Part shown: positions 1 through 64,000 of the stretch, piece after piece
Numbering within the stretch: position 1 is the first letter of the stretch
Layout: every line of letters begins with the position of its first letter
DNA from: Rhodoferax sp. AJA081-3
GTDB lineage: Bacteria > Pseudomonadota > Gammaproteobacteria > Burkholderiales > Burkholderiaceae_C
DNA length: 64,000 bases
Assembly: GCF_017798165.1 (NCBI RefSeq)
Contig: NZ_CP059068.1
Span: 1,984,001-2,048,000 of the forward strand
Reading direction: 5' to 3'
Translations under genes and position numbers: made by a program
Notes under the pieces: generated by a model
Database searches by the model: none
Told to the model about the DNA's origin: nothing
Seen by the model: the letters and a program-made list of their open reading frames with translations, nothing else

Positions 1-987
1 CAGCTCACCTGCTCCATTGGCGTGGCGGTGTACCCCGAGCATGGCGCCATTGGCAAGCTGCTGGGCAATGCAGCGCTAGCCATGCGCAGTGTCAAGTTCA
101 ACGGCGGCAGCGATTTCTGCCTGTACGACCCCAAGATGGGCGTGGAGGTGCGGGAACAGGCCCTGCTGTTCAACGACTTGCGCAGTGCGCTGGAGAAAGG
201 CGAGTTCGAGCTGTACTTCCAGCCCAAGATCGACGCCATCAGCTTGCAGGTTACGGGGGCGGAGGCGCTTCTCCGCTGGCACCACTCCGAACGCGGCCTG
301 ATCAGCCCCGTGGTCTTCATCCCCCTGGCCGAGCAGTATGGATTGATTGGCCCCATTGGCGGCTGGGTGATAGAAGAAGCCTGCCGCAAGGCCGCCCGCT
401 GGCGCGAACACGGCCTGCGCATGCGGGTGGCGGTCAATATCTCGGGTTACCAAATGCGCGAAGACGACCTGGTGGAACGCATCACGGCGGCTCTGCAACG
501 CCATGGCATCCAGCCGGACCGGTTCACCTGCGAGATCACCGAATCCGTCGCAATGGAAGACACCAAGGTCACACAGCAGACCTTTGAGAAGATGCGCAAC
601 GCTGGCTTCCATGTGTCCATCGACGACTTTGGCACCGGTTACTCCAGCCTGGCCGCGCTGCGCAAGCTGCCCGCCGCCGAGTTAAAAATCGACCGAGCCT
701 TTGTGTCCGACCTGGAAGAAAGCGAAGACGCCCGCTCCATCGCCCAATCCATCGTCAACATGGCCACCGCCCTGAACCTGCGCGTGGTCGCCGAAGGGGT
801 AGAAACGCCCGGGCAGCGCGACCTGCTGGTGGCCATGGGTTGCAACGAGCTCCAGGGCTTCCTGTTTTCCCTGCCCATGCCCGCCTATGAGCTGGAGCGC
901 CTGGCGCTGGACGTGGACAACAAGCCGGACGAGATGGAGTTCCGCAAATCACTTTTCTCCGAAACTTATCTGGGAAAATTACACTGA
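1..987 (+). CDS. GGDEF-EAL cyclic-di-GMP phosphodiesterase, 5' end outside window
   Basis: The frame is open from base 1, so the start lies upstream of the window. The first visible residues (SIGVAVYPEHG) fit the last strand of a GGDEF domain. From about visible residue 60 a full EAL domain follows, the family that linearises c-di-GMP to pGpG. EALLRW, NISGYQM, EITES, DDFGTGYSSL, LKIDRAFV and AEGVET hold the metal-binding and catalytic residues, so the phosphodiesterase half looks active. Whether the GGDEF signature is intact cannot be seen. A response regulator begins 36 bp downstream on the same strand, which suggests co-transcription and phosphorelay control of c-di-GMP turnover (inference). 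Confidence 0.9.
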   Translation, partial: QLTCSIGVAVYPEHGAIGKLLGNAALAMRSVKFNGGSDFCLYDPKMGVEVREQALLFNDLRSALEKGEFELYFQPKIDAISLQVTGAEALLRWHHSERGLISPVVFIPLAEQYGLIGPIGGWVIEEACRKAARWREHGLRMRVAVNISGYQMREDDLVERITAALQRHGIQPDRFTCEITESVAMEDTKVTQQTFEKMRNAGFHVSIDDFGTGYSSLAALRKLPAAELKIDRAFVSDLEESEDARSIAQSIVNMATALNLRVVAEGVETPGQRDLLVAMGCNELQGFLFSLPMPAYELERLALDVDNKPDEMEFRKSLFSETYLGKLH

Positions 988-1023
988 CACCCCCTCCTCC
1001 CGTTCGAACCATAAGGCAGTGCC

Positions 1024-1902
1024 ATGAGTTTTTTTGACCGCTTCAGAACCCTGACCAAAAAAGAAGATCCCAGACCCGACTCTGCGTTAGCCAGCCCCAT
1101 ACAAGCCGCCATAGAACGGCGACTGCGCAAACGCAAGAACGCGCGCCAAGGGGCCACGGCTTTGATCATCGACGACTCGCCCACCGTGGTGGCCGCCTTG
1201 CGCAAAATCCTGCGTTCTGCGGGTTACATCACCCAGGATGCGGGTGACGCCGAGCAGGGCCTGGCCCTGCTGACCCAGACCAAAGTCGACATCATTTTTC
1301 TGGACATTGTGTTGCCCGGCATGAACGGTTTCAGCGCCCTGCGCGCCATCCGCAAAGACCCCGCCACCCAGCAGATCCCCGTCATCATGATCAGCGGCAA
1401 CGAACACGCCACCGAGCAGTTTTATGCCAACCGCATCGGTGCCGATCTGTTCATGAAGAAACCCTTCTCGCGCTACGAGGTTTTCGCCCATATCGAGATG
1501 CTGCTGGATGCCAACCGCGAACTGCGCCGCAAGCCTGTGGGCGCGCCAAGCGCTGCACCAGCCGCTGCTGCGGCAGACGTGCAGGAAGAAATGATCCAGA
1601 CACTGCCCAGCCCGCGGTCGGCCACATCGTTGGTTATGCCCTCGGGTGGCAACAGCCTGCCCGTGCTGGACGCCCAGACGCAGTGGCCCGAACTGGAAGC
1701 CCGCAAACAACTCACCGCCATGGGGCTGCAGTACTTTGACCAGGCCCAGTTTGTGTCCGCCATCCAGCGGGGTGACCAGTTGGCGGTTGCGCTGTTTGTA
1801 GCGGGCCAGGGTGTGTCAAAGGATACGGTGGTGGATGGCAAAACGCCGCTGGCGCTGGCACAAGAGTTGGGCAAAGCAGAGGTGATCGATTTGTTGCGCT
1901 GA
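1024..1902 (+). CDS. Response regulator: CheY-like receiver plus ankyrin-like C-terminus
   Basis: 292 residues. A receiver domain spans about residues 45-165, with the acidic pair D50/D51, phospho-acceptor D94 (FLDIVLPGMNG), S124 and K146 followed by P147, so all phosphotransfer residues are present. A low-complexity Ala/Pro linker follows. The last 65 residues read like a single ankyrin-type repeat (AIQRGDQLAVALFVAGQGV ... DGKTPLALAQELGKAEVI). There is no DNA-binding or enzymatic output domain, so signalling is probably by protein contact. It lies 36 bp after the GGDEF-EAL gene and probably partners it. The function of the ankyrin-like tail is unknown. Confidence 0.85.
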   Translation: MSFFDRFRTLTKKEDPRPDSALASPIQAAIERRLRKRKNARQGATALIIDDSPTVVAALRKILRSAGYITQDAGDAEQGLALLTQTKVDIIFLDIVLPGMNGFSALRAIRKDPATQQIPVIMISGNEHATEQFYANRIGADLFMKKPFSRYEVFAHIEMLLDANRELRRKPVGAPSAAPAAAAADVQEEMIQTLPSPRSATSLVMPSGGNSLPVLDAQTQWPELEARKQLTAMGLQYFDQAQFVSAIQRGDQLAVALFVAGQGVSKDTVVDGKTPLALAQELGKAEVIDLLR

Positions 1903-1947
1903 CGACCATGCCGTCGTACGATGGCTCGTCCACGACGGGGGGCTTAC

Positions 1948-4230
1948 ATGCGACACTTTTACTGGGCACGCGCCATGGCGCTGGCGTGCGGCATCGTCAG
2001 TAGCTACAGCCCTGCGCAGGCGGCTGACCCGGGCTTCACCTTCACCACCCTGGCCGGTGCGGCCGGTACCGTCATCAACAGCGTGGATGGCACCGGCAGC
2101 ACCGCCCAGTTGTACGCCCCGCGCGGCCTGGCAGTTGGCAGCGACGGCACCCTGTACGTGGCCGATAGCGCCAACCACAGCATTCGCAAGGTGACTGCGG
2201 CGGGTGTGGTCACCACCTGGTCCGGCACAGCTGGCACCGCAGGCCCTGCAGCTGCAAGCCCGGCACAATTCAACGAACCTTTTGCGGTGGCCCTGGACAG
2301 CAGCGGCACGCTGTACGTGGCCGACACCAACAACCACGCCATCCGCAAGATCAGCAGCGCCGGGGTGGTCAGCACCCTGGCTGGGGGCAACGGACCGGGC
2401 AGTGCCGACGGCACCGGCAGCGCCGCCAAATTTACCGAGCCCCATGGCGTGGCGCTGGACGCAGCGGGCAGTGTGTACGTAACCGACTACATGAACCACA
2501 CCGTGCGCAAAGTCACACCGGCAGGTGTAGTCACCACGCTGGCCGGTAGTGCGGGTCAGATCGGCTTTACCAATGGCCAGGGCAGCGCCGCGCGCTTTAA
2601 ATCCTTGCAAGGCATTGCGGTGGATGGCAGCGGCAATGTGGTGGTGGTGGACGCGGGCAACCGCGCGCTGCGCAAGATCACGCCCGGCGGGCTGGTGAGC
2701 ACATTAATCGACGGTAGCGGCAGCAGCCTGGTGGGCGAGCCCCGTGGCCTGGCCATAGACGCCGCTGGCAGCCTGTATGTGACCGACTACCGCACCCATG
2801 CCGTTTTCAAACTGACAGCGGCCGGCGTGGGGTCCATCCTGGCCGGCACCATTGCCACACCCGGCAGTGGCGACGGCACCACCACCAGCGCGCAGTTCAA
2901 CGCGCCCAATGGCGTGGCCGTGGACGGCGCTGGCAACGTCTACATCGCCGACACGGCCAACAACACGCTGCGCAAGATCACGGGCGGCAGTGTGGGCACA
3001 CTCGCAGGCCTGGCCGGGCGCAGCAGCAGCCGCGATGGCGCGGGCGCGGCTGCCCGCTTTGAAGACCCCTATGCCGTTGCCACCGACGGCGCGGGCAATG
3101 TGTATGTGGCCGATGCCACCGACCACTCCATCCGCAAGATCGCGCCCGATGGCACCGTGACTACGCTGGCTGGCAAGGCCGGCACGCTGGGCAGTGCCGA
3201 CGGCGCGGGCGCCGCGGCCCGCTTCCAGAACCCGCAGGGCATTGCGGCAGACAGCGCAGGCAATGTGTTTGTGGCCGACACCGGCAACCGCACCATCCGC
3301 AAGATTTCCAGCACCGGCGTGGTCAGCACATTGGCAGGCTCTGCCGGGCAAGGTGGCAGCGCGGACGGCACCGGTGCGTCAGCCCGCTTCAACAGCCCCT
3401 TGGGCGTGGCGGTGGACAGTGGTGGCACGGTTTACGTCATCGACTCCGCCGACAACACCGTGCGCAAGATCACGCCGGGCGGGGTGGTCACCACGCTAGC
3501 GGGCTCGCCGGGCGGCATAGGTCTGGTCGACGGCACCGGCTCCGCCGCCCGCTTCACCGTGCCCTTTGACTTAACGGTAGATGCCGCAGGCAACCTGTAC
3601 ATCTGCGACCACGGCAACCACGCCATCCGCAAGGTCACGCCTGCCGGAGTTGTGACCACACTCGCGGGCTCGGGCACGGCGGGCAACACCAATAGCAACG
3701 GCCGTGCAGCGGCGTTCAAATTTCCATCCGGCATAACGGTGGATAACAGCACGGGCGCCGTGTTTGTGGCCGACACCGACAACCAGGTCATCCGCAAGAT
3801 TTCTGCCACCGGAGACGTCACCACCGTTGGCGGCGCCGGGACTATTGGCTCTGCCGACGGCGCAGGCACGGCGGCCAGCTTCTACAACCCCAAGGACGTG
3901 GCCACCGACCGCAACGGCAACCTGTACGTAGCCGACCGCGCCAACCACACCGTGCGCAAAGGCAGCACGGCGCAGGCCGCTGTCTCCACCGCCACATCCG
4001 ACTGCCTGTTCAACTGGGCCGAACGCACCTACCCACAATACTTTCCAGCGCCCAGCGCCGCCACGGCCAGCTTCCCGCCCTACTACTACCGCTACTACCC
4101 CGGCACCGCCAACTACCTGGCCACCTCTTCCGCCCAGGGACATGTATGGGTGCAGGGGCCGGTGTCGGGCAATACCCTGATGGATGTGGGGGCGGCCAGC
4201 AGTTTTGTGGCCCAGGCGGGGTGCCAGTAG
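1948..4230 (+). CDS. Secreted NHL-repeat beta-propeller protein
   Basis: About 760 residues. I chose the ATG at 1948, behind a G-rich Shine-Dalgarno-like stretch, because it gives a normal Sec signal peptide (MRHFYWARAMALACGIVSS, cleavage after AQA). An ATG at 1921 would add nine Arg-rich residues. The body is about 12 NHL repeats, each with a variant of 'GVAVDxxGNVYVADxxNHxIRKI', predicting one or two six-bladed propellers in the periplasm or outside the cell. A C-terminal module of about 75 residues (CLFNWAERTYPQYF ... YYYRYYPGTANYL) recalls a small domain I associate with secreted Burkholderiales proteins. Ligand and role are unknown; NHL propellers usually mediate binding. Confidence 0.8.
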   Translation: MRHFYWARAMALACGIVSSYSPAQAADPGFTFTTLAGAAGTVINSVDGTGSTAQLYAPRGLAVGSDGTLYVADSANHSIRKVTAAGVVTTWSGTAGTAGPAAASPAQFNEPFAVALDSSGTLYVADTNNHAIRKISSAGVVSTLAGGNGPGSADGTGSAAKFTEPHGVALDAAGSVYVTDYMNHTVRKVTPAGVVTTLAGSAGQIGFTNGQGSAARFKSLQGIAVDGSGNVVVVDAGNRALRKITPGGLVSTLIDGSGSSLVGEPRGLAIDAAGSLYVTDYRTHAVFKLTAAGVGSILAGTIATPGSGDGTTTSAQFNAPNGVAVDGAGNVYIADTANNTLRKITGGSVGTLAGLAGRSSSRDGAGAAARFEDPYAVATDGAGNVYVADATDHSIRKIAPDGTVTTLAGKAGTLGSADGAGAAARFQNPQGIAADSAGNVFVADTGNRTIRKISSTGVVSTLAGSAGQGGSADGTGASARFNSPLGVAVDSGGTVYVIDSADNTVRKITPGGVVTTLAGSPGGIGLVDGTGSAARFTVPFDLTVDAAGNLYICDHGNHAIRKVTPAGVVTTLAGSGTAGNTNSNGRAAAFKFPSGITVDNSTGAVFVADTDNQVIRKISATGDVTTVGGAGTIGSADGAGTAASFYNPKDVATDRNGNLYVADRANHTVRKGSTAQAAVSTATSDCLFNWAERTYPQYFPAPSAATASFPPYYYRYYPGTANYLATSSAQGHVWVQGPVSGNTLMDVGAASSFVAQAGCQ

Positions 4231-4285
4231 GCAGGTCAACCCCTCAAAAAGGCCTGCGGTTCCCGCAATAGCTGCAGACTTCTCT

Positions 4286-5386
4286 CTAGCGGTACGCGGC
4301 GCAGCGTGCGTTGGCCGTGCTCTCGGAATTGCGGTCCAGCGCGGTGTTCATGCAGGCCCAATACCGTTTCTCGCGCTCAGCCCTGCGGTCATCCATCTGG
4401 CGTTTGGCCTCGCGCGTGCGCTGCTCCTGCATGGCCAACTGGCGGTCTTGCGCCTCGCGCTGCATTTCCAGCCTTTGGGCATTGTTGATGGCGCGTTGTT
4501 CCGATTCGATGCGCTGGCGGTTTTCGGCTTCTAACTGCCTGTCCAGCGCCCGGTTGCCCATCTGAGACGTGCGGTCAATCACATTCGCCGTGTTGTTCAC
4601 CATGCCCGCCGCCAGCGCCTTTTCGGCTTCGGCGCGAATGGCATCGTTTTCTGCATTCTTCTGGGTCTGCAGAATCTGCGCCTCTATCTCTTTCTTGCGC
4701 ATGGCACTGGCTTCACGCTCTTTGTAGAAGCCCAGCAGCATGTAACCCACGATACACAGGCAAACTGCCCCCACGATCACCGAGGCCTTGCGCGACTCCC
4801 ACAGCTGCACGAGAACGGGCTCGCCGACGGACGACAACTCATGACCCCGCGACGGATAACGCGATGTTGGTCCGCCCGCGGTGGCCGCGCTGGAGAAAAT
4901 CCTGCGGTCATAGGCCTCCCGCGACCTGGAATTGCCCAGACTCTCTCTGGCATATTTGAACTCGGGGGTGGCGAAGGCATCGCCAGACGCTACGCGGGCT
5001 TCGTAGCTGGCAATGGCATCGGCCACCTCAGCATCCGTGGCTTCCGGGGTCAGGTCGAGAACGGTGTAGAAGCTTGACTTGCCGCTCTCGCGCAGCATTT
5101 TGGACAGATCGCTGCGCAGGCGTATCAGGGCACTGCTGGGCGGCTGGGTGTTGTGGCCACCACGATTGTTGTTGCTGGTTTCGTCACCCGGTACAGGCTC
5201 CAGGGCCAGAGTGCCGGCCCCAACATCTGCTCTCTTCAGCTGTGCCAGGCGCAGGCGGATGTACAGGGCTGTCGTTTTGTCCACATCCCCACCGGCTTCG
5301 GCCAGCGCACGCGTCCACAAGGCGCGGTCGGTTTTCTTGTGCTCCAACTCATCCGCGATGGCGCTATAGAATTTTTCGTCTGCCAT
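4286..5386 (-). CDS. Single-pass membrane protein with degenerate J-like domain and coiled coil
   Basis: 366 residues. Residues about 105-165 resemble a DnaJ J domain (SFYTVLDLTPEATDAEVADA ... YARESLGNSRSREAYDRRIF), but the HPD tripeptide needed to stimulate DnaK is absent. One transmembrane segment lies near residues 205-226 (VIVGAVCLCIVGYMLLGF). A long charged Gln/Glu/Arg-rich coiled coil follows, then a Cys-containing tail. Architecture suggests a membrane scaffold rather than a true co-chaperone. The gene converges with the NHL gene and is followed by the tRNA on the same strand. I do not recognise an established family name. Confidence 0.75.
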   Translation of the reverse strand: MADEKFYSAIADELEHKKTDRALWTRALAEAGGDVDKTTALYIRLRLAQLKRADVGAGTLALEPVPGDETSNNNRGGHNTQPPSSALIRLRSDLSKMLRESGKSSFYTVLDLTPEATDAEVADAIASYEARVASGDAFATPEFKYARESLGNSRSREAYDRRIFSSAATAGGPTSRYPSRGHELSSVGEPVLVQLWESRKASVIVGAVCLCIVGYMLLGFYKEREASAMRKKEIEAQILQTQKNAENDAIRAEAEKALAAGMVNNTANVIDRTSQMGNRALDRQLEAENRQRIESEQRAINNAQRLEMQREAQDRQLAMQEQRTREAKRQMDDRRAEREKRYWACMNTALDRNSESTANARCAAYR

Positions 5387-5473
5387 GGCCGCTACCGTGT
5401 CTTACTGCCGTTGATGATGAAGAGTGCTCTGGAACACCGACGCGGTACAAACATGCGTGGCCACCAAATGAAA

Positions 5474-5550
5474 TGGTAGGGCGTGAGTGACTTGAACACT
5501 CGACCAAAGGATTATGAGTCCTCTGCTCTAACCAACTGAGCTAACGCCCC
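5474..5550 (-). tRNA. tRNA with CAU anticodon (elongator Met, or Ile2)
   Basis: Read on the minus strand, 77 nt including encoded CCA (5474-5476). The acceptor stem is GGGGCGT/ACGCCCT (one G-U at 1-72), the D stem GCTC/GAGC, the anticodon stem GAGGA/TCCTT with loop CTCATAA, and the T arm reads GTTCAAG. Anticodon CAT is encoded at 5514-5516. The anticodon and variable-loop context resembles bacterial tRNA-Ile2, whose C34 is lysidinylated by TilS, as well as elongator Met, so the amino acid is not certain. The element integrated in its anticodon loop, and the 5' half plus promoter-proximal DNA are element-derived. Confidence 0.93.
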
Positions 5551-5569
5551 AAACCAGCGGGTGATTGTA
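5512..5569. repeat. Left attachment-site repeat (58 bp), within the tRNA
   Basis: Identical over 58 bp to 17588-17645. It starts in the anticodon loop and runs through the 5' half of the tRNA and 19 bp of upstream DNA. It ends exactly with TACAAT (minus strand, 5564-5569), a plausible -10 box. Identity covering the 5' rather than the 3' half of a tRNA is unusual for integrative elements. Confidence 0.92.
5564..5569 (-). promoter_or_regulatory. Candidate -10 box of the tRNA gene
   Basis: TACAAT on the minus strand, 13 nt upstream of the tRNA 5' end. A TTGACC hexamer lies upstream on the same strand, but with a short 14-nt spacer, so the -35 assignment is weak. The -10 belongs to the att repeat; the upstream part is element DNA, so the element supplies most of this promoter. 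Confidence 0.4.
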
Positions 5570-5665
5570 ATGGGGTTGCTGGAGGTCAATTTGTGGCGGT
5601 GCAACAGTTTGCCCAGCTACCTCAGCAGTATCTCGAATTTGGGGCGTTTGGAAGCAATTGGCCCA

Positions 5666-5680
5666 GTTCGGCTAGTTCGG
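5666..5680. repeat. Short GTTCGG direct repeats near the left end
   Basis: GTTCGG occurs at 5666-5671 and 5675-5680, in a non-coding stretch between the att repeat and the first cargo gene. The same hexamer is repeated near the right end (17485-17502). Inference: arm-type binding sites for the integrase or an excision factor. Confidence 0.3.
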
Positions 5681-5758
5681 TGCGTCGGAGACACCTTCCC
5701 CAGCAGCTTGGACTGTTCCCGCTCATGACTGCGGCGGATAAACGCGAGTTGACTCTGA

Positions 5759-6595
5759 TCAAATGTTAAATGCTGTTTTCACATGTGATAGCAGTGACTT
5801 CAGAGAACGTTCATTTCCAATAGTGTTATTTTTCGCATCTCTTTGGGAAAGAAATGCTTCGCGTATTCTTTTGAGAAGTGCGAGCTCTTCTGAAGGACTC
5901 CAAGACGGCAGGGCCCGCCAATCCTTTGCCCATCGGGTGACAAGGGCTTCAAAAAGTTCATTATTTGCAGCTTGCACCAATGCCGTGCAAACACTGCCTG
6001 CCGCTTGCAACTCAGCGTACTGGAGTCTTACTTTTAATGGGTCCTTTGTCCTACTCAGACCCAGCTTGATGGCATTTTTCCCCGCTACGATGTGTCCAGA
6101 ATGAACAACTGCGTGTCTAAGTTCGCAAAGCTTGTCATATTCTCTGAGCATTAAATCAAGTGTCCCATTGGATCGAATTTGATAATTCACAAAGTTTTTG
6201 ATTGCCTTGTTAATATTGTCGGCGCTCGAAAATGCGAAAAACTCAAATGCTGACCGGTTCTGCAAATTACCCTCCGACCACAAGAGGGAACCCAACTGAA
6301 CTTTTTCGTCTGCAGAATGTGCTTGAGCAATCGGACATAAGGTGAGAGTCAATCCCAGAATATCTCGAAAATAGTTCTCAGTCGACGAGATCAAACCGAC
6401 AAAGAGTAAACCAGCAATTTCTTCACCGTAATTCACGAAGAAGGCTGGATCAATTTTAGTTAACGTCGTACTTGTCGAGCTGTAAAAGTTGTCGATAGCA
6501 GACGTCTTTTTGCTCGGAACTCCGACTACCAGCTTGTTGACATCCGGGCACGAGACTCGCCCGACGGACATGCAAACAGAGTTCTGCCAAGTCAT
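5759..6595 (-). CDS. HEPN-like candidate ribonuclease, second gene of an ATPase-HEPN pair
   Basis: 278 residues, largely helical, no signal peptide. Residues 158-168 read CELRHAVVHSG: R160-x4-H165 is the HEPN catalytic signature of many RNA-cleaving toxins and defence effectors. The surrounding helices (DLMLREYDKLCELRH before it, the LQYAELQAAGSVCTALVQA region after it) fit a HEPN helical bundle. The start ATG overlaps the TGA of the ATPase gene (ATGA, 4 bp), so the two are translationally coupled. Base composition is visibly more AT-rich than the host genes. Inference: the RNase effector of a two-gene defence system controlled by the ATPase. No close family name is recognised. Confidence 0.75.
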   Translation of the reverse strand: MTWQNSVCMSVGRVSCPDVNKLVVGVPSKKTSAIDNFYSSTSTTLTKIDPAFFVNYGEEIAGLLFVGLISSTENYFRDILGLTLTLCPIAQAHSADEKVQLGSLLWSEGNLQNRSAFEFFAFSSADNINKAIKNFVNYQIRSNGTLDLMLREYDKLCELRHAVVHSGHIVAGKNAIKLGLSRTKDPLKVRLQYAELQAAGSVCTALVQAANNELFEALVTRWAKDWRALPSWSPSEELALLKRIREAFLSQRDAKNNTIGNERSLKSLLSHVKTAFNI

Positions 6596-8268
6596 TCTAC
6601 AAATTCCTCAGCTAGCCCGACTATTCGAGCGGCCCAGTATTTCCCTATTCGATCAATGCTTAGCAGTTCGCTATGCTCATGGTCATATAGTATGTCCTTG
6701 ATTTTTCGAATCGACGATTGCTCCTTTATTTTTTGAAGCCGAATCTTGGTAAGCGGGAGTTCATCGATATCCGCATTCATCAAGGAAAGGTAAGTTGATG
6801 GAATAGTGAGCGGCGTACCACATTTGGCACAAAATTTCGCATCTTCGAAAAGACGGGGTGTTTGGCAAACACTGCATGGTGGTAATGACAGTGCAAATGC
6901 ATGATCAGGTTTAGCCTTTCCAATCAAATTGATCGAGCGTGTTCTCGTAAATTCATGGGCATTTCGCTTTGAAAAAGCTGTGACATAGTCTTGGATGCTA
7001 AGCGACTTAGCACCGATTAGCGCATTTGAGTCAATCAATCCAGCATAGTGAAGGGTGTAGATTTGAAATCGCCCCTTTTCACCGCGGCTCACCAACTCAT
7101 CTTTTGGAATGCAAAGGCCAGCATATTGAAAGAGAGCAAAAACCTTAGACATTTCGTGTGACAAGTCTTCGCTGGATATTGCAATCGAAACGCTCTGCTT
7201 ATCAGTGCCCTTCTCTTTGTTATATGCCTTCACTAGCCCAATGGCGTTGCTTAGGATCACCTCTCCTGTGGAAATAAAGCTTTTATATACCGGAAGTTTT
7301 GCTGACAACGAGGTGAATAGTTTCTTTGTATTTGTGAAATGCTGTTTGATTGCACGAAGAACATCCGTTCTGCTCAGATTAATTTTTTCGAGCTCGCCAT
7401 TTTTTTCTATCGAAAGCTCCTGAAGCATATTTAGCAGAGTTCGGGGAATACCAAATGATGCGTAACTCAGAAGATCAATGGCTTCTGAATTTGTCAGCGT
7501 ATTGGCAATTGCTTCAGGAAAGCGCGTCTGTATGAAGGCGTGCATAAAACGGAGATAGGCTTCGCGATCTGGTTTTATCCAAACATCGATCTGTTCTGCG
7601 TCATGACCAACATGGAATGAAGACGAGTAATTGGTGACTCCCGGATAGACCGCTGCCTTTGGCGATATGGCTTGAGATTTAATCTGTCGAAAAAAGTCAA
7701 AAAAGTCGCGCTGCTGATCGACGGAAAATGCATGTGCTGCATCGTCTAGCAGCAAAACGCATCTATTGCGGTTCAGGCGCTCAATTACTCGATGGATATC
7801 CGCCTCAAGCACTGGTACCGATAAAGTTTGCAGATTGACCTTAGAGGCATTTGACATCTCTAACAAAGAGGCGGCCTTGGTAGCATCCTCCCTAGAAATA
7901 GACATCTCCAAGTTACTATTCAATCGATCCAGGGTGGCATATATGCCTAGATATAGCTTTAGTATGACCCATTGATTGAACCAATAAGTGCCGTCTGTCC
8001 CAGTCTTGTAAATTGGTTCAATTGATAGCGATCTTTTGTAATTTACGTAGACTGGAAATGCTGCATCGGGGTTATGCACCATCGTGTGAAAACCCTTAAG
8101 CATTAGCGTTGTTTTGCCACACCCTCTCGGTCCAGATATGAGCTTTGCACCACCCTGTGTCAATTTTTTAATGATGATTTTTTCATCCGGATGTTCCGCA
8201 TGCCACTGCGTGAAAGAATCATCTGCGAGATACTCCGCTTGTTCTACAAAAACTTGTTCGAATGACAT
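6592..8268 (-). CDS. AAA/STAND-like P-loop ATPase with zinc ribbon and RNAP alpha-CTD-like tail
   Basis: 558 residues from ATG 8268; an in-frame TTG at 8367 would add 33 residues. Walker A is GPRGCGKTT (residues 46-54) and Walker B CVLLLDD (170-176), in an ORC/Cdc6- or STAND-like NTPase core. A winged-helix-like stretch occupies about residues 330-420. A four-cysteine zinc ribbon follows (CSVCQ ... CAKCG; Cys 465, 468, 480, 483). The last 60 residues (ELPLTKIRLQ ... LLSIDRIGKYWAARIVGL) resemble the helix-hairpin-helix of the RNA polymerase alpha C-terminal domain. It overlaps the HEPN gene by 4 bp. Inference: sensor/switch subunit of a defence module that may detect nucleic acid or transcription complexes. 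Confidence 0.8.
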   Translation of the reverse strand: MSFEQVFVEQAEYLADDSFTQWHAEHPDEKIIIKKLTQGGAKLISGPRGCGKTTLMLKGFHTMVHNPDAAFPVYVNYKRSLSIEPIYKTGTDGTYWFNQWVILKLYLGIYATLDRLNSNLEMSISREDATKAASLLEMSNASKVNLQTLSVPVLEADIHRVIERLNRNRCVLLLDDAAHAFSVDQQRDFFDFFRQIKSQAISPKAAVYPGVTNYSSSFHVGHDAEQIDVWIKPDREAYLRFMHAFIQTRFPEAIANTLTNSEAIDLLSYASFGIPRTLLNMLQELSIEKNGELEKINLSRTDVLRAIKQHFTNTKKLFTSLSAKLPVYKSFISTGEVILSNAIGLVKAYNKEKGTDKQSVSIAISSEDLSHEMSKVFALFQYAGLCIPKDELVSRGEKGRFQIYTLHYAGLIDSNALIGAKSLSIQDYVTAFSKRNAHEFTRTRSINLIGKAKPDHAFALSLPPCSVCQTPRLFEDAKFCAKCGTPLTIPSTYLSLMNADIDELPLTKIRLQKIKEQSSIRKIKDILYDHEHSELLSIDRIGKYWAARIVGLAEEFVE

Positions 8269-8541
8269 CTTTAGATGGCGGACACGGCCGCAGTGTTTGA
8301 GTTGATTTGAGGATATGCCATATGACCGAACATAGTCTCCATGTCCACGATGTAAATTTTTAGGCAACTATACCTGTCGCTAGATGATCTGGGTAGGTTT
8401 AGGTTTTCACAGCGCATTAAGTTTATATTGCTCATTCACTTTTTAACCAAAGCAGTTGTCTTTTCAATTCTTACCAGCTTCACAGTCACTACCTATCACT
8501 TTTGAGCAGACTAATTCAGAAATACCATGCTTCGCCGATTG

Positions 8542-9903
8542 CTAGAATCTTCGTGATTCTTTTGAAGCTTGAGCTTTTTCCTTGTACATATTCATGTAGC
8601 TCTTTGAGGTCAATATTAAAGCTCCGCGACCCACCTTATTTGCTACTGAAACCACATTTAACTCATTCCCAAACTTGTCTGTCCAAAGAGTGTCAACCGA
8701 TTCGATTTTGACTCCAAATTTCGTCTCCAGTTTCTCAGCGGAAGTTTTCGGCTTACCCAGCTTTTTAGTAAATCCCTTTACGAAAACCTGAAAAACCTCA
8801 CTATTTGAGACCAACGATCCTTCACCGCTAGCGAGATCTGTAGTCAGATCATCTTTTCCAAACAAGCAGACTAACTTGACGAGAATATTCTTCTCGTTAT
8901 ATTCATCAGCACACATAACACCATATCCACCAATATCAATCAAACCGAACTTTGTCTTTAGGTCGGAAACTTCTTCCTTTGAAGAGTAGCCTGGATAAAT
9001 TCCTACGACATCGATCCACCCTGCAGGGGCTTTTTGCGTAGGGATTTGAAATGCCTTTAAATAGGAATTTAAATATTGTCTACTTATCTTGATGACTTCC
9101 GCAGTTACACCGCCCCCTAGCAAAATGGCCTTCATTTCCTCAGAGGCTTTTCTATTCGCGCGCCATTCATTGGATCGACTGAATTGTGGTAACTCTGAGA
9201 TGTAGTCATTGAGGGTGTATACAAGTAATAGCGACTTCAAGCCTTCCGTTTTCTTTCCTTGCAGTATTTTTTCTGCAGAGTCATTTGACACTTTGATTGA
9301 TACATCTACAAGGGCCTTCGCTCGAAAGGTACTTCTTTGCTCTCCAAATAGAGCAATCCAATCCTCAAGAGATATGCCAACTTCACCCTGCGTGCGCCCC
9401 AAACTATTAGATTTTGCCGTTTGTGTGTCTCCAGTAGCTTGCAGTGAGTCCACTCTGTTGTCTGTGGACTTCACAGACTTCACGGGAGATCTCGTCCGAC
9501 TGTGCGAGCCGGCTTCATCGGCAGAAATCAAACCCAGATTTTCGGCATGTTGGCAAACCGCCCGCAATTCATCGCCTGCTATTGTGTTGGGATATGTTGA
9601 GTAAAGACTCATATCCGACCACTGTCCACGCATGGATGTCAGGCAGTTAACTACCAGACTTTCAAGTGGCCCATAAGTCAAAGGCCCCCATCTCGAATCG
9701 AAGGCCCTTCCCGTGAATTTGAGGTTTAAACCAACCCGTTCAATAGATTCGATGTCTACTTCGCGATGGTGTAAGAATTTGCGCCCCGTTGTCAGGTTAG
9801 TTGACTCGTCGCTATGGACAAGCAACCATGTCGATGCAAATATATTTCCCGAAAATGTCAATATGCAGAAAAGTATCATTGTCCGCACAAATTTCATTAA
9901 CAT
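8542..9903 (-). CDS. Secreted protein of unknown function in the element cargo
   Basis: 453 residues. The start at 9903 has AAGGAG five bases upstream. A Sec signal peptide is clear (FVRTMILFCILTFSGNIFA, then STW). The first 110 mature residues (TWLLVHSDE ... VVNC ... ELRAVCQ) loosely recall the surface-adhesin E fold, with two cysteines that could pair. The middle is Ser/Thr-rich and the C-terminal half is not recognised. It is AT-rich like the two genes downstream, but separated from them by about 270 bp and so probably has its own transcript. Its role in the element is unknown. Confidence 0.65.
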   Translation of the reverse strand: MLMKFVRTMILFCILTFSGNIFASTWLLVHSDESTNLTTGRKFLHHREVDIESIERVGLNLKFTGRAFDSRWGPLTYGPLESLVVNCLTSMRGQWSDMSLYSTYPNTIAGDELRAVCQHAENLGLISADEAGSHSRTRSPVKSVKSTDNRVDSLQATGDTQTAKSNSLGRTQGEVGISLEDWIALFGEQRSTFRAKALVDVSIKVSNDSAEKILQGKKTEGLKSLLLVYTLNDYISELPQFSRSNEWRANRKASEEMKAILLGGGVTAEVIKISRQYLNSYLKAFQIPTQKAPAGWIDVVGIYPGYSSKEEVSDLKTKFGLIDIGGYGVMCADEYNEKNILVKLVCLFGKDDLTTDLASGEGSLVSNSEVFQVFVKGFTKKLGKPKTSAEKLETKFGVKIESVDTLWTDKFGNELNVVSVANKVGRGALILTSKSYMNMYKEKAQASKESRRF

Positions 9904-10191
9904 CTCAACTCCTTATAACGCACCGACCCTTATGAGAAAGGAGCGCCCCATATACATTATTCGAGTTTCGCACCGCATATGGTGCTGAGTAGCGCCGACC
10001 GCTGTTGAAAGAAGACTAAGGTCTATTGGTTCGCGCAACCCTTAATCGCGTAGTTATAACACCCGACTCTGCAAAGCGGGATCAGTTTGCCGTCGACTGA
10101 GCTTCGTGTGCCAGCTACTGTGAGCCGATTGCAACGGGTCACACTTATTCATCGCATAAATCATCTAATAAATTATCAAACGAAAGAAGCA

Positions 10192-10596
10192 ATGAATTCA
10201 GAAAAATCCAACCGTATCAGCCGTGGCCTCAAAGCAGGCGTGGCAGGCCTCGTGCTGCTATGGCTATCCGGCTGCGCCTCCAGCGTCCAAATGCTCAATG
10301 GTGCAAAACTTGACGCCTCCGCCAAAGCTTGCAATGTGACTGTCTATCAAACGCTAAAACTTGCTGAGAAAAATGGGCCTATTGAAGAGGTTTGCATCAT
10401 CACAGACGACTTGGGTCTACAGTCGATCGACCGTTCGATTCAAGCTAACAAGGCTAACGTCTGCAAGTGTGGTGTAAAACATGCATACGTCCAGTCCGCC
10501 AGCGGGAGCGTTCTCACGCAGGTGGTAGTGACCTTGGTAGGTTTCAAATACTTGGAACAAAACACTTCCAAGCCAGCGATTGCAGCCGAGAAGTGA
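10192..10596 (+). CDS. Small putative lipoprotein
   Basis: 134 residues from ATG 10192, preceded by GAAAGAAG. The N-terminus has two basic residues, a hydrophobic run and a lipobox (LLWLSGC), so it is predicted to be lipidated and exported. The mature part has further cysteines (AKACN, EEVCII, VCKCG) that may form disulfides. It is the first gene of the plus-strand half of the element and is followed by a strong terminator at 10683-10716. I recognise no family. Confidence 0.65.
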   Translation: MNSEKSNRISRGLKAGVAGLVLLWLSGCASSVQMLNGAKLDASAKACNVTVYQTLKLAEKNGPIEEVCIITDDLGLQSIDRSIQANKANVCKCGVKHAYVQSASGSVLTQVVVTLVGFKYLEQNTSKPAIAAEK

Positions 10597-10682
10597 AACC
10601 CAACTCCCCCACAGTAAAACTCCCGAATGACATACAGCCCAAATAGCTAAAGACACACGCCCGACTGCAATTTCACCGAAAG

Positions 10683-10716
10683 CCTGCTCCCATATTTTTT
10701 GGGACAGGTTTTTTTT
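10683..10716 (+). terminator. Intrinsic terminator after the lipoprotein gene
   Basis: CCTGcTCCC pairs with GGGAcAGG (8 bp with an internal mismatch/bulge) around an AT-rich loop, followed directly by eight T residues at 10709-10716. Confidence 0.75.
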
Positions 10717-10750
10717 CGTCCATACAAATCAATGCCCTGAAAGAAAACCA

Positions 10751-10921
10751 ATGCCACTACTGACCTTCTTCGTTCTCACCATCGCAGCTATCGCGCTGAT
10801 CAAACTCGGCGCGCTTGCTGTATGGGCGGGCTTGCTTGCCTTTGCCCTGAAAGTGTCCATCGCAGTCGCCCTGCTTATCGCCGGATGGCTGGGTTGGAAA
10901 CACTACAAATCCGCTCGGTAG
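10751..10921 (+). CDS. Small hydrophobic membrane protein (56 aa)
   Basis: ATG 10751 to TAG 10921. The protein is almost entirely hydrophobic, with two likely transmembrane helices (LLTFFVLTIAAIALIKLGAL and VSIAVALLIAGWLGW) and a basic C-terminus (KHYKSAR). It sits between two terminators, so it may form its own unit. Small membrane proteins of this kind occur in phages and satellites (holin-like, superinfection exclusion or coat-like), but nothing here decides between them. Confidence 0.55.
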   Translation: MPLLTFFVLTIAAIALIKLGALAVWAGLLAFALKVSIAVALLIAGWLGWKHYKSAR

Positions 10922-10947
10922 CAGACCGTTGAATTAATGAAACCGAC

Positions 10948-10980
10948 GCCCCCAGCTTTGAAAGCTAGGGGCTTTTTTTT
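10948..10980 (+). terminator. Intrinsic terminator after the 56-aa membrane gene
   Basis: GCCCC-c-AGCTTT pairs with AAGCT-a-GGGGC around a tiny loop (about 10 bp with one mismatch), followed by eight T residues at 10973-10980. This is the strongest terminator seen in the element. Confidence 0.8.
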
Positions 10981-11005
10981 GCTCAATCACAACCAAGGAC
11001 TCAAC

Positions 11006-11128
11006 ATGACCATTTCCCATACTCTCACCAGCGCACATCTCCCACGCGACGTCTACCAACGCCATGACAGGTTTTGGCCCTTGCCCCGCCAGTACCCCAC
11101 GCTGGAGGTACCGCGTGCTCACCATTAA
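11006..11128 (+). CDS. Short ORF (40 aa), coupled to the next gene
   Basis: ATG 11006 follows AAGGACTCAAC, nearly the same leader as the one before the 51-aa gene at 12334 (AAAGGACTCATC). The product (MTISHTLTSAHLPRD ... TLEVPRAHH) matches no family I know. Its stop overlaps the GTG start of the next gene by 14 bp, which suggests translational coupling or a leader peptide. The shared ribosome-binding leader is the main reason to call it. Confidence 0.45.
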   Translation: MTISHTLTSAHLPRDVYQRHDRFWPLPRQYPTLEVPRAHH

Positions 11129-11507
11129 ATCTCTCCTACACGCATCAGCCATCGTCGACGCGGAGATCCGCCGCTTGGTCGAACAGCGACTAACTGACCT
11201 CGGAGGCTTGGCCTTCGATGCGAGCGAGCTGGGCTACTTTTTGGTTCTCGAACCGGGAGACACGATGGAGTCAGTGAATGCACAGCTGGGCTTCGATATC
11301 TTGGCTAATAGATTCACCGGCACCCGCTTTGATGCTCCTGGCTTCACTCCGTCCTTCGAATTCATCGAAGCTTTTCCGGTTTCTTATGACCTAGTGTTCA
11401 TTTTGGACGACTCTGGTTTTGGCGTAGAAATTTTCGTGCCCATCACGATTGATCTACCGCACCTGCTGCAGATGTGCAGCCTCCATGCCAGCTTCGCGCC
11501 AACTTAG
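11115..11507 (+). CDS. Hypothetical protein, GTG start
   Basis: 130 residues from GTG 11115, preceded by GGAGG at the ideal distance of 6 nt. An ATG further upstream (11064) has no such site. The protein is acidic and soluble, with alternating helices and strands (IVDAEIRRLVEQRLTDLGG ... LVFILDDSGFGVEIFVPI), and lacks signal or membrane segments. Function is not recognised. It sits in the small-gene cassette upstream of the helicase. Confidence 0.6.
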   Translation: MLTIKSLLHASAIVDAEIRRLVEQRLTDLGGLAFDASELGYFLVLEPGDTMESVNAQLGFDILANRFTGTRFDAPGFTPSFEFIEAFPVSYDLVFILDDSGFGVEIFVPITIDLPHLLQMCSLHASFAPT

Positions 11508-11668
11508 GCCGAGTCGACCCCAGCCCCTTTGTACGCCCCTCTTACCCGGGCCTGCCATTCGCTCCAGGCTTCCCATGGTGGAGCTAGTATTAGAGTATCT
11601 TATATGAAGATTACTTATATAAGTTATATTGATTTCATCTTTAACAACATATAAAACAAGGAATTTCC

Positions 11669-12127
11669 ATGTCTGAAAATATTTCTGAGGTTGCGTCAGA
11701 GGTTGATCCCATTGAGCCAATCTTTCAAGGCCAATGTCTGTCACTGTCCGAAAGGTCAACGCTGACATTTGCAATTGGCCGCCACGTTAAGGATGCAACC
11801 TTACATATACGGCTTCTGAAGAATAGCGGTGGCGGGCGTTTTTTTGACGGTTGGGCGGCGGGCACCGTCATTCAAGATGTCGTGCTGGGGGAGACTGGTC
11901 TTACAGCCAAATCCTTTCACATCGTCCAGCCTCAGAGGTCGGTGAACAACTCCTGCTTCCTTATGGCCGTGATTAAAGACCTCGGCCTCATACGCGCCAA
12001 CGAGCAAAACAGCCGCGTCCACGACCACGTACCAGGCACCACGATGGAGCAACTTGTGTCGGCACTTCTCTCCGAGTCCAAGAACGCTGAGTCAAAGGCT
12101 GCGCGCCGCAAAGCAAAGGAGACCTGA
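11669..12127 (+). CDS. Hypothetical protein
   Basis: 152 residues from ATG 11669, with AAGGAA 7 nt upstream. Soluble; the C-terminus is a charged helix (SESKNAESKAARRKAKE). No known motif was recognised. Its stop lies immediately before the next small membrane gene (TTG 12128 / GTG 12131), whose Shine-Dalgarno AAGGAG is inside this coding sequence. The two are therefore co-translated. Confidence 0.65.
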   Translation: MSENISEVASEVDPIEPIFQGQCLSLSERSTLTFAIGRHVKDATLHIRLLKNSGGGRFFDGWAAGTVIQDVVLGETGLTAKSFHIVQPQRSVNNSCFLMAVIKDLGLIRANEQNSRVHDHVPGTTMEQLVSALLSESKNAESKAARRKAKET

Positions 12128-12130
12128 TTG

Positions 12131-12310
12131 GTGGCAAGCATTACCGCTGCCCTGATTGCCACCGCTGTGCTTGGAGTCTGTTTCGCCAACACCCGCATTT
12201 TCTCCGTGGCGGCAGTAGGTATCCTGACTTTTGTGCACCCCTGGTTAGTCGTCTTGATCTTGGCAGTGACTGCCGCCGCCTTCTATTTCCGTTTCAAAAA
12301 CCGCAAGTAA
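12131..12310 (+). CDS. Small two-helix membrane protein (59 aa)
   Basis: The start is GTG 12131 (8 nt from AGGAG) or TTG 12128 (5 nt). Two transmembrane helices (ITAALIATAVLGVCF and WLVVLILAVTAAAFYF) are followed by a short basic tail (RFKNRK). Size and topology resemble the 56-aa gene at 10751. Function unknown. Confidence 0.6.
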   Translation: MASITAALIATAVLGVCFANTRIFSVAAVGILTFVHPWLVVLILAVTAAAFYFRFKNRK

Positions 12311-12333
12311 CTCTTAACCCTAAAGGACTCATC

Positions 12334-12489
12334 ATGTATCTTTTCGACAGCATCAGTTTGGCAGCCCGCAATGCCTTTGAAAACGCCAACGAACTCCCGA
12401 GCAGCATGCTTGGCAATATTGTGATCAACGAGGCCTCAAACCGCGCTGGCCTAGATAGCGACCAGATAGGCGTTTGGTTCTGCGACTGA
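12334..12489 (+). CDS. Small hypothetical protein (51 aa)
   Basis: ATG 12334 to TGA 12489, preceded by AAAGGA at 7 nt spacing. The sequence begins MYLFDSISLAARNAFENAN and ends in QIGVWFCD. Soluble, no known motif. It closes the small-gene cassette; a perfect hairpin lies 100 bp downstream and a long non-coding block follows. Confidence 0.5.
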   Translation: MYLFDSISLAARNAFENANELPSSMLGNIVINEASNRAGLDSDQIGVWFCD

Positions 12490-12588
12490 GCGGCCCGCAA
12501 CTGCCAACGGCCCGTGGCGTCACCATGGGCCGATCTGATACCACCAACGGACCCTGCCCCGCAGCCTCACTACAAGTCGCCGTACTCC

Positions 12589-12610
12589 GCCGTTGCACAA
12601 CCGCAACGGC
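12589..12610 (+). terminator. Perfect 8-bp hairpin, possible terminator
   Basis: GCCGTTGC and GCAACGGC enclose the 6-nt loop ACAACC. A T7 run comes only 14 nt later, so it is either a weak intrinsic terminator or another RNA element. Confidence 0.45.
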
Positions 12611-12679
12611 GCTTCAAATAACTTTTTTTGGCCCCATGAGAGGAATGCGAAAGACATCTCGGAAAAAAGTATCACTGGC

Positions 12680-12742
12680 ATATGAATGAAAACTTTGTGG
12701 GGATTGAGCGCAATAAGCTCAACAGAAAAGGTTCATTCATAT
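12680..12742. repeat. Nested inverted repeats in the non-coding block
   Basis: Outer arms ATATGAATGAA (12680-12690) and TTCATTCATAT (12732-12742) are exact inverted repeats. Inside them TTGAGC (12704-12709) and GCTCAA (12717-12722) form a second hairpin. Together they make an extended, AT-rich two-stage cruciform. Possible roles are replication origin for the VapE helicase, operator, or structured RNA. Confidence 0.5.
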
Positions 12743-12862
12743 TGAGACTTTCGTAAAGCAAGTAAGTCGATACCTTACGCAGAATACCGTTCCGTCACAC
12801 GCAGGAAGTGTGTGTCACTGCACCTGAGGACGGACCCAAAACTCCCGTACGTTTCAGTACTC

Positions 12863-12977
12863 TTGACGAATCGTTTCCGGGTCATGCAAGATGCTTTTGT
12901 CGCTGGGCATATACGCCCAGAAGGTTGGATCACCACCTACGGCAGCTCTTTAACAATTTACTGACTTATCAATAAGT
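12863..12977 (+). promoter_or_regulatory. rRNA-leader-like block: boxB-like hairpin, 16S-tail-like tract, boxA
   Basis: In order: TTGACG (12863-12868, possible -35); hairpin CTGGGC-ATATAC-GCCCAG (12903-12920); GGTTGGATCACCACCT (12924-12939), close to the 3' end of 16S rRNA that carries the anti-Shine-Dalgarno; GCTCTTTAACAATTTA (12945-12960), which matches the boxA antitermination signal of rRNA leaders; and palindrome ACTTAT-CA-ATAAGT (12964-12977). No 16S gene is here. The block lies upstream of the replication genes. Inference: Nus-factor antitermination of the element's main transcript. Confidence 0.55.
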
Positions 12978-13100
12978 GACGAAGTGACGGTTCGAAACTT
13001 CTATGGTCTTTTTTCGTCCTGACCAAACGAATCCTAATGAGCGAGCTGCAGCCAATGCCGTTGGCGCAGTCGCAAAACAATGTAGAAACGATTAACAGAA

Positions 13101-13490
13101 ATGACAGCAAGCAATGTGCCTTACATCTCCACCTCTCTCAACAGGGCCTATGTAGAAAATCTGCGCGCCGAGGGCAACGCGAATGGCTATAAGACTCCCG
13201 ACGACAAATTGCTGAGCTACACCTTGATGGGTGACAGCCTTGTTCCGGAATCCTTCATCCAAAAGGTGAAATCGTATGTTGACGGCGCGGTGTTCACCTT
13301 CGGCGAAGTGATTGGCATTGATGACATCTTCGATCCGGAATTTCTGGAATCACTGAATGATTCAGAACGGCGCGTACTGACGCCCGTGATATTGCAATTG
13401 GTCGCGCGTGGAGACTTTGGAGTCTGCATCTGGACTGAGCGACTGACCAGGGCAGCGGCAGAAACATTTTCTGAGCGTCAACACAGCTAG
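13101..13490 (+). CDS. Hypothetical protein upstream of the helicase
   Basis: 129 residues from ATG 13101; the Shine-Dalgarno is weak. Soluble and acidic (IGIDDIFDPEFLESLNDSER), with a helical C-terminus. No motif recognised; it does not look like an AlpA- or MerR-type excisionase. It is the first coding gene after the rRNA-leader-like block, 130 bp before the VapE gene, and probably shares its transcript. Confidence 0.6.
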   Translation: MTASNVPYISTSLNRAYVENLRAEGNANGYKTPDDKLLSYTLMGDSLVPESFIQKVKSYVDGAVFTFGEVIGIDDIFDPEFLESLNDSERRVLTPVILQLVARGDFGVCIWTERLTRAAAETFSERQHS

Positions 13491-13620
13491 CCGAATTCCG
13501 AGCGATGCGTGGTGCGCTGAATTGTCTGGCCTTGTTGATCAGTCGATAGTGACAGTACGGTTATTCTGAAAGAGCGCACCGCATCGCCGGGATATTTTTT
13601 CATCCAAACGAGAAAAATCA

Positions 13621-15264
13621 ATGGAGATTAACCCCATTGCCCCCGATATGCCTGGCGATTTAGATGGTCGGAAAAGTGAGAATCAGAGTGTAAGTTCAGC
13701 GGTTACTAGGGCGGTGCACGATGTGCCGCCGTTTAGGGCCATTTCGGCCAATGAAAGAGAGTTTGATAGTGATAGCCCGGCGGACGTGCGGGAAATTGAT
13801 GGTGATAGTGCCGCTGCCGGGAAGATGGAAGAGAAAACCGTTTTAGATAGGGCCGTTGCAGATGGCAGCGTGCCGATGGTGGCCAGCGCAACAGGTCCTC
13901 CAGATTTGAATGTGCTCGATGCAGTTCCTGAATCTGAACCACAGGTGCTTATCGATGCGAGAAAGTTGAATTGGGATGATGATGGTAGCAAGAACCAGCT
14001 ATTGAACAAAGGCCTGGATGCTGCCAAAGCAATAGAGTCACCGCCGTTTCCAAATCAACCGAGATATGCGAGCGACGGTCTACCGCCGACCATTGCCAAT
14101 GTCCAGCACATGCTCGATCAGTATGGAATATCAGCTCGATATAACGTCATAAAGAAAAAACTGGAGATTCGACTGCCGGACAAGGGCGGGACTGCGGACA
14201 ACGCCGACAACACGGCCATGACCACGATAATGAGTTTGGCAACCCTCAACAGGATGCAGGCAGCTCCGGTACCTGCGATCGTTGAAGTCATAGGTGACCG
14301 AAACCCCTACAACCCTGTTGCAAGATGGATCTTGAAGACACCCTGGGATGGCATCAAACGTGTGCAGGCTATCTGCGACACGCTGAGGACGCGTGAGGGG
14401 TTCCCAGCGCATTTGAAGATAGTGTTGGTCTACAAGTGGCTGCTGAGTACAGTTGCCGCCGCGCTCCAGCCATCCGGTTTCAAGGGTCGCGGAGTGCTGG
14501 TCCTTCAGGGGCCTCAGGGGATTGGCAAAACCTCTTGGGTGATGTCGCTTGTACCCGTACCCAGCCTGCGTGACAAGGTGGTCAAGGTCGATCACCATTT
14601 AGACGCAAATAGTAAGGACTCCATCCTGGGGGCCATTACCCACTGGCTCGTTGAAATTGGTGAGCTTGACAGTTCTTTCCGTAAAGACTTTGCGCGTCTT
14701 AAAGGTGTTTTGACAAGTGACTCTGACAAGGTGCGCCGACCATATGCGCGAACTGAGTCGGAATATCAGCGGCGTACGGTCTTTGCGGCCACGGTGAATG
14801 ACGAAAACTTTCTGGTGGATCACACGGGCAATACGCGATGGTGGACCCTCCCGCTGGTGTCGATTGACTTCAATCACGGCATCGACATGCAACAGCTTCT
14901 TGCTGAACTGGCTTGGGACTGGGCCAACGGCAAGCAGTGGTGGCTGACCAAGGAAGAGGAAGCCCTACTTGAGTCTTGCAATAGTGACCACCGTACCAAC
15001 AGCGTCATACGCGACCTCTTGCTGGGCATCATTGACCTGGACAAGAAAAATGCGCCCGGCAACCCCTACAAATCGACCAGCGAATTGTTCGTGATGTTGG
15101 GCATTACCAACCCCAAAAACGGGGATTCGAAGGAACTGACTGGAATCCTGCGTGAGCTGCTGGGTGATTCAAAGAAGGTCAAAGGCATACAAAAATGGCG
15201 TATCCCCATGCGCAAGGGTGATAAGTTAGGTCGAGACCTGTTAGGGCACAGGGTCGTTCGATAA
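13621..15264 (+). CDS. VapE/VirE-family replication helicase
   Basis: 547 residues. Residues 1-155 are low-complexity and acidic. The C-terminal two thirds is a VapE/VirE P-loop ATPase, found as replication protein of phage satellites and islands: Walker A GPQGIGKTS (297-305), Walker B-like HWLVEIGELD (341-350), then FRKDFARLKG, RRPYARTESEYQRR and the arginine motif TGNTRWW (403-409). No primase (Toprim or Prim-Pol) domain is seen at the N-terminus, so priming must come from elsewhere. Probable role: helicase for element replication or stabilisation. The rRNA-leader-like and inverted-repeat DNA upstream could contain its origin. Confidence 0.88.
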   Translation: MEINPIAPDMPGDLDGRKSENQSVSSAVTRAVHDVPPFRAISANEREFDSDSPADVREIDGDSAAAGKMEEKTVLDRAVADGSVPMVASATGPPDLNVLDAVPESEPQVLIDARKLNWDDDGSKNQLLNKGLDAAKAIESPPFPNQPRYASDGLPPTIANVQHMLDQYGISARYNVIKKKLEIRLPDKGGTADNADNTAMTTIMSLATLNRMQAAPVPAIVEVIGDRNPYNPVARWILKTPWDGIKRVQAICDTLRTREGFPAHLKIVLVYKWLLSTVAAALQPSGFKGRGVLVLQGPQGIGKTSWVMSLVPVPSLRDKVVKVDHHLDANSKDSILGAITHWLVEIGELDSSFRKDFARLKGVLTSDSDKVRRPYARTESEYQRRTVFAATVNDENFLVDHTGNTRWWTLPLVSIDFNHGIDMQQLLAELAWDWANGKQWWLTKEEEALLESCNSDHRTNSVIRDLLLGIIDLDKKNAPGNPYKSTSELFVMLGITNPKNGDSKELTGILRELLGDSKKVKGIQKWRIPMRKGDKLGRDLLGHRVVR

Positions 15265-15651
15265 GCCCGGGTGTTGGTTTCAAGCGCCTGGCTCCTGATG
15301 CGCCACCACCTGCCGCCCCCCCGTCTGACGTGGGCCTGCGAAAACGCGTTGGGTTTCATGGGCTTGCGGGAGGGGGTGGGAAGTGGAGGCGGTTATCACC
15401 ACTCTCTACCTGGGTTTTCAAAATGGATTGCCTTTCATTTTGCGCCCCCCTCCCCCCATCTACGCGGCCAAAACCCACTGCAAGACCGCGTGGTACTCAA
15501 ACCTATATCCAGCCAAGTGGCTATCTGCAAGGGCATCTCATCAAGTCGATATGCGGCGGGGCCGCTTCATCTTGTTCGTCTAGCTGCACTTCGAAGTGAA
15601 ACGCAACTTGACGCGCATGTACGTCTACCCCGGTAAGCAATGAAAGCATAA
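15265..15651. other. Non-coding gap between helicase and next small gene
   Basis: 387 bp with no convincing gene. Several overlapping frames stay open, but their products are Pro/Ser/Arg-rich with no ribosome-binding site. One frame reads PPPAAPP soon after the helicase stop and could be a decayed C-terminal extension. No hairpin with a T-run was seen. Confidence 0.4.
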
Positions 15652-16083
15652 ATGACAAGTATCAATACGACAAACCCTGGCGCTGCCCGCTTGACTTCGG
15701 CAGCCATGGACAACGACATCACGACCCCACCGACTGGCATGCATCCAGGCATTCGGCTGGACCTTTATAGCAACATCCGATACAGCACGGTTACAGGACC
15801 GAAAGGTACAACTCGCGGAATCAGTTACTCACACGGTTTCATGCCAGAGTGGGCTTTTGACCTAGTGTGGAAAAACTGCACCGCGAGTCTTTCCGCCCTC
15901 GACCCATACGATTTCCACTCAACGGAGGCCTTGTTCAACAACCCAGCGGTGTGGGACCGCTATTCGAAGAAGACACATAGGCTCTTTGGGCGATGCATGC
16001 GCGTCTTTGCGGAGGCCAAGATGCTGCCAATTAGTTGCGTCAATCCTGATATGGCCGGCCGCAGGCTGTACCTAATCCTGTAA
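15652..16083 (+). CDS. Hypothetical protein before the integrase
   Basis: 143 residues from ATG 15652 (an internal Met at residue 19 is possible). The Shine-Dalgarno is weak. Soluble; the C-terminal half (WDRYSKKTHRLFGRCMRVF) is basic and helical and might bind DNA. It ends 60 bp before the integrase ribosome-binding site. Position next to an integrase fits an excision or accessory factor, but no motif proves it. Confidence 0.5.
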   Translation: MTSINTTNPGAARLTSAAMDNDITTPPTGMHPGIRLDLYSNIRYSTVTGPKGTTRGISYSHGFMPEWAFDLVWKNCTASLSALDPYDFHSTEALFNNPAVWDRYSKKTHRLFGRCMRVFAEAKMLPISCVNPDMAGRRLYLIL

Positions 16084-16143
16084 TTTTTCACCTTGCAGTC
16101 ACTGACCCGAAAGGGTTGGTGATTGCATTCAAGGAGATACAAA

Positions 16144-17337
16144 ATTCCCGTAATACAAAACTTCCAGGCCTTCATGGCCAATGGCCTTGTGTGCCCGCCC
16201 GGCAAGGTCAAAATCGAGTACAGCGTCGCAGACGAGCCCGGTCTGTTTGTGGAATGTCGCGCTTCGTCCACGGCTGTTCCGATGTGGTACCTGCGTTTAA
16301 AGAACTCCAGCGGCACCAATGTTTATCGAAAGCTAGGGGCAGTGCGCGAACTGTCTTTGGCGCAGGCTCGCAAACTTGCAAAGCAAACGCGCACTGAGCA
16401 TCTTGCGGCGCGTTCGCAGGCACCCAAAGCCGATGCGCCAAAATCCGAAATCACCTTGCAGAAGTTCATGACCGACTTCTACATGCCCCATGCACTAACG
16501 CACAAGCGTACGGCAGGCAAGGACCTGGGTATGTTTAATCACCGCATTGCGTCGCGCTTCGGGCACGTTGCTATGCATGCGATTTCGCGCCTGGACGTAC
16601 AGCTTTTCCACAGTGAACTAGTGCAAAAGGTTGGCGTCAGCAAAGCGACGGCGGACCATCACCTAAAGCTCATGCGGCGCATGCTGAATCTAGCAGTACA
16701 GTGGGAATTTCTCGAAAAAAATCAGTTGGCACGTATAGCGTGCTTCAACCAAGATACCCAGCTTGAAAACTACCTCGATGCAGATTCAGTTCAGCGTCTG
16801 GTCACGGTGTGTAAGTCACACCCGAAAAGAGTGATAGGGTTGCTGTTGATGTTCTTGCTTAGCACTGGCGCGCGCAAAGCCTCAGCCATGCACGCGAAGT
16901 GGGAAGACATCGATATTGCCAACCGGGTTTGGCGCATTCCCGCGTCCGACAGCAAATCTAAAAAAGTCGCTACCGTGTTCCTCAATGAAAGCGCAATTTG
17001 GGTCCTAAACCAGCTGCAGGTTGAAGGGGTCAAAGGCTATGTCTTTGTTCACGAACGCACCAAAAAACCATACTCGGGGATTGAGAAGACCTGGTACGCC
17101 ATTCGCAAGTTGGCGTCGATAAGTGAAAAAGTTCGTGTGCATGATTTGCGCCACACGTACGCAAGTATGTTGGTGACGAGCGGGCGCAGCCTGTACGAGG
17201 TGCAGAAACTGCTTTCGCACAGTGACCCAAAGGTCACTATGCGCTATGCCCATCTGTCGCCGAAGACCTTGCACGAGGCGGCCAGTGCTGCTTCCGTTTT
17301 GGTAGCGTCGAATACCACTCCGGCATTGGCGCCATAG
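16144..17337 (+). CDS. int: Tyrosine recombinase / integrase of the element
   Basis: About 397 residues. The catalytic domain carries the family residues: Arg in STGARKASAMHAKWEDI, His-x2-Arg in VHDLRHTYASML, His in LLSHSDPKVTM and the nucleophile Tyr in MRYAHLS. An N-terminal arm-binding region and a SAM-like core-binding domain (FMTDFYMPHALTHKRTAGKD) precede it. The start is uncertain: AAGGAG at 16131-16136 lies 7 nt before an ATT codon (16144). In-frame alternatives are TTG 16123, which precedes the Shine-Dalgarno, and ATG 16174 with no good site. It sits about 250 bp from the right att repeat and should catalyse integration at the tRNA anticodon loop. Confidence 0.93.
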   Translation: MPVIQNFQAFMANGLVCPPGKVKIEYSVADEPGLFVECRASSTAVPMWYLRLKNSSGTNVYRKLGAVRELSLAQARKLAKQTRTEHLAARSQAPKADAPKSEITLQKFMTDFYMPHALTHKRTAGKDLGMFNHRIASRFGHVAMHAISRLDVQLFHSELVQKVGVSKATADHHLKLMRRMLNLAVQWEFLEKNQLARIACFNQDTQLENYLDADSVQRLVTVCKSHPKRVIGLLLMFLLSTGARKASAMHAKWEDIDIANRVWRIPASDSKSKKVATVFLNESAIWVLNQLQVEGVKGYVFVHERTKKPYSGIEKTWYAIRKLASISEKVRVHDLRHTYASMLVTSGRSLYEVQKLLSHSDPKVTMRYAHLSPKTLHEAASAASVLVASNTTPALAP

Positions 17338-17473
17338 AGGGAAACTTGGGCCGGGTGGGAGTACACCACTTGGCCCACTTTTGCGCTGCCCATAGGTTCG
17401 TCACATAGTTCGACACCCTCTATCGCCAATGCGTTGATTCCATTGGGAAAAAGCTATGACGATGGTCACCGAA

Positions 17474-17502
17474 CGGTCGGAAAGGTTCGGAGTTGGGTTC
17501 GG
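17474..17502. repeat. Three short direct repeats near the right att site
   Basis: CGGTCGG (17474-17480), GGTTCGG (17484-17490) and GGTTCGG (17496-17502) are spaced by 10 and 12 bp, about one helical turn. They share GTTCGG with a pair near the left end (5666-5680). Inference: integrase arm or excisionase sites. Confidence 0.35.
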
Positions 17503-17587
17503 TTGGGAAGAGAAAAGCAGCGCCAGAAAACGAAAATTTGTTACGTTTCTTCGGCTTACGACAGGGTGAAAAAGCGTTCGAGAGGTC

Positions 17588-17645
17588 TTATGAGTCCTCT
17601 GCTCTAACCAACTGAGCTAACGCCCCAAACCAGCGGGTGATTGTA
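17588..17645. repeat. Right attachment-site repeat: 5'-half tRNA remnant
   Basis: A perfect 58-bp copy of 5512-5569, from the anticodon loop through the tRNA 5' end and 19 bp beyond. The 3' half of the tRNA is missing here (the preceding sequence does not pair), so this copy is not a functional tRNA. DNA to its right is the original chromosomal upstream region of the tRNA. Confidence 0.92.
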
Positions 17646-17692
17646 GTGGCCCAAAATCGCGGATTCCGTGCCAAAGTGGGTCGAATGCCACA

Positions 17693-17752
17693 TGCTATGT
17701 ATTTGATAGCTTATCAGGCATATTTGACGGGGGCTAAGGGTCAATTTTGTCC
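17693..17752 (+). repeat. Dispersed repeat family A, copy 1
   Basis: Core pattern: TATTTGATAGC, an AT-rich middle, then ACGGGGGCTA and a terminal CAATTTT. It is related to copies at 18771, 29141, 33305, 45079 and 46188. This copy is intergenic, upstream of the membrane-protein gene at 17794, and its tail is the most divergent. Confidence 0.7.
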
Positions 17753-17793
17753 ATAAGCATTGCACAATCACTGCTACCCCACCAGGAGTGCCC

Positions 17794-18789
17794 ATGCCAA
17801 CCTTGCGCGAATCCAGCAGGCCGTACTTCAACGCAAAGCTCGTCTCCCGGCTCGCTACCGTCGCGCTGGTTCTGCTGTTTGTGGTGTTGAGTTGGTCCAA
17901 AGATATCAGTGCCATGGCCAATGCGCAGGTGGACGCCGGGCTCAAACGGTCGCTGGTCAGCTTTGCTTCGGCACGGGCGCTCAACGCCATCATCTCCGTC
18001 GTACAGGGGACCGAGGTCGTGGTGCAACCCCTGGGTGTGGGCATCACCTTGGCACTGGGGCAGGTGCTGGACCCTATCAATAACCTGGTGGAGCAGTTCT
18101 CATCCATCATGCTGACGGCCAGCGTGGCGTTTGGCATCCAAAAGCTGCTGTTGGCCGTCGCGTCCAGCTGGGCGGTGTCTGCTGGGGTGACGATACTGGC
18201 CTTGGCGTGGGCCAGCCTTTTCTGGATCAATCGGGCACCCGAATGGCTGTCGCGTCTGCTTGTGGTGGTGGTTTTTCTGCGGCTGGTGATGCCGGTCACC
18301 TTGATTGGAAGCGCCTTTATCTTTGAGAAATTTTTGGCATCGGATTACGAGAGCAGTCTGCTGGTGATTGACCAGACGGGCGCGGCGTTGAAAAAACTCA
18401 ACGGCGGCGCATCAACACCCACACGCCCTGGCCATCCACCCGCCTCGGCCGAGCCAAGTGCCCCTGCCTCCACGGCCAGCAAACCCGCGGCATCGCCTGA
18501 AAGGAAGGGGCTGTTCTCGGGCGCCATGGACGCCCTGGGCGGTGCAAAAGATGCGGTAGTAGCAGCCAAAGACAAGCTGTCTGATGCGCTAGATGTATCG
18601 GCAGATCGGGCACAGGCCCGGTTCGAGAACATTCAAGCCATGGCCGAGCGAACCGCGGAGCGGATGGTCACCTTGATGGTGGTGTTTCTGATGCAAACCA
18701 TCGTTGTGCCATGCCTGTTGCTGTTTGGCCTGTACCGATTACTCGGCGGCTTGGTGGGGCCTGCCACTAGCAAAATAATAGCGGCATAG
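17794..18789 (+). CDS. Polytopic membrane protein of unknown function
   Basis: 331 residues from ATG 17794, 5 nt after AGGAG; a GTG at 17788 overlaps that site and is less likely. An N-terminal transmembrane segment (ATVALVLLFVVLSW) is followed by two or three more helices (residues about 105-190), an Ala/Pro/Lys-rich cytoplasmic stretch with an amphipathic helix (DALGGAKDAVVAAKDKLSDA), and a final helix (MVVFLMQTIVVPCLLLFG). It is probably an inner-membrane protein. No family recognised. Its last codons and stop lie inside copy 2 of repeat family A. Confidence 0.75.
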   Translation: MPTLRESSRPYFNAKLVSRLATVALVLLFVVLSWSKDISAMANAQVDAGLKRSLVSFASARALNAIISVVQGTEVVVQPLGVGITLALGQVLDPINNLVEQFSSIMLTASVAFGIQKLLLAVASSWAVSAGVTILALAWASLFWINRAPEWLSRLLVVVVFLRLVMPVTLIGSAFIFEKFLASDYESSLLVIDQTGAALKKLNGGASTPTRPGHPPASAEPSAPASTASKPAASPERKGLFSGAMDALGGAKDAVVAAKDKLSDALDVSADRAQARFENIQAMAERTAERMVTLMVVFLMQTIVVPCLLLFGLYRLLGGLVGPATSKIIAA

Positions 18790-18820
18790 CCTTATTTCAC
18801 GGGGGCTATAGGCCGATTTG
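18771..18820 (+). repeat. Dispersed repeat family A, copy 2
   Basis: Contains AATAATAGC, CTTATTTCACGGGGGCTATA and GGCCGATTTG. It overlaps the last codons and TAG stop (18787-18789) of the membrane-protein gene, so the repeat defines that protein's C-terminus. Confidence 0.75.
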
Positions 18821-18857
18821 ACTCGCAACCACTCCGCCGAGCGGCGGCAGCTGCGTT

Positions 18858-19862
18858 CTACTTGTTGTGGCTCAGTGCATTGCTGACCAGCTTGGAGGTG
18901 ATGTCCACAATCTGGATCATGCGGTCGTACGCCATGCGAGTGGGGCCGATGACGCCCAGCGTGCCGACAATCTTGCCGTCCACCTCATACGGGCTAGTGA
19001 CGATGGACAGGTCTTCAAACGGCACGACCTGGCTTTCACCACCAATAAAGATGCGCACACCTTCGGCCTGGCCGGCCACGTCCATCAGGCGCATCAACTG
19101 GGCCTTTTGCTCAAACAGCTCAAAGGCGCGGCGCAGGTTGCCCATGTCGCTGGAGAAGTCGGACACCGACAGCAGGTTGCGTTCGCCGCTGATGATGACC
19201 TCGTCCTGCGTCTCACTAATGGCTTCCGAGCTGACAGTGACGGCCGCCTGCATCAGCGTGGCAATCTCGGTGCGCAGCGACTCGACCTCGCCCTTCAGGC
19301 GTTCGCGCACGTGCTCCATGTCCAGGCCCACGTAGTGGCTGTTCAGGAAATTGGCAGCCTCCACCAGTTGCGCCTGGGAATAGTCCTGCTCGGTGAAGAT
19401 GACGCGGTTTTGCACATCGCCGTCGGGCGACACGATGATCACCAGCAGGCGCCGCTCCGACAGGCGCAAAAATTCGATGTGTCGGAAGACCGAGGTGCGC
19501 TTGGGCGCAATCACCACCCCCACAAACTGCGATAGATTGGACAACAGGTTGGCCGCGTTGGAGATCACCTTCTGCGGCTGGTCGGGCGCCAGGATGTGGG
19601 ATCCATACTGGCCGGGCTGCACGGTGAGCATGGTGTCCACAAACATGCGGTAACCGCGCGCCGTGGGGATGCGACCGGCGGATGTGTGCGGGCTGACGAT
19701 CAGGCCCAGCTCCTCCAGGTCCGACATCACATTGCGTATGGTCGCCGGCGACAGCTCCAGGCCCGAGGCCCGGGACAAGGTGCGGCTGCCAACGGGTTGC
19801 CCGTCGGCTATGTAGCGCTCAACCAGAGCTTTCAGCAACAACTTGGAACGATCATCGAGCAT
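18858..19862 (-). CDS. hrcA: Heat-inducible transcription repressor HrcA
   Basis: 334 residues, normal length. It begins with the HrcA winged helix ([18 protein letters not shown], then GSRTLSR and [19 protein letters not shown]), which binds the CIRCE inverted repeat upstream of groESL and dnaK. A GAF-like dimerisation/effector region follows. The product represses chaperone operons when GroEL is free to fold it. No CIRCE is visible beside it, so its targets lie elsewhere. It is transcribed divergently from nadK with only 28 bp between start codons. Confidence 0.96.
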
Positions 19863-19890
19863 TGAGTCATTTTAATGATGTAATTTGCGA

Positions 19891-20787
19891 ATGAAGTCCC
19901 AATTCCGCCAGGTCGCCTTGATTGGCAAATTCCAAGCTGTGTCGTCTGGCGCGACGGGCGCGTCCTCGCGGCTGGCGCTGGAGCGTATTGCAGACTTTTT
20001 GATGGCCCAGGGCTGCGAGGTGGTGGTGGAGGCCGACACAGCGGCCAATATGGGGCTGAACAACTACACCACGATGGATGTGGCGGCCATCGGCACCTCC
20101 TGCGATCTGTGTGTGGTGGTGGGGGGTGACGGCACCATGCTGGGCATTGGCCGCAAGATGGCGCAGTACGGTGTGCCGCTGATCGGCATCAACCAGGGCC
20201 GCTTAGGCTTCATTACCGACATTCCGCTGGACAACTTTGACGCCACGCTGCAACCCATGCTGGCAGGCCTGTATGTGGAAGACCACCGCAGCCTGATGCA
20301 GGCGCGTGTGATGCGCGGCGGGCAGTGTGTGTTCTCGGCGCTGGCCATGAACGATGTGGTGGTCAACCGCGGAGCTACTGCTGGCATGGTCGAGCTGCGG
20401 GTGGAGGTGGACGGCAACTTTGTCGCCAACCAGCGGGCCGACGGCCTGATCATCGCCACGCCCACGGGCTGCACGGCCTATGCGCTGTCGGCCGGTGGGC
20501 CTTTGATCCACCCGTCCATCCCCGGCTGGGTGCTGGTGCCTATTGCGCCACACACCTTGTCGAACCGGCCCATCGTGCTGCCCAATGTGTCGGAAGTGGT
20601 GATAGAGCTGGTGGCCGGGCGCGATGCCAGTGCCAACTTTGACATGCAGTCGCTGGCCACGCTGATGCACGGCGACCGCATTGTGGTGACACGGTCGCAG
20701 TACCAAGTGCGCTTTTTGCACCCCAAGGGCTGGACCTACTTTGACACCCTAAGGCAAAAATTACATTGGAATGAAGGAGTTGCCTGA
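19891..20787 (+). CDS. nadK: NAD kinase
   Basis: 298 residues from ATG 19891; a TTG at 19885 is possible. It phosphorylates NAD+ to NADP+ in the cytoplasm. The diagnostic GGDGT motif ([14 protein letters not shown]) and the downstream [26 protein letters not shown] and [11 protein letters not shown] blocks are all present. The gene is divergent from hrcA and leads into recN, separated by a repeat-family-B copy. This is a common betaproteobacterial arrangement. Confidence 0.97.
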
Positions 20788-20814
20788 TGAACGCAGCGCA
20801 GAACCGCTTCAAGC

Positions 20815-20870
20815 AAGTGCACGCCCCCTTGGGGGGCAGCGAGGACACAACGTGCCGAGCGTGGGGGCCG
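20815..20870 (+). repeat. Dispersed repeat family B, copy 1
   Basis: CACGCCCCCTTGGGGGGCAG, then GCGAGG, and a tail GCGTGGGGGCC. The first part is a strong hairpin. It fills the gap between nadK and recN, and its last bases reach the recN start codon, so recN's ribosome-binding region is repeat-derived. It is related to 37128-37191. Confidence 0.7.
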
Positions 20871-20871
20871 T

Positions 20872-22524
20872 ATGGCACTTAAACGCATCGTGCTGCGCGA
20901 TTTCGTCATCGTCAGCGAGCTGGAATTGGATCTAGAGAGCGGCTTTACGGTGCTGACCGGTGAGACTGGCGCTGGCAAATCCATCCTGATCGACGCCTTG
21001 CAATTGGTCACCGGTGCCCGGGCCGACACCGGCGTGATCCGCGAAGGCGCCAGCCGCACCGACGTGAGCGCCGAATTCGACACCCCCGCCAGCGTGCGCG
21101 ACACGCTGCAAGAGGCCGGGTTTGACAATGACGGCGACACACTGTTGCTGCGCCGCACCGTGGACACGGCGGGCAAAAGCCGCGCATGGATCAATGGCAG
21201 CCCGGCCACGGCCCAACAGTTGCGCACGGTGGGTGAGCAGTTGCTCGATATCCATGGCCAACACGCCTGGCAAAGCCTGACCCGCCCGGACGCAGTACGT
21301 GGCCTGCTGGATGCCTATGCCAAGCTATCGACCGCCACGCTGACAACACTGTGGCAAGACTGGCGCCAAGCCCAGGCCGCGCTGACCCAGGCCATGGCGG
21401 CACAAGACTCCTTGCAGCGTGAACGTGAACGCCTGGCCTGGCAAATTGGCGAGGTTGAAAAACTCAACCCACTACCCGACGAATGGGACGAATTGCAAAG
21501 CAGCCACAGCCGCCTAGCCAACGGACAGGCCCTGATGGATGCCGCGCAGACGGCCCTGCAGTTGCTGGAAGACGATGACAACAATGCCATCAGTCTGCTG
21601 AACAATGCCCTGCAACAGTTGCAGAGCCAGGCGCATCTGGAAAAGCAATTCACCGATCCGGTGGATGTGCTGGCTTCCAGCCTGGCCCAGGTGGAGGATA
21701 CAGTGCGCACGCTGCGTGGCTACCTGCGCCACACCGAGCTGGATCCGCAAGGGCTGGCCGAACTGGACGAACGCATGTCGCTGTGGGTGTCTCTGGCGCG
21801 GCGCTACAAACGTGCGCCCGAAGAGCTACCCGCACTGCTGGCGACGTGGCGCACCGAGCTGGCACAACTGGATGCCGCCTCTGATCTGGAGGGTTTGCAA
21901 AACGCCGAGAAGAAGGCCCATGCCGCCTATCTGACCGAGGCCAAACTGCTCTCAAAGGCGCGGGCCAAAGCGGCACCGCTGCTGGCGCAGTCCATCACCC
22001 AGGCCATGCAGGGCCTGGGCATGCAAGGCGGCCAGTTCCAGGTGGTGCTGGAGGCCAGTGCCCAACCCATGCAGAGTGGTCTTGAAGAAGTGGGATTTCT
22101 GGCCGCAGGCCATGCGGGCAGCACACCAAGACCGGTGGGCAAGGTAGCGTCCGGTGGCGAGTTGTCGCGTATGGCGCTGGCCATTGCGGTGACCACCAGC
22201 CAGCTGGGTACCGCGCAAACGCTGATCTTTGACGAGGTGGATTCCGGCGTGGGCGGTGCGGTGGCCGAGACCGTGGGCCGCCTGATGCGCCAACTGGGCG
22301 CAGACCGCCAGGTGCTGGCCGTGACCCACCTGCCCCAGGTGGCGTCCACTGCGGACCACCATTTGGTGGTGGCCAAACAGATGAGCGGCAAGGTGACCTT
22401 GAGCACCGTGGCCGCCGTATTGGGCGAGCAGCGTGTCGCAGAAATCGCGCGCATGCTGGGCGGCGAAAAACTCTCCAGCACCACCCTGGCACACGCCAAG
22501 GAAATGCTGCAGTCGGGGGCCTGA
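20872..22524 (+). CDS. recN: DNA repair protein RecN
   Basis: 550 residues, standard size. An SMC-like ATPase: N-terminal Walker A ([16 protein letters not shown]), central coiled coils (residues about 150-370), C-terminal ABC signature region ([16 protein letters not shown]), Walker B ([12 protein letters not shown]) and a His-switch ([13 protein letters not shown], [10 protein letters not shown]). RecN acts early in double-strand-break repair, with RecA. The upstream region is entirely repeat family B with only GGGGG as a possible Shine-Dalgarno. Confidence 0.97.
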
Positions 22525-22549
22525 CCCTATGCAGGACGGCGCCCAAGCC

Positions 22550-23419
22550 ATGGAGATGGTGCTGATCACCGGCATGTCGGGCTCCGGCAAATCAGTGGCT
22601 CTGCACGCGCTGGAAGACGCTGGTTTTTACTGCGTGGACAACCTGCCGCCGGAGCTGCTGTTGCCCTTTGTAGAACTGGAGCAGCAACACCAGGCGCGGC
22701 GCATTGCCATTGCCATGGATGTGCGCAGCGCCACGTCCCTGCCGCTGGTTCCCCATCACCTGGACACCTTGCGCAGCCGTGGCATGCACATCAAGTCCCT
22801 GTTTCTGGACTCCGACACCGAAACCCTGGTGCGCCGCTACTCCGAGACGCGTCGCAAGCACCCCCTGTCACAACCCGACCCCGGCAACCGTGCGCAGGAT
22901 GCCCGCCGCGCTTTGGTGGAGGCCATTGAGCTGGAGCGCACGCTGCTGGCCACCCTGCGCGAGCAGGCCCATGTCATCGACTCCAGCATCATCCGCGCGG
23001 CCCAGTTGCAGGGTTATGTCAAAGCGTTGATCTCTGCGCCCACCGGGCAACTGACACTGGTGTTTGAGTCGTTTGCGTTCAAGCGGGGGGTCCCCACCGA
23101 CGCCGACTATGTATTTGATGTGCGCATGTTGCCCAACCCGCATTACGAAGCCGACCTGCGCGCCTTGACCGGGCGGGACCAACCGGTTGCCGACTTCTTA
23201 CAGGCACAGGCCGAAGTGCAGCTGATGCTGAACCACATCGCCCACTTTTTGGAAAGCTGGCTGGACGCCCTCGCACGCGACCACCGCAGTTATGTGACGG
23301 TGGCCATTGGCTGCACCGGCGGACAGCACCGCTCGGTCTATCTGGTAGAGCGATTGAGCCAGCGCTTCACGCCACAGTGGGTCACTCTGACACGCCACCG
23401 GGAACTCGACGCGCGCTAA
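22550..23419 (+). CDS. rapZ: RapZ-family RNase adapter / nucleotide-binding protein
   Basis: 289 residues from ATG 22550, giving [18 protein letters not shown] as in typical family N-termini; ATG 22529 would add seven residues. Walker A is GMSGSGKS. The [12 protein letters not shown] block and the C-terminal [16 protein letters not shown] motif are hallmarks of RapZ/YvcJ. In enterobacteria RapZ guides RNase E to GlmZ and so controls GlcN6P synthase; here the partner is unknown. It begins 25 bp after recN and is convergent with mutY. Confidence 0.95.
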
Positions 23420-24489
23420 AACCGGGCCGGGTGATCAGACGCAACGCCCTGCTGCAAAAGCTTGCGAATGGGAGCGGGCAAACCTACATCCGGCCAGGCG
23501 TCCGCGCTGACCCAGCGCCCTTCTCCCCAATCCGTCGATCGGTCTGGCACACGCAGTTGCCAGGTGTGCAGGTACAAATCTTTGTGGGTCAACACATGGG
23601 TGAAGACGGGCAGCGCTTGCACGCGGTCTTTCAGCGCGGCGGGGACCTGGCTCACCAAGGCATCTTCACTGTCAAACAGTGGCAGGCAGTGCAGCCCCGC
23701 CCAGACGCCCGGTGTGGGGCGTTTGTCCAGCCACACGGCACCGTCTTTACTCTGCACCCATAACAACCAGATGGACTGGGAGCTGCGCTTGAGGGTGCGG
23801 GTACGCACCGGGTAGCGCTGCGGGTCACCCGCAGCGGCGGCCACACAGTCCTGGTGCACCGGGCACACCAAACAGGCCGGCTTCTTGGGCAGGCAAACGG
23901 TGGCACCCACATCCATCATGCCTTGGGTGTAACGCGGCATGGCGGATGTCGCGTCTTTGCCCACGGGCAGCAACTGTGTGGCTGCATCCCATAACGCGCG
24001 CACATTCGCGCCCTGTGCCAGATCAGCATCAAAACCCAGCACACGGGTGACAACACGTTTGACGTTTGCATCCAGTATGGCGACCTGCTCACCAAAACAC
24101 AGCGATGCTATCGCCGCAGCGGTGGACCGGCCTATGCCGGGCAGGGTTTCCAAAACTTCGGCCGTGGACGGGAAGGCACCGCCGTGCAATTCCATAACCT
24201 GCTGCGCGCAGCGGTGCAGGTTGCGCGCGCGGCTGTAGTAACCCAGGCCGCTCCACAGGCCCAGTACATCGTCCAGGCTGGCCTGGGCCAGCGAAGCCAC
24301 ATCTGGAAACCGCGCCAGGAAGCGGGCAAAGTAGTCCCGCACGGTGACCACCTGCGTCTGCTGCAGCATGATTTCGGACAGCCAGACGCGGTAGGGGTCT
24401 TGTGTGTTTTGCCACGGCAGGTCATTGCGACCATGCGTGGCCTGCCACGCCACCACCCGCCCGGCGAAGGCGCCTTGTGCCACTGCCAT
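23416..24489 (-). CDS. mutY: Adenine DNA glycosylase MutY
   Basis: 357 residues from ATG 24489, which begins 5 bp after the stop of the upstream GTPase gene; a longer frame would overlap that gene. It removes adenine mispaired with 8-oxoguanine. Visible: catalytic Glu in [12 protein letters not shown], helix-hairpin-helix [14 protein letters not shown] with the catalytic Asp (ILDANVKR), and the [4Fe-4S] cluster motif C-x6-C-x2-C-x5-C ([17 protein letters not shown]). A C-terminal NUDIX-like domain recognises 8-oxoG. mutM, acting on the same lesion, lies just upstream. Confidence 0.96.
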
Positions 24490-24493
24490 CAAC

Positions 24494-26452
24494 TCAGGCC
24501 AGGGCGACGTCGACTTCGGTACCGGCGGGCCGGTTGGCGGCAATCAGGTAGTCGGTCAGCTCGATCAGCTTGAGTTCAATCTGGCTCAGCGCGGCTTCCT
24601 GCTGGTCCACATCCTGGATGCGGTCCTCCAGACCACCGGCGGCTTGCTGAATACGGTCTATAGCCTCAATGCGGCGGCTGAAGTTGCGGCGGCGCTCGCG
24701 CAGTTGTGCGTCCAGTTGGGCCGCGGCCGACTTGCTCCACAGCTCCACATCGCCCAGCGCGGCTTCATGGATGCCACGCAAACGGGTGGAAAGTGCCCGC
24801 ACCAGGCGGTCGGCAAACTCAGGTTGCGCCAGCTTGAAGGCATTGCCGATACCCAGGTACTGCACGTGGCTGCGTTCCACCATGTTCAGGTCAGTCAGGT
24901 ACTGCGCCATTTGCGGCTCGGTCGGTGCCTGCAGGGAGAAACCGTGTTCGCCATTGAGCTGGCGGAAGGTGGCGGCCAGCATGGACTGGATCTCGGCACA
25001 CAGGGCTTGCACCCGTTCCAGATTGGCACGCAGGCGGTCAAAGGTTTCGCCGTAGGCGCGCTTCACGCCCAGCTTGAGACCCTTTTGCAGCAGCGTGGAA
25101 GTGAGATTCGCCATCTCCTTTTTCAGCGCAGTGGAGCCCAAAATGCCAAACACTTCGCGCAGCAGCTTCAGGTGCACCGAACGCACCGCATGGATCTTGG
25201 CACCACCCAGGTCGAACTCGGCCTGTTCCTGCGAAATACGGGAGCGCATGTGTTTGATGACGGCCGCATTTTTGCCTTGCAGACCCTTGAGTTCCATCAT
25301 CTGCTCGGTCATGTCGCGCTTGCGGATATTGATGACTCGGGCTGTTTCGGCCCGCAGATCGGTGATACCCGCGGCCATGGCCTCGCCCAGAATACGCTGG
25401 CGTTTGCCCATCATGCCGCGGCCCAGTGCGTCTTCCAGCACGGGCAGGCAGCTGCGTTGCAGCAATTCGTCATCCTCGGTGACCTTGGCCACCAGACCCT
25501 TTTGGGCCGACACGGCAATCACACGGTCACGGGGTATGTTCAATATTTCAGCAGTGCTGGCTTTTTGCCGTTCAATCTGGGCCTGAATCTGGGCGGGGGT
25601 GCTCAGCTTGTCGTCCCACAGCGTGTCGATCTTGTTCAGGACTACCAGCCGCGCATCGGTGTCGCCGGATTCGGCAATCAGGTGCTCACGCCAGATTGAA
25701 AGATCAGATTTGGTAACGCCGGTATCAGCACCCAAAATGAACACCACGGCATGGGCCTGCGGGATCAGGCTGACCGTCAGCTCCGGCTCGGCGCCGATGG
25801 CGTTCAAGCCCGGTGTGTCCAGAATGACCAGCCCTTGTTTGAGCAAAGGATGGGCGATATTGATCAGGGCATGGCGCCACTTGGGCACTTCGACCATGCC
25901 TTGGGCGTCGACCATGGGGTTGTCTTCGGGGGCCTGGTTGTGCCAGAAACCCAGGGCGCGTGCCTCGTCTTGTGTAACCTTACGGGTCTCGGCCACTTTT
26001 TCCAAAGCGCCGGCCAACTGTTGCGGATTGTTGACATCCAGGTCGATTCGGGTCCATTTTTCGGGGACCATGCGCCACTCCATCAGCGCCTGGGGCTGCA
26101 AACGGGTCTCGATGGGGAGCAGACGCAGGCAGGGCGGCACGTCGGCGTCGTAGCCCATTTCCGTGGGGCACATGGTGGTGCGCCCGGCACTGGCGGGCAT
26201 GATGCGCCGGCCATACCCGGCGAAAAACACCGCATTGATCATCTCGGATTTGCCGCGCGAAAACTCCGCAACAAAGGCCACCATCACCTTGTCGGAGCGC
26301 ACCTGTGTGCCCAAGCGGCGCAGGCGTTCTTCAACCGCGGCGTCCAGCAGTTCGTTGTCCTTCATCCACTCGCCAAGCAGCTTCAGGCGCAGCGCAAATT
26401 CGCGCCGCCACGTGCCCAGTTGGTCAAATTGATCGTTAAATGAAGTAGTCAA
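24494..26452 (-). CDS. Dynamin-like GTPase
   Basis: 652 residues. It starts with TTG (26450-26452) behind GGGGGA; no upstream ATG fits, and the next in-frame ATG would remove conserved N-terminal sequence. GTPase motifs: G1 AEFSRGKSEMINA (about 64-76), G3 LDTPGLNAIG, G4 LNKIDTLWDD. Long helical regions follow, with a C-terminal helical bundle. Bacterial dynamin-like proteins remodel or guard membranes. Its position between mutM and mutY is contextual and does not reveal its role. Confidence 0.9.
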   Translation of the reverse strand: MTTSFNDQFDQLGTWRREFALRLKLLGEWMKDNELLDAAVEERLRRLGTQVRSDKVMVAFVAEFSRGKSEMINAVFFAGYGRRIMPASAGRTTMCPTEMGYDADVPPCLRLLPIETRLQPQALMEWRMVPEKWTRIDLDVNNPQQLAGALEKVAETRKVTQDEARALGFWHNQAPEDNPMVDAQGMVEVPKWRHALINIAHPLLKQGLVILDTPGLNAIGAEPELTVSLIPQAHAVVFILGADTGVTKSDLSIWREHLIAESGDTDARLVVLNKIDTLWDDKLSTPAQIQAQIERQKASTAEILNIPRDRVIAVSAQKGLVAKVTEDDELLQRSCLPVLEDALGRGMMGKRQRILGEAMAAGITDLRAETARVINIRKRDMTEQMMELKGLQGKNAAVIKHMRSRISQEQAEFDLGGAKIHAVRSVHLKLLREVFGILGSTALKKEMANLTSTLLQKGLKLGVKRAYGETFDRLRANLERVQALCAEIQSMLAATFRQLNGEHGFSLQAPTEPQMAQYLTDLNMVERSHVQYLGIGNAFKLAQPEFADRLVRALSTRLRGIHEAALGDVELWSKSAAAQLDAQLRERRRNFSRRIEAIDRIQQAAGGLEDRIQDVDQQEAALSQIELKLIELTDYLIAANRPAGTEVDVALA

Positions 26453-26502
26453 GAGTCCCCCCGTCTAACTGTTCAATATAGCACTGCGCCCCGGCCTGTA
26501 CC

Positions 26503-27318
26503 TCAGGGTTTTTGGCACTGGGCGCAGAAAAAGGTGGAGCGCTGGCCCTGGCGCATGGCACGTATGGGGTTTGCGCAGACCTTGCAGGCCAGTCCGGCCC
26601 GTGCGTACACCATGGCGTCGAGCTGGAAGTGACCGGCTTCGCCCTGGGCGTTGGAGAAGTCGCGCAGCGTGCTACCCCCCCGCTCCACCGCCCGCGCCAG
26701 CACATCGCGTATGGCCTGGTGCAGGCGCGCTGCACGGGGGCGGCTCAGCCGGGAAGCCGGGGTGCTGGGCCGAATGCCCGACAAGAACAGCACCTCCGAC
26801 GCATAAATATTGCCAACCCCCACCACCACCTCTCCGGCCAGCAGTACCTGTTTGATGGGTGACTTGCGTTTGGCCAGCCCCAGGTGAAAGCGTTTGGCGT
26901 CAAAGTCAGCACCCAGCGGCTCCATGCCCAGTTTGCCCAGCAGCTTCTGGGCCACCGGGTCGGCTTCATGGGTGGCGAACACCACGGCACCAAAACGGCG
27001 CGGATCGTGCAACCGCAGCACACCCTGGGCGGTGCGCAGCTCAAAATGGTCGTGTTTACCCGCCTCGGGCGGGTTCAGCGTGAACGACAGGCTGCCCGAC
27101 ATGCCCAGGTGCACCAGCAACAAGCCGCGCTCCAGATCCAACAGCAAGTATTTGCCGCGGCGCCGCACGGCCAGCACATGTTGCCCCACCAGGCTGTCGG
27201 GGCTGCAGCCCAGGGGCCAGCGCAGGGGTTTTCCCAGTCGCACGCCCTCAATGGCTGCACCAGCGATGCGGTCGGCAAAACTGAGGCGTGTCACTTCGAC
27301 TTCGGGCAATTCAGGCAT
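26503..27318 (-). CDS. mutM: Formamidopyrimidine-DNA glycosylase
   Basis: 271 residues from the ATG giving [10 protein letters not shown], the invariant N-terminus: after Met removal Pro is the catalytic base and Glu follows. It excises 8-oxoguanine and FapyG and nicks the abasic site. Also visible: HLGMSGSL, the [12 protein letters not shown] helix-two-turn-helix, and a C-terminal zinc finger (CKVCANPI ... TFFCAQCQ). The frame stays open far upstream, but family length and the conserved start settle this. Divergent from the TPR gene by 38 bp. Confidence 0.97.
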
Positions 27319-27356
27319 GGTGCGTAGGGCTCTATGGGTTGGATTATTATGGTCCG

Positions 27357-29096
27357 ATGTCACGTATCCATCGCCTTTGCGCCCTAGCCCTGGTTGCAAC
27401 CAGCATCTGCGGCACCGCCCTGGGTGCGCCACCCAAGACCGACGCGCCCAATAACTCCAGCCTGGACGGAGAACTGTTCTACGAATTGCTGGTGAGCGAA
27501 ATGACGGCGCAGGCGGGTGACCCCGGCTCGGCCTACGCGCTGATGCTGGATGCGGCGCGCAAGTCCAATTCTGCCCGTCTGTACGAGCGCGCCATCGAAA
27601 TCGCGTACCGCGCCCGCAGTGGTGATGCCGCATTACAGGCCGCCCAGGCCTGGGCGCGCGCACAGCCCTCGTCCAAAGAGGCCAACCGCTACCAGTTCCA
27701 GATCCTCCTGGGTCTGAACAAGATCGCAGAAACACAAGAACCCCTCAAGCGTGAGCTGGCGGGTATGACGGCAGCGGAGCGTGCACTGGCCATCAACCTG
27801 GTGCCACGGTACTACGCCCGCACCACGGACAAGAAACTGGCCGCCACCGTGGTTGAAAAGGCCCTGGCAGCAGACCTGGGCAACCGCACTACCGGCCCTG
27901 CCGCCTGGGCGGCGATTGGCACCATGCGCCTGCAGGCCGACGATGCCGATGGTGCCTTGGATGCAGCCAAAAAGGGCACGGCACTCGACCCCGAATCTGA
28001 AGACGTGGTGTTGTTGGCGGTTGCACTGATGGGTGCCAAAGTGCCCGCTGCACAAGCCCTGGTGCGCAAATACCTGGACGGCAAGCCCTCTGCTGAAGTG
28101 CGCATGGCCTATGCACGGCATGCCATCAACACCCAGCGCTACGACGAGGCCTACACACAAATGCAGCTGCTGACAGCAGAAAAGCACGACTACGCAGAGG
28201 CCTGGCTGCTGCGGGGTTCACTGGAGTTGCAAGACGCAAAACTCTCCCTGGCTGAGTCCTCGCTCAAAACCTATGTGGCACTGAATCCACCCCCCAAGGA
28301 CACAACCAGCCAAACTGCAACCATGGGTCGCGGCTTGGTGCAGGCCTACCTTCTGCTCTCACAAGCAGCGGAACAGGGCAAACGGCTGGACGAGGCCAAG
28401 TCCTATCTGGACCAGATCATTAGCCCCAAGGACGCGCTGCGCATACAGCGGCGCCATGCCGCCATCCTGGTTCGCCAGGGCAAGCTGGACCAGGCCCGCG
28501 AAGCCATCCGCAGTGTGCCGGAGCAGCAGGCATCGGATGCACTGGAAAAGATCAACGCCGAAGTGCAACTGCTACGTGACGCACAGCAATACGCCGCTGC
28601 CTACGAACTCTTGCGGCAAGCCAGTGCCCAGTACCCGGACGACACCGAACTGGTCTACGACCTGGCCATGATGGCGGAAAAGCTGGGCAAACTCGATGAG
28701 ATGGAACAGCTGCTGCGCAAGGTGATTGCAAGCAAACCCGACTACCACCACGCTTACAACGCTCTCGGCTACTCGCTGGCAGATCGCAACATCCGGCTGA
28801 ACGAGGCCCGTCAACTCATCACCCAGGCGCTGACCTTTGCGCCCAACGACCCCTTTATTGTGGACAGCCTGGCCTGGGTGGAATACCGCCTGGGCAACAC
28901 GGCTGAAGCCATACGCCTGCTGCAAGAAGCTTTTAAGGCGCGGCCCGACGCGGAGATTGCTGCCCACCTGGGCGAGGTCTTGTGGAGCGTGGGCCAGAAG
29001 GACCAGGCCAGTGCCATCTGGAAAGAGGGCATCACGCTGAACCCCCAGAACGAGACGCTGCGCGAGACCATGCGGCGCCTGGGCGGTGCACCGTGA
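27357..29096 (+). CDS. Exported TPR-repeat protein
   Basis: 579 residues from ATG 27357. A signal peptide ([17 protein letters not shown], cleavage near ALG-A) is followed by tandem tetratricopeptide repeats along the whole chain (for example [20 protein letters not shown] and [20 protein letters not shown]). Periplasmic TPR proteins beside lolB are common in Burkholderiales and are presumed to take part in envelope assembly. The stop overlaps the lolB GTG start (GTGA), so translation is coupled. Confidence 0.88.
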
Positions 29097-29608
29097 GTGC
29101 TGGCCTGCGCGGGAGCGCACGCAGCGCTTGGGTGATGGCACTGCTAATAGCTATATTTTTTATAGCAGGTTGTGCAAGTACTACGGGGGCTAGAGGCCAA
29201 AATGGTCCAAACGATTCCCTCTGGCAGGGTCGCCTGGCACTCAAGGTGCATAGCACGCCGGTGCAGGCTTTCACGGCAGATTTTGAACTGCAGGGCAATG
29301 CCGAAGCCGGCACGTTATCGTTTTTTACGCCCCTGGGAAGCACGGCCGCACGCCTGCAATGGAGCACCGCTGGCGCCCAGCTGCAAACCAGCGGCGAGCC
29401 CCAGCACTTTGAATCGCTGGACGCGCTGACGCTACACACCACCGGCGCCACATTGCCCATCCACAGTTTGTTTGCCTGGCTCAAGGGCAATGAGCCCACA
29501 ACCCCAGGGTGGCAGGTTGACCTGCGCGCATTGGCTGATGGCCGACTCACCGCCCAGCGCCTGGCACCCGAGGTTCCGGCCGATCTGAAAATCATTCTGC
29601 AGCGCTGA
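29093..29608 (+). CDS. lolB: Outer-membrane lipoprotein insertase LolB, N-terminus repeat-derived
   Basis: 171 residues from GTG 29093, overlapping the TPR gene stop. LolB receives lipoproteins from LolA and inserts them in the outer membrane. The mature part fits LolB (WQGRLALKVHSTPVQAFTADFELQG, split here as WQGRLALKVHS and FTADFELQG; LDALTLHTTGATLPIHSLF; GWQVDL). The signal peptide and lipobox (LLIAIFFIAGC) and the following TTGARGQNG are encoded by copy 3 of repeat family A. ispE follows 18 bp later, the usual neighbour. Confidence 0.9.
   Translation: MSAGLRGSARSAWVMALLIAIFFIAGCASTTGARGQNGPNDSLWQGRLALKVHSTPVQAFTADFELQGNAEAGTLSFFTPLGSTAARLQWSTAGAQLQTSGEPQHFESLDALTLHTTGATLPIHSLFAWLKGNEPTTPGWQVDLRALADGRLTAQRLAPEVPADLKIILQR
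29141..29203 (+). repeat. Dispersed repeat family A, copy 3, inside lolB
   Basis: CTAATAGCTATA, an AT-rich middle about 15 nt longer than in copy 6, then CTACGGGGGCTAGAGGCCAA. It is translated in frame as the hydrophobic part of the LolB signal peptide, the lipobox Cys and the next residues (IAIFFIAGC ... TGARGQNG). Confidence 0.8.
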
Positions 29609-29626
29609 GCGCCGGATAATCACCGT

Positions 29627-30496
29627 ATGCAGTCGCTCTACGACATACCCGCCCCCGCCAAACTCAACCTGTTCCTGCACATCACGGGTCGCCGTGCAGA
29701 CGGCTACCACCTGCTGCAATCCGTCTTCATGCTGATTGATTGGTGCGACACCCTGCACTTCGATATCCGTGCCGATGGACAGATCAGCCGCGAGGACCTG
29801 ACCTGGGCCCTGCCCGCCGACGACCTGGTCGTGCGCGCCGCCAAAGCCTTGCAGCTGGCCACCGGCTGCACGCTGGGCGCACACATTGGCATCGCCAAAT
29901 CGGTCCCCGCGCAGGCTGGCATGGGCGGTGGCTCTTCGGATGCGGCCTCCACGCTGCTGGCGTTGAACCGTTTGTGGAAGCTCCATCTGTCTGTGGAAAC
30001 TCTGTCAACGATAGGATTGGCCCTGGGCGCAGATGTGCCGTTTTTCCTCTGCGGCCAACACGCGTGGGTCGAAGGCATCGGTGAAAAAATCACGCCGCTA
30101 GAATTGCCGTCCGCGCGTTTTGTGGTGGTCAAACCAGACGCCGGGTTGCAGACCCAGTTAATTTTTTCTGACCCAACGTTGAAGCGCGATTCGGAAACTG
30201 CTATAATTTCAGGCTTCGCTGCAAACAGCATTGAGCGTATTTACAAATACGGTCGAAACGACTTGCAGGCCGTTGCCCAGAAGCTGTGCCCCGGTGTGAA
30301 CCAAGCCCTAGAATGGCTGGAATCGCAGGGTTTGAGTGGTCGGATGACAGGCTCTGGAAGCGCGGTGTTTGCGCAACTGCTGCATGGTATTGACGAGGGT
30401 AGCGCGCCGGCCGCGCTGCAAGTCAGGGTCTGCAGCAACATGGATGTTCATCCCCTGGTGGGTTGGGCAACCAGCGATGGGATAAAGAAGGTTTGA
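29627..30496 (+). CDS. ispE: 4-diphosphocytidyl-2-C-methyl-D-erythritol kinase
   Basis: 289 residues. GHMP-family kinase of the MEP isoprenoid pathway, phosphorylating CDP-ME at the 2-hydroxyl. It begins YDIPAPAKLNLFLHITGRR, and the ATP-binding loop is PAQAGMGGGSSDAASTLLA; GADVPFFLCG and MTGSGSAVFA complete the signature. Follows lolB by 18 bp. A strong internal promoter for the downstream tRNA-Gln and prs lies at 30179-30207. Confidence 0.97.
   Translation: MQSLYDIPAPAKLNLFLHITGRRADGYHLLQSVFMLIDWCDTLHFDIRADGQISREDLTWALPADDLVVRAAKALQLATGCTLGAHIGIAKSVPAQAGMGGGSSDAASTLLALNRLWKLHLSVETLSTIGLALGADVPFFLCGQHAWVEGIGEKITPLELPSARFVVVKPDAGLQTQLIFSDPTLKRDSETAIISGFAANSIERIYKYGRNDLQAVAQKLCPGVNQALEWLESQGLSGRMTGSGSAVFAQLLHGIDEGSAPAALQVRVCSNMDVHPLVGWATSDGIKKV
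30179..30207 (+). promoter_or_regulatory. Sigma-70-type promoter inside ispE
   Basis: TTGAAG (30179-30184), a 17-nt spacer and a perfect TATAAT (30202-30207). Transcription would start near 30214 and run through the end of ispE, tRNA-Gln and prs. A prs promoter inside the upstream kinase gene is a known layout in other proteobacteria. Confidence 0.65.
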
Positions 30497-30538
30497 ATGA
30501 AGGTTAAGGGTGGGCAGCTTTTAGCTGTCAACCGGTGT

Positions 30539-30615
30539 AGGGGAGTCGCCAAGTTGGTTAAGGCACTGGATTTTGATTCCAGCATGCGAAGGTTCGAATC
30601 CTTCTTCCCCTGCCA
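30539..30615 (+). tRNA. tRNA-Gln (TTG anticodon)
   Basis: 77 nt including encoded CCA. Acceptor stem AGGGGAG/TTCCCCT (one G-U), D arm GTCGCCAAGTTGGTTAAGGC, anticodon stem CTGGA/TCCAG with loop TTTTGAT giving TTG, T arm GAAGGTTCGAATCCTTC. It lies between ispE and prs and is probably cut from a shared transcript. Confidence 0.96.
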
Positions 30616-30693
30616 AATCTGTTGCCCGGTACTGATCCGGTCACAGCACGCGCAACGTACAGGCATAAACCCAATTTAATCGCTGGAATCCGT

Positions 30694-31671
30694 ATGCAGG
30701 CCTCACCACCCCCAGATTTCATGGTTTTCACCGGCAATGCCAATCCCGGCATGGCTGCTGACATTGCAAAGCACCTAGGCATTTCGCTGGGTGCAGCCAC
30801 CGTAGGCCGTTTTTCCGATGGTGAAGTCACCGTCGAAATCAACCAGAACGTGCGTGCACGTGATGTGTTTGTGGTGCAGAGCACCTGCGCACCCACCAAT
30901 GAAAATTTGATGGAACTGCTGATCATGGTGGATGCGCTCAAGCGTGCATCGGCCGAACGCATCAGCGCGGTGATTCCGTATTTCGGTTATGCGCGGCAAG
31001 ACCGCCGCCCCCGCTCCAGCCGCGTGCCTATCACGGCCAAGGTGGTAGCCAATATGCTGCAGACCGTGGGTGTGGCCCGCGTGTTGACCATGGACTTGCA
31101 CGCCGACCAGATCCAGGGTTTCTTTGATATCCCGGTGGACAATATTTATGCGTCACCCGTGTTACTGGGGGACCTGCGCCAGAAGAATTACGAAGACCTG
31201 ATTGTGGTCTCGCCGGACGTTGGTGGTGTGGTGCGTGCCCGTGCGCTGGCCAAGCAGCTGAACTGCGACCTGGCCATCATCGACAAGCGCCGCCCCAAGG
31301 CCAATGTGTCTGAAGTGATGCATGTCATCGGCGAGATCGATGGCCGCAACTGCGTCATCATGGACGACATGATTGACACGGCCGGCACACTGGTCAAGGC
31401 TGCCGAAGTGCTCAAGGAGCGCGGCGCCAAAAAGGTGTATGCCTATTGCACACACCCCATTTTCTCGGGTCCCGCCATCGAGCGTATTGCCAACGGCAAC
31501 GCACTCGATGAAGTTGTGGTGACCAACACCATCCCCCTGAGCGCTGCGGCTTCGCAGTGCCAGAAGATTCGCCAGCTCACCGTGGCACCGCTGATCGCCG
31601 AAACGATTCAGCGCATTGCCAAGGGTGAGTCGGTCATGAGTTTGTTCTCGGATCAGGAAAATCTTTTTTAG
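30694..31671 (+). CDS. prs: Ribose-phosphate pyrophosphokinase
   Basis: 325 residues from ATG 30694. Makes PRPP from ribose-5-phosphate and ATP for nucleotide, His and Trp synthesis. Family blocks: [47 protein letters not shown], the catalytic [11 protein letters not shown] loop and the PRPP-binding [14 protein letters not shown]. The Shine-Dalgarno is weak (GGAA). Downstream a hairpin with T-run separates it from rplY. Confidence 0.97.
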
Positions 31672-31709
31672 ATTTCTACAAAACCTTTTCTAACCGGGAC
31701 AAAAAGCAG

Positions 31710-31743
31710 ACGCCGCTGCATAGGGCAGCGATCCAGCGTTTTT
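31710..31743 (+). terminator. Intrinsic terminator between prs and rplY
   Basis: CGCTGC (31714-31719) pairs with GCAGCG (31725-31730); outer ACGC (31710-31713) pairs with GCGT (31736-31739); a T5 run ends at 31743. The internal asymmetry may let some transcription read into rplY. Confidence 0.6.
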
Positions 31744-31791
31744 GTTAAACCGGAGCCCACTGGTCGCGGTGGATTCCTTCAGGAGTAAGTT

Positions 31792-32454
31792 ATGAAATTT
31801 GTCGCTTTTGAGCGCGCTAAGCAGGGCACGGGTGCGAGCCGCCGTCTCCGCAATTCGGGTCGCACCCCTGGCATCGTTTACGGTGGAGCCGGTGAGCCGC
31901 TGTTGGTCGAACTGGACCACAACGCACTGTGGCACGCAATCAAAAAGGAAGCCTTCCACGCATCCGTGCTCGACATGGAACTGGCTGGCAAGGAAAGCAA
32001 GGTTTTGCTGCGTGACGTGCAAATGCACCCCTACAAGCAATTGATCCTGCACATCGACTTCCAGCGCGTCGATGCCAACACCAAGATGCACATGAAGGTG
32101 CCATTGCACTTCAAGGGCCAGGAAGAATCCGCTGCTTTCAAGATCGACCATTGCCTGATCACCCACGTGGTCAACGAAGTCAACATCACCTGCTTGCCCG
32201 CCGACCTGCCCGAGTTCATCGAAGTGGACCTGAGCGGCTTGAAGAAGGGCACTTCCTTCCACCTGAGCGACGTCAAGTTGCCCAATGGCGTGAAGGCTGT
32301 GGTCAAGGGTCGTGAGAATCCCGTCCTGGTGTCCGTGGTGGCGCCTGCGGTTGAAGTTGCTGCCGATCCCGCTGCCGAGGCTCCTGCCGCTGGCAAGGGT
32401 GGCAAGGCCGGTGCCAAGGCTCCTGCTGCAAAAGCTCCCGCTGCCAAGAAATAA
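31792..32454 (+). CDS. rplY: 50S ribosomal protein L25/Ctc
   Basis: 220 residues, the long (CTC/TL5-type) form: an N-terminal 5S-rRNA-binding domain (residues 1-95, with [19 protein letters not shown]), a C-terminal beta domain (about 96-190), and an Ala/Lys-rich tail ([20 protein letters not shown]). AGGAG stands before the start. prs-rplY-pth is a conserved order. A strong terminator follows at 32493. Confidence 0.96.
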
Positions 32455-32492
32455 TCGGTTGCCCACGCACTGATTCACAGCGCAAGCTGTTG

Positions 32493-32517
32493 ACGGCCCA
32501 CTTCGGTGGGCCGTTTT
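32493..32517 (+). terminator. Strong terminator after rplY
   Basis: ACGGCCCAC and GTGGGCCGT form a perfect 9-bp stem with a TTCG tetraloop (32502-32505), followed by TTTT. Confidence 0.9.
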
Positions 32518-32594
32518 CGTTTGGGTTGGAATCGCCATCGATTTGCCCTACCATCCACGCCAGCTTCCAACACATCTCACGACTCCCGCTCTTC

Positions 32595-33290
32595 ATGATC
32601 AAACTGTTTGTCGGCCTTGGCAACCCTGGCCCTGAATACGAAGCCACCCGCCACAATGCCGGATTCTGGTGGATCGATGCCCTGGCACGCGAGCTCAAGG
32701 TGAACCTGAGCATGGACAAGTCTTACCACGGCATGCTGGCCCGTACCACCGTGCATGGACAAACGGTGTGGCTGCTGCAACCCCAGACCTTCATGAACCT
32801 GTCAGGCAAGTCGGTGGGTGCACTGGCGCGCTTTTTCAAGATCGCGTCCGACGAAATATTGGTCGCCCATGACGAGCTGGACATCGCCCCTGGCCAGGTC
32901 AAACTGAAGTTTGGTGGCAGCCACGCCGGGCACAACGGCTTGCGCGATATCCACGCGCAAGTGGGCAGCGGCGACTACTGGCGACTGCGCCTGGGTGTGG
33001 GCCACCCCGGGGACAAGGCTGAAGTTGTCAACTGGGTGCTGAAGAAACCGTCGTTGGACCACCGCATTGCCATTGACCAATGTATTGACCGCTCACTCAA
33101 GGCCCTGCCGGCGTTTCTGGCCGGTGATATGGGAAAGGCCACCCTGCTGGTCCACACCAGTAAACCACCCCGCGCCCACACACCCCCGGCACCACGCCCC
33201 GCGGTCGCGGGCGCCACCGCAAGCCCTGCCGCGCCAACCCCCACCACACCCCTGCCCATCACAGCACAACCGACGCCAGGCACCCCATGA
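32595..33290 (+). CDS. pth: Peptidyl-tRNA hydrolase with Pro-rich extension
   Basis: 231 residues from ATG 32595 ([20 protein letters not shown], catalytic His in ATRHNAGF). Recycles peptidyl-tRNA dropped by ribosomes. [18 protein letters not shown] and [13 protein letters not shown] are the usual blocks. Typical Pth is about 190-195 residues; here a Pro/Thr/Ala tail of about 40 residues is added, probably disordered. The stop overlaps the next gene start (ATGA), so the two are coupled. Confidence 0.95.
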
Positions 33291-33757
33291 ACCGAAGCCT
33301 CTCAATTGCTATTATTGTTATAGCTATCTATTCAATATCGACAGGGGCTAGCGGCCAGAATGGCGTATACCGTTGTGGCAACAGCTACAGCCAGAAGCCG
33401 TGCACCGATGCCGTGGTGGTTGACGTGCAGGACGCCCGCACCGCGGAGCAAAAGATCCAGGCCGACGCCACGATACGCCGGGACACTGCGACCGCTAACG
33501 CCATCGAAAAGGAGCGGCTGGCGCAAGAGGCCCGCCAACGTGCAGCCCAAGCCAAACTGACTGCTGCCGAGAAAAAGCAATCTGCACCTAAACCCCAGAA
33601 AACAGCAGACGCATTGGACACAGCAGACACCACGGCCGCCAAAAGCAAGCGCAAGAAAAGCACGTCTGCAAAGCAAAAAGCCACACCAGAAGTCTTCATT
33701 GCCAGCGCCCCAACCGACAAAAACAAGCCAGGCGCCCGCCCCGCCAAGCGCCCTTAG
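33287..33757 (+). CDS. Exported DUF4124-like protein, signal peptide repeat-derived
   Basis: 156 residues. A hydrophobic signal segment ([13 protein letters not shown]) is followed by STGASGQNG, encoded by copy 4 of repeat family A. The mature N-terminus ([20 protein letters not shown]) resembles the DUF4124 module common in betaproteobacterial envelope proteins, with two cysteines likely to pair. The rest is a charged Ala/Lys/Glu coil ending in a basic disordered tail. The start overlaps the pth stop by 4 bp. Function unknown. Confidence 0.75.
33305..33363 (+). repeat. Dispersed repeat family A, copy 4, inside the DUF4124-like gene
   Basis: TTGCTATTATTGTTATAGCT, an AT-rich middle, then ACAGGGGCTAGCGGCCAGAA. 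It is read in the same frame as in lolB, giving [15 protein letters not shown]. Confidence 0.8.
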
Positions 33758-33875
33758 CCACTGCAAACAGGCAAGCCAAGCGCAGACGCTTGGTTTATAG
33801 TGGTCCGCGTACCAAGCCGCAATGCCGCATCAACTGGCACCCTGCGCTGGCCAACCTCATGACTTGGGTGCATCA

Positions 33876-35394
<1,519 letters not shown>

Positions 35395-35829
35395 TCAGAC
35401 CTCGTCCGGCTTGGCAATCAGCACCGGTACCGGGCTGGCGTGCAACACTTCGTTGGACACCGAGCCCAGCATGGCACTGCGCAGTGCACTGTTGCCGCGC
35501 GCACCCATCACGATCAAGTCGCAGGCAAATCGCTCGGCAATGTCCACAATGGTGTGGGCCGGGTCACCCTTGGCCACCTCGCACTCATAGACCACACCTG
35601 CGGCGTCCAGCAGAGCCTGCGCAGACAGCAGCGTATGCCGACCGGCCTCTTCGCTGACCTTGTTTATCACCTCCGGATCGTGTGCCACCAGCAACTCGTA
35701 CAAATTGGCGGGCTCCTGCACATTGGCCAACACCGCGTCGGCACGCAGGCCCGCCAAAATCATGCGGATCGCAAAACGCACGGCCTCCAGCGACAACTCC
35801 GAACCATCCACAGGCAGCAAGATTTTCAT
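35395..35829 (-). CDS. Universal stress protein (UspA family)
   Basis: 144 residues, a single Usp domain. It starts MKILLPVDGSELSLEAVRFA and has the ATP-binding G-x2-G-x9-G-(S/T) type motif (MGARGNSALRSAMLGSVS), indicating the ATP-binding class. Cytoplasmic stress/survival protein. It lies 10 bp upstream of the ferredoxin gene. Confidence 0.92.
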   Translation of the reverse strand: MKILLPVDGSELSLEAVRFAIRMILAGLRADAVLANVQEPANLYELLVAHDPEVINKVSEEAGRHTLLSAQALLDAAGVVYECEVAKGDPAHTIVDIAERFACDLIVMGARGNSALRSAMLGSVSNEVLHASPVPVLIAKPDEV

Positions 35830-35848
35830 GGGGTTTCCTTGGTGGTTT

Positions 35849-36340
35849 TCAGGCGTGCTTCAATTTCTGCATCAGGCGGGCAAACACGGTCGGGGCCACA
35901 AACTGCGCCACATCACCCTTGAGTGCGGCGATCTCCCGCACCAGCGTACTGGAAATGTACTGGTAACGTGCGTCCGGCGTCAGAAACACCGTTTCCACGT
36001 CAGGGGCTAAGGCGCGGTTCATGCCGGCGAGCTGGTTCTCAAAATCAAAGTCCGTCACCGAGCGCACACCCCGCAACATGGCTTTGGCGCCATGGTCCAC
36101 CGCAAAATCCCGCACCAGGCCGGTAAACGACTCCACCTGCACATTGGGATAGGCCTGCACCACTTCGCGCACCGTGTCCAGCCGCTCTTCCAGGCTGAAC
36201 AGGGTTTTCTTGTGGTGCGCGGCGGCCACCGCAACGATAACGGTGTCAAACAGGTTGGCGGCGCGGCGGATGAGGTCTTGGTGGCCCAGGGTGATGGGGT
36301 CAAAGGTGCCGGGGTAGACGGCGATCACGGGGTTTTGCAT
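35849..36340 (-). CDS. coaD: Phosphopantetheine adenylyltransferase
   Basis: 163 residues from the ATG at 36340, preceded by GGGAG at 6 nt; a Met six codons upstream is less likely. Fourth step of CoA synthesis, 4'-phosphopantetheine plus ATP to dephospho-CoA. It contains the nucleotidyltransferase motif YPGTFDPITLGH and the late ISSTLVREIA block. coaD and rsmD are frequent neighbours. Confidence 0.96.
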   Translation of the reverse strand: MQNPVIAVYPGTFDPITLGHQDLIRRAANLFDTVIVAVAAAHHKKTLFSLEERLDTVREVVQAYPNVQVESFTGLVRDFAVDHGAKAMLRGVRSVTDFDFENQLAGMNRALAPDVETVFLTPDARYQYISSTLVREIAALKGDVAQFVAPTVFARLMQKLKHA

Positions 36341-36379
36341 CGAAAGCTCCCGGGCCACAGGGCCCAGCTATGGTTGCGA

Positions 36380-37096
36380 TTATGCAGCGGGGGTATCAGC
36401 CGGTGCGGCGGTATCCACTGTTGCTGCAGCGGCGCGCAGCACGTGGGCATGCACCGCACCCGCTTTCAGGTGGCGGTACACCACCAGGCCAAAGGGCTCC
36501 AGCAGGGCATCGGTCCAGGCCTTGGGGCCTTCCAGGTAGATGGACCCATTCACCGCCAATGCACGGGCTGCGGCGGCCAGGGCGGGCTCATACAGCTCGC
36601 CATCAAACGGTGGGTCCAAGAAGATCACGTGGTAACTGGCGGGTGCCAGCTGGCGTAGCGTGGCCACCCCCTCGCCTCGCAGGATGTGCAGCTTTTGCGG
36701 GGCGGCGGCTTCAGGCAACTCCAGGGCCAGCAATTGGGCCTGTACACGCTGCAACTGCACCACCAAAGCGCCATCGTGCTCCACCAGCAGCACTTCGGCG
36801 GCACCACGCGACGCAGCCTCAAAACCCAGGGCGCCGGTGCCGGCAAAGGCATCCACACAGCGCAGGCCGTGCAGGTCCTGGCCCAGCCAGTTGAACAGGG
36901 TTTCGCGCACACGGTCCGGCGTGGGGCGCAGGCCGGGGCGGTCGGCCACCTTGAGTTTGATGCGTTTCCAATGGCCGCCAATCAGGCGGATCTCGCCGGA
37001 GGGGCCTTTGTGTACGGGTACGCGGGCGGGCTTTTTGCCGGGCGCTTTGGCACCACCGCTGGCGTTTTTGGAGGGGGACTTGCTGGGTTTCTTCAT
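36380..37096 (-). CDS. rsmD: 16S rRNA (guanine-966-N2)-methyltransferase RsmD
   Basis: 238 residues. Rossmann methyltransferase: SAM motif VDAFAGTGALGFEA, catalytic DPPF (IFLDPPFDGELY). The RsmD N-terminal block (IRLIGGHWKRIKL, LRPTPDRVRETLFNWLG) is present. An extra basic N-terminus of about 30 residues and an Ala-rich C-terminal tail flank the core. Methylates G966 of 16S rRNA in the 30S subunit. Followed 22 bp later by coaD. Confidence 0.95.
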   Translation of the reverse strand: MKKPSKSPSKNASGGAKAPGKKPARVPVHKGPSGEIRLIGGHWKRIKLKVADRPGLRPTPDRVRETLFNWLGQDLHGLRCVDAFAGTGALGFEAASRGAAEVLLVEHDGALVVQLQRVQAQLLALELPEAAAPQKLHILRGEGVATLRQLAPASYHVIFLDPPFDGELYEPALAAAARALAVNGSIYLEGPKAWTDALLEPFGLVVYRHLKAGAVHAHVLRAAAATVDTAAPADTPAA

Positions 37097-37105
37097 GTGC
37101 CAAGC

Positions 37106-39508
37106 TTAACCGCCGCCGGGCCGCCCCAAGACGGTTCGGGCCCCCTCGGGGGGCAGCGCAGTACGCGAAGCGACAAACGTGGGGGCTACATTCACGGACT
37201 GCAGGGGCAATGCCGCAGTGTCGACCTGGTGCTCCAGGGCGCGCCGCGTCAACCACATGGCAACGTCCTGGGCCGGCAGGGGCTTGGAATACAAATAACC
37301 CTGCAACTCGCCACAGCCTGCATCACGCGCCGCCGTGGCCTGGGCCTGGGTCTCCACACCTTCGGCGACCACGTGCAGGTGCAGGGCATCGGCCAGTTGG
37401 CAGATGGCACGCACCACGGCTACCGCATCGGGGGACGGCAACGGGTCTATCAGGCCACGGTCTATCTTGACCGTGTGCAGGCGCAGGCTGCGCAACATGT
37501 TCAGCGATGAAAAGCCGGTCCCAAAATCGTCCATGGCCACATGCACACCCATGGCGCGCAGTTGCTCCACCTGGGCGGTGGTCTGCTCCAGGTTTTGCAC
37601 GGCCGAGCTTTCGGTGATTTCCAGCGTCAGCCATTGCGCGGCCACGCCATAGGACTGCAGCGTTTGTGCTACCAGCTGCGGAAAACGGGGGTCCAGCATC
37701 TGCAAAGGCGACACATTCACCGCCACCGGCACGCAGTGGCTGAACTGGGCACGCCACCGTGCAATCTGTTCACACGCCTGTTTCAACAGTGCCGTTCCCA
37801 AAGCACCGATCAAACCGGTGCGCTCAGCCGCTGCAATGAACTCTACTGGGCTCACCTGGCCCACACCGGGCCGGTTCCAGCGTGCCAGGGCCTCCAGGCT
37901 GGTCAGGCGGCCCGTGCGCGCGTCCACCTTGGGTTGGTACATCAGCTGGAATTCGGCACGCTCTATGCCGGCGCGCATGGCCTGCTCCTGCTCCAGTGCA
38001 TTGCTGGAGCCACGTTCAAACGCCTTTTCAGCCAACTGGTGGGATGTGCCCGGTGTGCGCTTGGCAACATGCATAGCAGCATTGGCCGCGCGCAACAGGG
38101 AATCCGCATCCCGCGCGCTGTTGGGGTACAGGGCAATGCCCAGGGAGGCATCCAGAAAAAACTCCTGGCCCGCCACCTGCAGGGGCTTGGCCAGCAGCTG
38201 CCGCACCCGTGTCACCAATTCCACGGCCGTATCACTGCTGCCATGCGGTGCGGAGACCAGCGCAAACTCGTCACCCGCCGAACGCATGACCTCACAGTCG
38301 GCATCCATGGCCGCGCGCAGTGCCAGTCCCATGGCGCGCAAAACTTCGTCCCCCATGGAATGGCCGTGGGCCTCGTTGAACAGCTTGAAGCGGTCGATGT
38401 TCATCAGCACCAGCACAAAACGCGGCAGCGGCTCCTGCGCGGTGCAGCGCTTGCGCAGGCTGGCGATCAGGGAGGCCCGGTTGGGCAGGCCAGTCAGCTC
38501 GTCGTGCAGTGCCTGGTGGATCAGCGCTTGGTTGGCCTCGTGGCGGCGCGTCTCGTCCGAAATCAACACCTGCACCGCGGGCGCGCCGTCCCACTCGGTC
38601 GGAAAATAATGGAAATTCAGCCATAGAGGCGTACCGTCGGCGCGGTGGCGCAGCGCCTCGTAACCCGCGTCCTGCAATTGGCCGTTTTGCATGTCGGCCA
38701 GGATTTTTCCGACCTTGGCCCGTTCGGCCTTGGGTATGGTGCGCGCCACCGTCACCACCCGCAGCTCGGCCAGGCTCTGCACGCCATATATGGCCAGGCA
38801 GGCCGGGTTGGCGTAGACGATGCTGCTCTCGCCCAAGCTGATCATGATGCCCTGGTGGGAGCGCTCTGCCAGCCGCTCAAACCGCATCTGCAACTTGCGC
38901 GCGGCCAGCGCCCCGCGGTCCAATGCCGCGTAGACCAGCACCAGGCCCAGGATGATGCGCAGCAGTGAACCCAGCGTGGCCAGCAGCTCGGCACCGGCAT
39001 CCTGGTAGGCCACGTAGATGAACTGGATCAGCCCCAGCATGACCAGCAAGGGCCCCACCAGCTTCTCCGAACTGAACCGGGTGGCACCGGCATTCCACAA
39101 CCAGTAGCAGCACACTAGACCTAACAGTGTGTTGATGGTCCCCATACTGGCCTGCCCCACCCGCGGACCGCCAAAACCCACGGCAGAGGCAACGATGATG
39201 GACAGCACCACCAGAATCAGCCAGGCCGATTGACGCGGCAACGGCCGGTTCGCCAGATGCGCCGTACCCACCAGCAGCAGTGTGGAGTAGGCACCCGCCA
39301 CGGCGGCCAGCGCAAAATTGCCGACCACCTCGCCGGTGGCCCCACCCTGTACCTTGGCCCAGTAGACCATGGGCACCAGCAGTTGGACCAGGTTGGCCCA
39401 GCCGATGTAGCTGGTAAAGGCCTGGGTAGGGTCCCGCCGCCACACCATCACCAAGGCGCAGCCCATGATGAGGCTGACAGCGGCATTGGTGATCAGGGCG
39501 TATTGCAT
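37106..39508 (-). CDS. Membrane PAS-GGDEF-EAL protein
   Basis: 800 residues from ATG 39508 (the TTG before it is not needed). The N-terminal 200 residues hold about six transmembrane helices. A PAS domain follows (YANPACLAIYGV, about 225-340), then GGDEF (about 345-500) with the variant signature SAGDEF, which may reduce cyclase activity, then a complete EAL (EALARW, NVSPLQM, EITES, DDFGTGFSSL, VKIDRGL, AEGVET). It is probably a phosphodiesterase with GGDEF as regulator. The last 28 or so residues (SRTALPPEGARTVLGRPGGG) are encoded by repeat family B. Divergent from ftsY. Confidence 0.92.
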   Translation of the reverse strand: MQYALITNAAVSLIMGCALVMVWRRDPTQAFTSYIGWANLVQLLVPMVYWAKVQGGATGEVVGNFALAAVAGAYSTLLLVGTAHLANRPLPRQSAWLILVVLSIIVASAVGFGGPRVGQASMGTINTLLGLVCCYWLWNAGATRFSSEKLVGPLLVMLGLIQFIYVAYQDAGAELLATLGSLLRIILGLVLVYAALDRGALAARKLQMRFERLAERSHQGIMISLGESSIVYANPACLAIYGVQSLAELRVVTVARTIPKAERAKVGKILADMQNGQLQDAGYEALRHRADGTPLWLNFHYFPTEWDGAPAVQVLISDETRRHEANQALIHQALHDELTGLPNRASLIASLRKRCTAQEPLPRFVLVLMNIDRFKLFNEAHGHSMGDEVLRAMGLALRAAMDADCEVMRSAGDEFALVSAPHGSSDTAVELVTRVRQLLAKPLQVAGQEFFLDASLGIALYPNSARDADSLLRAANAAMHVAKRTPGTSHQLAEKAFERGSSNALEQEQAMRAGIERAEFQLMYQPKVDARTGRLTSLEALARWNRPGVGQVSPVEFIAAAERTGLIGALGTALLKQACEQIARWRAQFSHCVPVAVNVSPLQMLDPRFPQLVAQTLQSYGVAAQWLTLEITESSAVQNLEQTTAQVEQLRAMGVHVAMDDFGTGFSSLNMLRSLRLHTVKIDRGLIDPLPSPDAVAVVRAICQLADALHLHVVAEGVETQAQATAARDAGCGELQGYLYSKPLPAQDVAMWLTRRALEHQVDTAALPLQSVNVAPTFVASRTALPPEGARTVLGRPGGG
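37128..37191 (+). repeat. Dispersed repeat family B, copy 2
   Basis: GGGCCCCCTCGGGGGGCAGC followed by GCAGTACGCGAAGCGACAAA and CGTGGGGGC. Related to 20815-20870 by the same hairpin and the CGTGGGGGC end. On the minus strand it is translated as the C-terminus of the GGDEF-EAL protein. Confidence 0.7.
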
Positions 39509-39659
39509 CAAAAAGACACGGAAGACAAGTTGTTACATTGTGCAACCAGGCTTGGCGCTTATACCGACACAAACGGGCGGGATTACCCTAGTGTGAAAGC
39601 GCTCCCAGGGGGCCTTTGAGCCCGTTTCATAGAATGCAGGCACTCCAAGAAACCAGCAC

Positions 39660-40754
39660 ATGTTCAGTTTTTTCAAAAAGAAGCCTCCTCCCGCTCCCCC
39701 GGTACCTGCTACACCCGCCCTGGAAGAGCCGTCTGCGCCACCCGCGCCGCCCCCGACTCGCCCATCGTTCACCGCTCCTGCCACCGGTGGTTCGCTGATC
39801 GGCAGCGCCCTGGTCACGCCCATCGACATTCCCGAACCCGGCGCCACACCGCCCGAGCGCCAGAAATGGGTGGACAAGCTCAAGTCCAGCCTGGGCAAGA
39901 CGGCCGGCAGCATCTCCACCGTGTTTGGCGGCTCGCTGATCGACGAGGCCCTGTACGAAAAGCTGGAAGACGCGCTACTGATGGCCGATGCCGGTGTGCC
40001 CGCCACGCAGTACCTGTTGACCGAGCTGCGCCGCAAGGTCAACGACAGCGGCGTGACCCACCCGGTGGCGCTGAAAAACATCCTGGTCGCCCTGCTGACC
40101 GACCTGCTGCAACCCTTGCAAAAACCACTGGTCATTGGTGAACACAAACCCACCGTCATCATGGTGGCGGGTGTCAATGGGGCCGGCAAGACCACCTCCA
40201 TCGGCAAACTGACCAAACACCTGTGTGACCACAACGCCAGCGTGTTGCTGGCCGCGGCCGACACCTTCCGCGCCGCGGCACGTGAACAGCTCGGCATATG
40301 GGCGGACCGCAACCTGGTGGAGATCGTCAGCCAGGAGGGCGGCGACCCTGCTGCGGTCAGTTTTGATGCCGTCAGCGCTGGTAAGGCCCGTGGCAAGGAT
40401 GTGGTGCTGATTGACACCGCCGGGCGCCTGCCGACCCAGTTGCACCTGATGGAAGAGCTGAAAAAGATCAAACGGGTGATCCAGAAGGCCGATGGCACAG
40501 CACCCCACGAAGTGCTGCTGGTCATCGACGGCAACACGGGCCAGAACGCCTTGACCCAGGTGCGTGCCTTTGACGATGCCCTGAAGCTGACCGGCCTGAT
40601 CATCACCAAGCTGGACGGCACGGCCAAAGGTGGTGTCATCGCCGCCATTGCGCGCGAACGGCCCATCCCGGTGTACTTCATCGGAGTCGGTGAAAAACTG
40701 GAAGAGCTGGAGACCTTCAACGCGCGGGAATTTGCGCAGGCTTTATTGGGGTAG
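39660..40754 (+). CDS. ftsY: Signal recognition particle receptor FtsY
   Basis: 364 residues. The N-terminal 60 residues are short, Lys then Pro/Ala-rich (FFKKKPPPAPPVP), which replaces the acidic A domain of enterobacteria. The NG domain follows: G1 GVNGAGKTTSIGKL, RAAAREQL, DTAGRLPTQ (G3), TKLDGTAKGG (G4) and FIGVGEKLEEL. It docks SRP-ribosome complexes at the Sec translocon. The 148 bp upstream hold its promoter and that of the divergent GGDEF-EAL gene. Confidence 0.97.
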   Translation: MFSFFKKKPPPAPPVPATPALEEPSAPPAPPPTRPSFTAPATGGSLIGSALVTPIDIPEPGATPPERQKWVDKLKSSLGKTAGSISTVFGGSLIDEALYEKLEDALLMADAGVPATQYLLTELRRKVNDSGVTHPVALKNILVALLTDLLQPLQKPLVIGEHKPTVIMVAGVNGAGKTTSIGKLTKHLCDHNASVLLAAADTFRAAAREQLGIWADRNLVEIVSQEGGDPAAVSFDAVSAGKARGKDVVLIDTAGRLPTQLHLMEELKKIKRVIQKADGTAPHEVLLVIDGNTGQNALTQVRAFDDALKLTGLIITKLDGTAKGGVIAAIARERPIPVYFIGVGEKLEELETFNAREFAQALLG

Positions 40755-40815
40755 GCCCCAGCCTGGTCTGCCACCGTTGCGGCTATCCTTGGCACACAAA
40801 AAAAGGAGCCCTGCG

Positions 40816-41916
40816 GTGAAAAAAATTCTGGCTGTTGTGTTGGCCTTGGTGGTGGTAGCAGTTGCCTACCTTTTGTTGTGGCCCGTGCCCATCACACCGG
40901 CCGCTTTCAATCTGCCCAAGGCACCCGGTTATGTGGGGCCCCATGCCGTCAACACCAAGCTGGCGAATCTGAAGATCATTGACCTCAAGGGCGAGGTGGG
41001 CCCCGAGCACATTGCGATTGCCCCCGACGGCAAGCTCTACACCACGGTAGCCAGTGGCAACATCCTGCGCATTAACCCTGACGGTACGGCCCAGGAGGTG
41101 TTTGCCAACACCGGCGGCCGTGTGCTGGGTTTTGATTTTGATGCCCAGGGCAACCTGATCGCCGCAGACGCCGTCAAAGGCCTGCTGTCCATCGCGCCCG
41201 ACCGCAAAATCACGGTGTTGACGGACACTGTTAACGGCGACCCGATACGGTATGCCGACGCGGTGGTGGTGGCCAAGAGTGGCCGCATGTATTTCAGCGA
41301 CGCATCCAGCCGTTTTGCACCCAAAGACTGGGGCGGCACCTTCGAGGCCAGTGTGCTGGACATCATTGAAGGCGCGTCCACCGGCCGCCTGCTGGAATAC
41401 GACCCCGCCACCCAGGCCACCCGCGTACTGGCCTACGGCCTGAGTTTTGCCAACGGCGTGGCCTTGAGTACCGACGAACAATCGCTCTTTGTGACCGAGA
41501 CCGGCAAGTTCCGCCTGTGGAAAATTGCCACCAGCGCCAGCGGCCTCAACGTGGCCCAGCCCAGCCCGCAGGCCACCGTGCTGCTGGACAACCTGCCGGG
41601 CTACCCCGACAACCTGATGCGTGGCCTGGACGGCAAGATCTGGATGGGTTTTGCCAAACCCCGCAACCCCACGGCTGACAACATGGCCGACAAGCCGTGG
41701 CTGCGCCGCCTGACGCTGCGCCTGCCCCGCGCCTTCTGGCCGGTGCCCAAGTCCTACGGACATGTGGTGGCCTTCACCGAAGACGGCAAGATCGTGGCCG
41801 ACCTGCAGGACCCGACCGGCGCCTACCCCGAGACCACCGCCATCACCGAAACCAAAGACCGCCTCTACGTCCAGAGCTTGCATGCACATGGACTGGGCTG
41901 GTTGCCCAAGCAGTAG
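40816..41916 (+). CDS. Strictosidine-synthase-like / SMP-30-like beta-propeller enzyme
   Basis: 366 residues from GTG 40816, with AAGGAG 7 nt upstream. An N-terminal membrane anchor or signal (ILAVVLALVVVAVAYLLLW) precedes a six-bladed propeller: GPEHIAIAPDGKLYT, GFDFDAQGNLIAADA, SGRMYFSDASSRF, GLSFANGVALSTDEQSLFVTE and DNLPGYPDNLMRG are characteristic. Family members are lactonases or esterases on small molecules; the substrate here is unknown. It is followed 13 bp later by the DUF1569-like gene. Confidence 0.85.
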   Translation: MKKILAVVLALVVVAVAYLLLWPVPITPAAFNLPKAPGYVGPHAVNTKLANLKIIDLKGEVGPEHIAIAPDGKLYTTVASGNILRINPDGTAQEVFANTGGRVLGFDFDAQGNLIAADAVKGLLSIAPDRKITVLTDTVNGDPIRYADAVVVAKSGRMYFSDASSRFAPKDWGGTFEASVLDIIEGASTGRLLEYDPATQATRVLAYGLSFANGVALSTDEQSLFVTETGKFRLWKIATSASGLNVAQPSPQATVLLDNLPGYPDNLMRGLDGKIWMGFAKPRNPTADNMADKPWLRRLTLRLPRAFWPVPKSYGHVVAFTEDGKIVADLQDPTGAYPETTAITETKDRLYVQSLHAHGLGWLPKQ

Positions 41917-41929
41917 GAACACTCCCACC

Positions 41930-42487
41930 ATGCACACCCATCCACACCTTTCCCGCCGGACCTTTATCACCACCACAGCGGTTGGCGTGGCCGCGGCCTC
42001 CACAACGGCTTGCCAGAAAGCCAACGCGGGCGACCGCCAACTGGTATTTGCGTCCTTGAAAGACGCCCAACGCGAAATCGACCGCTTGGCCAAAGCAGCG
42101 AACCTGCGGTCTGCCACACAATGGTCCTGGCCCCAGACACTGACCCACTGCGCCCAGAGCATCGAATACTCGTTGACGGGGTTCCCCGAATCCAAATCAG
42201 CCCTGTTCCAGAACACCGCAGGCACCCTGGCGTTTCAGTTCTTCTACTGGCGTGGTCGCATGAACCATGACCTGGCTGAGCCCATCCCCGGCGCACCCGC
42301 GCTGGACACCAGCAACGATGCCGGCTTGGCGATGGCGCGGCTGCAAACCGCCATCGCGGATTTTCACAAACGCAGCACCGCGCTACAGCCCCACTTCGCC
42401 TACGGCAGCTTGAACAAGCCCGCCTACGAACACGCCCACGCCATGCACCTGGCCAATCACCTGTCAGCCTTTGACGTGGCGTCATAA
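41930..42487 (+). CDS. DUF1569-like protein with twin-arginine signal
   Basis: 185 residues from ATG 41930. A Tat signal (SRRTFITTTAVGVAAA) ends near a possible lipobox (TTAC). The mature part matches what I know of DUF1569, a DinB-like four-helix fold: THCAQSIEYSLTGFPESKSA, FYWRGRMNHDLAEPIPGAPA. His residues could bind metal. Function unknown. It is probably an operon partner of the propeller gene. Confidence 0.75.
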   Translation: MHTHPHLSRRTFITTTAVGVAAASTTACQKANAGDRQLVFASLKDAQREIDRLAKAANLRSATQWSWPQTLTHCAQSIEYSLTGFPESKSALFQNTAGTLAFQFFYWRGRMNHDLAEPIPGAPALDTSNDAGLAMARLQTAIADFHKRSTALQPHFAYGSLNKPAYEHAHAMHLANHLSAFDVAS

Positions 42488-42560
42488 CTGCCCCTTTAGT
42501 CTTTTGCAGGACTGCCGATAGATACAGGGAGTCCTCCCAATAGAAAAAAGGCTTAGTGGT

Positions 42561-43022
42561 ATGACAACATCCCTACTCCAACGACCGACGCCGCAGCTGG
42601 AACTCCTGCTGTGGAGCCGTCAATTGCAAAAAGCACGTTTTGACGAGGTGGCCGCCCTGCGCTTCCTCTCCAACGCCATGGTTTCCACGCGAGATGCCAA
42701 AACGCGTGAGCTAAGTCCTGTTGGCCGTTACCTGATGGCCCATGAAGGCATTTATGCCCTTTGCCTGGGCACCATCTACCTGCACGGCCTGCTGCCGCGT
42801 GAGCAAGAGGGCAGCCGTGCCATGGCCCTGCAGCTGGCGTTTGAACTGCTGGACATGACGGTGGATGACCTGCACAACATGCTGCTGGCCAACCGCCACC
42901 TGGAAGCAATCGCCGGCCTGGCAAAGGCCCACGTGGCTGAACACAGCGTACAAGACCTGGTGGCGCTGGGCGACCGCGCACTGGACCAAGCCAGGCTGGT
43001 TTACCCAGACTGCTTTTATTAG
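42561..43022 (+). CDS. Hypothetical helical protein
   Basis: 153 residues from ATG 42561. The predicted structure is all helical (FDEVAALRFLSNAMVSTRD, LVALGDRALDQARLVY), with no signal or membrane segment. No family recognised. It lies 74 bp after the DUF1569-like gene and is followed by a GC-rich hairpin (43035-43059). Confidence 0.6.
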   Translation: MTTSLLQRPTPQLELLLWSRQLQKARFDEVAALRFLSNAMVSTRDAKTRELSPVGRYLMAHEGIYALCLGTIYLHGLLPREQEGSRAMALQLAFELLDMTVDDLHNMLLANRHLEAIAGLAKAHVAEHSVQDLVALGDRALDQARLVYPDCFY

Positions 43023-43034
43023 CCTGACCGGCAC

Positions 43035-43059
43035 CCCGGCCGTGCGCTGCGCGGCCGGG
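43035..43059 (+). other. GC-rich hairpin without T-run
   Basis: CCCGGCCG (43035-43042) pairs with CGGCCGGG (43052-43059) and the stem continues inward (T-G, G-C, C-G). No poly-T follows. Possible mRNA-end stabiliser or Rho-linked structure between the hypothetical gene and the esterase. Confidence 0.5.
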
Positions 43060-43111
43060 TCCGCCTTCATGGACAATCGAGGGTTTCGCAATTGCCACCG
43101 AGCCCTTCGCC

Positions 43112-43810
43112 ATGACCGCACCCACATCTCCGCTCCTGCCCCGCATCGAGCTCGAATCCGCCCCCAACCCCACCGCCGCCGTCATCTGGATGCACGGCCT
43201 GGGCGCCGACGGCAATGACTTTGCCAGCCTGGTGCCACAGTTGGATTTGCGCGGCTGCCCACCCATCCGTTTTGTCTTCCCCCACGCGCCCAGCATCCCG
43301 GTCACACTGAACGGCGGTTATGTGATGCCTGCCTGGTACGACATCATGGGCCTGGGCCTGGTGGACCGCCAGGACAGCGCCGGTATCGAAAAATCCGAGA
43401 AAGACATCACCGCGCTGATCGAAAACGAAGTAGCTCGCGGCATTCCGTACGAGCGCATCGTGCTGGCCGGCTTCAGCCAGGGCTGTGCCATGGCCCTGCA
43501 CACGGGCCTGCGCCTGCCGCACCGCATTGCCGGCATCATGGCCCTGTCGGGCTACTTGCCGCTGGCCGATCGTTTTGCCAGCGAACGCACGCAGGCCAAC
43601 GCCAGCACCCCGGTCTTTATGGCCCACGGCACACAGGACCCGGTGGTGGTGCTGGCCCGCGGCGAGGACTCGCGCAACGCCCTAGCTGCCCTGGGCCACC
43701 CGGTGCAATGGCACACCTACCCCATGCCGCACAGCGTGCACCCACGCGAGGTGGCCGACATTTCCGCTTTTCTGAAGCAGGTGCTGGGAGCGTCTGCCAG
43801 TGCCCAGTAA
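43112..43810 (+). CDS. Alpha/beta-hydrolase, carboxylesterase/phospholipase family
   Basis: 232 residues. EstB/AP-thioesterase-like fold: oxyanion-hole region VIWMHGLGADGNDF, nucleophile elbow GFSQG, catalytic Asp in AHGTQDPVV and His in YPMPHSVHPREV. It hydrolyses short-chain esters; the physiological substrate is unknown. Cytoplasmic. The gene overlaps the next one by 11 bp. Confidence 0.92.
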   Translation: MTAPTSPLLPRIELESAPNPTAAVIWMHGLGADGNDFASLVPQLDLRGCPPIRFVFPHAPSIPVTLNGGYVMPAWYDIMGLGLVDRQDSAGIEKSEKDITALIENEVARGIPYERIVLAGFSQGCAMALHTGLRLPHRIAGIMALSGYLPLADRFASERTQANASTPVFMAHGTQDPVVVLARGEDSRNALAALGHPVQWHTYPMPHSVHPREVADISAFLKQVLGASASAQ

Positions 43811-45071
43811 ACCCCTGACGCTGGGCATTGACTTTGGCACTTCGAACTCCGCCGCTGCGCTGATTGGCGCCGATGGGCAGATGCACACGATCGCGCTGGA
43901 CGGCGCGCGCGCCGAGATGCCCACGGCCCTGTTCTTTGCCAGCGAAACCCATACCGTGCTGTATGGGTCGGACGCCATGCAGGCCTACCTGGCCGGCACC
44001 GAAGGCCGCCTGCTGCGCTCGCTGAAAAGCCTGCTGGGCAGCCGCCTGATGGACGAGTACACGGCGGTCAATGGCCAGAGCATGCGTTTCTTTGACATCG
44101 TCGTGTTGTTCTTCAAGGAGCTCAAAGCGCCGCTGCGAGGCCAGGTCGGCCAGCCCCTGACCCGCGCCATGCTGGGCCGCCCGGTGCATTTTGTGGATGA
44201 CGATGCCGACCGCGACGCACTGGCGCAGGAGACCCTCGGCCGCGCGGCCATGGAGGCCGGCTTTACCGACATCGCCTTCCAGCTGGAGCCGATTGCCGCC
44301 GCGCTGGACTACGAACAACGTGTGGACCGCGAAACCACGGCCCTGGTGGTGGACATTGGCGGCGGCACGTCCGACTTCACCGTCATCCGCCTGAACCCGA
44401 CACGCAGCCAGATGCGCGACCGCACGGCCGACATCCTGGCCACCACGGGTGTGCACATCGGCGGCACCGACTTCGACCGCCTACTGGACCTGTCCACCGT
44501 GATGCCGCTGCTGGGCTACCGCCACATCGGCACCGGCGGGCGCCCGGTACCCAACAGCGTGTTTTTTGATCTGACCACCTGGCACCTGATCCACCAGGCC
44601 TACAGCCGCAAGGCCATGCACTTCGCCAAGGAGCTGTGGACCGATTACACCGACCAGACCCTGCATACCCGCCTGATGGACGCGCTGGAGGGCCAGCACG
44701 GCCACCGCATGCTGGCCGGCGTGGAGGCGGCCAAGATCGCATGCTCCATTTCGGGCGAGGACGCCCTGGTCGACCTGGATTTTCTGGGCCACGGCCCCAG
44801 CGAACACCTGGGTGCAACGGTCAGTGCGCCGGGCATGGCCGACACGCTGCAACAGGCGCTGACCCAGGTCGTGGAGTGTGCGCAGCTCTGCGTGCAGCGC
44901 TCCGGCCTGGCCAGCGTGGACGCCGTCTACCTGACCGGCGGCTCCTCCGCATTGCGTCCGCTGGTGGAGGCGCTGCGGGCCGCCATGCCCAGCGCCACAT
45001 TGGTAGAAGGCAACCGTTTTGGCGGGGTGGCGGCGGGATTGGGGTATGCCGGGGCGGCTGTAGGTATTTGA
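43800..45071 (+). CDS. YegD-type Hsp70 family ATPase
   Basis: 423 residues from GTG 43800, inside the end of the esterase gene; no other start preserves the first strand. It is an actin-fold nucleotide-binding domain only: LTLGIDFGTSNSAAALI (phosphate 1), VDIGGGTSDFTVI (phosphate 2) and a late ADENOSINE-like YLTGGSSALRPLVEAL. The substrate-binding domain of DnaK is absent, as in YegD. A chaperone-like or regulatory ATPase of unclear role. Confidence 0.88.
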   Translation: MPSKPLTLGIDFGTSNSAAALIGADGQMHTIALDGARAEMPTALFFASETHTVLYGSDAMQAYLAGTEGRLLRSLKSLLGSRLMDEYTAVNGQSMRFFDIVVLFFKELKAPLRGQVGQPLTRAMLGRPVHFVDDDADRDALAQETLGRAAMEAGFTDIAFQLEPIAAALDYEQRVDRETTALVVDIGGGTSDFTVIRLNPTRSQMRDRTADILATTGVHIGGTDFDRLLDLSTVMPLLGYRHIGTGGRPVPNSVFFDLTTWHLIHQAYSRKAMHFAKELWTDYTDQTLHTRLMDALEGQHGHRMLAGVEAAKIACSISGEDALVDLDFLGHGPSEHLGATVSAPGMADTLQQALTQVVECAQLCVQRSGLASVDAVYLTGGSSALRPLVEALRAAMPSATLVEGNRFGGVAAGLGYAGAAVGI

Positions 45072-45078
45072 GTGCAGC

Positions 45079-45137
45079 CAAATACTATGAAATATATAGT
45101 GGGCCAGCCATATTCCACGGGGGCTAGTGGCCGATTT
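45079..45137 (+). repeat. Dispersed repeat family A, copy 5
   Basis: AAATACTATGAAATATATAG, then CATATTCCACGGGGGCTAGT and GGCCGATTTA. It lies between the Hsp70 and brnA 3' ends, and its last bases are part of the brnA stop codon (minus strand TAA, 45136-45138). Confidence 0.8.
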
Positions 45138-45468
45138 AGTGTGACAACTCTTCGCGGATCACGCGGCGCAGGTCGGCTTCCAGGTGGCCGGTTTCAATCA
45201 CCCGGCGCAGCGAGTCGTTGATAAGCGTCTGGTAGCCCCGGTTGCCCGCCAGTGCCTTGAAGTGTTCGATGATGGGTGCGTCCAGCATGATGTTGATGCG
45301 CTGCTTGCCAACCCTGGCACGAACTGCCGTTTGCCACTCGGCGCGGTTGACATCGCGGCCCGCCACCCGCAGCTTGGCATTGTCAAAATTCGCCTGCGTC
45401 AGTTTGGGTGCGTCGTCGCTCATGTCGTTAGAAGTAACCGGCGTTTTTGTAGAAGAGGTCTGTTTCAT
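45136..45468 (-). CDS. brnA: BrnA-family antitoxin
   Basis: 110 residues from the ATG at 45468, which overlaps the toxin gene and has AAAGG upstream; an internal ATG at 45423, just past the toxin stop, is an alternative (95 residues). The C-terminal half is the BrnA ribbon-helix-helix-like domain (KQRINIMLDAPIIEHFKALA, GYQTLINDSLRRVIE). It binds and inhibits BrnT and should repress the operon through the palindrome at 45718-45737. Confidence 0.88.
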   Translation of the reverse strand: MKQTSSTKTPVTSNDMSDDAPKLTQANFDNAKLRVAGRDVNRAEWQTAVRARVGKQRINIMLDAPIIEHFKALAGNRGYQTLINDSLRRVIETGHLEADLRRVIREELSH

Positions 45469-45706
45469 CGCTGTCTGCCTTTCGCATGGAAATGATGCGG
45501 ATGCTGTCGTCCGATTCAACATGAACGATCAGGACGACCAGGTAGTCGAGTAGCCCAATGCCAATCATGCGCTGTTCGCCATAGTTTTCGCGTTGGTCCT
45601 CAAATAGAACCAATGGACCACTGAAAACCTTGACGGCATCCGCAAAGTCCAGGCCGTGCTTTTTCAGGTTCGACTGGCGTTTGGGTTCATCCCAGATGAA
45701 GTTCAT
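45428..45706 (-). CDS. brnT: BrnT-family RNase toxin
   Basis: 92 residues. RelE-fold ribonuclease toxin: N-terminus FIWDEPKRQSNLKKHGLDFA and VKVFSGPLVLFEDQR are diagnostic. The late IRIISMRKAD carries the conserved Arg near the active site. It blocks translation by mRNA cleavage when free of BrnA. It is the first gene of the pair, with the operator/promoter immediately upstream. Confidence 0.93.
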   Translation of the reverse strand: MNFIWDEPKRQSNLKKHGLDFADAVKVFSGPLVLFEDQRENYGEQRMIGIGLLDYLVVLIVHVESDDSIRIISMRKADSDETDLFYKNAGYF

Positions 45707-45714
45707 GGCTCAAA

Positions 45715-45737
45715 ATTATACACATGGTAATGTGTAT
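45715..45737 (-). promoter_or_regulatory. brnTA promoter -10 with palindromic operator
   Basis: On the minus strand TATAAT (45715-45720) lies just upstream of brnT. A perfect 8-bp inverted repeat ATACACAT-GGTA-ATGTGTAT (45718-45737) fills the spacer and overlaps the -10, the expected place for BrnA autorepression. The -35 is poor. Confidence 0.65.
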
Positions 45738-45829
45738 TTCCGGGGTTGTCACCTGTAGTCGTTTGTGCTTCGATTGAAGCGTTTTTGGCTACGTGAACTG
45801 GTTCAGTGGCACGTTGTCTTTGACGTACT

Positions 45830-46000
45830 CGGGAATGCGGGTGCGCCATACCTGGGGTAGTGCAAGTTGTCGTTAGAGAGGATGACACAGCGGCAGTTTT
45901 GCGATTTGGCGTATCTGCGGGCCTACTCCTTGCCGATAAGCGGGTTCTTGCTCGCGGCCTTGGCCTCAAAAACCACCAGTGGAAAGCCCCCTTCTTTGCG
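45830..46000 (-). pseudogene. Remnant of a type I restriction (HsdR)-like helicase
   Basis: Conceptual minus-strand translation gives FPLVVFEAKAASKNPLIGKE, then an in-frame TAG (45923-45925), then ARRYAKSQNCRCVILSNDNL and HY. This fits the nuclease core of HsdR-like DEAD/DEAH restriction helicases, where E-A-K is the metal-binding QxK/ExK-type motif and a Gln normally stands where the stop is. No start, helicase motifs or continuation can be found on either side; further bits (IPEYVKDNVPLNQF) appear in another frame. It is a short decayed fragment. Confidence 0.55.
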
Positions 46001-46187
46001 GGTGAATGCGCATGTTTTGGCTGGGCTAGGCTCATGGCGCCCAGCTGGGACTGGCCATGATGTGCTGGCGCTGTACAGTAAAGCCATCGCCACCATGCCC
46101 CAGAACCCTGGCGCGCCTGAGCTGTTTCGCGACATCTTCAAAAATGCTTAGCCGTCCCAGGGATGCTCAGTGGAGCGAATGTGACTC

Positions 46188-46248
46188 AAATTACTACGTA
46201 TTTGATAGCTATACATTCATATTACACGGGGGCTAGAGGCCAGTTTGG
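46188..46248 (+). repeat. Dispersed repeat family A, copy 6
   Basis: ACTACGTATTTGATAGCTAT, then TCATATTACACGGGGGCTAG and AGGCCAGTTTGG. This is the most complete-looking intergenic copy and serves as the reference for the family. It lies upstream of the Rieske gene. Confidence 0.8.
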
Positions 46249-46305
46249 CTTAAACGTCCTCCGTAAATCACCCCACCCGGCCCATGGATGCAATACATTG
46301 CACCC

Positions 46306-46716
46306 ATGCCCACCCCGCCCGCCCCACCCCACTGGTCCGCCCTGCCCAACGCCCCCGCACCCGGAACCGCGTTGTTGTGCCAGCGGGACGCCCTGCCGGA
46401 CGGCCAGGCCACGCTGTGGGAGTTGGACACGGGTGGTGGGCCGGGCGCGGCCTTCAAGCTGCTTTTGTTGCGCGATGGTCTGGTAGTCACGGCCTTTGTC
46501 AACCGCTGTGCCCACTTTGGCGTGCCGCTGGCGGCCAAACAATCTCAGTTGATCTTCACGCCCCGGGTCAGCATCACCTGCAACGTCCACTACATGCGCT
46601 ACCGCTGGTCTGATGGAGTGTGTGAGGCCGGGGAATGTGCGGGTGAGTCGCTGGTGCCGGTTCCCCTGCACATCGCCGAGGACGGCGCACTCCGTATTGC
46701 CACATCCGGCGGGTAA
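46306..46716 (+). CDS. Rieske [2Fe-2S] domain protein
   Basis: 136 residues from ATG 46306 (ATG 46288 also possible; neither has a clear Shine-Dalgarno). The two cluster-binding motifs are CAH (NRCAHFGVPL) and C-x2-H (ITCNVHYMRY), as in Rieske ferredoxins and the N-terminal domains of ring-hydroxylating oxygenases. There is no membrane anchor. It is probably a soluble redox partner or sensor; no oxygenase gene is adjacent. Confidence 0.85.
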   Translation: MPTPPAPPHWSALPNAPAPGTALLCQRDALPDGQATLWELDTGGGPGAAFKLLLLRDGLVVTAFVNRCAHFGVPLAAKQSQLIFTPRVSITCNVHYMRYRWSDGVCEAGECAGESLVPVPLHIAEDGALRIATSGG

Positions 46717-46917
46717 TATCGGGGCTCCTGGCGGCTAGCGGTACGCTGGCGGTTCTGTTTTTGCCTGTGCTGGCTGGTCATGCCAGACCAAGACCATACC
46801 AGCGCCTCTTGCCAGTGCCACGCACCACCCAGCTTGGAGAAACGGTGCCAAGGCCGGCCCCTGCCCAGCCCCGTGGCTGGCAATTATTTCAAGCCCACGT
46901 AGAAAAAACCCTAATAC

Positions 46918-46934
46918 TGGTATTAAATTGGTAT
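46918..46934. promoter_or_regulatory. Candidate operator of the amino-sugar regulator
   Basis: Two direct TGGTAT half-sites (46918-46923 and 46929-46934) spaced 11 bp start to start in an AT-rich stretch, about 70 bp upstream of the first gene of the amino-sugar cluster. Position and pattern fit a GntR/HutC-type operator, probably for the regulator at 47872. Not proven. Confidence 0.45.
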
Positions 46935-46999
46935 GTTAAGATATTCCCACATTCAATCGACACCCCGCCTTGGGGCGTCAAAACAAGTCAAAAGCAGCA

Positions 47000-47866
47000 A
47001 TGGTTAAGTATTTGTTGGGTGTAGACGGTGGAGGCACCGGTACCCGCGTTGTGTTAGCCACCCGTAGTGGGACCGTCCTGGCACTGGCCAGTGCGGGGCC
47101 GTCTGCGCTGGGGCAAGGCGTGGCCGCGGCCTGGCGCAACATCCTGGCGGCTGTGCACCAGGCGTTCGCGCTGGCCGAGCTGGCGGTACCGGATTGGTCT
47201 CAGTGCGCCCTGGGCGCAGGCCTGTCGGGCGTGCACCACCAGCCCTGGTGCGACGCGTTTGTAGCCACCAACCCTGGTTTTGCCCACCTTGCTGTCGAAA
47301 ACGATGCCTACATCGCCCTGCTGGCCGCCCATAAAGGCTTGCCCGGCGCCATGGTGGCGGCGGGCACCGGCAGCGTAGGCGAGGCCTTGTATGCCGATGG
47401 CACACGCCACCAGGTCAGCGGCTGGGGCTTCCCGGTGGGTGACGAGGGCAGCGGCGCCTGGCTGGGCCTGCGCGCCATGTCCCACGCCCAGGAGGTGATG
47501 GACCGCCGCCTGCCCGCAGGCCCGCTGGCTACCCAGATCCACCAGTTGTGCGGTAGCCACCGCGATGCCCTGCAGGCCTGGTGTGCCACGGCCGGCCAAA
47601 ACGAATACGCCCAACTGGCGCCTACGGTGTTTGCATCCGCCGCCAGTGACACCGCTGCCGAAGCCCTGCTGGCGGAGGCCGCCGCCGCCATAGAACGCAT
47701 GGCCGCCGCGCTGGACCCCCAGGCAGTAATGCCCCTGGCCGTGTGTGGCAGTGTGGGCCGCCAACTTTTGCCGCGACTGGCGGGCGCTACCCGCGCACGC
47801 GCCATCGCTTCACCCCAGGACGCCGTACACGGCGCCCTGACGCTTGTCCACCAATCATTGGAATAG
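47000..47866 (+). CDS. BadF/BcrA-family sugar kinase, probable N-acetylglucosamine kinase
   Basis: 288 residues from ATG 47000. Actin-fold kinase: LLGVDGGGTGTRVVL (phosphate 1), AVENDAYIALL, AAGTGSVGEA (phosphate 2) and GDEGSGAWLG. This family includes human and bacterial GlcNAc kinases. As the first gene of a cluster with a nag regulator, nagA and a deaminase, it is most likely to make GlcNAc-6-phosphate in the cytoplasm. Downstream spacing to the regulator is 5 bp. Confidence 0.87.
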   Translation: MVKYLLGVDGGGTGTRVVLATRSGTVLALASAGPSALGQGVAAAWRNILAAVHQAFALAELAVPDWSQCALGAGLSGVHHQPWCDAFVATNPGFAHLAVENDAYIALLAAHKGLPGAMVAAGTGSVGEALYADGTRHQVSGWGFPVGDEGSGAWLGLRAMSHAQEVMDRRLPAGPLATQIHQLCGSHRDALQAWCATAGQNEYAQLAPTVFASAASDTAAEALLAEAAAAIERMAAALDPQAVMPLAVCGSVGRQLLPRLAGATRARAIASPQDAVHGALTLVHQSLE

Positions 47867-47871
47867 TCACC

Positions 47872-48612
47872 ATGACACCAGGCGAAATGCTCACCTTCGA
47901 CCCAGATCCCCGCGACAGCTCGCCCATCTACATGCAGCTGGCCCGCAAGCTGGCCCAGCTGATACGCGAAGGCCACTACAAGCCCGACGAGGCCTTGCCT
48001 TCTGAGCGCCTGTTGGCTGAGACACTGAATGTGTCCCGCGTGACCGCCCGCTCGGCGATTGACCAACTGGTATCACAGGGCCTGATCGTGCGCAGGCGCG
48101 GTTCGGGCAACTACATCGCCCCCATGCTGGAGCAGCCGCTGTCGCAGCTGACCAGCTTCTCCGAAGAATTGCTGCGCAGGGGCTACACACCCTCGTCCCG
48201 CTGGCTGGAGCGCAAGATCGATGTGGCCATGACGGACGAACAGTTATCGCTGGGCCTGTCCACCGGTGAAAAGGTGGTGCGGCTGGAGCGCCTGCGCCTG
48301 GCCGACAACGTGGTCATGGCTTATGAGGTTAGTGTGCTGCCGCAAACCATCATTGCCGACCCCATGCTGGTGGGCAACTCGCTGTACGAATACCTGGACA
48401 GCATCCAGCGTACGCCGGTGCGGGCCCTGCAGCACATCCGTGCGCTCAACGCCCAGCCCCGGCTGGCCGAACAGTTAGGCATACCCGATCGCCAGGCCGT
48501 GTTGTTCATCACACGTATTGGTTACCTGGAATCGGGCCAGGCGGTGGAGTTGACCCACTCCTACTGTCGCAGCGACTACTACGACTTCGTCGCGGAAATG
48601 AGGCGCGAGTGA
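47872..48612 (+). CDS. GntR/HutC-family regulator of amino-sugar use (NagQ/NagR-like)
   Basis: 246 residues. N-terminal winged helix (PIYMQLARKLAQLIREGHY, LPSERLLAETLNVSRVTARS) and C-terminal UTRA ligand domain (residues about 85-235, ending YCRSDYYDFVAEMRRE). Members bind GlcN6P or GlcNAc6P and derepress nag genes. The stop overlaps the nagA ATG (TGATG). The TGGTAT repeats at 46918-46934 are the obvious candidate target. Confidence 0.9.
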   Translation: MTPGEMLTFDPDPRDSSPIYMQLARKLAQLIREGHYKPDEALPSERLLAETLNVSRVTARSAIDQLVSQGLIVRRRGSGNYIAPMLEQPLSQLTSFSEELLRRGYTPSSRWLERKIDVAMTDEQLSLGLSTGEKVVRLERLRLADNVVMAYEVSVLPQTIIADPMLVGNSLYEYLDSIQRTPVRALQHIRALNAQPRLAEQLGIPDRQAVLFITRIGYLESGQAVELTHSYCRSDYYDFVAEMRRE

Positions 48613-49742
48613 TGCGTTCCGTCGTCGGCAATATCCTGACGCCCTCCGGTTTTGTGCATGGGTCCATCGCCTTCACAGCCGAGGGGCGCATAGACCACAT
48701 CCACGGCAAGGCGATCAGCGAAGAAGCGGCGCGTGCGTCCGGCGATCCGCTGGTGCTGCCCGGCTTTATCGACCTGCACGTGCACGGCGCCGGTGGCCGC
48801 GACATCATGGAAGGTGGCGACGCCGCGGTACGCATCAGCCAGGTGCATGCACAACACGGGACCACGTCCATCCTGGCCACCACCATGACGGCCCCCATGG
48901 AAGACCTGGTGTCTGCCATGGGCGCGCTAAGTGGCATTTGCCGTCAGCGCGCACCGGGTGGTGCACGGGTATTGGGTGTGCACCTGGAGGGCCCCTACAT
49001 CAACGACGGCAAGCTGGGTGCGCAACCCGCGTTTGCGCGGCCGGTGCAGACTGCAGAGCTGAGCCAGCTCAACGCCCTGGCGCCCATACGTGTCATCACC
49101 ATGGCGCCCGAGGTGCCGGGCAATATGGAGCTGATCGAATCGCTGTGTGATGCCGGCTACCGCGTGCAAATCGGCCACAGCCTGGGCACCTACGATGACG
49201 GTGTGCAGGCACTGGCCCGGGGCGCGCGCAGCTTTACGCATTTGTTCAACGCCATGACCGGCCTGCACCACCGCGAGCCCGGCATGGTGGGTGCGGCCCT
49301 GGCCCATGCGCAGTATGCGGAGTTCATCCCCGACCTGATCCACGTGCACCCCGGTGCCATCCGCGTGGCCATCCGCTCCATACCCTGCCTGTACTGCGTG
49401 ACCGACTCCACGGCCGCCACCGGCATGCCCGATGGGGAATACCGCCTGGGCAGCCACCAGGTGTTCAAGTGCCTGGGTGGTGTGCGCCTGGCCGATGGCA
49501 CGCTGGCCGGTTCCACGCTGACACTGGACCAGGCCCTGCGCAACCTGGTGAACACGCTGGGCCTGTCGATTCTGGACGCATCCAAACGCGTCTCCACCCA
49601 CGCTGCCGACTACCTGGGTGTGGTCGACCGTGGCCGCCTGGCCGTGGGCGCCTGGGCCGACGTGGTCGTGCTGGACCGCGACCTCGCATTGCAATCCATC
49701 TACATTGAAGGGAATCCCGTTGAACACACTGATGCTCTCTGA
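48612..49742 (+). CDS. nagA: N-acetylglucosamine-6-phosphate deacetylase
   Basis: 376 residues from ATG 48612 (GTG 48609 adds one residue). Amidohydrolase TIM barrel: LPGFIDLHVHGAGGRDIMEG with the metal-site His-x-His, LGVHLEGPYIN (Glu ligand), IGHSLGTYDDG, THLFNAM, and the catalytic Asp in CVTDSTAATGMPDG. Converts GlcNAc6P to GlcN6P plus acetate. It overlaps the upstream regulator by 1 bp and the downstream gene by 11 bp. Confidence 0.95.
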   Translation: MRSVVGNILTPSGFVHGSIAFTAEGRIDHIHGKAISEEAARASGDPLVLPGFIDLHVHGAGGRDIMEGGDAAVRISQVHAQHGTTSILATTMTAPMEDLVSAMGALSGICRQRAPGGARVLGVHLEGPYINDGKLGAQPAFARPVQTAELSQLNALAPIRVITMAPEVPGNMELIESLCDAGYRVQIGHSLGTYDDGVQALARGARSFTHLFNAMTGLHHREPGMVGAALAHAQYAEFIPDLIHVHPGAIRVAIRSIPCLYCVTDSTAATGMPDGEYRLGSHQVFKCLGGVRLADGTLAGSTLTLDQALRNLVNTLGLSILDASKRVSTHAADYLGVVDRGRLAVGAWADVVVLDRDLALQSIYIEGNPVEHTDAL

Positions 49743-50742
49743 GGCGCGCGAAGCCGCCCAGGCCGTGGCCCACCAGCTGGCCCACAACGACAAGGAATAC
49801 TGCGACTTTGGCGCGTTGTTGCGCACACAAAACCCGACCGCTGTGTTGACCGTGGCGCGCGGCAGCTCGGACCATGCGGCGCACTTTTTGGCCTATCTGG
49901 TGATGGCCCGCATGGGGCGTCTGGTCACATCCCTGCCCATGTCGCTGGTCACGCTGTACCAGTCGCAAATTGCCTGCAAGGGTCTGGTCTCTCTGGCGTT
50001 TTCACAATCCGGCCAAAGCCCGGATCTGGTAGCACCCACACGTTACTTCACCGAAGGCGGCGCCATCACCGCTGCGTTTGTGAACAAGGAAGACTCCCCA
50101 CTCGCCCAGGCCGCGCAGTGGGTGTTCCCCTTGCACGCCGGCACCGAGGCCAGTGTGGCGGCCACCAAGAGTTACATCGCCCAGTTGGTAGCAGGTGCCC
50201 GAATCGTCGCGGCGTGGCAAGACGACTTGGTGCTGCAGTCCGCCCTGTCCGCACTGCCGGGTGTTTTGTCCCGCGCGGCGCACGTGGACTGGTCGGTCGG
50301 TGTGGAGGTGCTGCACCACGTGGACCGCCTGTTTGTGATCGGCCGCGGCACCGGTATGCCGGTGGCACTGGAGGCCGCACTCAAATTCAAGGAGACCTGC
50401 GGCATACAGGCCGAGGCCTTCTCCAGCGCCGAGGTCAAACACGGCCCCATGGCCTTGATCGAAGAGGGTTATCCACTCCTGGTGTTCGCCCCGCGCGGCC
50501 CGGCCCAGGCCGGTTTGCTGGCCCTGGCCGAAGAGATGCGCCTGCGCGGCGCCAAGGTGCTGCTGGCAGCACCCGCAGGCACGCCGGGCGCCAACCTGCC
50601 CATCGTGGAAACCGATTCGATTGACCTGGACCCGATCTCGCTGATCCAGAGCTTCTACCCCATGGTGGAACAACTGGCACGCGCCCGCGGCCGCAACCCC
50701 GACGAGCCACGTTTCCTGGCCAAGGTCACCAAAACACACTGA
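49732..50742 (+). CDS. SIS-domain glucosamine-6-phosphate deaminase (NagB-II type)
   Basis: 336 residues from ATG 49732. Two SIS domains related to the isomerase half of GlmS: LTVARGSSDHAAHFLAYL, LAFSQSGQSPDLVAP, GTEASVAATKSYIAQLVAG, VIGRGTGMPVALEAALKFKE, EVKHGPMALIEE. The glutaminase domain is absent, so it should run as a deaminase, GlcN6P to Fru6P plus ammonia. The cluster supports this: classical NagB is missing and nagA overlaps it. Confidence 0.9.
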   Translation: MLSEAREAAQAVAHQLAHNDKEYCDFGALLRTQNPTAVLTVARGSSDHAAHFLAYLVMARMGRLVTSLPMSLVTLYQSQIACKGLVSLAFSQSGQSPDLVAPTRYFTEGGAITAAFVNKEDSPLAQAAQWVFPLHAGTEASVAATKSYIAQLVAGARIVAAWQDDLVLQSALSALPGVLSRAAHVDWSVGVEVLHHVDRLFVIGRGTGMPVALEAALKFKETCGIQAEAFSSAEVKHGPMALIEEGYPLLVFAPRGPAQAGLLALAEEMRLRGAKVLLAAPAGTPGANLPIVETDSIDLDPISLIQSFYPMVEQLARARGRNPDEPRFLAKVTKTH

Positions 50743-50760
50743 GCGCAGAAGCCCACAATC

Positions 50761-52248
50761 ATGCAACACACAAACCTGTACCCCGGGCAACTGGTGATGG
50801 TGGACATCGAGGGCACAAGCCTCGATGTATCCACCGCCCACTTCTTGCGCGAGCACCATATCCGCGCGGTATGCCTGTTCCGCAAAAACCTGGGCACGGC
50901 GGCCGAGGTGCGCAAGCTCACCGCCGACCTGCGTGAAGTCATGGGCCCACTGGCCCTGATCGGCATTGACCAGGAGGGTGGCTCCGTCATACGTGCCACC
51001 TTTTTGCCGCAGGCACCGGCAGCCATGGCGTTGGGCGCCAGTGGTGATCTGGTGCAGGCCCAACACGTGGGCGCGGCCGTGTCGCGCGGCCTGCGCAGCC
51101 TGGGCATCAACTGGAATTTTGCGCCGGTGGTGGACGTCAACAACAACCCCGCCAACCCGGTGATTGCCGAACGCAGCTTTTCTGCCGACCCGGTGGCGGT
51201 GGCCCGCCTGGCAGGAGCCTGGATGGAAGGCGCCATGTCCGAGGGTGTGGCCTGTTGCATCAAACACTTCCCCGGCCACGGTGACACCCATACCGATTCA
51301 CACCGCGCCCTGCCCACGGTGGACAAGTCCCTGGCCCAACTGGAAGAGCTGGAGCTGGTGCCGTTTCGTGCGCTGGCCGGCACGGCCCCCGCGGTCATGA
51401 CAGCCCACATCGTCTATCCCCAGATCGACCCCGAACACCCCGCTACGCTGTCGCGCAAGCTGTTGACCGGTGTGTTGCGCGAGTCCATTGGGTACAGCGG
51501 CGTGGTCATCACCGACGCCCTGATGATGAAGGCCGTATACGACCGTTACGGCCATGCCCGCGCCTCGGTACTGACCCTGCAGGCGGGTGCCGACCTGGTG
51601 CTGGCACAGGGCGAGCGCGCCGAACAGCTTGCTGCCCTGCAAGCCATAGGTGCTGCTCTGGACAGCGGCGACCTGGACCACACCGCCATGCGCAGTGCTC
51701 GCGACAGTGTGGACGCATTGGCCCGGCGCTTCCCGCTGCATACCCGCCCGTACGGCGAGGCACAGCAGGCACAAGACGATGCACTGATGACCACCGCCTG
51801 GGCCCGAGGGCTCACCGCGGTGGGCCAGCCCGTAGCACCAGCACGCGCACAGCCGCTGCGGGTGATCGCACAGGCATCAGTAGCCAGCGACGGCGTGTCC
51901 GAAGCCGGCCTGCCGCTGGAGCAAGTGCAAGCGTTGTTCTCCGGTTTTGCCAACGTGCAGTACCTACCCGTGGCCACACTGCACGACCTGGATGTGGCCA
52001 CCCTGCCGCGTGACGGGCGTTGCAATGTGCTGGTCTCCAACCACCACGGCCGTTACGGGGCCTCCAGCACCGCAGCCGGGGTGGACCTGCACCTGGCGAT
52101 CTGGAACCCCTTCCAGGTGATGGACATCCGCGCACCCGCCATCGTCACCTGGGGTTACGCCGACGGTGCCATGCGCGCGCTCAAGGCCTGGCTGCAGGGC
52201 GAGGCCCAAGCGACTGGCACCGCACCGGTTGCACTCACACACGCCTGA
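50761..52248 (+). CDS. GH3 beta-N-acetylhexosaminidase (NagZ-like) with C-terminal extension
   Basis: 495 residues. GH3 barrel with the NagZ signature KHFPGHGDTHTDSHRALP, whose His/Asp pair acts as acid/base, and the nucleophile Asp in GVVITDALMM. IGIDQEGGSVIR is also diagnostic. No signal peptide, so the substrate is cytoplasmic GlcNAc-anhydroMurNAc or chitobiose. About 150 extra C-terminal residues form an alpha/beta domain absent from short NagZ enzymes. Begins 18 bp after the deaminase gene. Confidence 0.9.
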   Translation: MQHTNLYPGQLVMVDIEGTSLDVSTAHFLREHHIRAVCLFRKNLGTAAEVRKLTADLREVMGPLALIGIDQEGGSVIRATFLPQAPAAMALGASGDLVQAQHVGAAVSRGLRSLGINWNFAPVVDVNNNPANPVIAERSFSADPVAVARLAGAWMEGAMSEGVACCIKHFPGHGDTHTDSHRALPTVDKSLAQLEELELVPFRALAGTAPAVMTAHIVYPQIDPEHPATLSRKLLTGVLRESIGYSGVVITDALMMKAVYDRYGHARASVLTLQAGADLVLAQGERAEQLAALQAIGAALDSGDLDHTAMRSARDSVDALARRFPLHTRPYGEAQQAQDDALMTTAWARGLTAVGQPVAPARAQPLRVIAQASVASDGVSEAGLPLEQVQALFSGFANVQYLPVATLHDLDVATLPRDGRCNVLVSNHHGRYGASSTAAGVDLHLAIWNPFQVMDIRAPAIVTWGYADGAMRALKAWLQGEAQATGTAPVALTHA

Positions 52249-52276
52249 CTTCCTTCCTTTCCAGACGGGACTTTCC

Positions 52277-53557
52277 ATGACCACAGCCTCCACCGCCCCT
52301 GCGCGTTCGCCCATCACCTGGGTTGCCAGCCTGTACTTTGTGCAGGGCATGCAGTTTTTTGTGGTCATGCTGATTGCCGGCCTGATGTTCAAGAACATGG
52401 GCGTGGCCAACGACCAGATCGCACGCTGGACCGGCCTCTTGGGCCTGGCCTGGGCCTTCAAGCCGCTGTGGAGTCCGTTTTTGGAAATGGCGCGCAGCAA
52501 GAAGCTGATTGTGGTGGCCATGCAGTTCACCGGCGCGGCCGGCCTGGCGCTGATGGCACTGGCCTTGCAGTTGCCCATGTATTTTGCGGCCAGCATCGCG
52601 GTGTTTTTTGTGTTGGCCTATGCCTCGGCCACACACGACATTGCGTGCGACGGCCTGTACATGGCCAGCCTGAACGACAAACAACAGGCGGCCTATGCCG
52701 GTTGGCAAGGCGCTTTTTTTAATGCGTCCAAGTTTTTGACACTGGGTGGCCTGCTGGTTCTGGCGGGGCATCTGGAAACCCGATTCGGGGTTTTTAACGC
52801 CTGGTCTGCGATCTTTGTGCTACTGGCGGTGGTGCTGGCCGCACTGGCCAGCTACAACGCCTGGGCCCTGCCCGGCACCCTGAATACCGACCACGCGGAT
52901 CTGACGGCAGCCAGCGTGTTGCGCACGCTGTTGGAGGTGGTGAAAGACTTCCTGCAAAAGCCGGGCATCTGGCTGGCCATTCTGTTCATCGTGTTGTTTC
53001 GTTTTGCCGAAGGCCAGGTGCAGACCATTGGCCCGCTGTTCCTGATTGAAGCGCGCGACAAGGGAGGCCTGGGGTTGAGCACCGAACAAGTGGGTGGAAT
53101 CTACGGCACGGTGGGCACGGCCGCCTTCCTGATTGGCAGTATCTTGGGCGGTTACTTCACATCTTGGCTGAGCCTGCGCCGCGCCATGCCCGTGCTGATA
53201 GTGGCCATGGCCGTGCCCAATGCCGTGTTTTATTACCTGGCCAGCACCCTGCCCACCGATGTTGTCCACATAGGCGCAGCCGTGGCCATTGAGATGTTTG
53301 GCTATGGTTTTGGATTTGTCGGCATGATTTTGTTCATCATGCAGGCCGTGGCGCCCGGTCGCTTCCAGACCGCACATTACGCACTGGGCTCGGGTGTGAT
53401 GCAACTGGGCTTCATCATCTCCAAGACCATCAGCGGCGATATCCAGATCAGCATGGGTTATGAACACTTTTTCCTGTGGACCATTGCCTGCGGTGTACCG
53501 GCACTGGCCTTGATGTTTTTTGTCAAGTTCCCCGCGCCTGAAGCCAAGAGCGATTGA
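52277..53557 (+). CDS. AmpG-like major-facilitator permease
   Basis: 426 residues from ATG 52277, about 12 transmembrane helices. It begins WVASLYFVQGMQFFVVMLIA and has the AmpG-like pattern GLLGLAWAFKPLWSPFLE and YASATHDIACDGLYM. AmpG imports GlcNAc-anhydroMurNAc (peptides) in peptidoglycan recycling. Here, beside a GH3 hexosaminidase and nag genes, it may import chitobiose or murein sugars. Confidence 0.85.
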   Translation: MTTASTAPARSPITWVASLYFVQGMQFFVVMLIAGLMFKNMGVANDQIARWTGLLGLAWAFKPLWSPFLEMARSKKLIVVAMQFTGAAGLALMALALQLPMYFAASIAVFFVLAYASATHDIACDGLYMASLNDKQQAAYAGWQGAFFNASKFLTLGGLLVLAGHLETRFGVFNAWSAIFVLLAVVLAALASYNAWALPGTLNTDHADLTAASVLRTLLEVVKDFLQKPGIWLAILFIVLFRFAEGQVQTIGPLFLIEARDKGGLGLSTEQVGGIYGTVGTAAFLIGSILGGYFTSWLSLRRAMPVLIVAMAVPNAVFYYLASTLPTDVVHIGAAVAIEMFGYGFGFVGMILFIMQAVAPGRFQTAHYALGSGVMQLGFIISKTISGDIQISMGYEHFFLWTIACGVPALALMFFVKFPAPEAKSD

Positions 53558-53565
53558 GCCCCGGC

Positions 53566-54495
53566 ATGCACGCCAAGCATTATTTCCGTCTGACAGCATT
53601 CGCCGCCTGTGTAGCCACGGCTGCTGCCAGCAGTTCGGCACTGGCGGCGAATGCCCCGGGTTTGTTTTTTGACGATTTCAGCCAAGCCCATGTACAAGCC
53701 CTGGGCGCGCAGGGTTGGACGCTGCGGCATGCGGCTGGCCACCCCGGCATTTCGGGTGCCCAGTGGGGCCCAGCCACGGTGGCGCTGGTACCAGACCCCC
53801 AGCAAGCGGGCAACCAGTTCCTGCGCCTGCGTGCCAGTACCGACGGCACCCCCCAGGGCACCACCCAGGCCCAGATCTGCCATGCGCGCAAGTATTTTGA
53901 AGGCACCTATGCGGCCCGCATCCGCTTTTCAGACGAACCGGTGAGCGGCGAAGACGGTGATGTTGTGGTGCAGACCTTCTACGTGGTCAGCCCGCTGAAA
54001 CATGACTTCGACCCGGAGTTCAGCGAGGTGGATTGGGAATACCTGCCCAACGGCGGCTGGGGCGACCCCACCACCCGGCTGTACGGCATCACCTGGCAAA
54101 CCGTGCGCATAGACCCCTGGCAGGCCCACAACCAGGCACACCAGGAAAAACGCTCGGTGGCGGGTTGGCACACCCTGGTCCTGCAGATCCAGGGTGGCAA
54201 AACGCGCCACTACCTGGATGGCGTTTTGCTGGCCGAACACGGTGGCAGAAACTACCCCGTGGTGCCCATGTCGATCAATTTCAACCTGTGGTTTTCGCCG
54301 GGTGGTCTTTTACCGGTATCAAAATCACCGCGGGTGTATGAACAAGATGTGGACTGGGTTTTACATGCCAAAGACCAGCTGCTGACGCCGTTGCAAGTGG
54401 ACGCGCAAGTGCAAGCGCTGCGTGCCGGTGGCCACACTGCTATTGACAAAATTGCACCAGGAACACCCGCGCTGGCCAGCACCTGCGACTTCTGA
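53566..54495 (+). CDS. Secreted GH16-like glycoside hydrolase
   Basis: 309 residues from ATG 53566. Signal peptide (LTAFAACVATAAASSSALA). Concanavalin-like jelly roll with the E-x-D-x-E catalytic pattern in EFSEVDWEYLPNGG, preceded by ARKYFEGTYAARIRFSDEP. GH16 enzymes cleave beta-glycans. Family placement is by motif; the substrate is unknown, but the context suggests an N-acetylated glycan or envelope polysaccharide. A strong terminator lies 160 bp downstream. Confidence 0.75.
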   Translation: MHAKHYFRLTAFAACVATAAASSSALAANAPGLFFDDFSQAHVQALGAQGWTLRHAAGHPGISGAQWGPATVALVPDPQQAGNQFLRLRASTDGTPQGTTQAQICHARKYFEGTYAARIRFSDEPVSGEDGDVVVQTFYVVSPLKHDFDPEFSEVDWEYLPNGGWGDPTTRLYGITWQTVRIDPWQAHNQAHQEKRSVAGWHTLVLQIQGGKTRHYLDGVLLAEHGGRNYPVVPMSINFNLWFSPGGLLPVSKSPRVYEQDVDWVLHAKDQLLTPLQVDAQVQALRAGGHTAIDKIAPGTPALASTCDF

Positions 54496-54655
54496 CTAAC
54501 GATGGTTTCAGGGTTTTCACCGAGCGGTCGTATCGCAATTTTTCTTGCAAAAAATCATAATTGGTAGCATAGTGGCATCTTCAATATGTGACATGGTATT
54601 GATTTCCTGAGCGATGGGGGCTGCCTGAATCGGGGGCGAACGCAGTCTGTTTGGT

Positions 54656-54690
54656 GGGCAGGAGGATTGGTTTCTCCTGCCCCCTTTTTT
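54656..54690 (+). terminator. Strong terminator ending the amino-sugar cluster's first part
   Basis: GGGCAGGAG (54656-54664) and CTCCTGCCC (54674-54682) form a perfect 9-bp stem with a 9-nt loop, followed by CC and six T residues. Confidence 0.9.
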
Positions 54691-54723
54691 GCCCACCCCG
54701 ATTCCGTAACACCCCACTCCGAC

Positions 54724-55800
54724 ATGGTCACACCACCCCTCTTCCATCATCCCGTCGCCAGACTGTTCCGCACGCTGGCCATCACCGTTCCCTGCTGCAT
54801 CCTGCTGGCCTGCACATCCGCGCCGCAGCCGCCCGCAGCACAGGCCGCCGCACCCCACAGCCGTTTTGTGTACGGCCCCTACAAACACTTGAACATGGCG
54901 GTTGATTCACACCACCCGGCGGCCACCACCCAGGTGCTGGGAACACCCCAGGTAGTGGCCACCACGCCGCAGTCGGTGCTGCTGCCGGGTGTCACGGCAC
55001 TGACCCTGGCCTTTGCGTCGGGTGAGTGTGGCCAGGAAAAATGGGGCGATCTGGCGGCCCAGGCGGTTGCACAGGCCAATGTCGCCGCGCTCAACCGTGC
55101 AGGCCTGCCCTACATCATCTCCACGGGCGGCGAAGGCAACATCTTCACCTGTGGCAGTGATGCGGGCATGGAGCAATTCGTTGCTCGCTACGCATCGCCC
55201 ATGTTGCTGGGATTCGACTTCGACATCGAGGCCGGCCAGACACCCGCGATGGTCAACAGCCTGCTACAGCGCATCAAGGTGGCCCAACAGCGCCGGCCCC
55301 ATTTACGCATGAGCTTCACGGTGGCCACCCACGCCGCCAGCGATGCTGGCCAGGCCAGCCTGAACGCCCAGGGCCATCAGGTGCTGGCCGCCATTCGCGC
55401 CGTGCAACTCGACCACTACGTCATCAACCTGATGGTGATGAACTACGGCCCGGCCAAACCCGCCAATTGCGTGGTGCGCGAGGGCCGTTGCGACATGGCG
55501 GCCTCCGCCGCGCAGGCGGTACAGAACCTGCACAGCCGCTATGGCATACCCAAGGCACAGATTGCAATCACCGCCATGTTGGGCATCAACGACGTGGTGG
55601 AGAACGTATTCACCCCGGCCGACGCCATGGCCCTGGCACGTCTGGCCCGGCAAGAACAACTGGGCGGCCTGCATTTCTGGTCACTGGACCGCGATACACC
55701 TTGCGCAGGTGGTGCAACCGCCGTATCCCCCACCTGCAGCAGCCTCAATACCCACAGCGCGCTGGCCTTTTCACGGGCGTTTGCCGAGGGGCTGCGCTAA
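54724..55800 (+). CDS. GH18-like chitinase-family lipoprotein
   Basis: 358 residues from ATG 54724. Lipoprotein signal with lipobox LLAC (CCILLACTS). The GH18 catalytic pattern D-x-D-x-E appears in LLGFDFDIEAGQ, with ISTGGEG before it and HFWSLDRDTPC near the end, as in chitinases. Predicted to face the periplasm or cell surface and release chito-oligomers. It has its own transcript after the terminator at 54656. Confidence 0.8.
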   Translation: MVTPPLFHHPVARLFRTLAITVPCCILLACTSAPQPPAAQAAAPHSRFVYGPYKHLNMAVDSHHPAATTQVLGTPQVVATTPQSVLLPGVTALTLAFASGECGQEKWGDLAAQAVAQANVAALNRAGLPYIISTGGEGNIFTCGSDAGMEQFVARYASPMLLGFDFDIEAGQTPAMVNSLLQRIKVAQQRRPHLRMSFTVATHAASDAGQASLNAQGHQVLAAIRAVQLDHYVINLMVMNYGPAKPANCVVREGRCDMAASAAQAVQNLHSRYGIPKAQIAITAMLGINDVVENVFTPADAMALARLARQEQLGGLHFWSLDRDTPCAGGATAVSPTCSSLNTHSALAFSRAFAEGLR

Positions 55801-55810
55801 GCTTGGGCAC

Positions 55811-56710
55811 ATGCCAGCGCACTCCAACCTACAAACCGTAACGCAGGCAGGCCACACCAGCCTGCAGCTCAACACCCGGCACGGCACCGCCACCGTGGCA
55901 TTACACGGCGCCCACCTGTTGTCATGGATCCCGACCGGACAACGGGAGGTGTTCTGGTTATCACCAACATCACGCCCGGCGCCTGCGGCCATACGCGGTG
56001 GTGTACCCATTTGTTGGCCCTGGTTTGGCAAACAGGGCATGCCGCCGGGGGCCATGCAACACGGGCCGCTGCGCAACCTGCCATGGGAGATCAGCGCCGT
56101 ACACGCCGACAGTGCCGAGCGGGTCAGCCTCACGCTCACCCCCTGCCGCACTGCGCAAACTGCCGATGCCCTGCTGCAGTTTGCACCCCACCTGCGCGTG
56201 GCCCTGCACATCACACTGGGCGAAAACCTGGAGCAGACACTGGAGACCCACAACCACGGCACGCAAGCCTTTGTATTGACACAGGCCCTGCACAGCTATT
56301 TCGCGGTGCAGGACGTGACACAGGTGCGCCTGACCGGGCTGGAAGATCTGTGTTTTGAGGACAAGCTGCGGGGCACCACTGGCACGGTGCAACACAGCCC
56401 CTTCCAGCTCGACACCGCCTGTGATCGCATCTACCAGCACGCCACAACCAAGCCGTCGCACCACTACACACTGCATGACGACCTGTGGGCGCGGCGCATA
56501 CACATCCACACCCAGGGCAGCCAGTCGGTGGTGGTATGGAACCCCGGCGCAGACACAGCGCGCAGCATGGTGGATGTGCCCGATGCAGCCTGGAAAGACT
56601 TTTTGTGCGTGGAAGCCACCAATGCCGGACAGGACGATGGTGTCACCCTGGCGCCGGGTGGTCTACACCGCCTGACACAAACCCTGTCTGTAGAGCACCG
56701 CCCGACGTAG
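55811..56710 (+). CDS. D-hexose-6-phosphate mutarotase (YeaD-like aldose epimerase)
   Basis: 299 residues from ATG 55811, 10 bp after the chitinase-like gene. Galactose-mutarotase fold: WLSPTSRPAPAAIRGGVPIC, PWFG, HGPLRN with catalytic His, LTQALHSYFAV with the second His, VVVWNPG and CVEATNAG with the catalytic Glu. Equilibrates anomers of hexose-6-phosphates in the cytoplasm. Confidence 0.9.
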   Translation: MPAHSNLQTVTQAGHTSLQLNTRHGTATVALHGAHLLSWIPTGQREVFWLSPTSRPAPAAIRGGVPICWPWFGKQGMPPGAMQHGPLRNLPWEISAVHADSAERVSLTLTPCRTAQTADALLQFAPHLRVALHITLGENLEQTLETHNHGTQAFVLTQALHSYFAVQDVTQVRLTGLEDLCFEDKLRGTTGTVQHSPFQLDTACDRIYQHATTKPSHHYTLHDDLWARRIHIHTQGSQSVVVWNPGADTARSMVDVPDAAWKDFLCVEATNAGQDDGVTLAPGGLHRLTQTLSVEHRPT

Positions 56711-56767
56711 CACGGCTATCATCCCGGCGGTAGTCACCCGCATCCTGTGGGAACGGAAGGCAGCGCA

Positions 56768-58954
56768 TTGAAAGCATCCAAATTTCTCCTTCTGGCGGGC
56801 CTGGCTGCAGGGGTTGCCCTTTATTTTGCGTTCGACCTGGGCCGCTACCTGAGCCTGGACTACCTCAAGCGCAGCCAAACCACCCTTGCGCAACTCTATG
56901 CCGATGCACCCACAGCGGTGCGCGGCGCCTACTTTGTGCTGTACCTGGGCGTGGCTGCTTTTTCTCTGCCCGGCGCTGCCATTCTGACGCTGGCCGGTGG
57001 CGCACTCTTCGGCCTGGGCTGGGGCGTATTGCTCGCCTCGTTTGCCGCCAGCCTGGGGGCCACACTGGCGTTCCTGATGGCACGGTACGTTTTGCGTGAC
57101 AGCGTACAGGCACGTTTTGGCACCCGCCTGGCCGACATCAACCGCGGCATGGAGCGCGACGGGGCGCTGTACCTGCTGGGTTTGCGCCTGGTGCCGCTGG
57201 TACCCTTTTTTGTGATCAATCTGGCCATGGGTCTCACCAACCTGCGGGTCTGGACCTACTACTGGGTCAGCCAGTTGGGCATGCTGGCGGGCACTGTGGT
57301 GTATGTACATGCCGGCACCCAACTGGCCCACATCGCGGCGCCCCGGGATGTACTGAGCCCCGGCTTGTTGGGCGCCTTTGTACTGCTGGGCCTCTTTCCC
57401 CTGTTGGCACGCCGGCTGCTCGACGCGGTGCAACGCCGCAAGGTCTACGCCCGCTGGAAGGGCCAACGCCCCAAGACGTTTGACCGCAACCTGGTGGTGG
57501 TGGGCGCTGGTGCCGCCGGGCTGGTGTCGGCCTATATTGCCGCAGCCACCAAGGCCAAGGTCACCCTGGTAGAGGCGCACAAGATGGGCGGCGACTGCCT
57601 GAACTACGGCTGTGTGCCCAGCAAAACCCTGATCCAAAGCGCCCGGCTCGCCCACCAGATGCGCCACGCCGAACACTATGGCCTGCACAACACCACGCCG
57701 GCTTTCAGCTTCAAGGCGGTGATGCAGCGCATCCAGCAGGTGGTAGCGGCCATTCAGCCCCACGACAGTGTGGAGCGTTACACCGCGCTGGGTGTGGATG
57801 TGGTGCAGGGCCATGCCACCATCACCAGCCCCTGGACCGTGGAAATTGCGCTGGCCCATGGTGGCACGCAAATACTGACCACCCGGAGCATTGTGATTGC
57901 CGCGGGTGCCAAGCCCCTGTTGCCGCAACTGCCGGGATTGGAGACCGTGGGTTACGTCACCAGCGATACCCTGTGGGAACGTTTTGCCGAACGGGACGCC
58001 CCGCCCCAACGCCTGGTGGTGCTGGGTGGTGGCCCCATCGGTTGTGAGCTGGCACAGGCCTTTGCGCGCCTGGGCTCCGAGGTGACCCAGGTGGAAATGG
58101 CAGACCGGGTACTGGTGCGCGAAGACGAGGAGGTGTCGGCCCTGGTTGCGGCTGCGCTGCGTGCCGACGGCGTTCAACTGCTGACGGGGCACAAGGCCCT
58201 GCGTTGTGTGCAGACCGATGGCGCCGACGGACCGGTCAAGACGCTGGTCGTAGCGCATGCGGGCACCGAAATACACCTGGCCTTTGACGAACTGCTGTGC
58301 GCGGTGGGCCGTGTGGCACGCCTGGACGATTATGGACTGGAAGAACTGGGCATACCCACCGAGCGGACGGTGCAGACCAACGACTACCTGCAAACCATTT
58401 ACCCCAACATCTATGCAGCGGGTGATGTGGCAGGCCCCTACCAGCTCACCCACGCCGCAGCCCACCAGGCCTGGTACGCAACCGTGAACGCCCTGTTTGG
58501 CGACTTCAAGGCGTTCAAGCCCAATTACGCGGCCATTCCCCAGGCCACCTTTATTGACCCCGAGGTCGCACGGGTGGGCATCAACGAACAGGAAGCCCAG
58601 GCACAGGCCATCCCCTACGAAGTGACCCGCTTCGACATCGACGACCTGGACCGGCTGATCTGCGACCAGGGTGCCGACCACAAGACCCACGGTTTTGTGA
58701 AGGTACTCACCGTGCCAGGCCAAGACCGCATTCTGGGCGCGACCATTGTGGGGCCCCATGCCGCGGAGTTGCTCGCAGAATACGTGCTCGCCATGCAACA
58801 CGGCCTGGGACTGAACAAGATACTGGGCACGGTGCATACCTACCCCACCCTGGCGGAAGCCAACAAATACGCGGCGGGGGCCTGGCGGCGCGCGCACCAG
58901 CCGCAGCGCCTGCTGCTGTGGGTGGGCCGGTTCCACGCCTGGCGGCGGGGGTAG
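56768..58954 (+). CDS. Fusion: VTT/DedA-like membrane domain plus mercuric-reductase-like flavoprotein
   Basis: 728 residues from TTG 56768, 7 nt after GGAAGG; GTG 56747 has no such site. Residues about 1-225 are a TVP38/TMEM64 (VTT) membrane domain (FSLPGAAILTLAGGALFGLG, GLRLVPLVPFFVINLAMG). Residues about 240-720 are a class I pyridine-nucleotide disulfide oxidoreductase: FAD motif VVVGAGAAGLVSAYIAA, redox pair GGDCLNYGCVPSK (C-x4-C), NAD motif VVLGGGPIGCELAQAF, YAAGDVAG, and a dimerisation domain. Mercuric-ion Cys pairs at the C-terminus are absent. The substrate is unknown; it brings reductase chemistry to the membrane. Confidence 0.9.
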   Translation: MKASKFLLLAGLAAGVALYFAFDLGRYLSLDYLKRSQTTLAQLYADAPTAVRGAYFVLYLGVAAFSLPGAAILTLAGGALFGLGWGVLLASFAASLGATLAFLMARYVLRDSVQARFGTRLADINRGMERDGALYLLGLRLVPLVPFFVINLAMGLTNLRVWTYYWVSQLGMLAGTVVYVHAGTQLAHIAAPRDVLSPGLLGAFVLLGLFPLLARRLLDAVQRRKVYARWKGQRPKTFDRNLVVVGAGAAGLVSAYIAAATKAKVTLVEAHKMGGDCLNYGCVPSKTLIQSARLAHQMRHAEHYGLHNTTPAFSFKAVMQRIQQVVAAIQPHDSVERYTALGVDVVQGHATITSPWTVEIALAHGGTQILTTRSIVIAAGAKPLLPQLPGLETVGYVTSDTLWERFAERDAPPQRLVVLGGGPIGCELAQAFARLGSEVTQVEMADRVLVREDEEVSALVAAALRADGVQLLTGHKALRCVQTDGADGPVKTLVVAHAGTEIHLAFDELLCAVGRVARLDDYGLEELGIPTERTVQTNDYLQTIYPNIYAAGDVAGPYQLTHAAAHQAWYATVNALFGDFKAFKPNYAAIPQATFIDPEVARVGINEQEAQAQAIPYEVTRFDIDDLDRLICDQGADHKTHGFVKVLTVPGQDRILGATIVGPHAAELLAEYVLAMQHGLGLNKILGTVHTYPTLAEANKYAAGAWRRAHQPQRLLLWVGRFHAWRRG

Positions 58955-58980
58955 CCATTGGCCGTGAAACAATAGCGGGC

Positions 58981-60135
58981 ATGACTGCTTCTACCAGCCA
59001 CGCCGCCCCTTCCACAGTCCACGGCACCCAGAAACTGGTGTTGCTGGGTGCCGGGCCTGCCCATCTGCAGGTGCTGGCACAACTGGCGGTGCAGCCCCTG
59101 CCACAGACACAGGTGGTACTGGTAACACCCCACCCCAGCCCACTGCTCCCGGGCATGCTTGCCGATTTGGTGGCCGGACACTACACATTGGATGACTGTG
59201 CCATCCCGCTGGAACCCTTGGTGCAACGCAGTGGCATCCGCTGGATGGAGAACAGTGCCGTGGCCCTGGACATGGCCCAGCAGACCCTGCAGCTCGACGA
59301 TGGCAGCACACTGGCCTTTGACTGGTTGTCGGTGAACACCAGCCCTGTCCAGGACCGCGCCAGCATAGAACACACACTGCCCGGTGCACGCGAGCATGCC
59401 CTGTTCACACGCCCGGCCGAAGCATTTGCCGCGCTGTGGCCCCGGGTGGTTGCCATGTGTGAAGAGCGCCCTTTGCGCATCGCCGTGGTCGGCGAAGGGC
59501 CAGAAGGTGTCGAGCTGGCACTGGCAGCACGCCACCGCCTTCCCACCGCTGCCGTCACCCTGGTGTGTGGCCCCACCGCACCGGGTGCCCTGTACGCGCC
59601 CCTGGTGCAGGACCGTCTGCTCCGCCTACTCAAGCAGCGCGGGGTGACGGTGCTGCAGGATGTGGCCAAGTCGCTGCATGACGGCAATGTGCAATTGGGA
59701 TGTGGCGCAGAGCTGGCCTGCGATGTTCCGATCTTGGCTGCCACCCCCACGCCGCCCCTTTGGTTAGCAGACAGCGGCCTGGCGCTAGACCCAGCGGGAT
59801 TTCCCGCCGTCGATGTGTACCAGCGCTCCACCAGCCACAGCCGGGTATTTGCCATCGGTGGTGGCGAAGCCCAGACCGCGCACACTAGCGCAACGGCCAA
59901 TGAACGGGACCTGCATGACGGTGCGGCCCTGGCCCACAACCTGGCCAGCGCCATGGCCGGCACGGCGCTCAAACCCCACCCGACAGCGGGCCCCGCCTGG
60001 CGCATTCTGTCCGGCGGCGGCCGGTATGCGGTGGGGAGCTGGCGCGGCTTCAGCGCACAGGGGCGCTGGGTATGGTGGCTCAAAAACTGGAGAGACCGCC
60101 GCCTGGTCGCCCGCTGTATGCGGGCCGGTGCGTAA
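58981..60135 (+). CDS. FAD/NAD(P)-dependent oxidoreductase (NDH-2-like)
   Basis: 384 residues from ATG 58981. FAD-binding LVLLGAGPAHLQVLAQLA, second dinucleotide fold IAVVGEGPEGVELALAA and late VFAIGGGEA, as in type II NADH dehydrogenases and the FAD domain fused to SelD in some bacteria. No redox-active Cys pair. It is 26 bp downstream of the VTT-reductase fusion, so the two may work in one membrane-associated electron path. Confidence 0.8.
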   Translation: MTASTSHAAPSTVHGTQKLVLLGAGPAHLQVLAQLAVQPLPQTQVVLVTPHPSPLLPGMLADLVAGHYTLDDCAIPLEPLVQRSGIRWMENSAVALDMAQQTLQLDDGSTLAFDWLSVNTSPVQDRASIEHTLPGAREHALFTRPAEAFAALWPRVVAMCEERPLRIAVVGEGPEGVELALAARHRLPTAAVTLVCGPTAPGALYAPLVQDRLLRLLKQRGVTVLQDVAKSLHDGNVQLGCGAELACDVPILAATPTPPLWLADSGLALDPAGFPAVDVYQRSTSHSRVFAIGGGEAQTAHTSATANERDLHDGAALAHNLASAMAGTALKPHPTAGPAWRILSGGGRYAVGSWRGFSAQGRWVWWLKNWRDRRLVARCMRAGA

Positions 60136-60233
60136 CCACCACAACCATGGGGGTAACGGACCGCTGCGTTGACCTATATTAAGAAGCACTTTCCATAAAG
60201 CGGTATGGTCGGGCCAATCTGTATCCATTCACC

Positions 60234-62135
60234 ATGTTCAAAACATCCCCGCGCTCTGGTTCCCTGTCCGTCAAGCTGGTCCGTATTGGCGCGTTCCTGT
60301 TGGCGCTGGCCCTGTTGTCCATCGGGCTGACGCTGTTCGTTACCTGGAAACTCGAAGGTGGTGCCGCATCGGTCAACGAGGCCGGGCGCATGCGTATGCA
60401 AACCTGGCGCATGACCAGCGAAATCCAGGCCCAGGTCGCACTGGACCTGCGGCGTGCCCACATCGAAGAATTCGACCATGCGCTGGCGCTGCTGGAAAGT
60501 GGCGACCCATCCCGCCCGCTGTTCGTACCGTGGAACGACCGGGTGCGGGAGCGGTTTGAGGAAGTCAAGGCGCTGTGGACCACCCAAAAGGCGACCCGCC
60601 TGTCCGGCGCCGAGGTGCACCCGGACGAATTGATCGCCTCCACCAACGCCATTGTGTCGGCCATCAACGCCCTGGTGGACGCCATCGAACACGAGCTGTC
60701 CAAGCTCACTGCCGTGCTCAACCTGTTCCAGTTTCTGATGATGGTGCTGGCTATCTTTGCCGCCGTGGTCATGCTCTACACGGGTTACCTGTATGTCATC
60801 AACCCGCTGGAGCAATTGCAGAAGGGCCTGCACCAGGTGGAAGAAGGCAATTTCAAGGCCCGCATCGAGGTCGACAGCAAGGACGAATTTGGCCTGGTGG
60901 CACAAGGCTTCAACGGCATGGCCGTGCGCCTGCAGGACATGGTGGACGGTCTGGAGGAACAGGTGCGCACCAAGACCCAGCACATTGAGGCGCAACGCGC
61001 GCGCCTGGAAACCCTGTACGACTTCAGCGCCTTCCTGGCACGCGTGAACTCGATAGAAGAGATGTCACGCGGCTTTGCCCAGCGCCTGCGGGTGGTGATG
61101 GGTGCAGACGCCGTGACCGTGCGCTGGTCCGACGAGGCCAACCAGCGTTACCTGATGCTGGCGTCCGACTGTTTTCCACACGACATGCTGGAGGAAGAAC
61201 GCAGCCTGCTGGCCGGGGCCTGTGCCTGCGGCAGCCTGCAACAGGAAGCCCGCACACGGGTCATACCCATACACAGCGACCAGGCCGCGCCCATGCGCCA
61301 CTGCGCCAAGGCAGGTTACGAAAGCCTGGTGAGTGTGCCCATACGCCTGCAGAGCCGCCTGATCGGCGAGATCGACCTGTTCTACCGCAAGACGGTAGAA
61401 CTGTCCAAAGACGAAGAGGTGCTGCTGGATGCCCTGGCCAGCCACCTGGCCAGCGCACTGGAGGGGCTGCGTGCCTCGGCCCTGGAGCGCGAAGCCGCGG
61501 TCAGTGAAGAGCGTGCCCTGCTGGCCCGCGAACTGCATGACTCCATCGCCCAGTCACTGGCCTTCTTGAAAATACAGGTACAGCTGCTGCGCAGCGCAGC
61601 CGACAAGGCGCAGGGCCCGCAAATGCAGGTGGCGCTGGATGAACTGGACGCTGGTTTGAAAGAAAGCATAGGCGACGTGCGTGAGCTGCTGGTGCACTTC
61701 CGCACCCGCACCAACACGGACGACATTGAAGGTGCGCTGCAGGAAACCCTGCAGAAATTCCGCCACCAGACCGGCCTGCATACCGAGCTGAAAGTCACCG
61801 GCACTGGCCTGCCCCTGCCCTCCGACGTGCAGGTGCAGGTGTTGCATGTGGTGCAAGAGGCCTTGTCGAATGTGCGCAAACATGCCAAGGCCACTCTGGT
61901 TGAACTGGTCGTGGAAAAAGACCAGTTTTGGACCTTCACCGTACAGGACAATGGCGTGGGTTTTTCCCCGGAGGCCGTGTACGGCAGCCAGCATGTGGGA
62001 CAACACATCATGCAGGAGCGTGCCAGGGCCATTGGTGCCACCGTGCGTGTGGTCTCCAGCCCCGGCCAGGGCACCCGTGTGTTATTGCGCCTGCCCGAAC
62101 ACCCGGTGACCACCCCCAACGCTCTCGCCTTGTAG
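60234..62135 (+). CDS. narX: Nitrate/nitrite sensor histidine kinase NarX
   Basis: 633 residues. A transmembrane helix (about 16-38), a periplasmic domain opening with the nitrate-binding P-box (SVNEAGRMRMQTWRMT), a second helix (about 160-185), HAMP, a GAF-like region with clustered cysteines (AGACACGS), then the HisKA_3 motif ARELHDSIAQSLAFLKIQ and a HATPase domain (EALSNVRKHAKA, DNGVGF). Senses nitrate/nitrite and phosphorylates NarL, whose gene starts 17 bp later. A weak FNR-like site (TTGAC-N4-ATTAA) lies at 60169-60182. Confidence 0.95.
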   Translation: MFKTSPRSGSLSVKLVRIGAFLLALALLSIGLTLFVTWKLEGGAASVNEAGRMRMQTWRMTSEIQAQVALDLRRAHIEEFDHALALLESGDPSRPLFVPWNDRVRERFEEVKALWTTQKATRLSGAEVHPDELIASTNAIVSAINALVDAIEHELSKLTAVLNLFQFLMMVLAIFAAVVMLYTGYLYVINPLEQLQKGLHQVEEGNFKARIEVDSKDEFGLVAQGFNGMAVRLQDMVDGLEEQVRTKTQHIEAQRARLETLYDFSAFLARVNSIEEMSRGFAQRLRVVMGADAVTVRWSDEANQRYLMLASDCFPHDMLEEERSLLAGACACGSLQQEARTRVIPIHSDQAAPMRHCAKAGYESLVSVPIRLQSRLIGEIDLFYRKTVELSKDEEVLLDALASHLASALEGLRASALEREAAVSEERALLARELHDSIAQSLAFLKIQVQLLRSAADKAQGPQMQVALDELDAGLKESIGDVRELLVHFRTRTNTDDIEGALQETLQKFRHQTGLHTELKVTGTGLPLPSDVQVQVLHVVQEALSNVRKHAKATLVELVVEKDQFWTFTVQDNGVGFSPEAVYGSQHVGQHIMQERARAIGATVRVVSSPGQGTRVLLRLPEHPVTTPNALAL

Positions 62136-62152
62136 ACCTGTTTAAGAACACC

Positions 62153-62833
62153 ATGAGCCTCATCCAATTGCTGGTGGTCGACGACCACAACCTCTTTCGC
62201 CGCGGCCTGATCGCCCTGCTCAAGCAAGATGGGCGTTTTGACGTGGTGGGCGAAGCCGGCGACCTGGGCCAGGCCCTGCGCTGTGCAGGCCAGATTCAGC
62301 CGGACCTGATCCTGCTGGACAACCACTTGCCCGGCGTGCGCGGTGTGGACGGCATTGGTGCACTCAAACAGGCCTTTGCCAACGCGCGCATCCTCATGCT
62401 CACCGTGAGTGAAAACGAGGAAGACCTGGCCACTGCCATGCAGGCCGGTGCCGACGGGTATCTGCTGAAAACCGTGGAGTCCGACCAGCTGTGCCAGGCA
62501 ATTGTGCGGGTGCTGGCGGGTGAACCGGTGATCAGCCCCGAAATGATGACCAAGTTTGTGGCCGCCTTCCGCACCAAGCCCCAGTCCCCTTCACCGCCCG
62601 AAACCCTGGCCCCGCTCACCGCGCCACCCCCCAGCCTGGAGGAGACCCTGTCGGCCCGTGAGCGCGAGATTTTGCTGCTGGTAGCCCATGGCGACAGCAA
62701 CAAGGTGATCGCCCGCCAGCTCGACATTGCCGAGACCACGGTCAAGGTGCATGTACAGGGCATCCTGCGCAAATTGCAACTCAGCTCCCGGGTGCAGGCG
62801 GCCGTATACGCGGCGGCCCACGGCCTGGTTTGA
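62153..62833 (+). CDS. narL: Nitrate/nitrite response regulator NarL
   Basis: 226 residues from ATG 62153. Receiver domain (LLVVDDHNLFRRGL, phospho-Asp in LILLDNHLPGV, Lys in YLLKTVES), a Pro-rich linker, then a LuxR-type helix-turn-helix (LSAREREILLLVAHGDSNKV, ETTVKVHVQGIL). Phospho-NarL binds TACYNMT heptamers; two such sites precede narK. The stop codon sits inside a perfect FNR box. Confidence 0.95.
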   Translation: MSLIQLLVVDDHNLFRRGLIALLKQDGRFDVVGEAGDLGQALRCAGQIQPDLILLDNHLPGVRGVDGIGALKQAFANARILMLTVSENEEDLATAMQAGADGYLLKTVESDQLCQAIVRVLAGEPVISPEMMTKFVAAFRTKPQSPSPPETLAPLTAPPPSLEETLSAREREILLLVAHGDSNKVIARQLDIAETTVKVHVQGILRKLQLSSRVQAAVYAAAHGLV

Positions 62834-62843
62834 TCCAGATCAA
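62830..62843. promoter_or_regulatory. Perfect FNR/Anr box upstream of narK
   Basis: TTGAT-CCAG-ATCAA matches the FNR consensus in all ten fixed positions. It overlaps the narL stop codon (62831-62833) and lies about 150 bp before narK. Centred at 62836.5, a class II promoter would start near 62878. Confidence 0.8.
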
Positions 62844-62867
62844 GTGAACGCCGGATAGGGCGGCGGC

Positions 62868-62919
62868 TACTCCTTTAGAACTAGGTCGTTCTCAACCCAT
62901 CTAGTTCCTCAGAGGGGTA
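62868..62919. promoter_or_regulatory. Candidate NarL heptamers before narK
   Basis: TACTCCT (62868-62874) and, inverted, AGGGGTA (62913-62919) both fit TACYNMT. Between them AACTAG (62879) and CTAGTT (62901) form another inverted pair. The arrangement with an upstream FNR box is typical of nitrate-induced anaerobic genes. Confidence 0.45.
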
Positions 62920-62993
62920 CACCCTGTGCCAATGGTGGATGTTCAATCCACCCGCAAACGCCGACAGTTGTTCCATCCCCAAGGAGATGGAAT

Positions 62994-64000
62994 ATGGCCT
63001 CTGATTTAAGCAACGCAAGAAAAGCCTGGTCGGTACTGATCGTCAGCACACTGGCATTCACGGTGTGCTTCATGGTGTGGATGATGTTTGGCGTGATCGG
63101 CATCCCGATCAAGAAACTGCTCAACCTCAACTCCACCGAGTTCGGCCTGCTGATGGCCACTCCGGTGCTCACGGGCTCCCTGATCCGCGTACCACTGGGC
63201 ATCTGGACCGACCGCTTTGGCGGGCGCATCGTCATGGCCATCCTGATGGCCGTTACCGTACCCGCCATCTGGATGATGGGTTACGCCACCGAATACTGGC
63301 ACTTCCTGACCATTGGCCTGTTTGTGGGCCTGGCCGGCGGCTCCTTTTCGGTGGGCACACCCTATGTGGCGCGCTGGTTCCCCAAGAACAAACAGGGCAC
63401 GGCCATGGGCATTTACGGCGCCGGCAACTCGGGTTCTGCGGTCAACAAGTTTGTGGCCCCCGTGATCTTGGTGGCCTTTGGCTGGACCATGGTGCCCCAG
63501 GTGTACGCCGCCATCATGCTGGGCACGCTGGTGCTGTTCTGGATGTTCAGCCACAGCGACGCAACCCACCTGGTACCCAACACGGTCAGCTTCCGCGACC
63601 AGCTCAAGGCGTTAAAAGACCCCAAGGTCATCAAGTACTGCCAGTACTACAGCATTGTGTTTGGTGGCTACGTGGCGCTGGCCCTGTGGATGGTGCAGTA
63701 CTACGTGGGCGAGTTTGGCCTGGACATCCGGGTGGCGGCCCTGCTGGCGGCCTGTTTCTCGCTGCCCGGCGGTGTACTGCGCGCCTTTGGCGGCATGTTG
63801 TCGGACAAATACGGCGCCCACAGCGTGACATGGTGGGTGTTGTGGGTGAGCTGGATCTGCCTGTTCCTGCTGTCTTACCCCCAGACCGATTTCACGGTGA
63901 TGACGGTCAATGGCCCCGCCACCTTCCACATCGGCCTGAACGTCTACACCTTCACCGCGCTGATGTTCATCCTGGGCATTGCCTGGGCGTTCGGCAAGGC
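62994..64000 (+). CDS. narK: Nitrate/nitrite transporter NarK, 3' end outside window
   Basis: Open from ATG 62994 to the right edge (335 codons, no stop). AAGGAG stands 7 nt before the start. Major-facilitator helices with the nitrate-porter signatures GLAGGSFSVGTPYVARWFP and GIYGAGNSGSAVNKFVAP, and substrate-binding Arg in SLIRVPLGIWTDRFGG. Moves nitrate in and/or nitrite out across the inner membrane. Controlled in all likelihood by FNR and NarL through the sites at 62830-62919. Confidence 0.95.
   Translation, partial: MASDLSNARKAWSVLIVSTLAFTVCFMVWMMFGVIGIPIKKLLNLNSTEFGLLMATPVLTGSLIRVPLGIWTDRFGGRIVMAILMAVTVPAIWMMGYATEYWHFLTIGLFVGLAGGSFSVGTPYVARWFPKNKQGTAMGIYGAGNSGSAVNKFVAPVILVAFGWTMVPQVYAAIMLGTLVLFWMFSHSDATHLVPNTVSFRDQLKALKDPKVIKYCQYYSIVFGGYVALALWMVQYYVGEFGLDIRVAALLAACFSLPGGVLRAFGGMLSDKYGAHSVTWWVLWVSWICLFLLSYPQTDFTVMTVNGPATFHIGLNVYTFTALMFILGIAWAFGK

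Follow-up and report, generated by a model that had tools for sequence, protein, structure and literature searches.

Two overlapping genes in the genome of Rhodoferax sp. AJA081-3 encode an ATPase of the STAND/ORC-CDC6 type and a probable HEPN ribonuclease (RNase), and we consider it about twice as probable as not (roughly 0.68) that they form a two-gene abortive-defense module on an integrative element, in which the ATPase acts as a sensor and licenses the RNase. The anatomy most likely fits a sensor-effector pair, in which an ATP switch, of a type also employed in immunity and in selecting DNA targets, acts together with an RNase that would be the lethal component. The DNA analyzed, hereafter called the window, is a stretch of 64,000 nucleotides (nts) from contig NZ_CP059068.1, and the pair is located at window positions 5759-8268. 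The stop of the ATPase gene and the start of the HEPN-like gene share 4 bp. Both the position and this overlap agree with a preliminary description made from the sequence of this DNA, to which the strand, minus for both genes, is added here (Table 1).

Table 1. Positions of the pair, its motifs and the features of the surrounding element in the window
Feature	Position	Strand	Basis
ATPase gene, 558 aa: STAND/ORC-CDC6-type AAA+ core, zinc ribbon, putative helix-hairpin-helix-like tail	6592..8268	-	
Walker A GPRGCGKTT, residues 46-54	8107..8133	-	sequence; G46, P47, R48, G49, G51, K52, T53 and T54 invariant (30/30)
Walker B CVLLLDD, residues 170-176	7741..7761	-	sequence; D175 and D176 invariant (30/30)
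Zinc ribbon C-x2-C...C-x2-C, residues 465-483	6820..6876	-	four cysteines invariant (30/30)
Putative helix-hairpin-helix-like C-terminal tail, residues 492-558	6595..6795	-	HHH_5 in homologous tails
HEPN-like gene, 278 aa	5759..6595	-	translation; hhalign to PF18735 members
R-H-A-V-V-H motif, residues 160-165, predicted RNase catalytic pair R160/H165	6101..6118	-	invariance
tRNA-Met(cat), complete, integration target	5474..5550	-	ARAGORN; Rfam RF00005, 70 bits
Left attachment repeat, 62 nt	5512..5573	.	direct repeat, 98%; overlaps 5′ half of tRNA-Met
Right attachment repeat	17588..17649	.	direct repeat, 98%; joined flanks align across junction in congener G705
VapE-like helicase/primase of element	13621..15264	+	PF05272, E 6.9e-47; phrog_1313, E 3.4e-49
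Tyrosine integrase of element	16123..17337	+	Phage_integrase PF00589, E 1e-27; phrog_1, E 4.9e-59

Conservation of the gene pair

Searches led by the ATPase yielded 24 loci in which the related ATPase is close to full length; they come from Pseudomonadota, Bacillota, Verrucomicrobiota, plasmids and viral contigs. A HEPN frame adjoined the ATPase in all 24 of them, usually overlapping it or lying a few bases apart, so that homologous adjacent pairs, for which the preliminary description had proposed to look, were indeed found. The set includes apparent near-copies with the same gene order and the same or nearly the same HMM scores (L003/L007, L060/L061 and L057/L058/L059), and therefore the number of independent loci is smaller, about 20. 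The HEPN gene was broken and the ATPase gene open in two of the 24, owing to a frameshift in L002 and an insertion in L003. The HEPN gene of L003 (11665-14105), located in a BREX operon, is split by a 411-aa frame that looks by eye like an IS110-type transposase, and the near-identical L007 has this gene intact.

Several matches were left out of the 24, namely L008, which has two ATPase fragments and in which no HEPN frame was found; L069/G606, where decayed fragments of the ATPase adjoin decayed fragments of the HEPN protein; 38 plasmid records from Piscirickettsia that match each of the two proteins in part; an ATPase on a Planktothrix plasmid with 24% identity; four marginal matches (L070-L073); and seven more distant ATPases (L013-L018 and L074; 97-130 bits). 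No HEPN frame was found within about 1 kb of any of these seven, indicating that the pairing is a property of this clade and not of PF24389, the ORC-CDC6-like family, at large. Beside the distant PF24389 ATPases L013-L018, a different gene of 250-300 aa overlaps or abuts the start of the ATPase in at least 5 of the 6 loci, and this gene is perhaps part of a second ATPase pairing.

The distance matrices of the ATPase and the HEPN protein correlated (Mantel r 0.87, 19 intact pairs, 0 of 9999 permutations), a correlation that would also rise if both genes just track the same host lineages. As a rough sign of linkage, at least 39 of the 120 HEPN matches listed from a large protein database come from a contig of exactly the same length as that of a listed ATPase match. 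The two genes are linked and diverge in parallel. The module is rare, since among 398 phylum genomes the HEPN protein was found in 2 and the ATPase in 8, with two full-length pairs among these.

Neighboring defense genes and a clade with a methyltransferase

Neighboring defense genes, which the preliminary description had proposed to look for, were seen in several loci, where BREX or restriction-modification genes are close to the module. In Lachnospiraceae, a BREX operon harbors the two-gene pair between its pglX and pglZ genes, and PADLOC confirmed the BrxA, B, C, PglX, PglZ and BrxL of this operon. The three-gene form described below (proteins WP_001375306.1, WP_000132879.1 and WP_000920175.1) is located 1.7 kb from brxA in E. 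coli HS, and at least 80% of this module-plus-brxABC stretch is present in 15 of 5426 E. coli genomes. Type I restriction genes flank the module on both sides in E. coli H3, and a type II methyltransferase and a restriction enzyme stand beside the pair in L004. In addition, a neighbor in L006 showed a partial match to the PADLOC candidate PDC-M26A, and several viral contigs, read by eye, have the module beside tail or lysis genes. No evident defense gene was seen beside the module in several neighborhoods, including L002 and, on one side, E. coli NCTC9113, where the module adjoins an integrase at tRNA-Thr. The positions beside defense systems are suggestive as individual cases rather than as an enrichment figure.

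An N6-type DNA methyltransferase is encoded directly upstream in all 11 loci of a sister clade, and this three-gene clade is monophyletic (support 100/100; one label change, 0 of 500 shuffles). Of 5426 complete E. coli genomes, 148 have the E. coli version of the module, 145 of them with at least 80% of the query. All 9 methyltransferases checked, including the copy of E. coli HS, retain the motifs DLxxGxG and NPP[FY]. The PADLOC type II methyltransferase model was matched along the whole of the methyltransferase (784 bits for L057), and the C-terminal part of the L061 enzyme matched type I specificity-subunit profiles (E 2.3e-9).

The constant position of the methyltransferase, its intact motifs, the monophyly of the clade and the likeness to specificity subunits argue for a reading in which the methyltransferase marks self DNA, and the ATPase recognizes unmarked DNA and unleashes the HEPN RNase. 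The two-gene members, including that of the window, would then borrow the methyltransferase of another system or have lost the gate, and the foreign methyltransferases adjoining some of them (PglX in L007 and the type II enzyme in L004) are consistent with this. However, no methyltransferase was found among the ten proteins of the window element that were scanned, DNA recognition by the ATPase is putative, and the helix-hairpin-helix assignment described below is weak. The methyltransferase frame is moreover split in L060 (8714-9940) and open in the similar L061, with the ATPase and HEPN frames open in both. We keep methylation gating as a tentative alternative, in which the methyltransferase of the sister clade perhaps offers a self mark. 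A wider generalization is less probable than not, namely that these loci represent a widespread restriction-like immunity that cuts RNA and not DNA, where the STAND/ORC-CDC6-type ATPase would read the methylation state (in the three-gene clade) or another mark of invader DNA and release the HEPN RNase, and where two-gene forms would attach to BREX or restriction-modification loci and supply their suicidal component.

The integrative element of the window

The pair is located at the left end of a 12-kb element bordered by the direct repeats of Table 1, one of which overlaps tRNA-Met, in agreement with the tRNA-borne element of the preliminary description. The element has a GC content of 49% and the pair one of 44%, against 62% for the remaining window. 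When the flanks of the element were joined, they aligned with the congener G705 at 88% identity (query 70-213, junction at 174). An ATPase match was absent in 118 of the 119 other relatives searched, and G705 alone had a distant one (41% over 64 residues). The element is therefore acquired DNA. Unusually, the attachment repeat takes in the 5′ rather than the 3′ half of tRNA-Met, together with 23 bases upstream, so that the complete tRNA-Met is now preceded by DNA from the element side.

The element has an integrase and a primase at an attachment site, the combination looked for in phage satellites (P4-like, PICI). The earlier designation as a satellite is thus supported by the integrase and the VapE-like gene, but not by packaging or capsid-hijacking genes, none of which was recognized among the ten element proteins in a scan of PHROGs, most of which have no known function. 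The protein adjoining the pair (8542-9903, minus strand; 453 aa) has a signal-peptide-like start, and showed no match in Pfam, PADLOC or NCBIfam at E ≤1 and a single PHROG at E 0.36. Another element protein (11669-12127, plus strand; 152 aa) matched phrog_28971, of unknown function (E 7.7e-5).

The location on a mobile element, together with the tight gene overlap, the plasmid homologues and the two toxin-antitoxin-type loci that adjoin the pair on L024, would also suit a toxin-antitoxin-like addiction that keeps the element in the host, where the HEPN protein would be a toxin curbed by the ATPase and released once the element is lost. Usual antitoxins, however, are small proteins, whereas this ATPase has 558 aa and sensor-like domains, and the two loci with a broken HEPN gene and an open ATPase gene neither require nor exclude addiction. 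We consider addiction unlikely, and it is in any case compatible with defense rather than exclusive of it.

The HEPN-like partner

All 32 aligned homologues, with identities as low as 34%, keep residues R160, H161 and H165, and so do all 31 rows of a wider alignment that reaches down to 17% identity. This invariance indicates that the R-x4-H motif is not due to chance. The pattern C-x-h-R-H-x3-H is kept in 120 of 120 homologues among the matches listed (150 found). Residues 145-165 form one helix in the AlphaFold2 model (mean pLDDT 90), and the motif (RHAVVH) in a helical context, as first read from the sequence, is thus confirmed on both points.

The window protein scored 14.9 bits against PF18735 (E 0.026) and missed the curated cut-off of 28.4; 21 of the 32 aligned homologues matched this family at E ≤1, the best with 7.6e-6, and 3 of the homologues among the matches listed carry a precomputed PF18735 assignment. 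When PF18735 loci were searched directly by HMM with the A1 profile, the signal was too faint to be of use (best E 0.014), and for this reason a profile-profile comparison was adopted, using 31 family members and 15 PF18735 members from unrelated genomes. In this comparison hhalign gave 96.5% (E 9.4e-10, 156 columns), and 94.2% when the R and H columns were masked. The reversed control gave 0.1% and ten column-shuffled controls gave 0.0-0.3%.

The preliminary description had also proposed to look at the structure, and the fold search did not confirm a HEPN fold, which is accordingly putative: the model gave no significant structural match in the PDB (Foldseek, then VIA-align) or BFVD. In view of the strong profile comparison, whose controls gave no signal, the missing match is not counted against HEPN. 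The HEPN assignment is accordingly upheld by profile-profile homology to PF18735 members but not by the fold search, and the partner is, as judged from its sequence, probably a HEPN protein. That it is catalytically silent and serves in RNA binding or assembly is in our view quite unlikely: the Pfam match of the window protein is under the cut-off and catalysis is a prediction, but none of the rows examined departs from R160 and H165, the pattern generally known for active HEPN families and given for them in the portion covered of PMC3710099.

The ATPase

The P-loop ATPase recognized earlier from its Walker A and B motifs was verified, and the residues of both motifs named in Table 1 are invariant in 30 of 30 members. 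The protein is, beyond that first reading, an ATPase of the STAND/ORC-CDC6 type. It scored 45.6 bits against PF24389, above the curated cut-off of 27, and fold comparison showed resemblance to Cdc6/ORC and TnsC. The NCBI name of its family is 'ORC-CDC6 family AAA ATPase' (ten E. coli rows listed, with the neighbor as a hypothetical protein). A double-zinc-ribbon profile matched 27 of 30 ATPase members at E ≤0.1. HHH_5 matched 6 of 8 homologous ATPase tails (E 3.6e-4 to 0.03, all under the curated cut-off) and did not match the tail of the window ATPase itself, so that this tail is weakly assigned as a putative helix-hairpin-helix. Sequence searches of solved structures found nothing for the ATPase or the HEPN-like protein, and a tblastn search of 50,697 phage records with the ATPase gave no match.

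A role in replication or maintenance, with the ATPase as initiator or loader of the element and its helical partner as an accessory rather than a nuclease, agrees with the similarity to Cdc6/ORC and TnsC but is highly unlikely, given the VapE-like helicase/primase already in the element, the unrelated settings of the pair (plasmids, viral contigs, chromosomal islands and a BREX operon) and the invariant R/H pair.

Proposed function

According to the abortive-defense reading that we prefer, the ATPase would hold its HEPN partner in check or in reserve, presumably through physical contact. It would detect an infection-associated nucleic acid or protein as the trigger, change its state with ATP and switch on the HEPN protein, which would cut RNA by means of R160 and H165. 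Growth would then stop before phage release, which would give protection against the phage. In the three-gene clade the methyltransferase would supply a self mark, and defense is perhaps methylation-gated.

If the module works as proposed, an NLR-like or ORC-like ATP switch would be coupled to the destruction of RNA, and so would a DNA self-mark in one of the clades. This would add a named system to the defense catalogue and would explain the 'ORC-CDC6 family AAA ATPase' and the neighboring hypothetical protein in the E. coli genomes counted above. It also raises the question, open to direct study in commensal E. coli, of whether the methylation status of DNA gates an RNase.

Comparison with known systems

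The family name of the ATPase at NCBI and the ATPase-plus-nuclease kind of defense are already known. PADLOC (2023) gave no convincing model for either protein of the window; the ATPase matched only PD-T4-6 (E 0.022) and mad8 (E 0.035), and no BrxC. Short stretches of the three-gene ATPases matched mad8 (E 3.7e-5) and HEC-02A (E 7.7e-5), and two HEPN homologues matched RTasHEPN (E 0.0036) and AbiP (E 0.0053), respectively. No description of the module was found in open-access main texts, the supplements of screens being outside this scope. Within PADLOC 2023 and these texts the earlier statement that the pair matches no named system therefore holds, and we provisionally regard the module as undescribed. 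According to the parts covered of the respective articles, DefensePredictor reports four HEPN systems (PMC13092281), six HEPN-like systems have been reported (PMC9519451), and HEPN effectors near BREX have been published in general terms (PMC12839542). The module may be one of the four, one of the six or a row in the tables of PMC9122126, as far as these sources were covered.

Among HEPN families, Ribo L-PSP-HEPN (PF18735) shares profile homology over 156 columns with the window family, including a conserved E and R-x4-H, whereas the latter is longer and has its own conserved G-K-N-A and C-terminal region. The 2013 table of Ribo L-PSP-HEPN gives L-PSP RNase fusion and ParB operons, and this ATPase is not listed in the part covered (PMC3710099).

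BREX and DUF499 (BR/Hma) systems resemble the module in having STAND/ORC-CDC6 AAA+ ATPases, N6 methyltransferases and HEPN RNases as proposed backup effectors, and in the parts covered of the same source the HEPN modules near BREX are called typically standalone, with no mention of the present ATPase-HEPN dyad (PMC12839542). One two-gene lineage of the module also lies inside a BREX operon. The module differs from BREX and DUF499 in that PglZ, BrxC, BrxL and a helicase are absent and the ATPase and HEPN are separate proteins. Neither a PglZ nor a Swi2/Snf2 helicase was found among the ten scanned proteins of the window element.

The anticodon nucleases PrrC and RloC are single-chain proteins that combine an ABC-type ATPase with a HEPN-type RNase and are tied to DNA modification genes. 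They share with the module the control of a HEPN-type RNase by an ATPase, which is proposed here, and the linkage to DNA modification genes; unlike them, the module has two genes and a separate STAND/ORC-type ATPase with a zinc ribbon. RADAR RdrA and the TnsC-type AAA+ regulators differ in their partner, which in RADAR is an adenosine deaminase and not a HEPN protein. PARIS differs from the module in consisting of an OLD-ABC ATPase and a TOPRIM nuclease. Both occur on mobile elements and have two genes, an ATPase (AriA in PARIS) and an RNA-cutting effector, where AriB cuts tRNA according to the part covered of PMC12839542 and the RNA cutting of the module is predicted.
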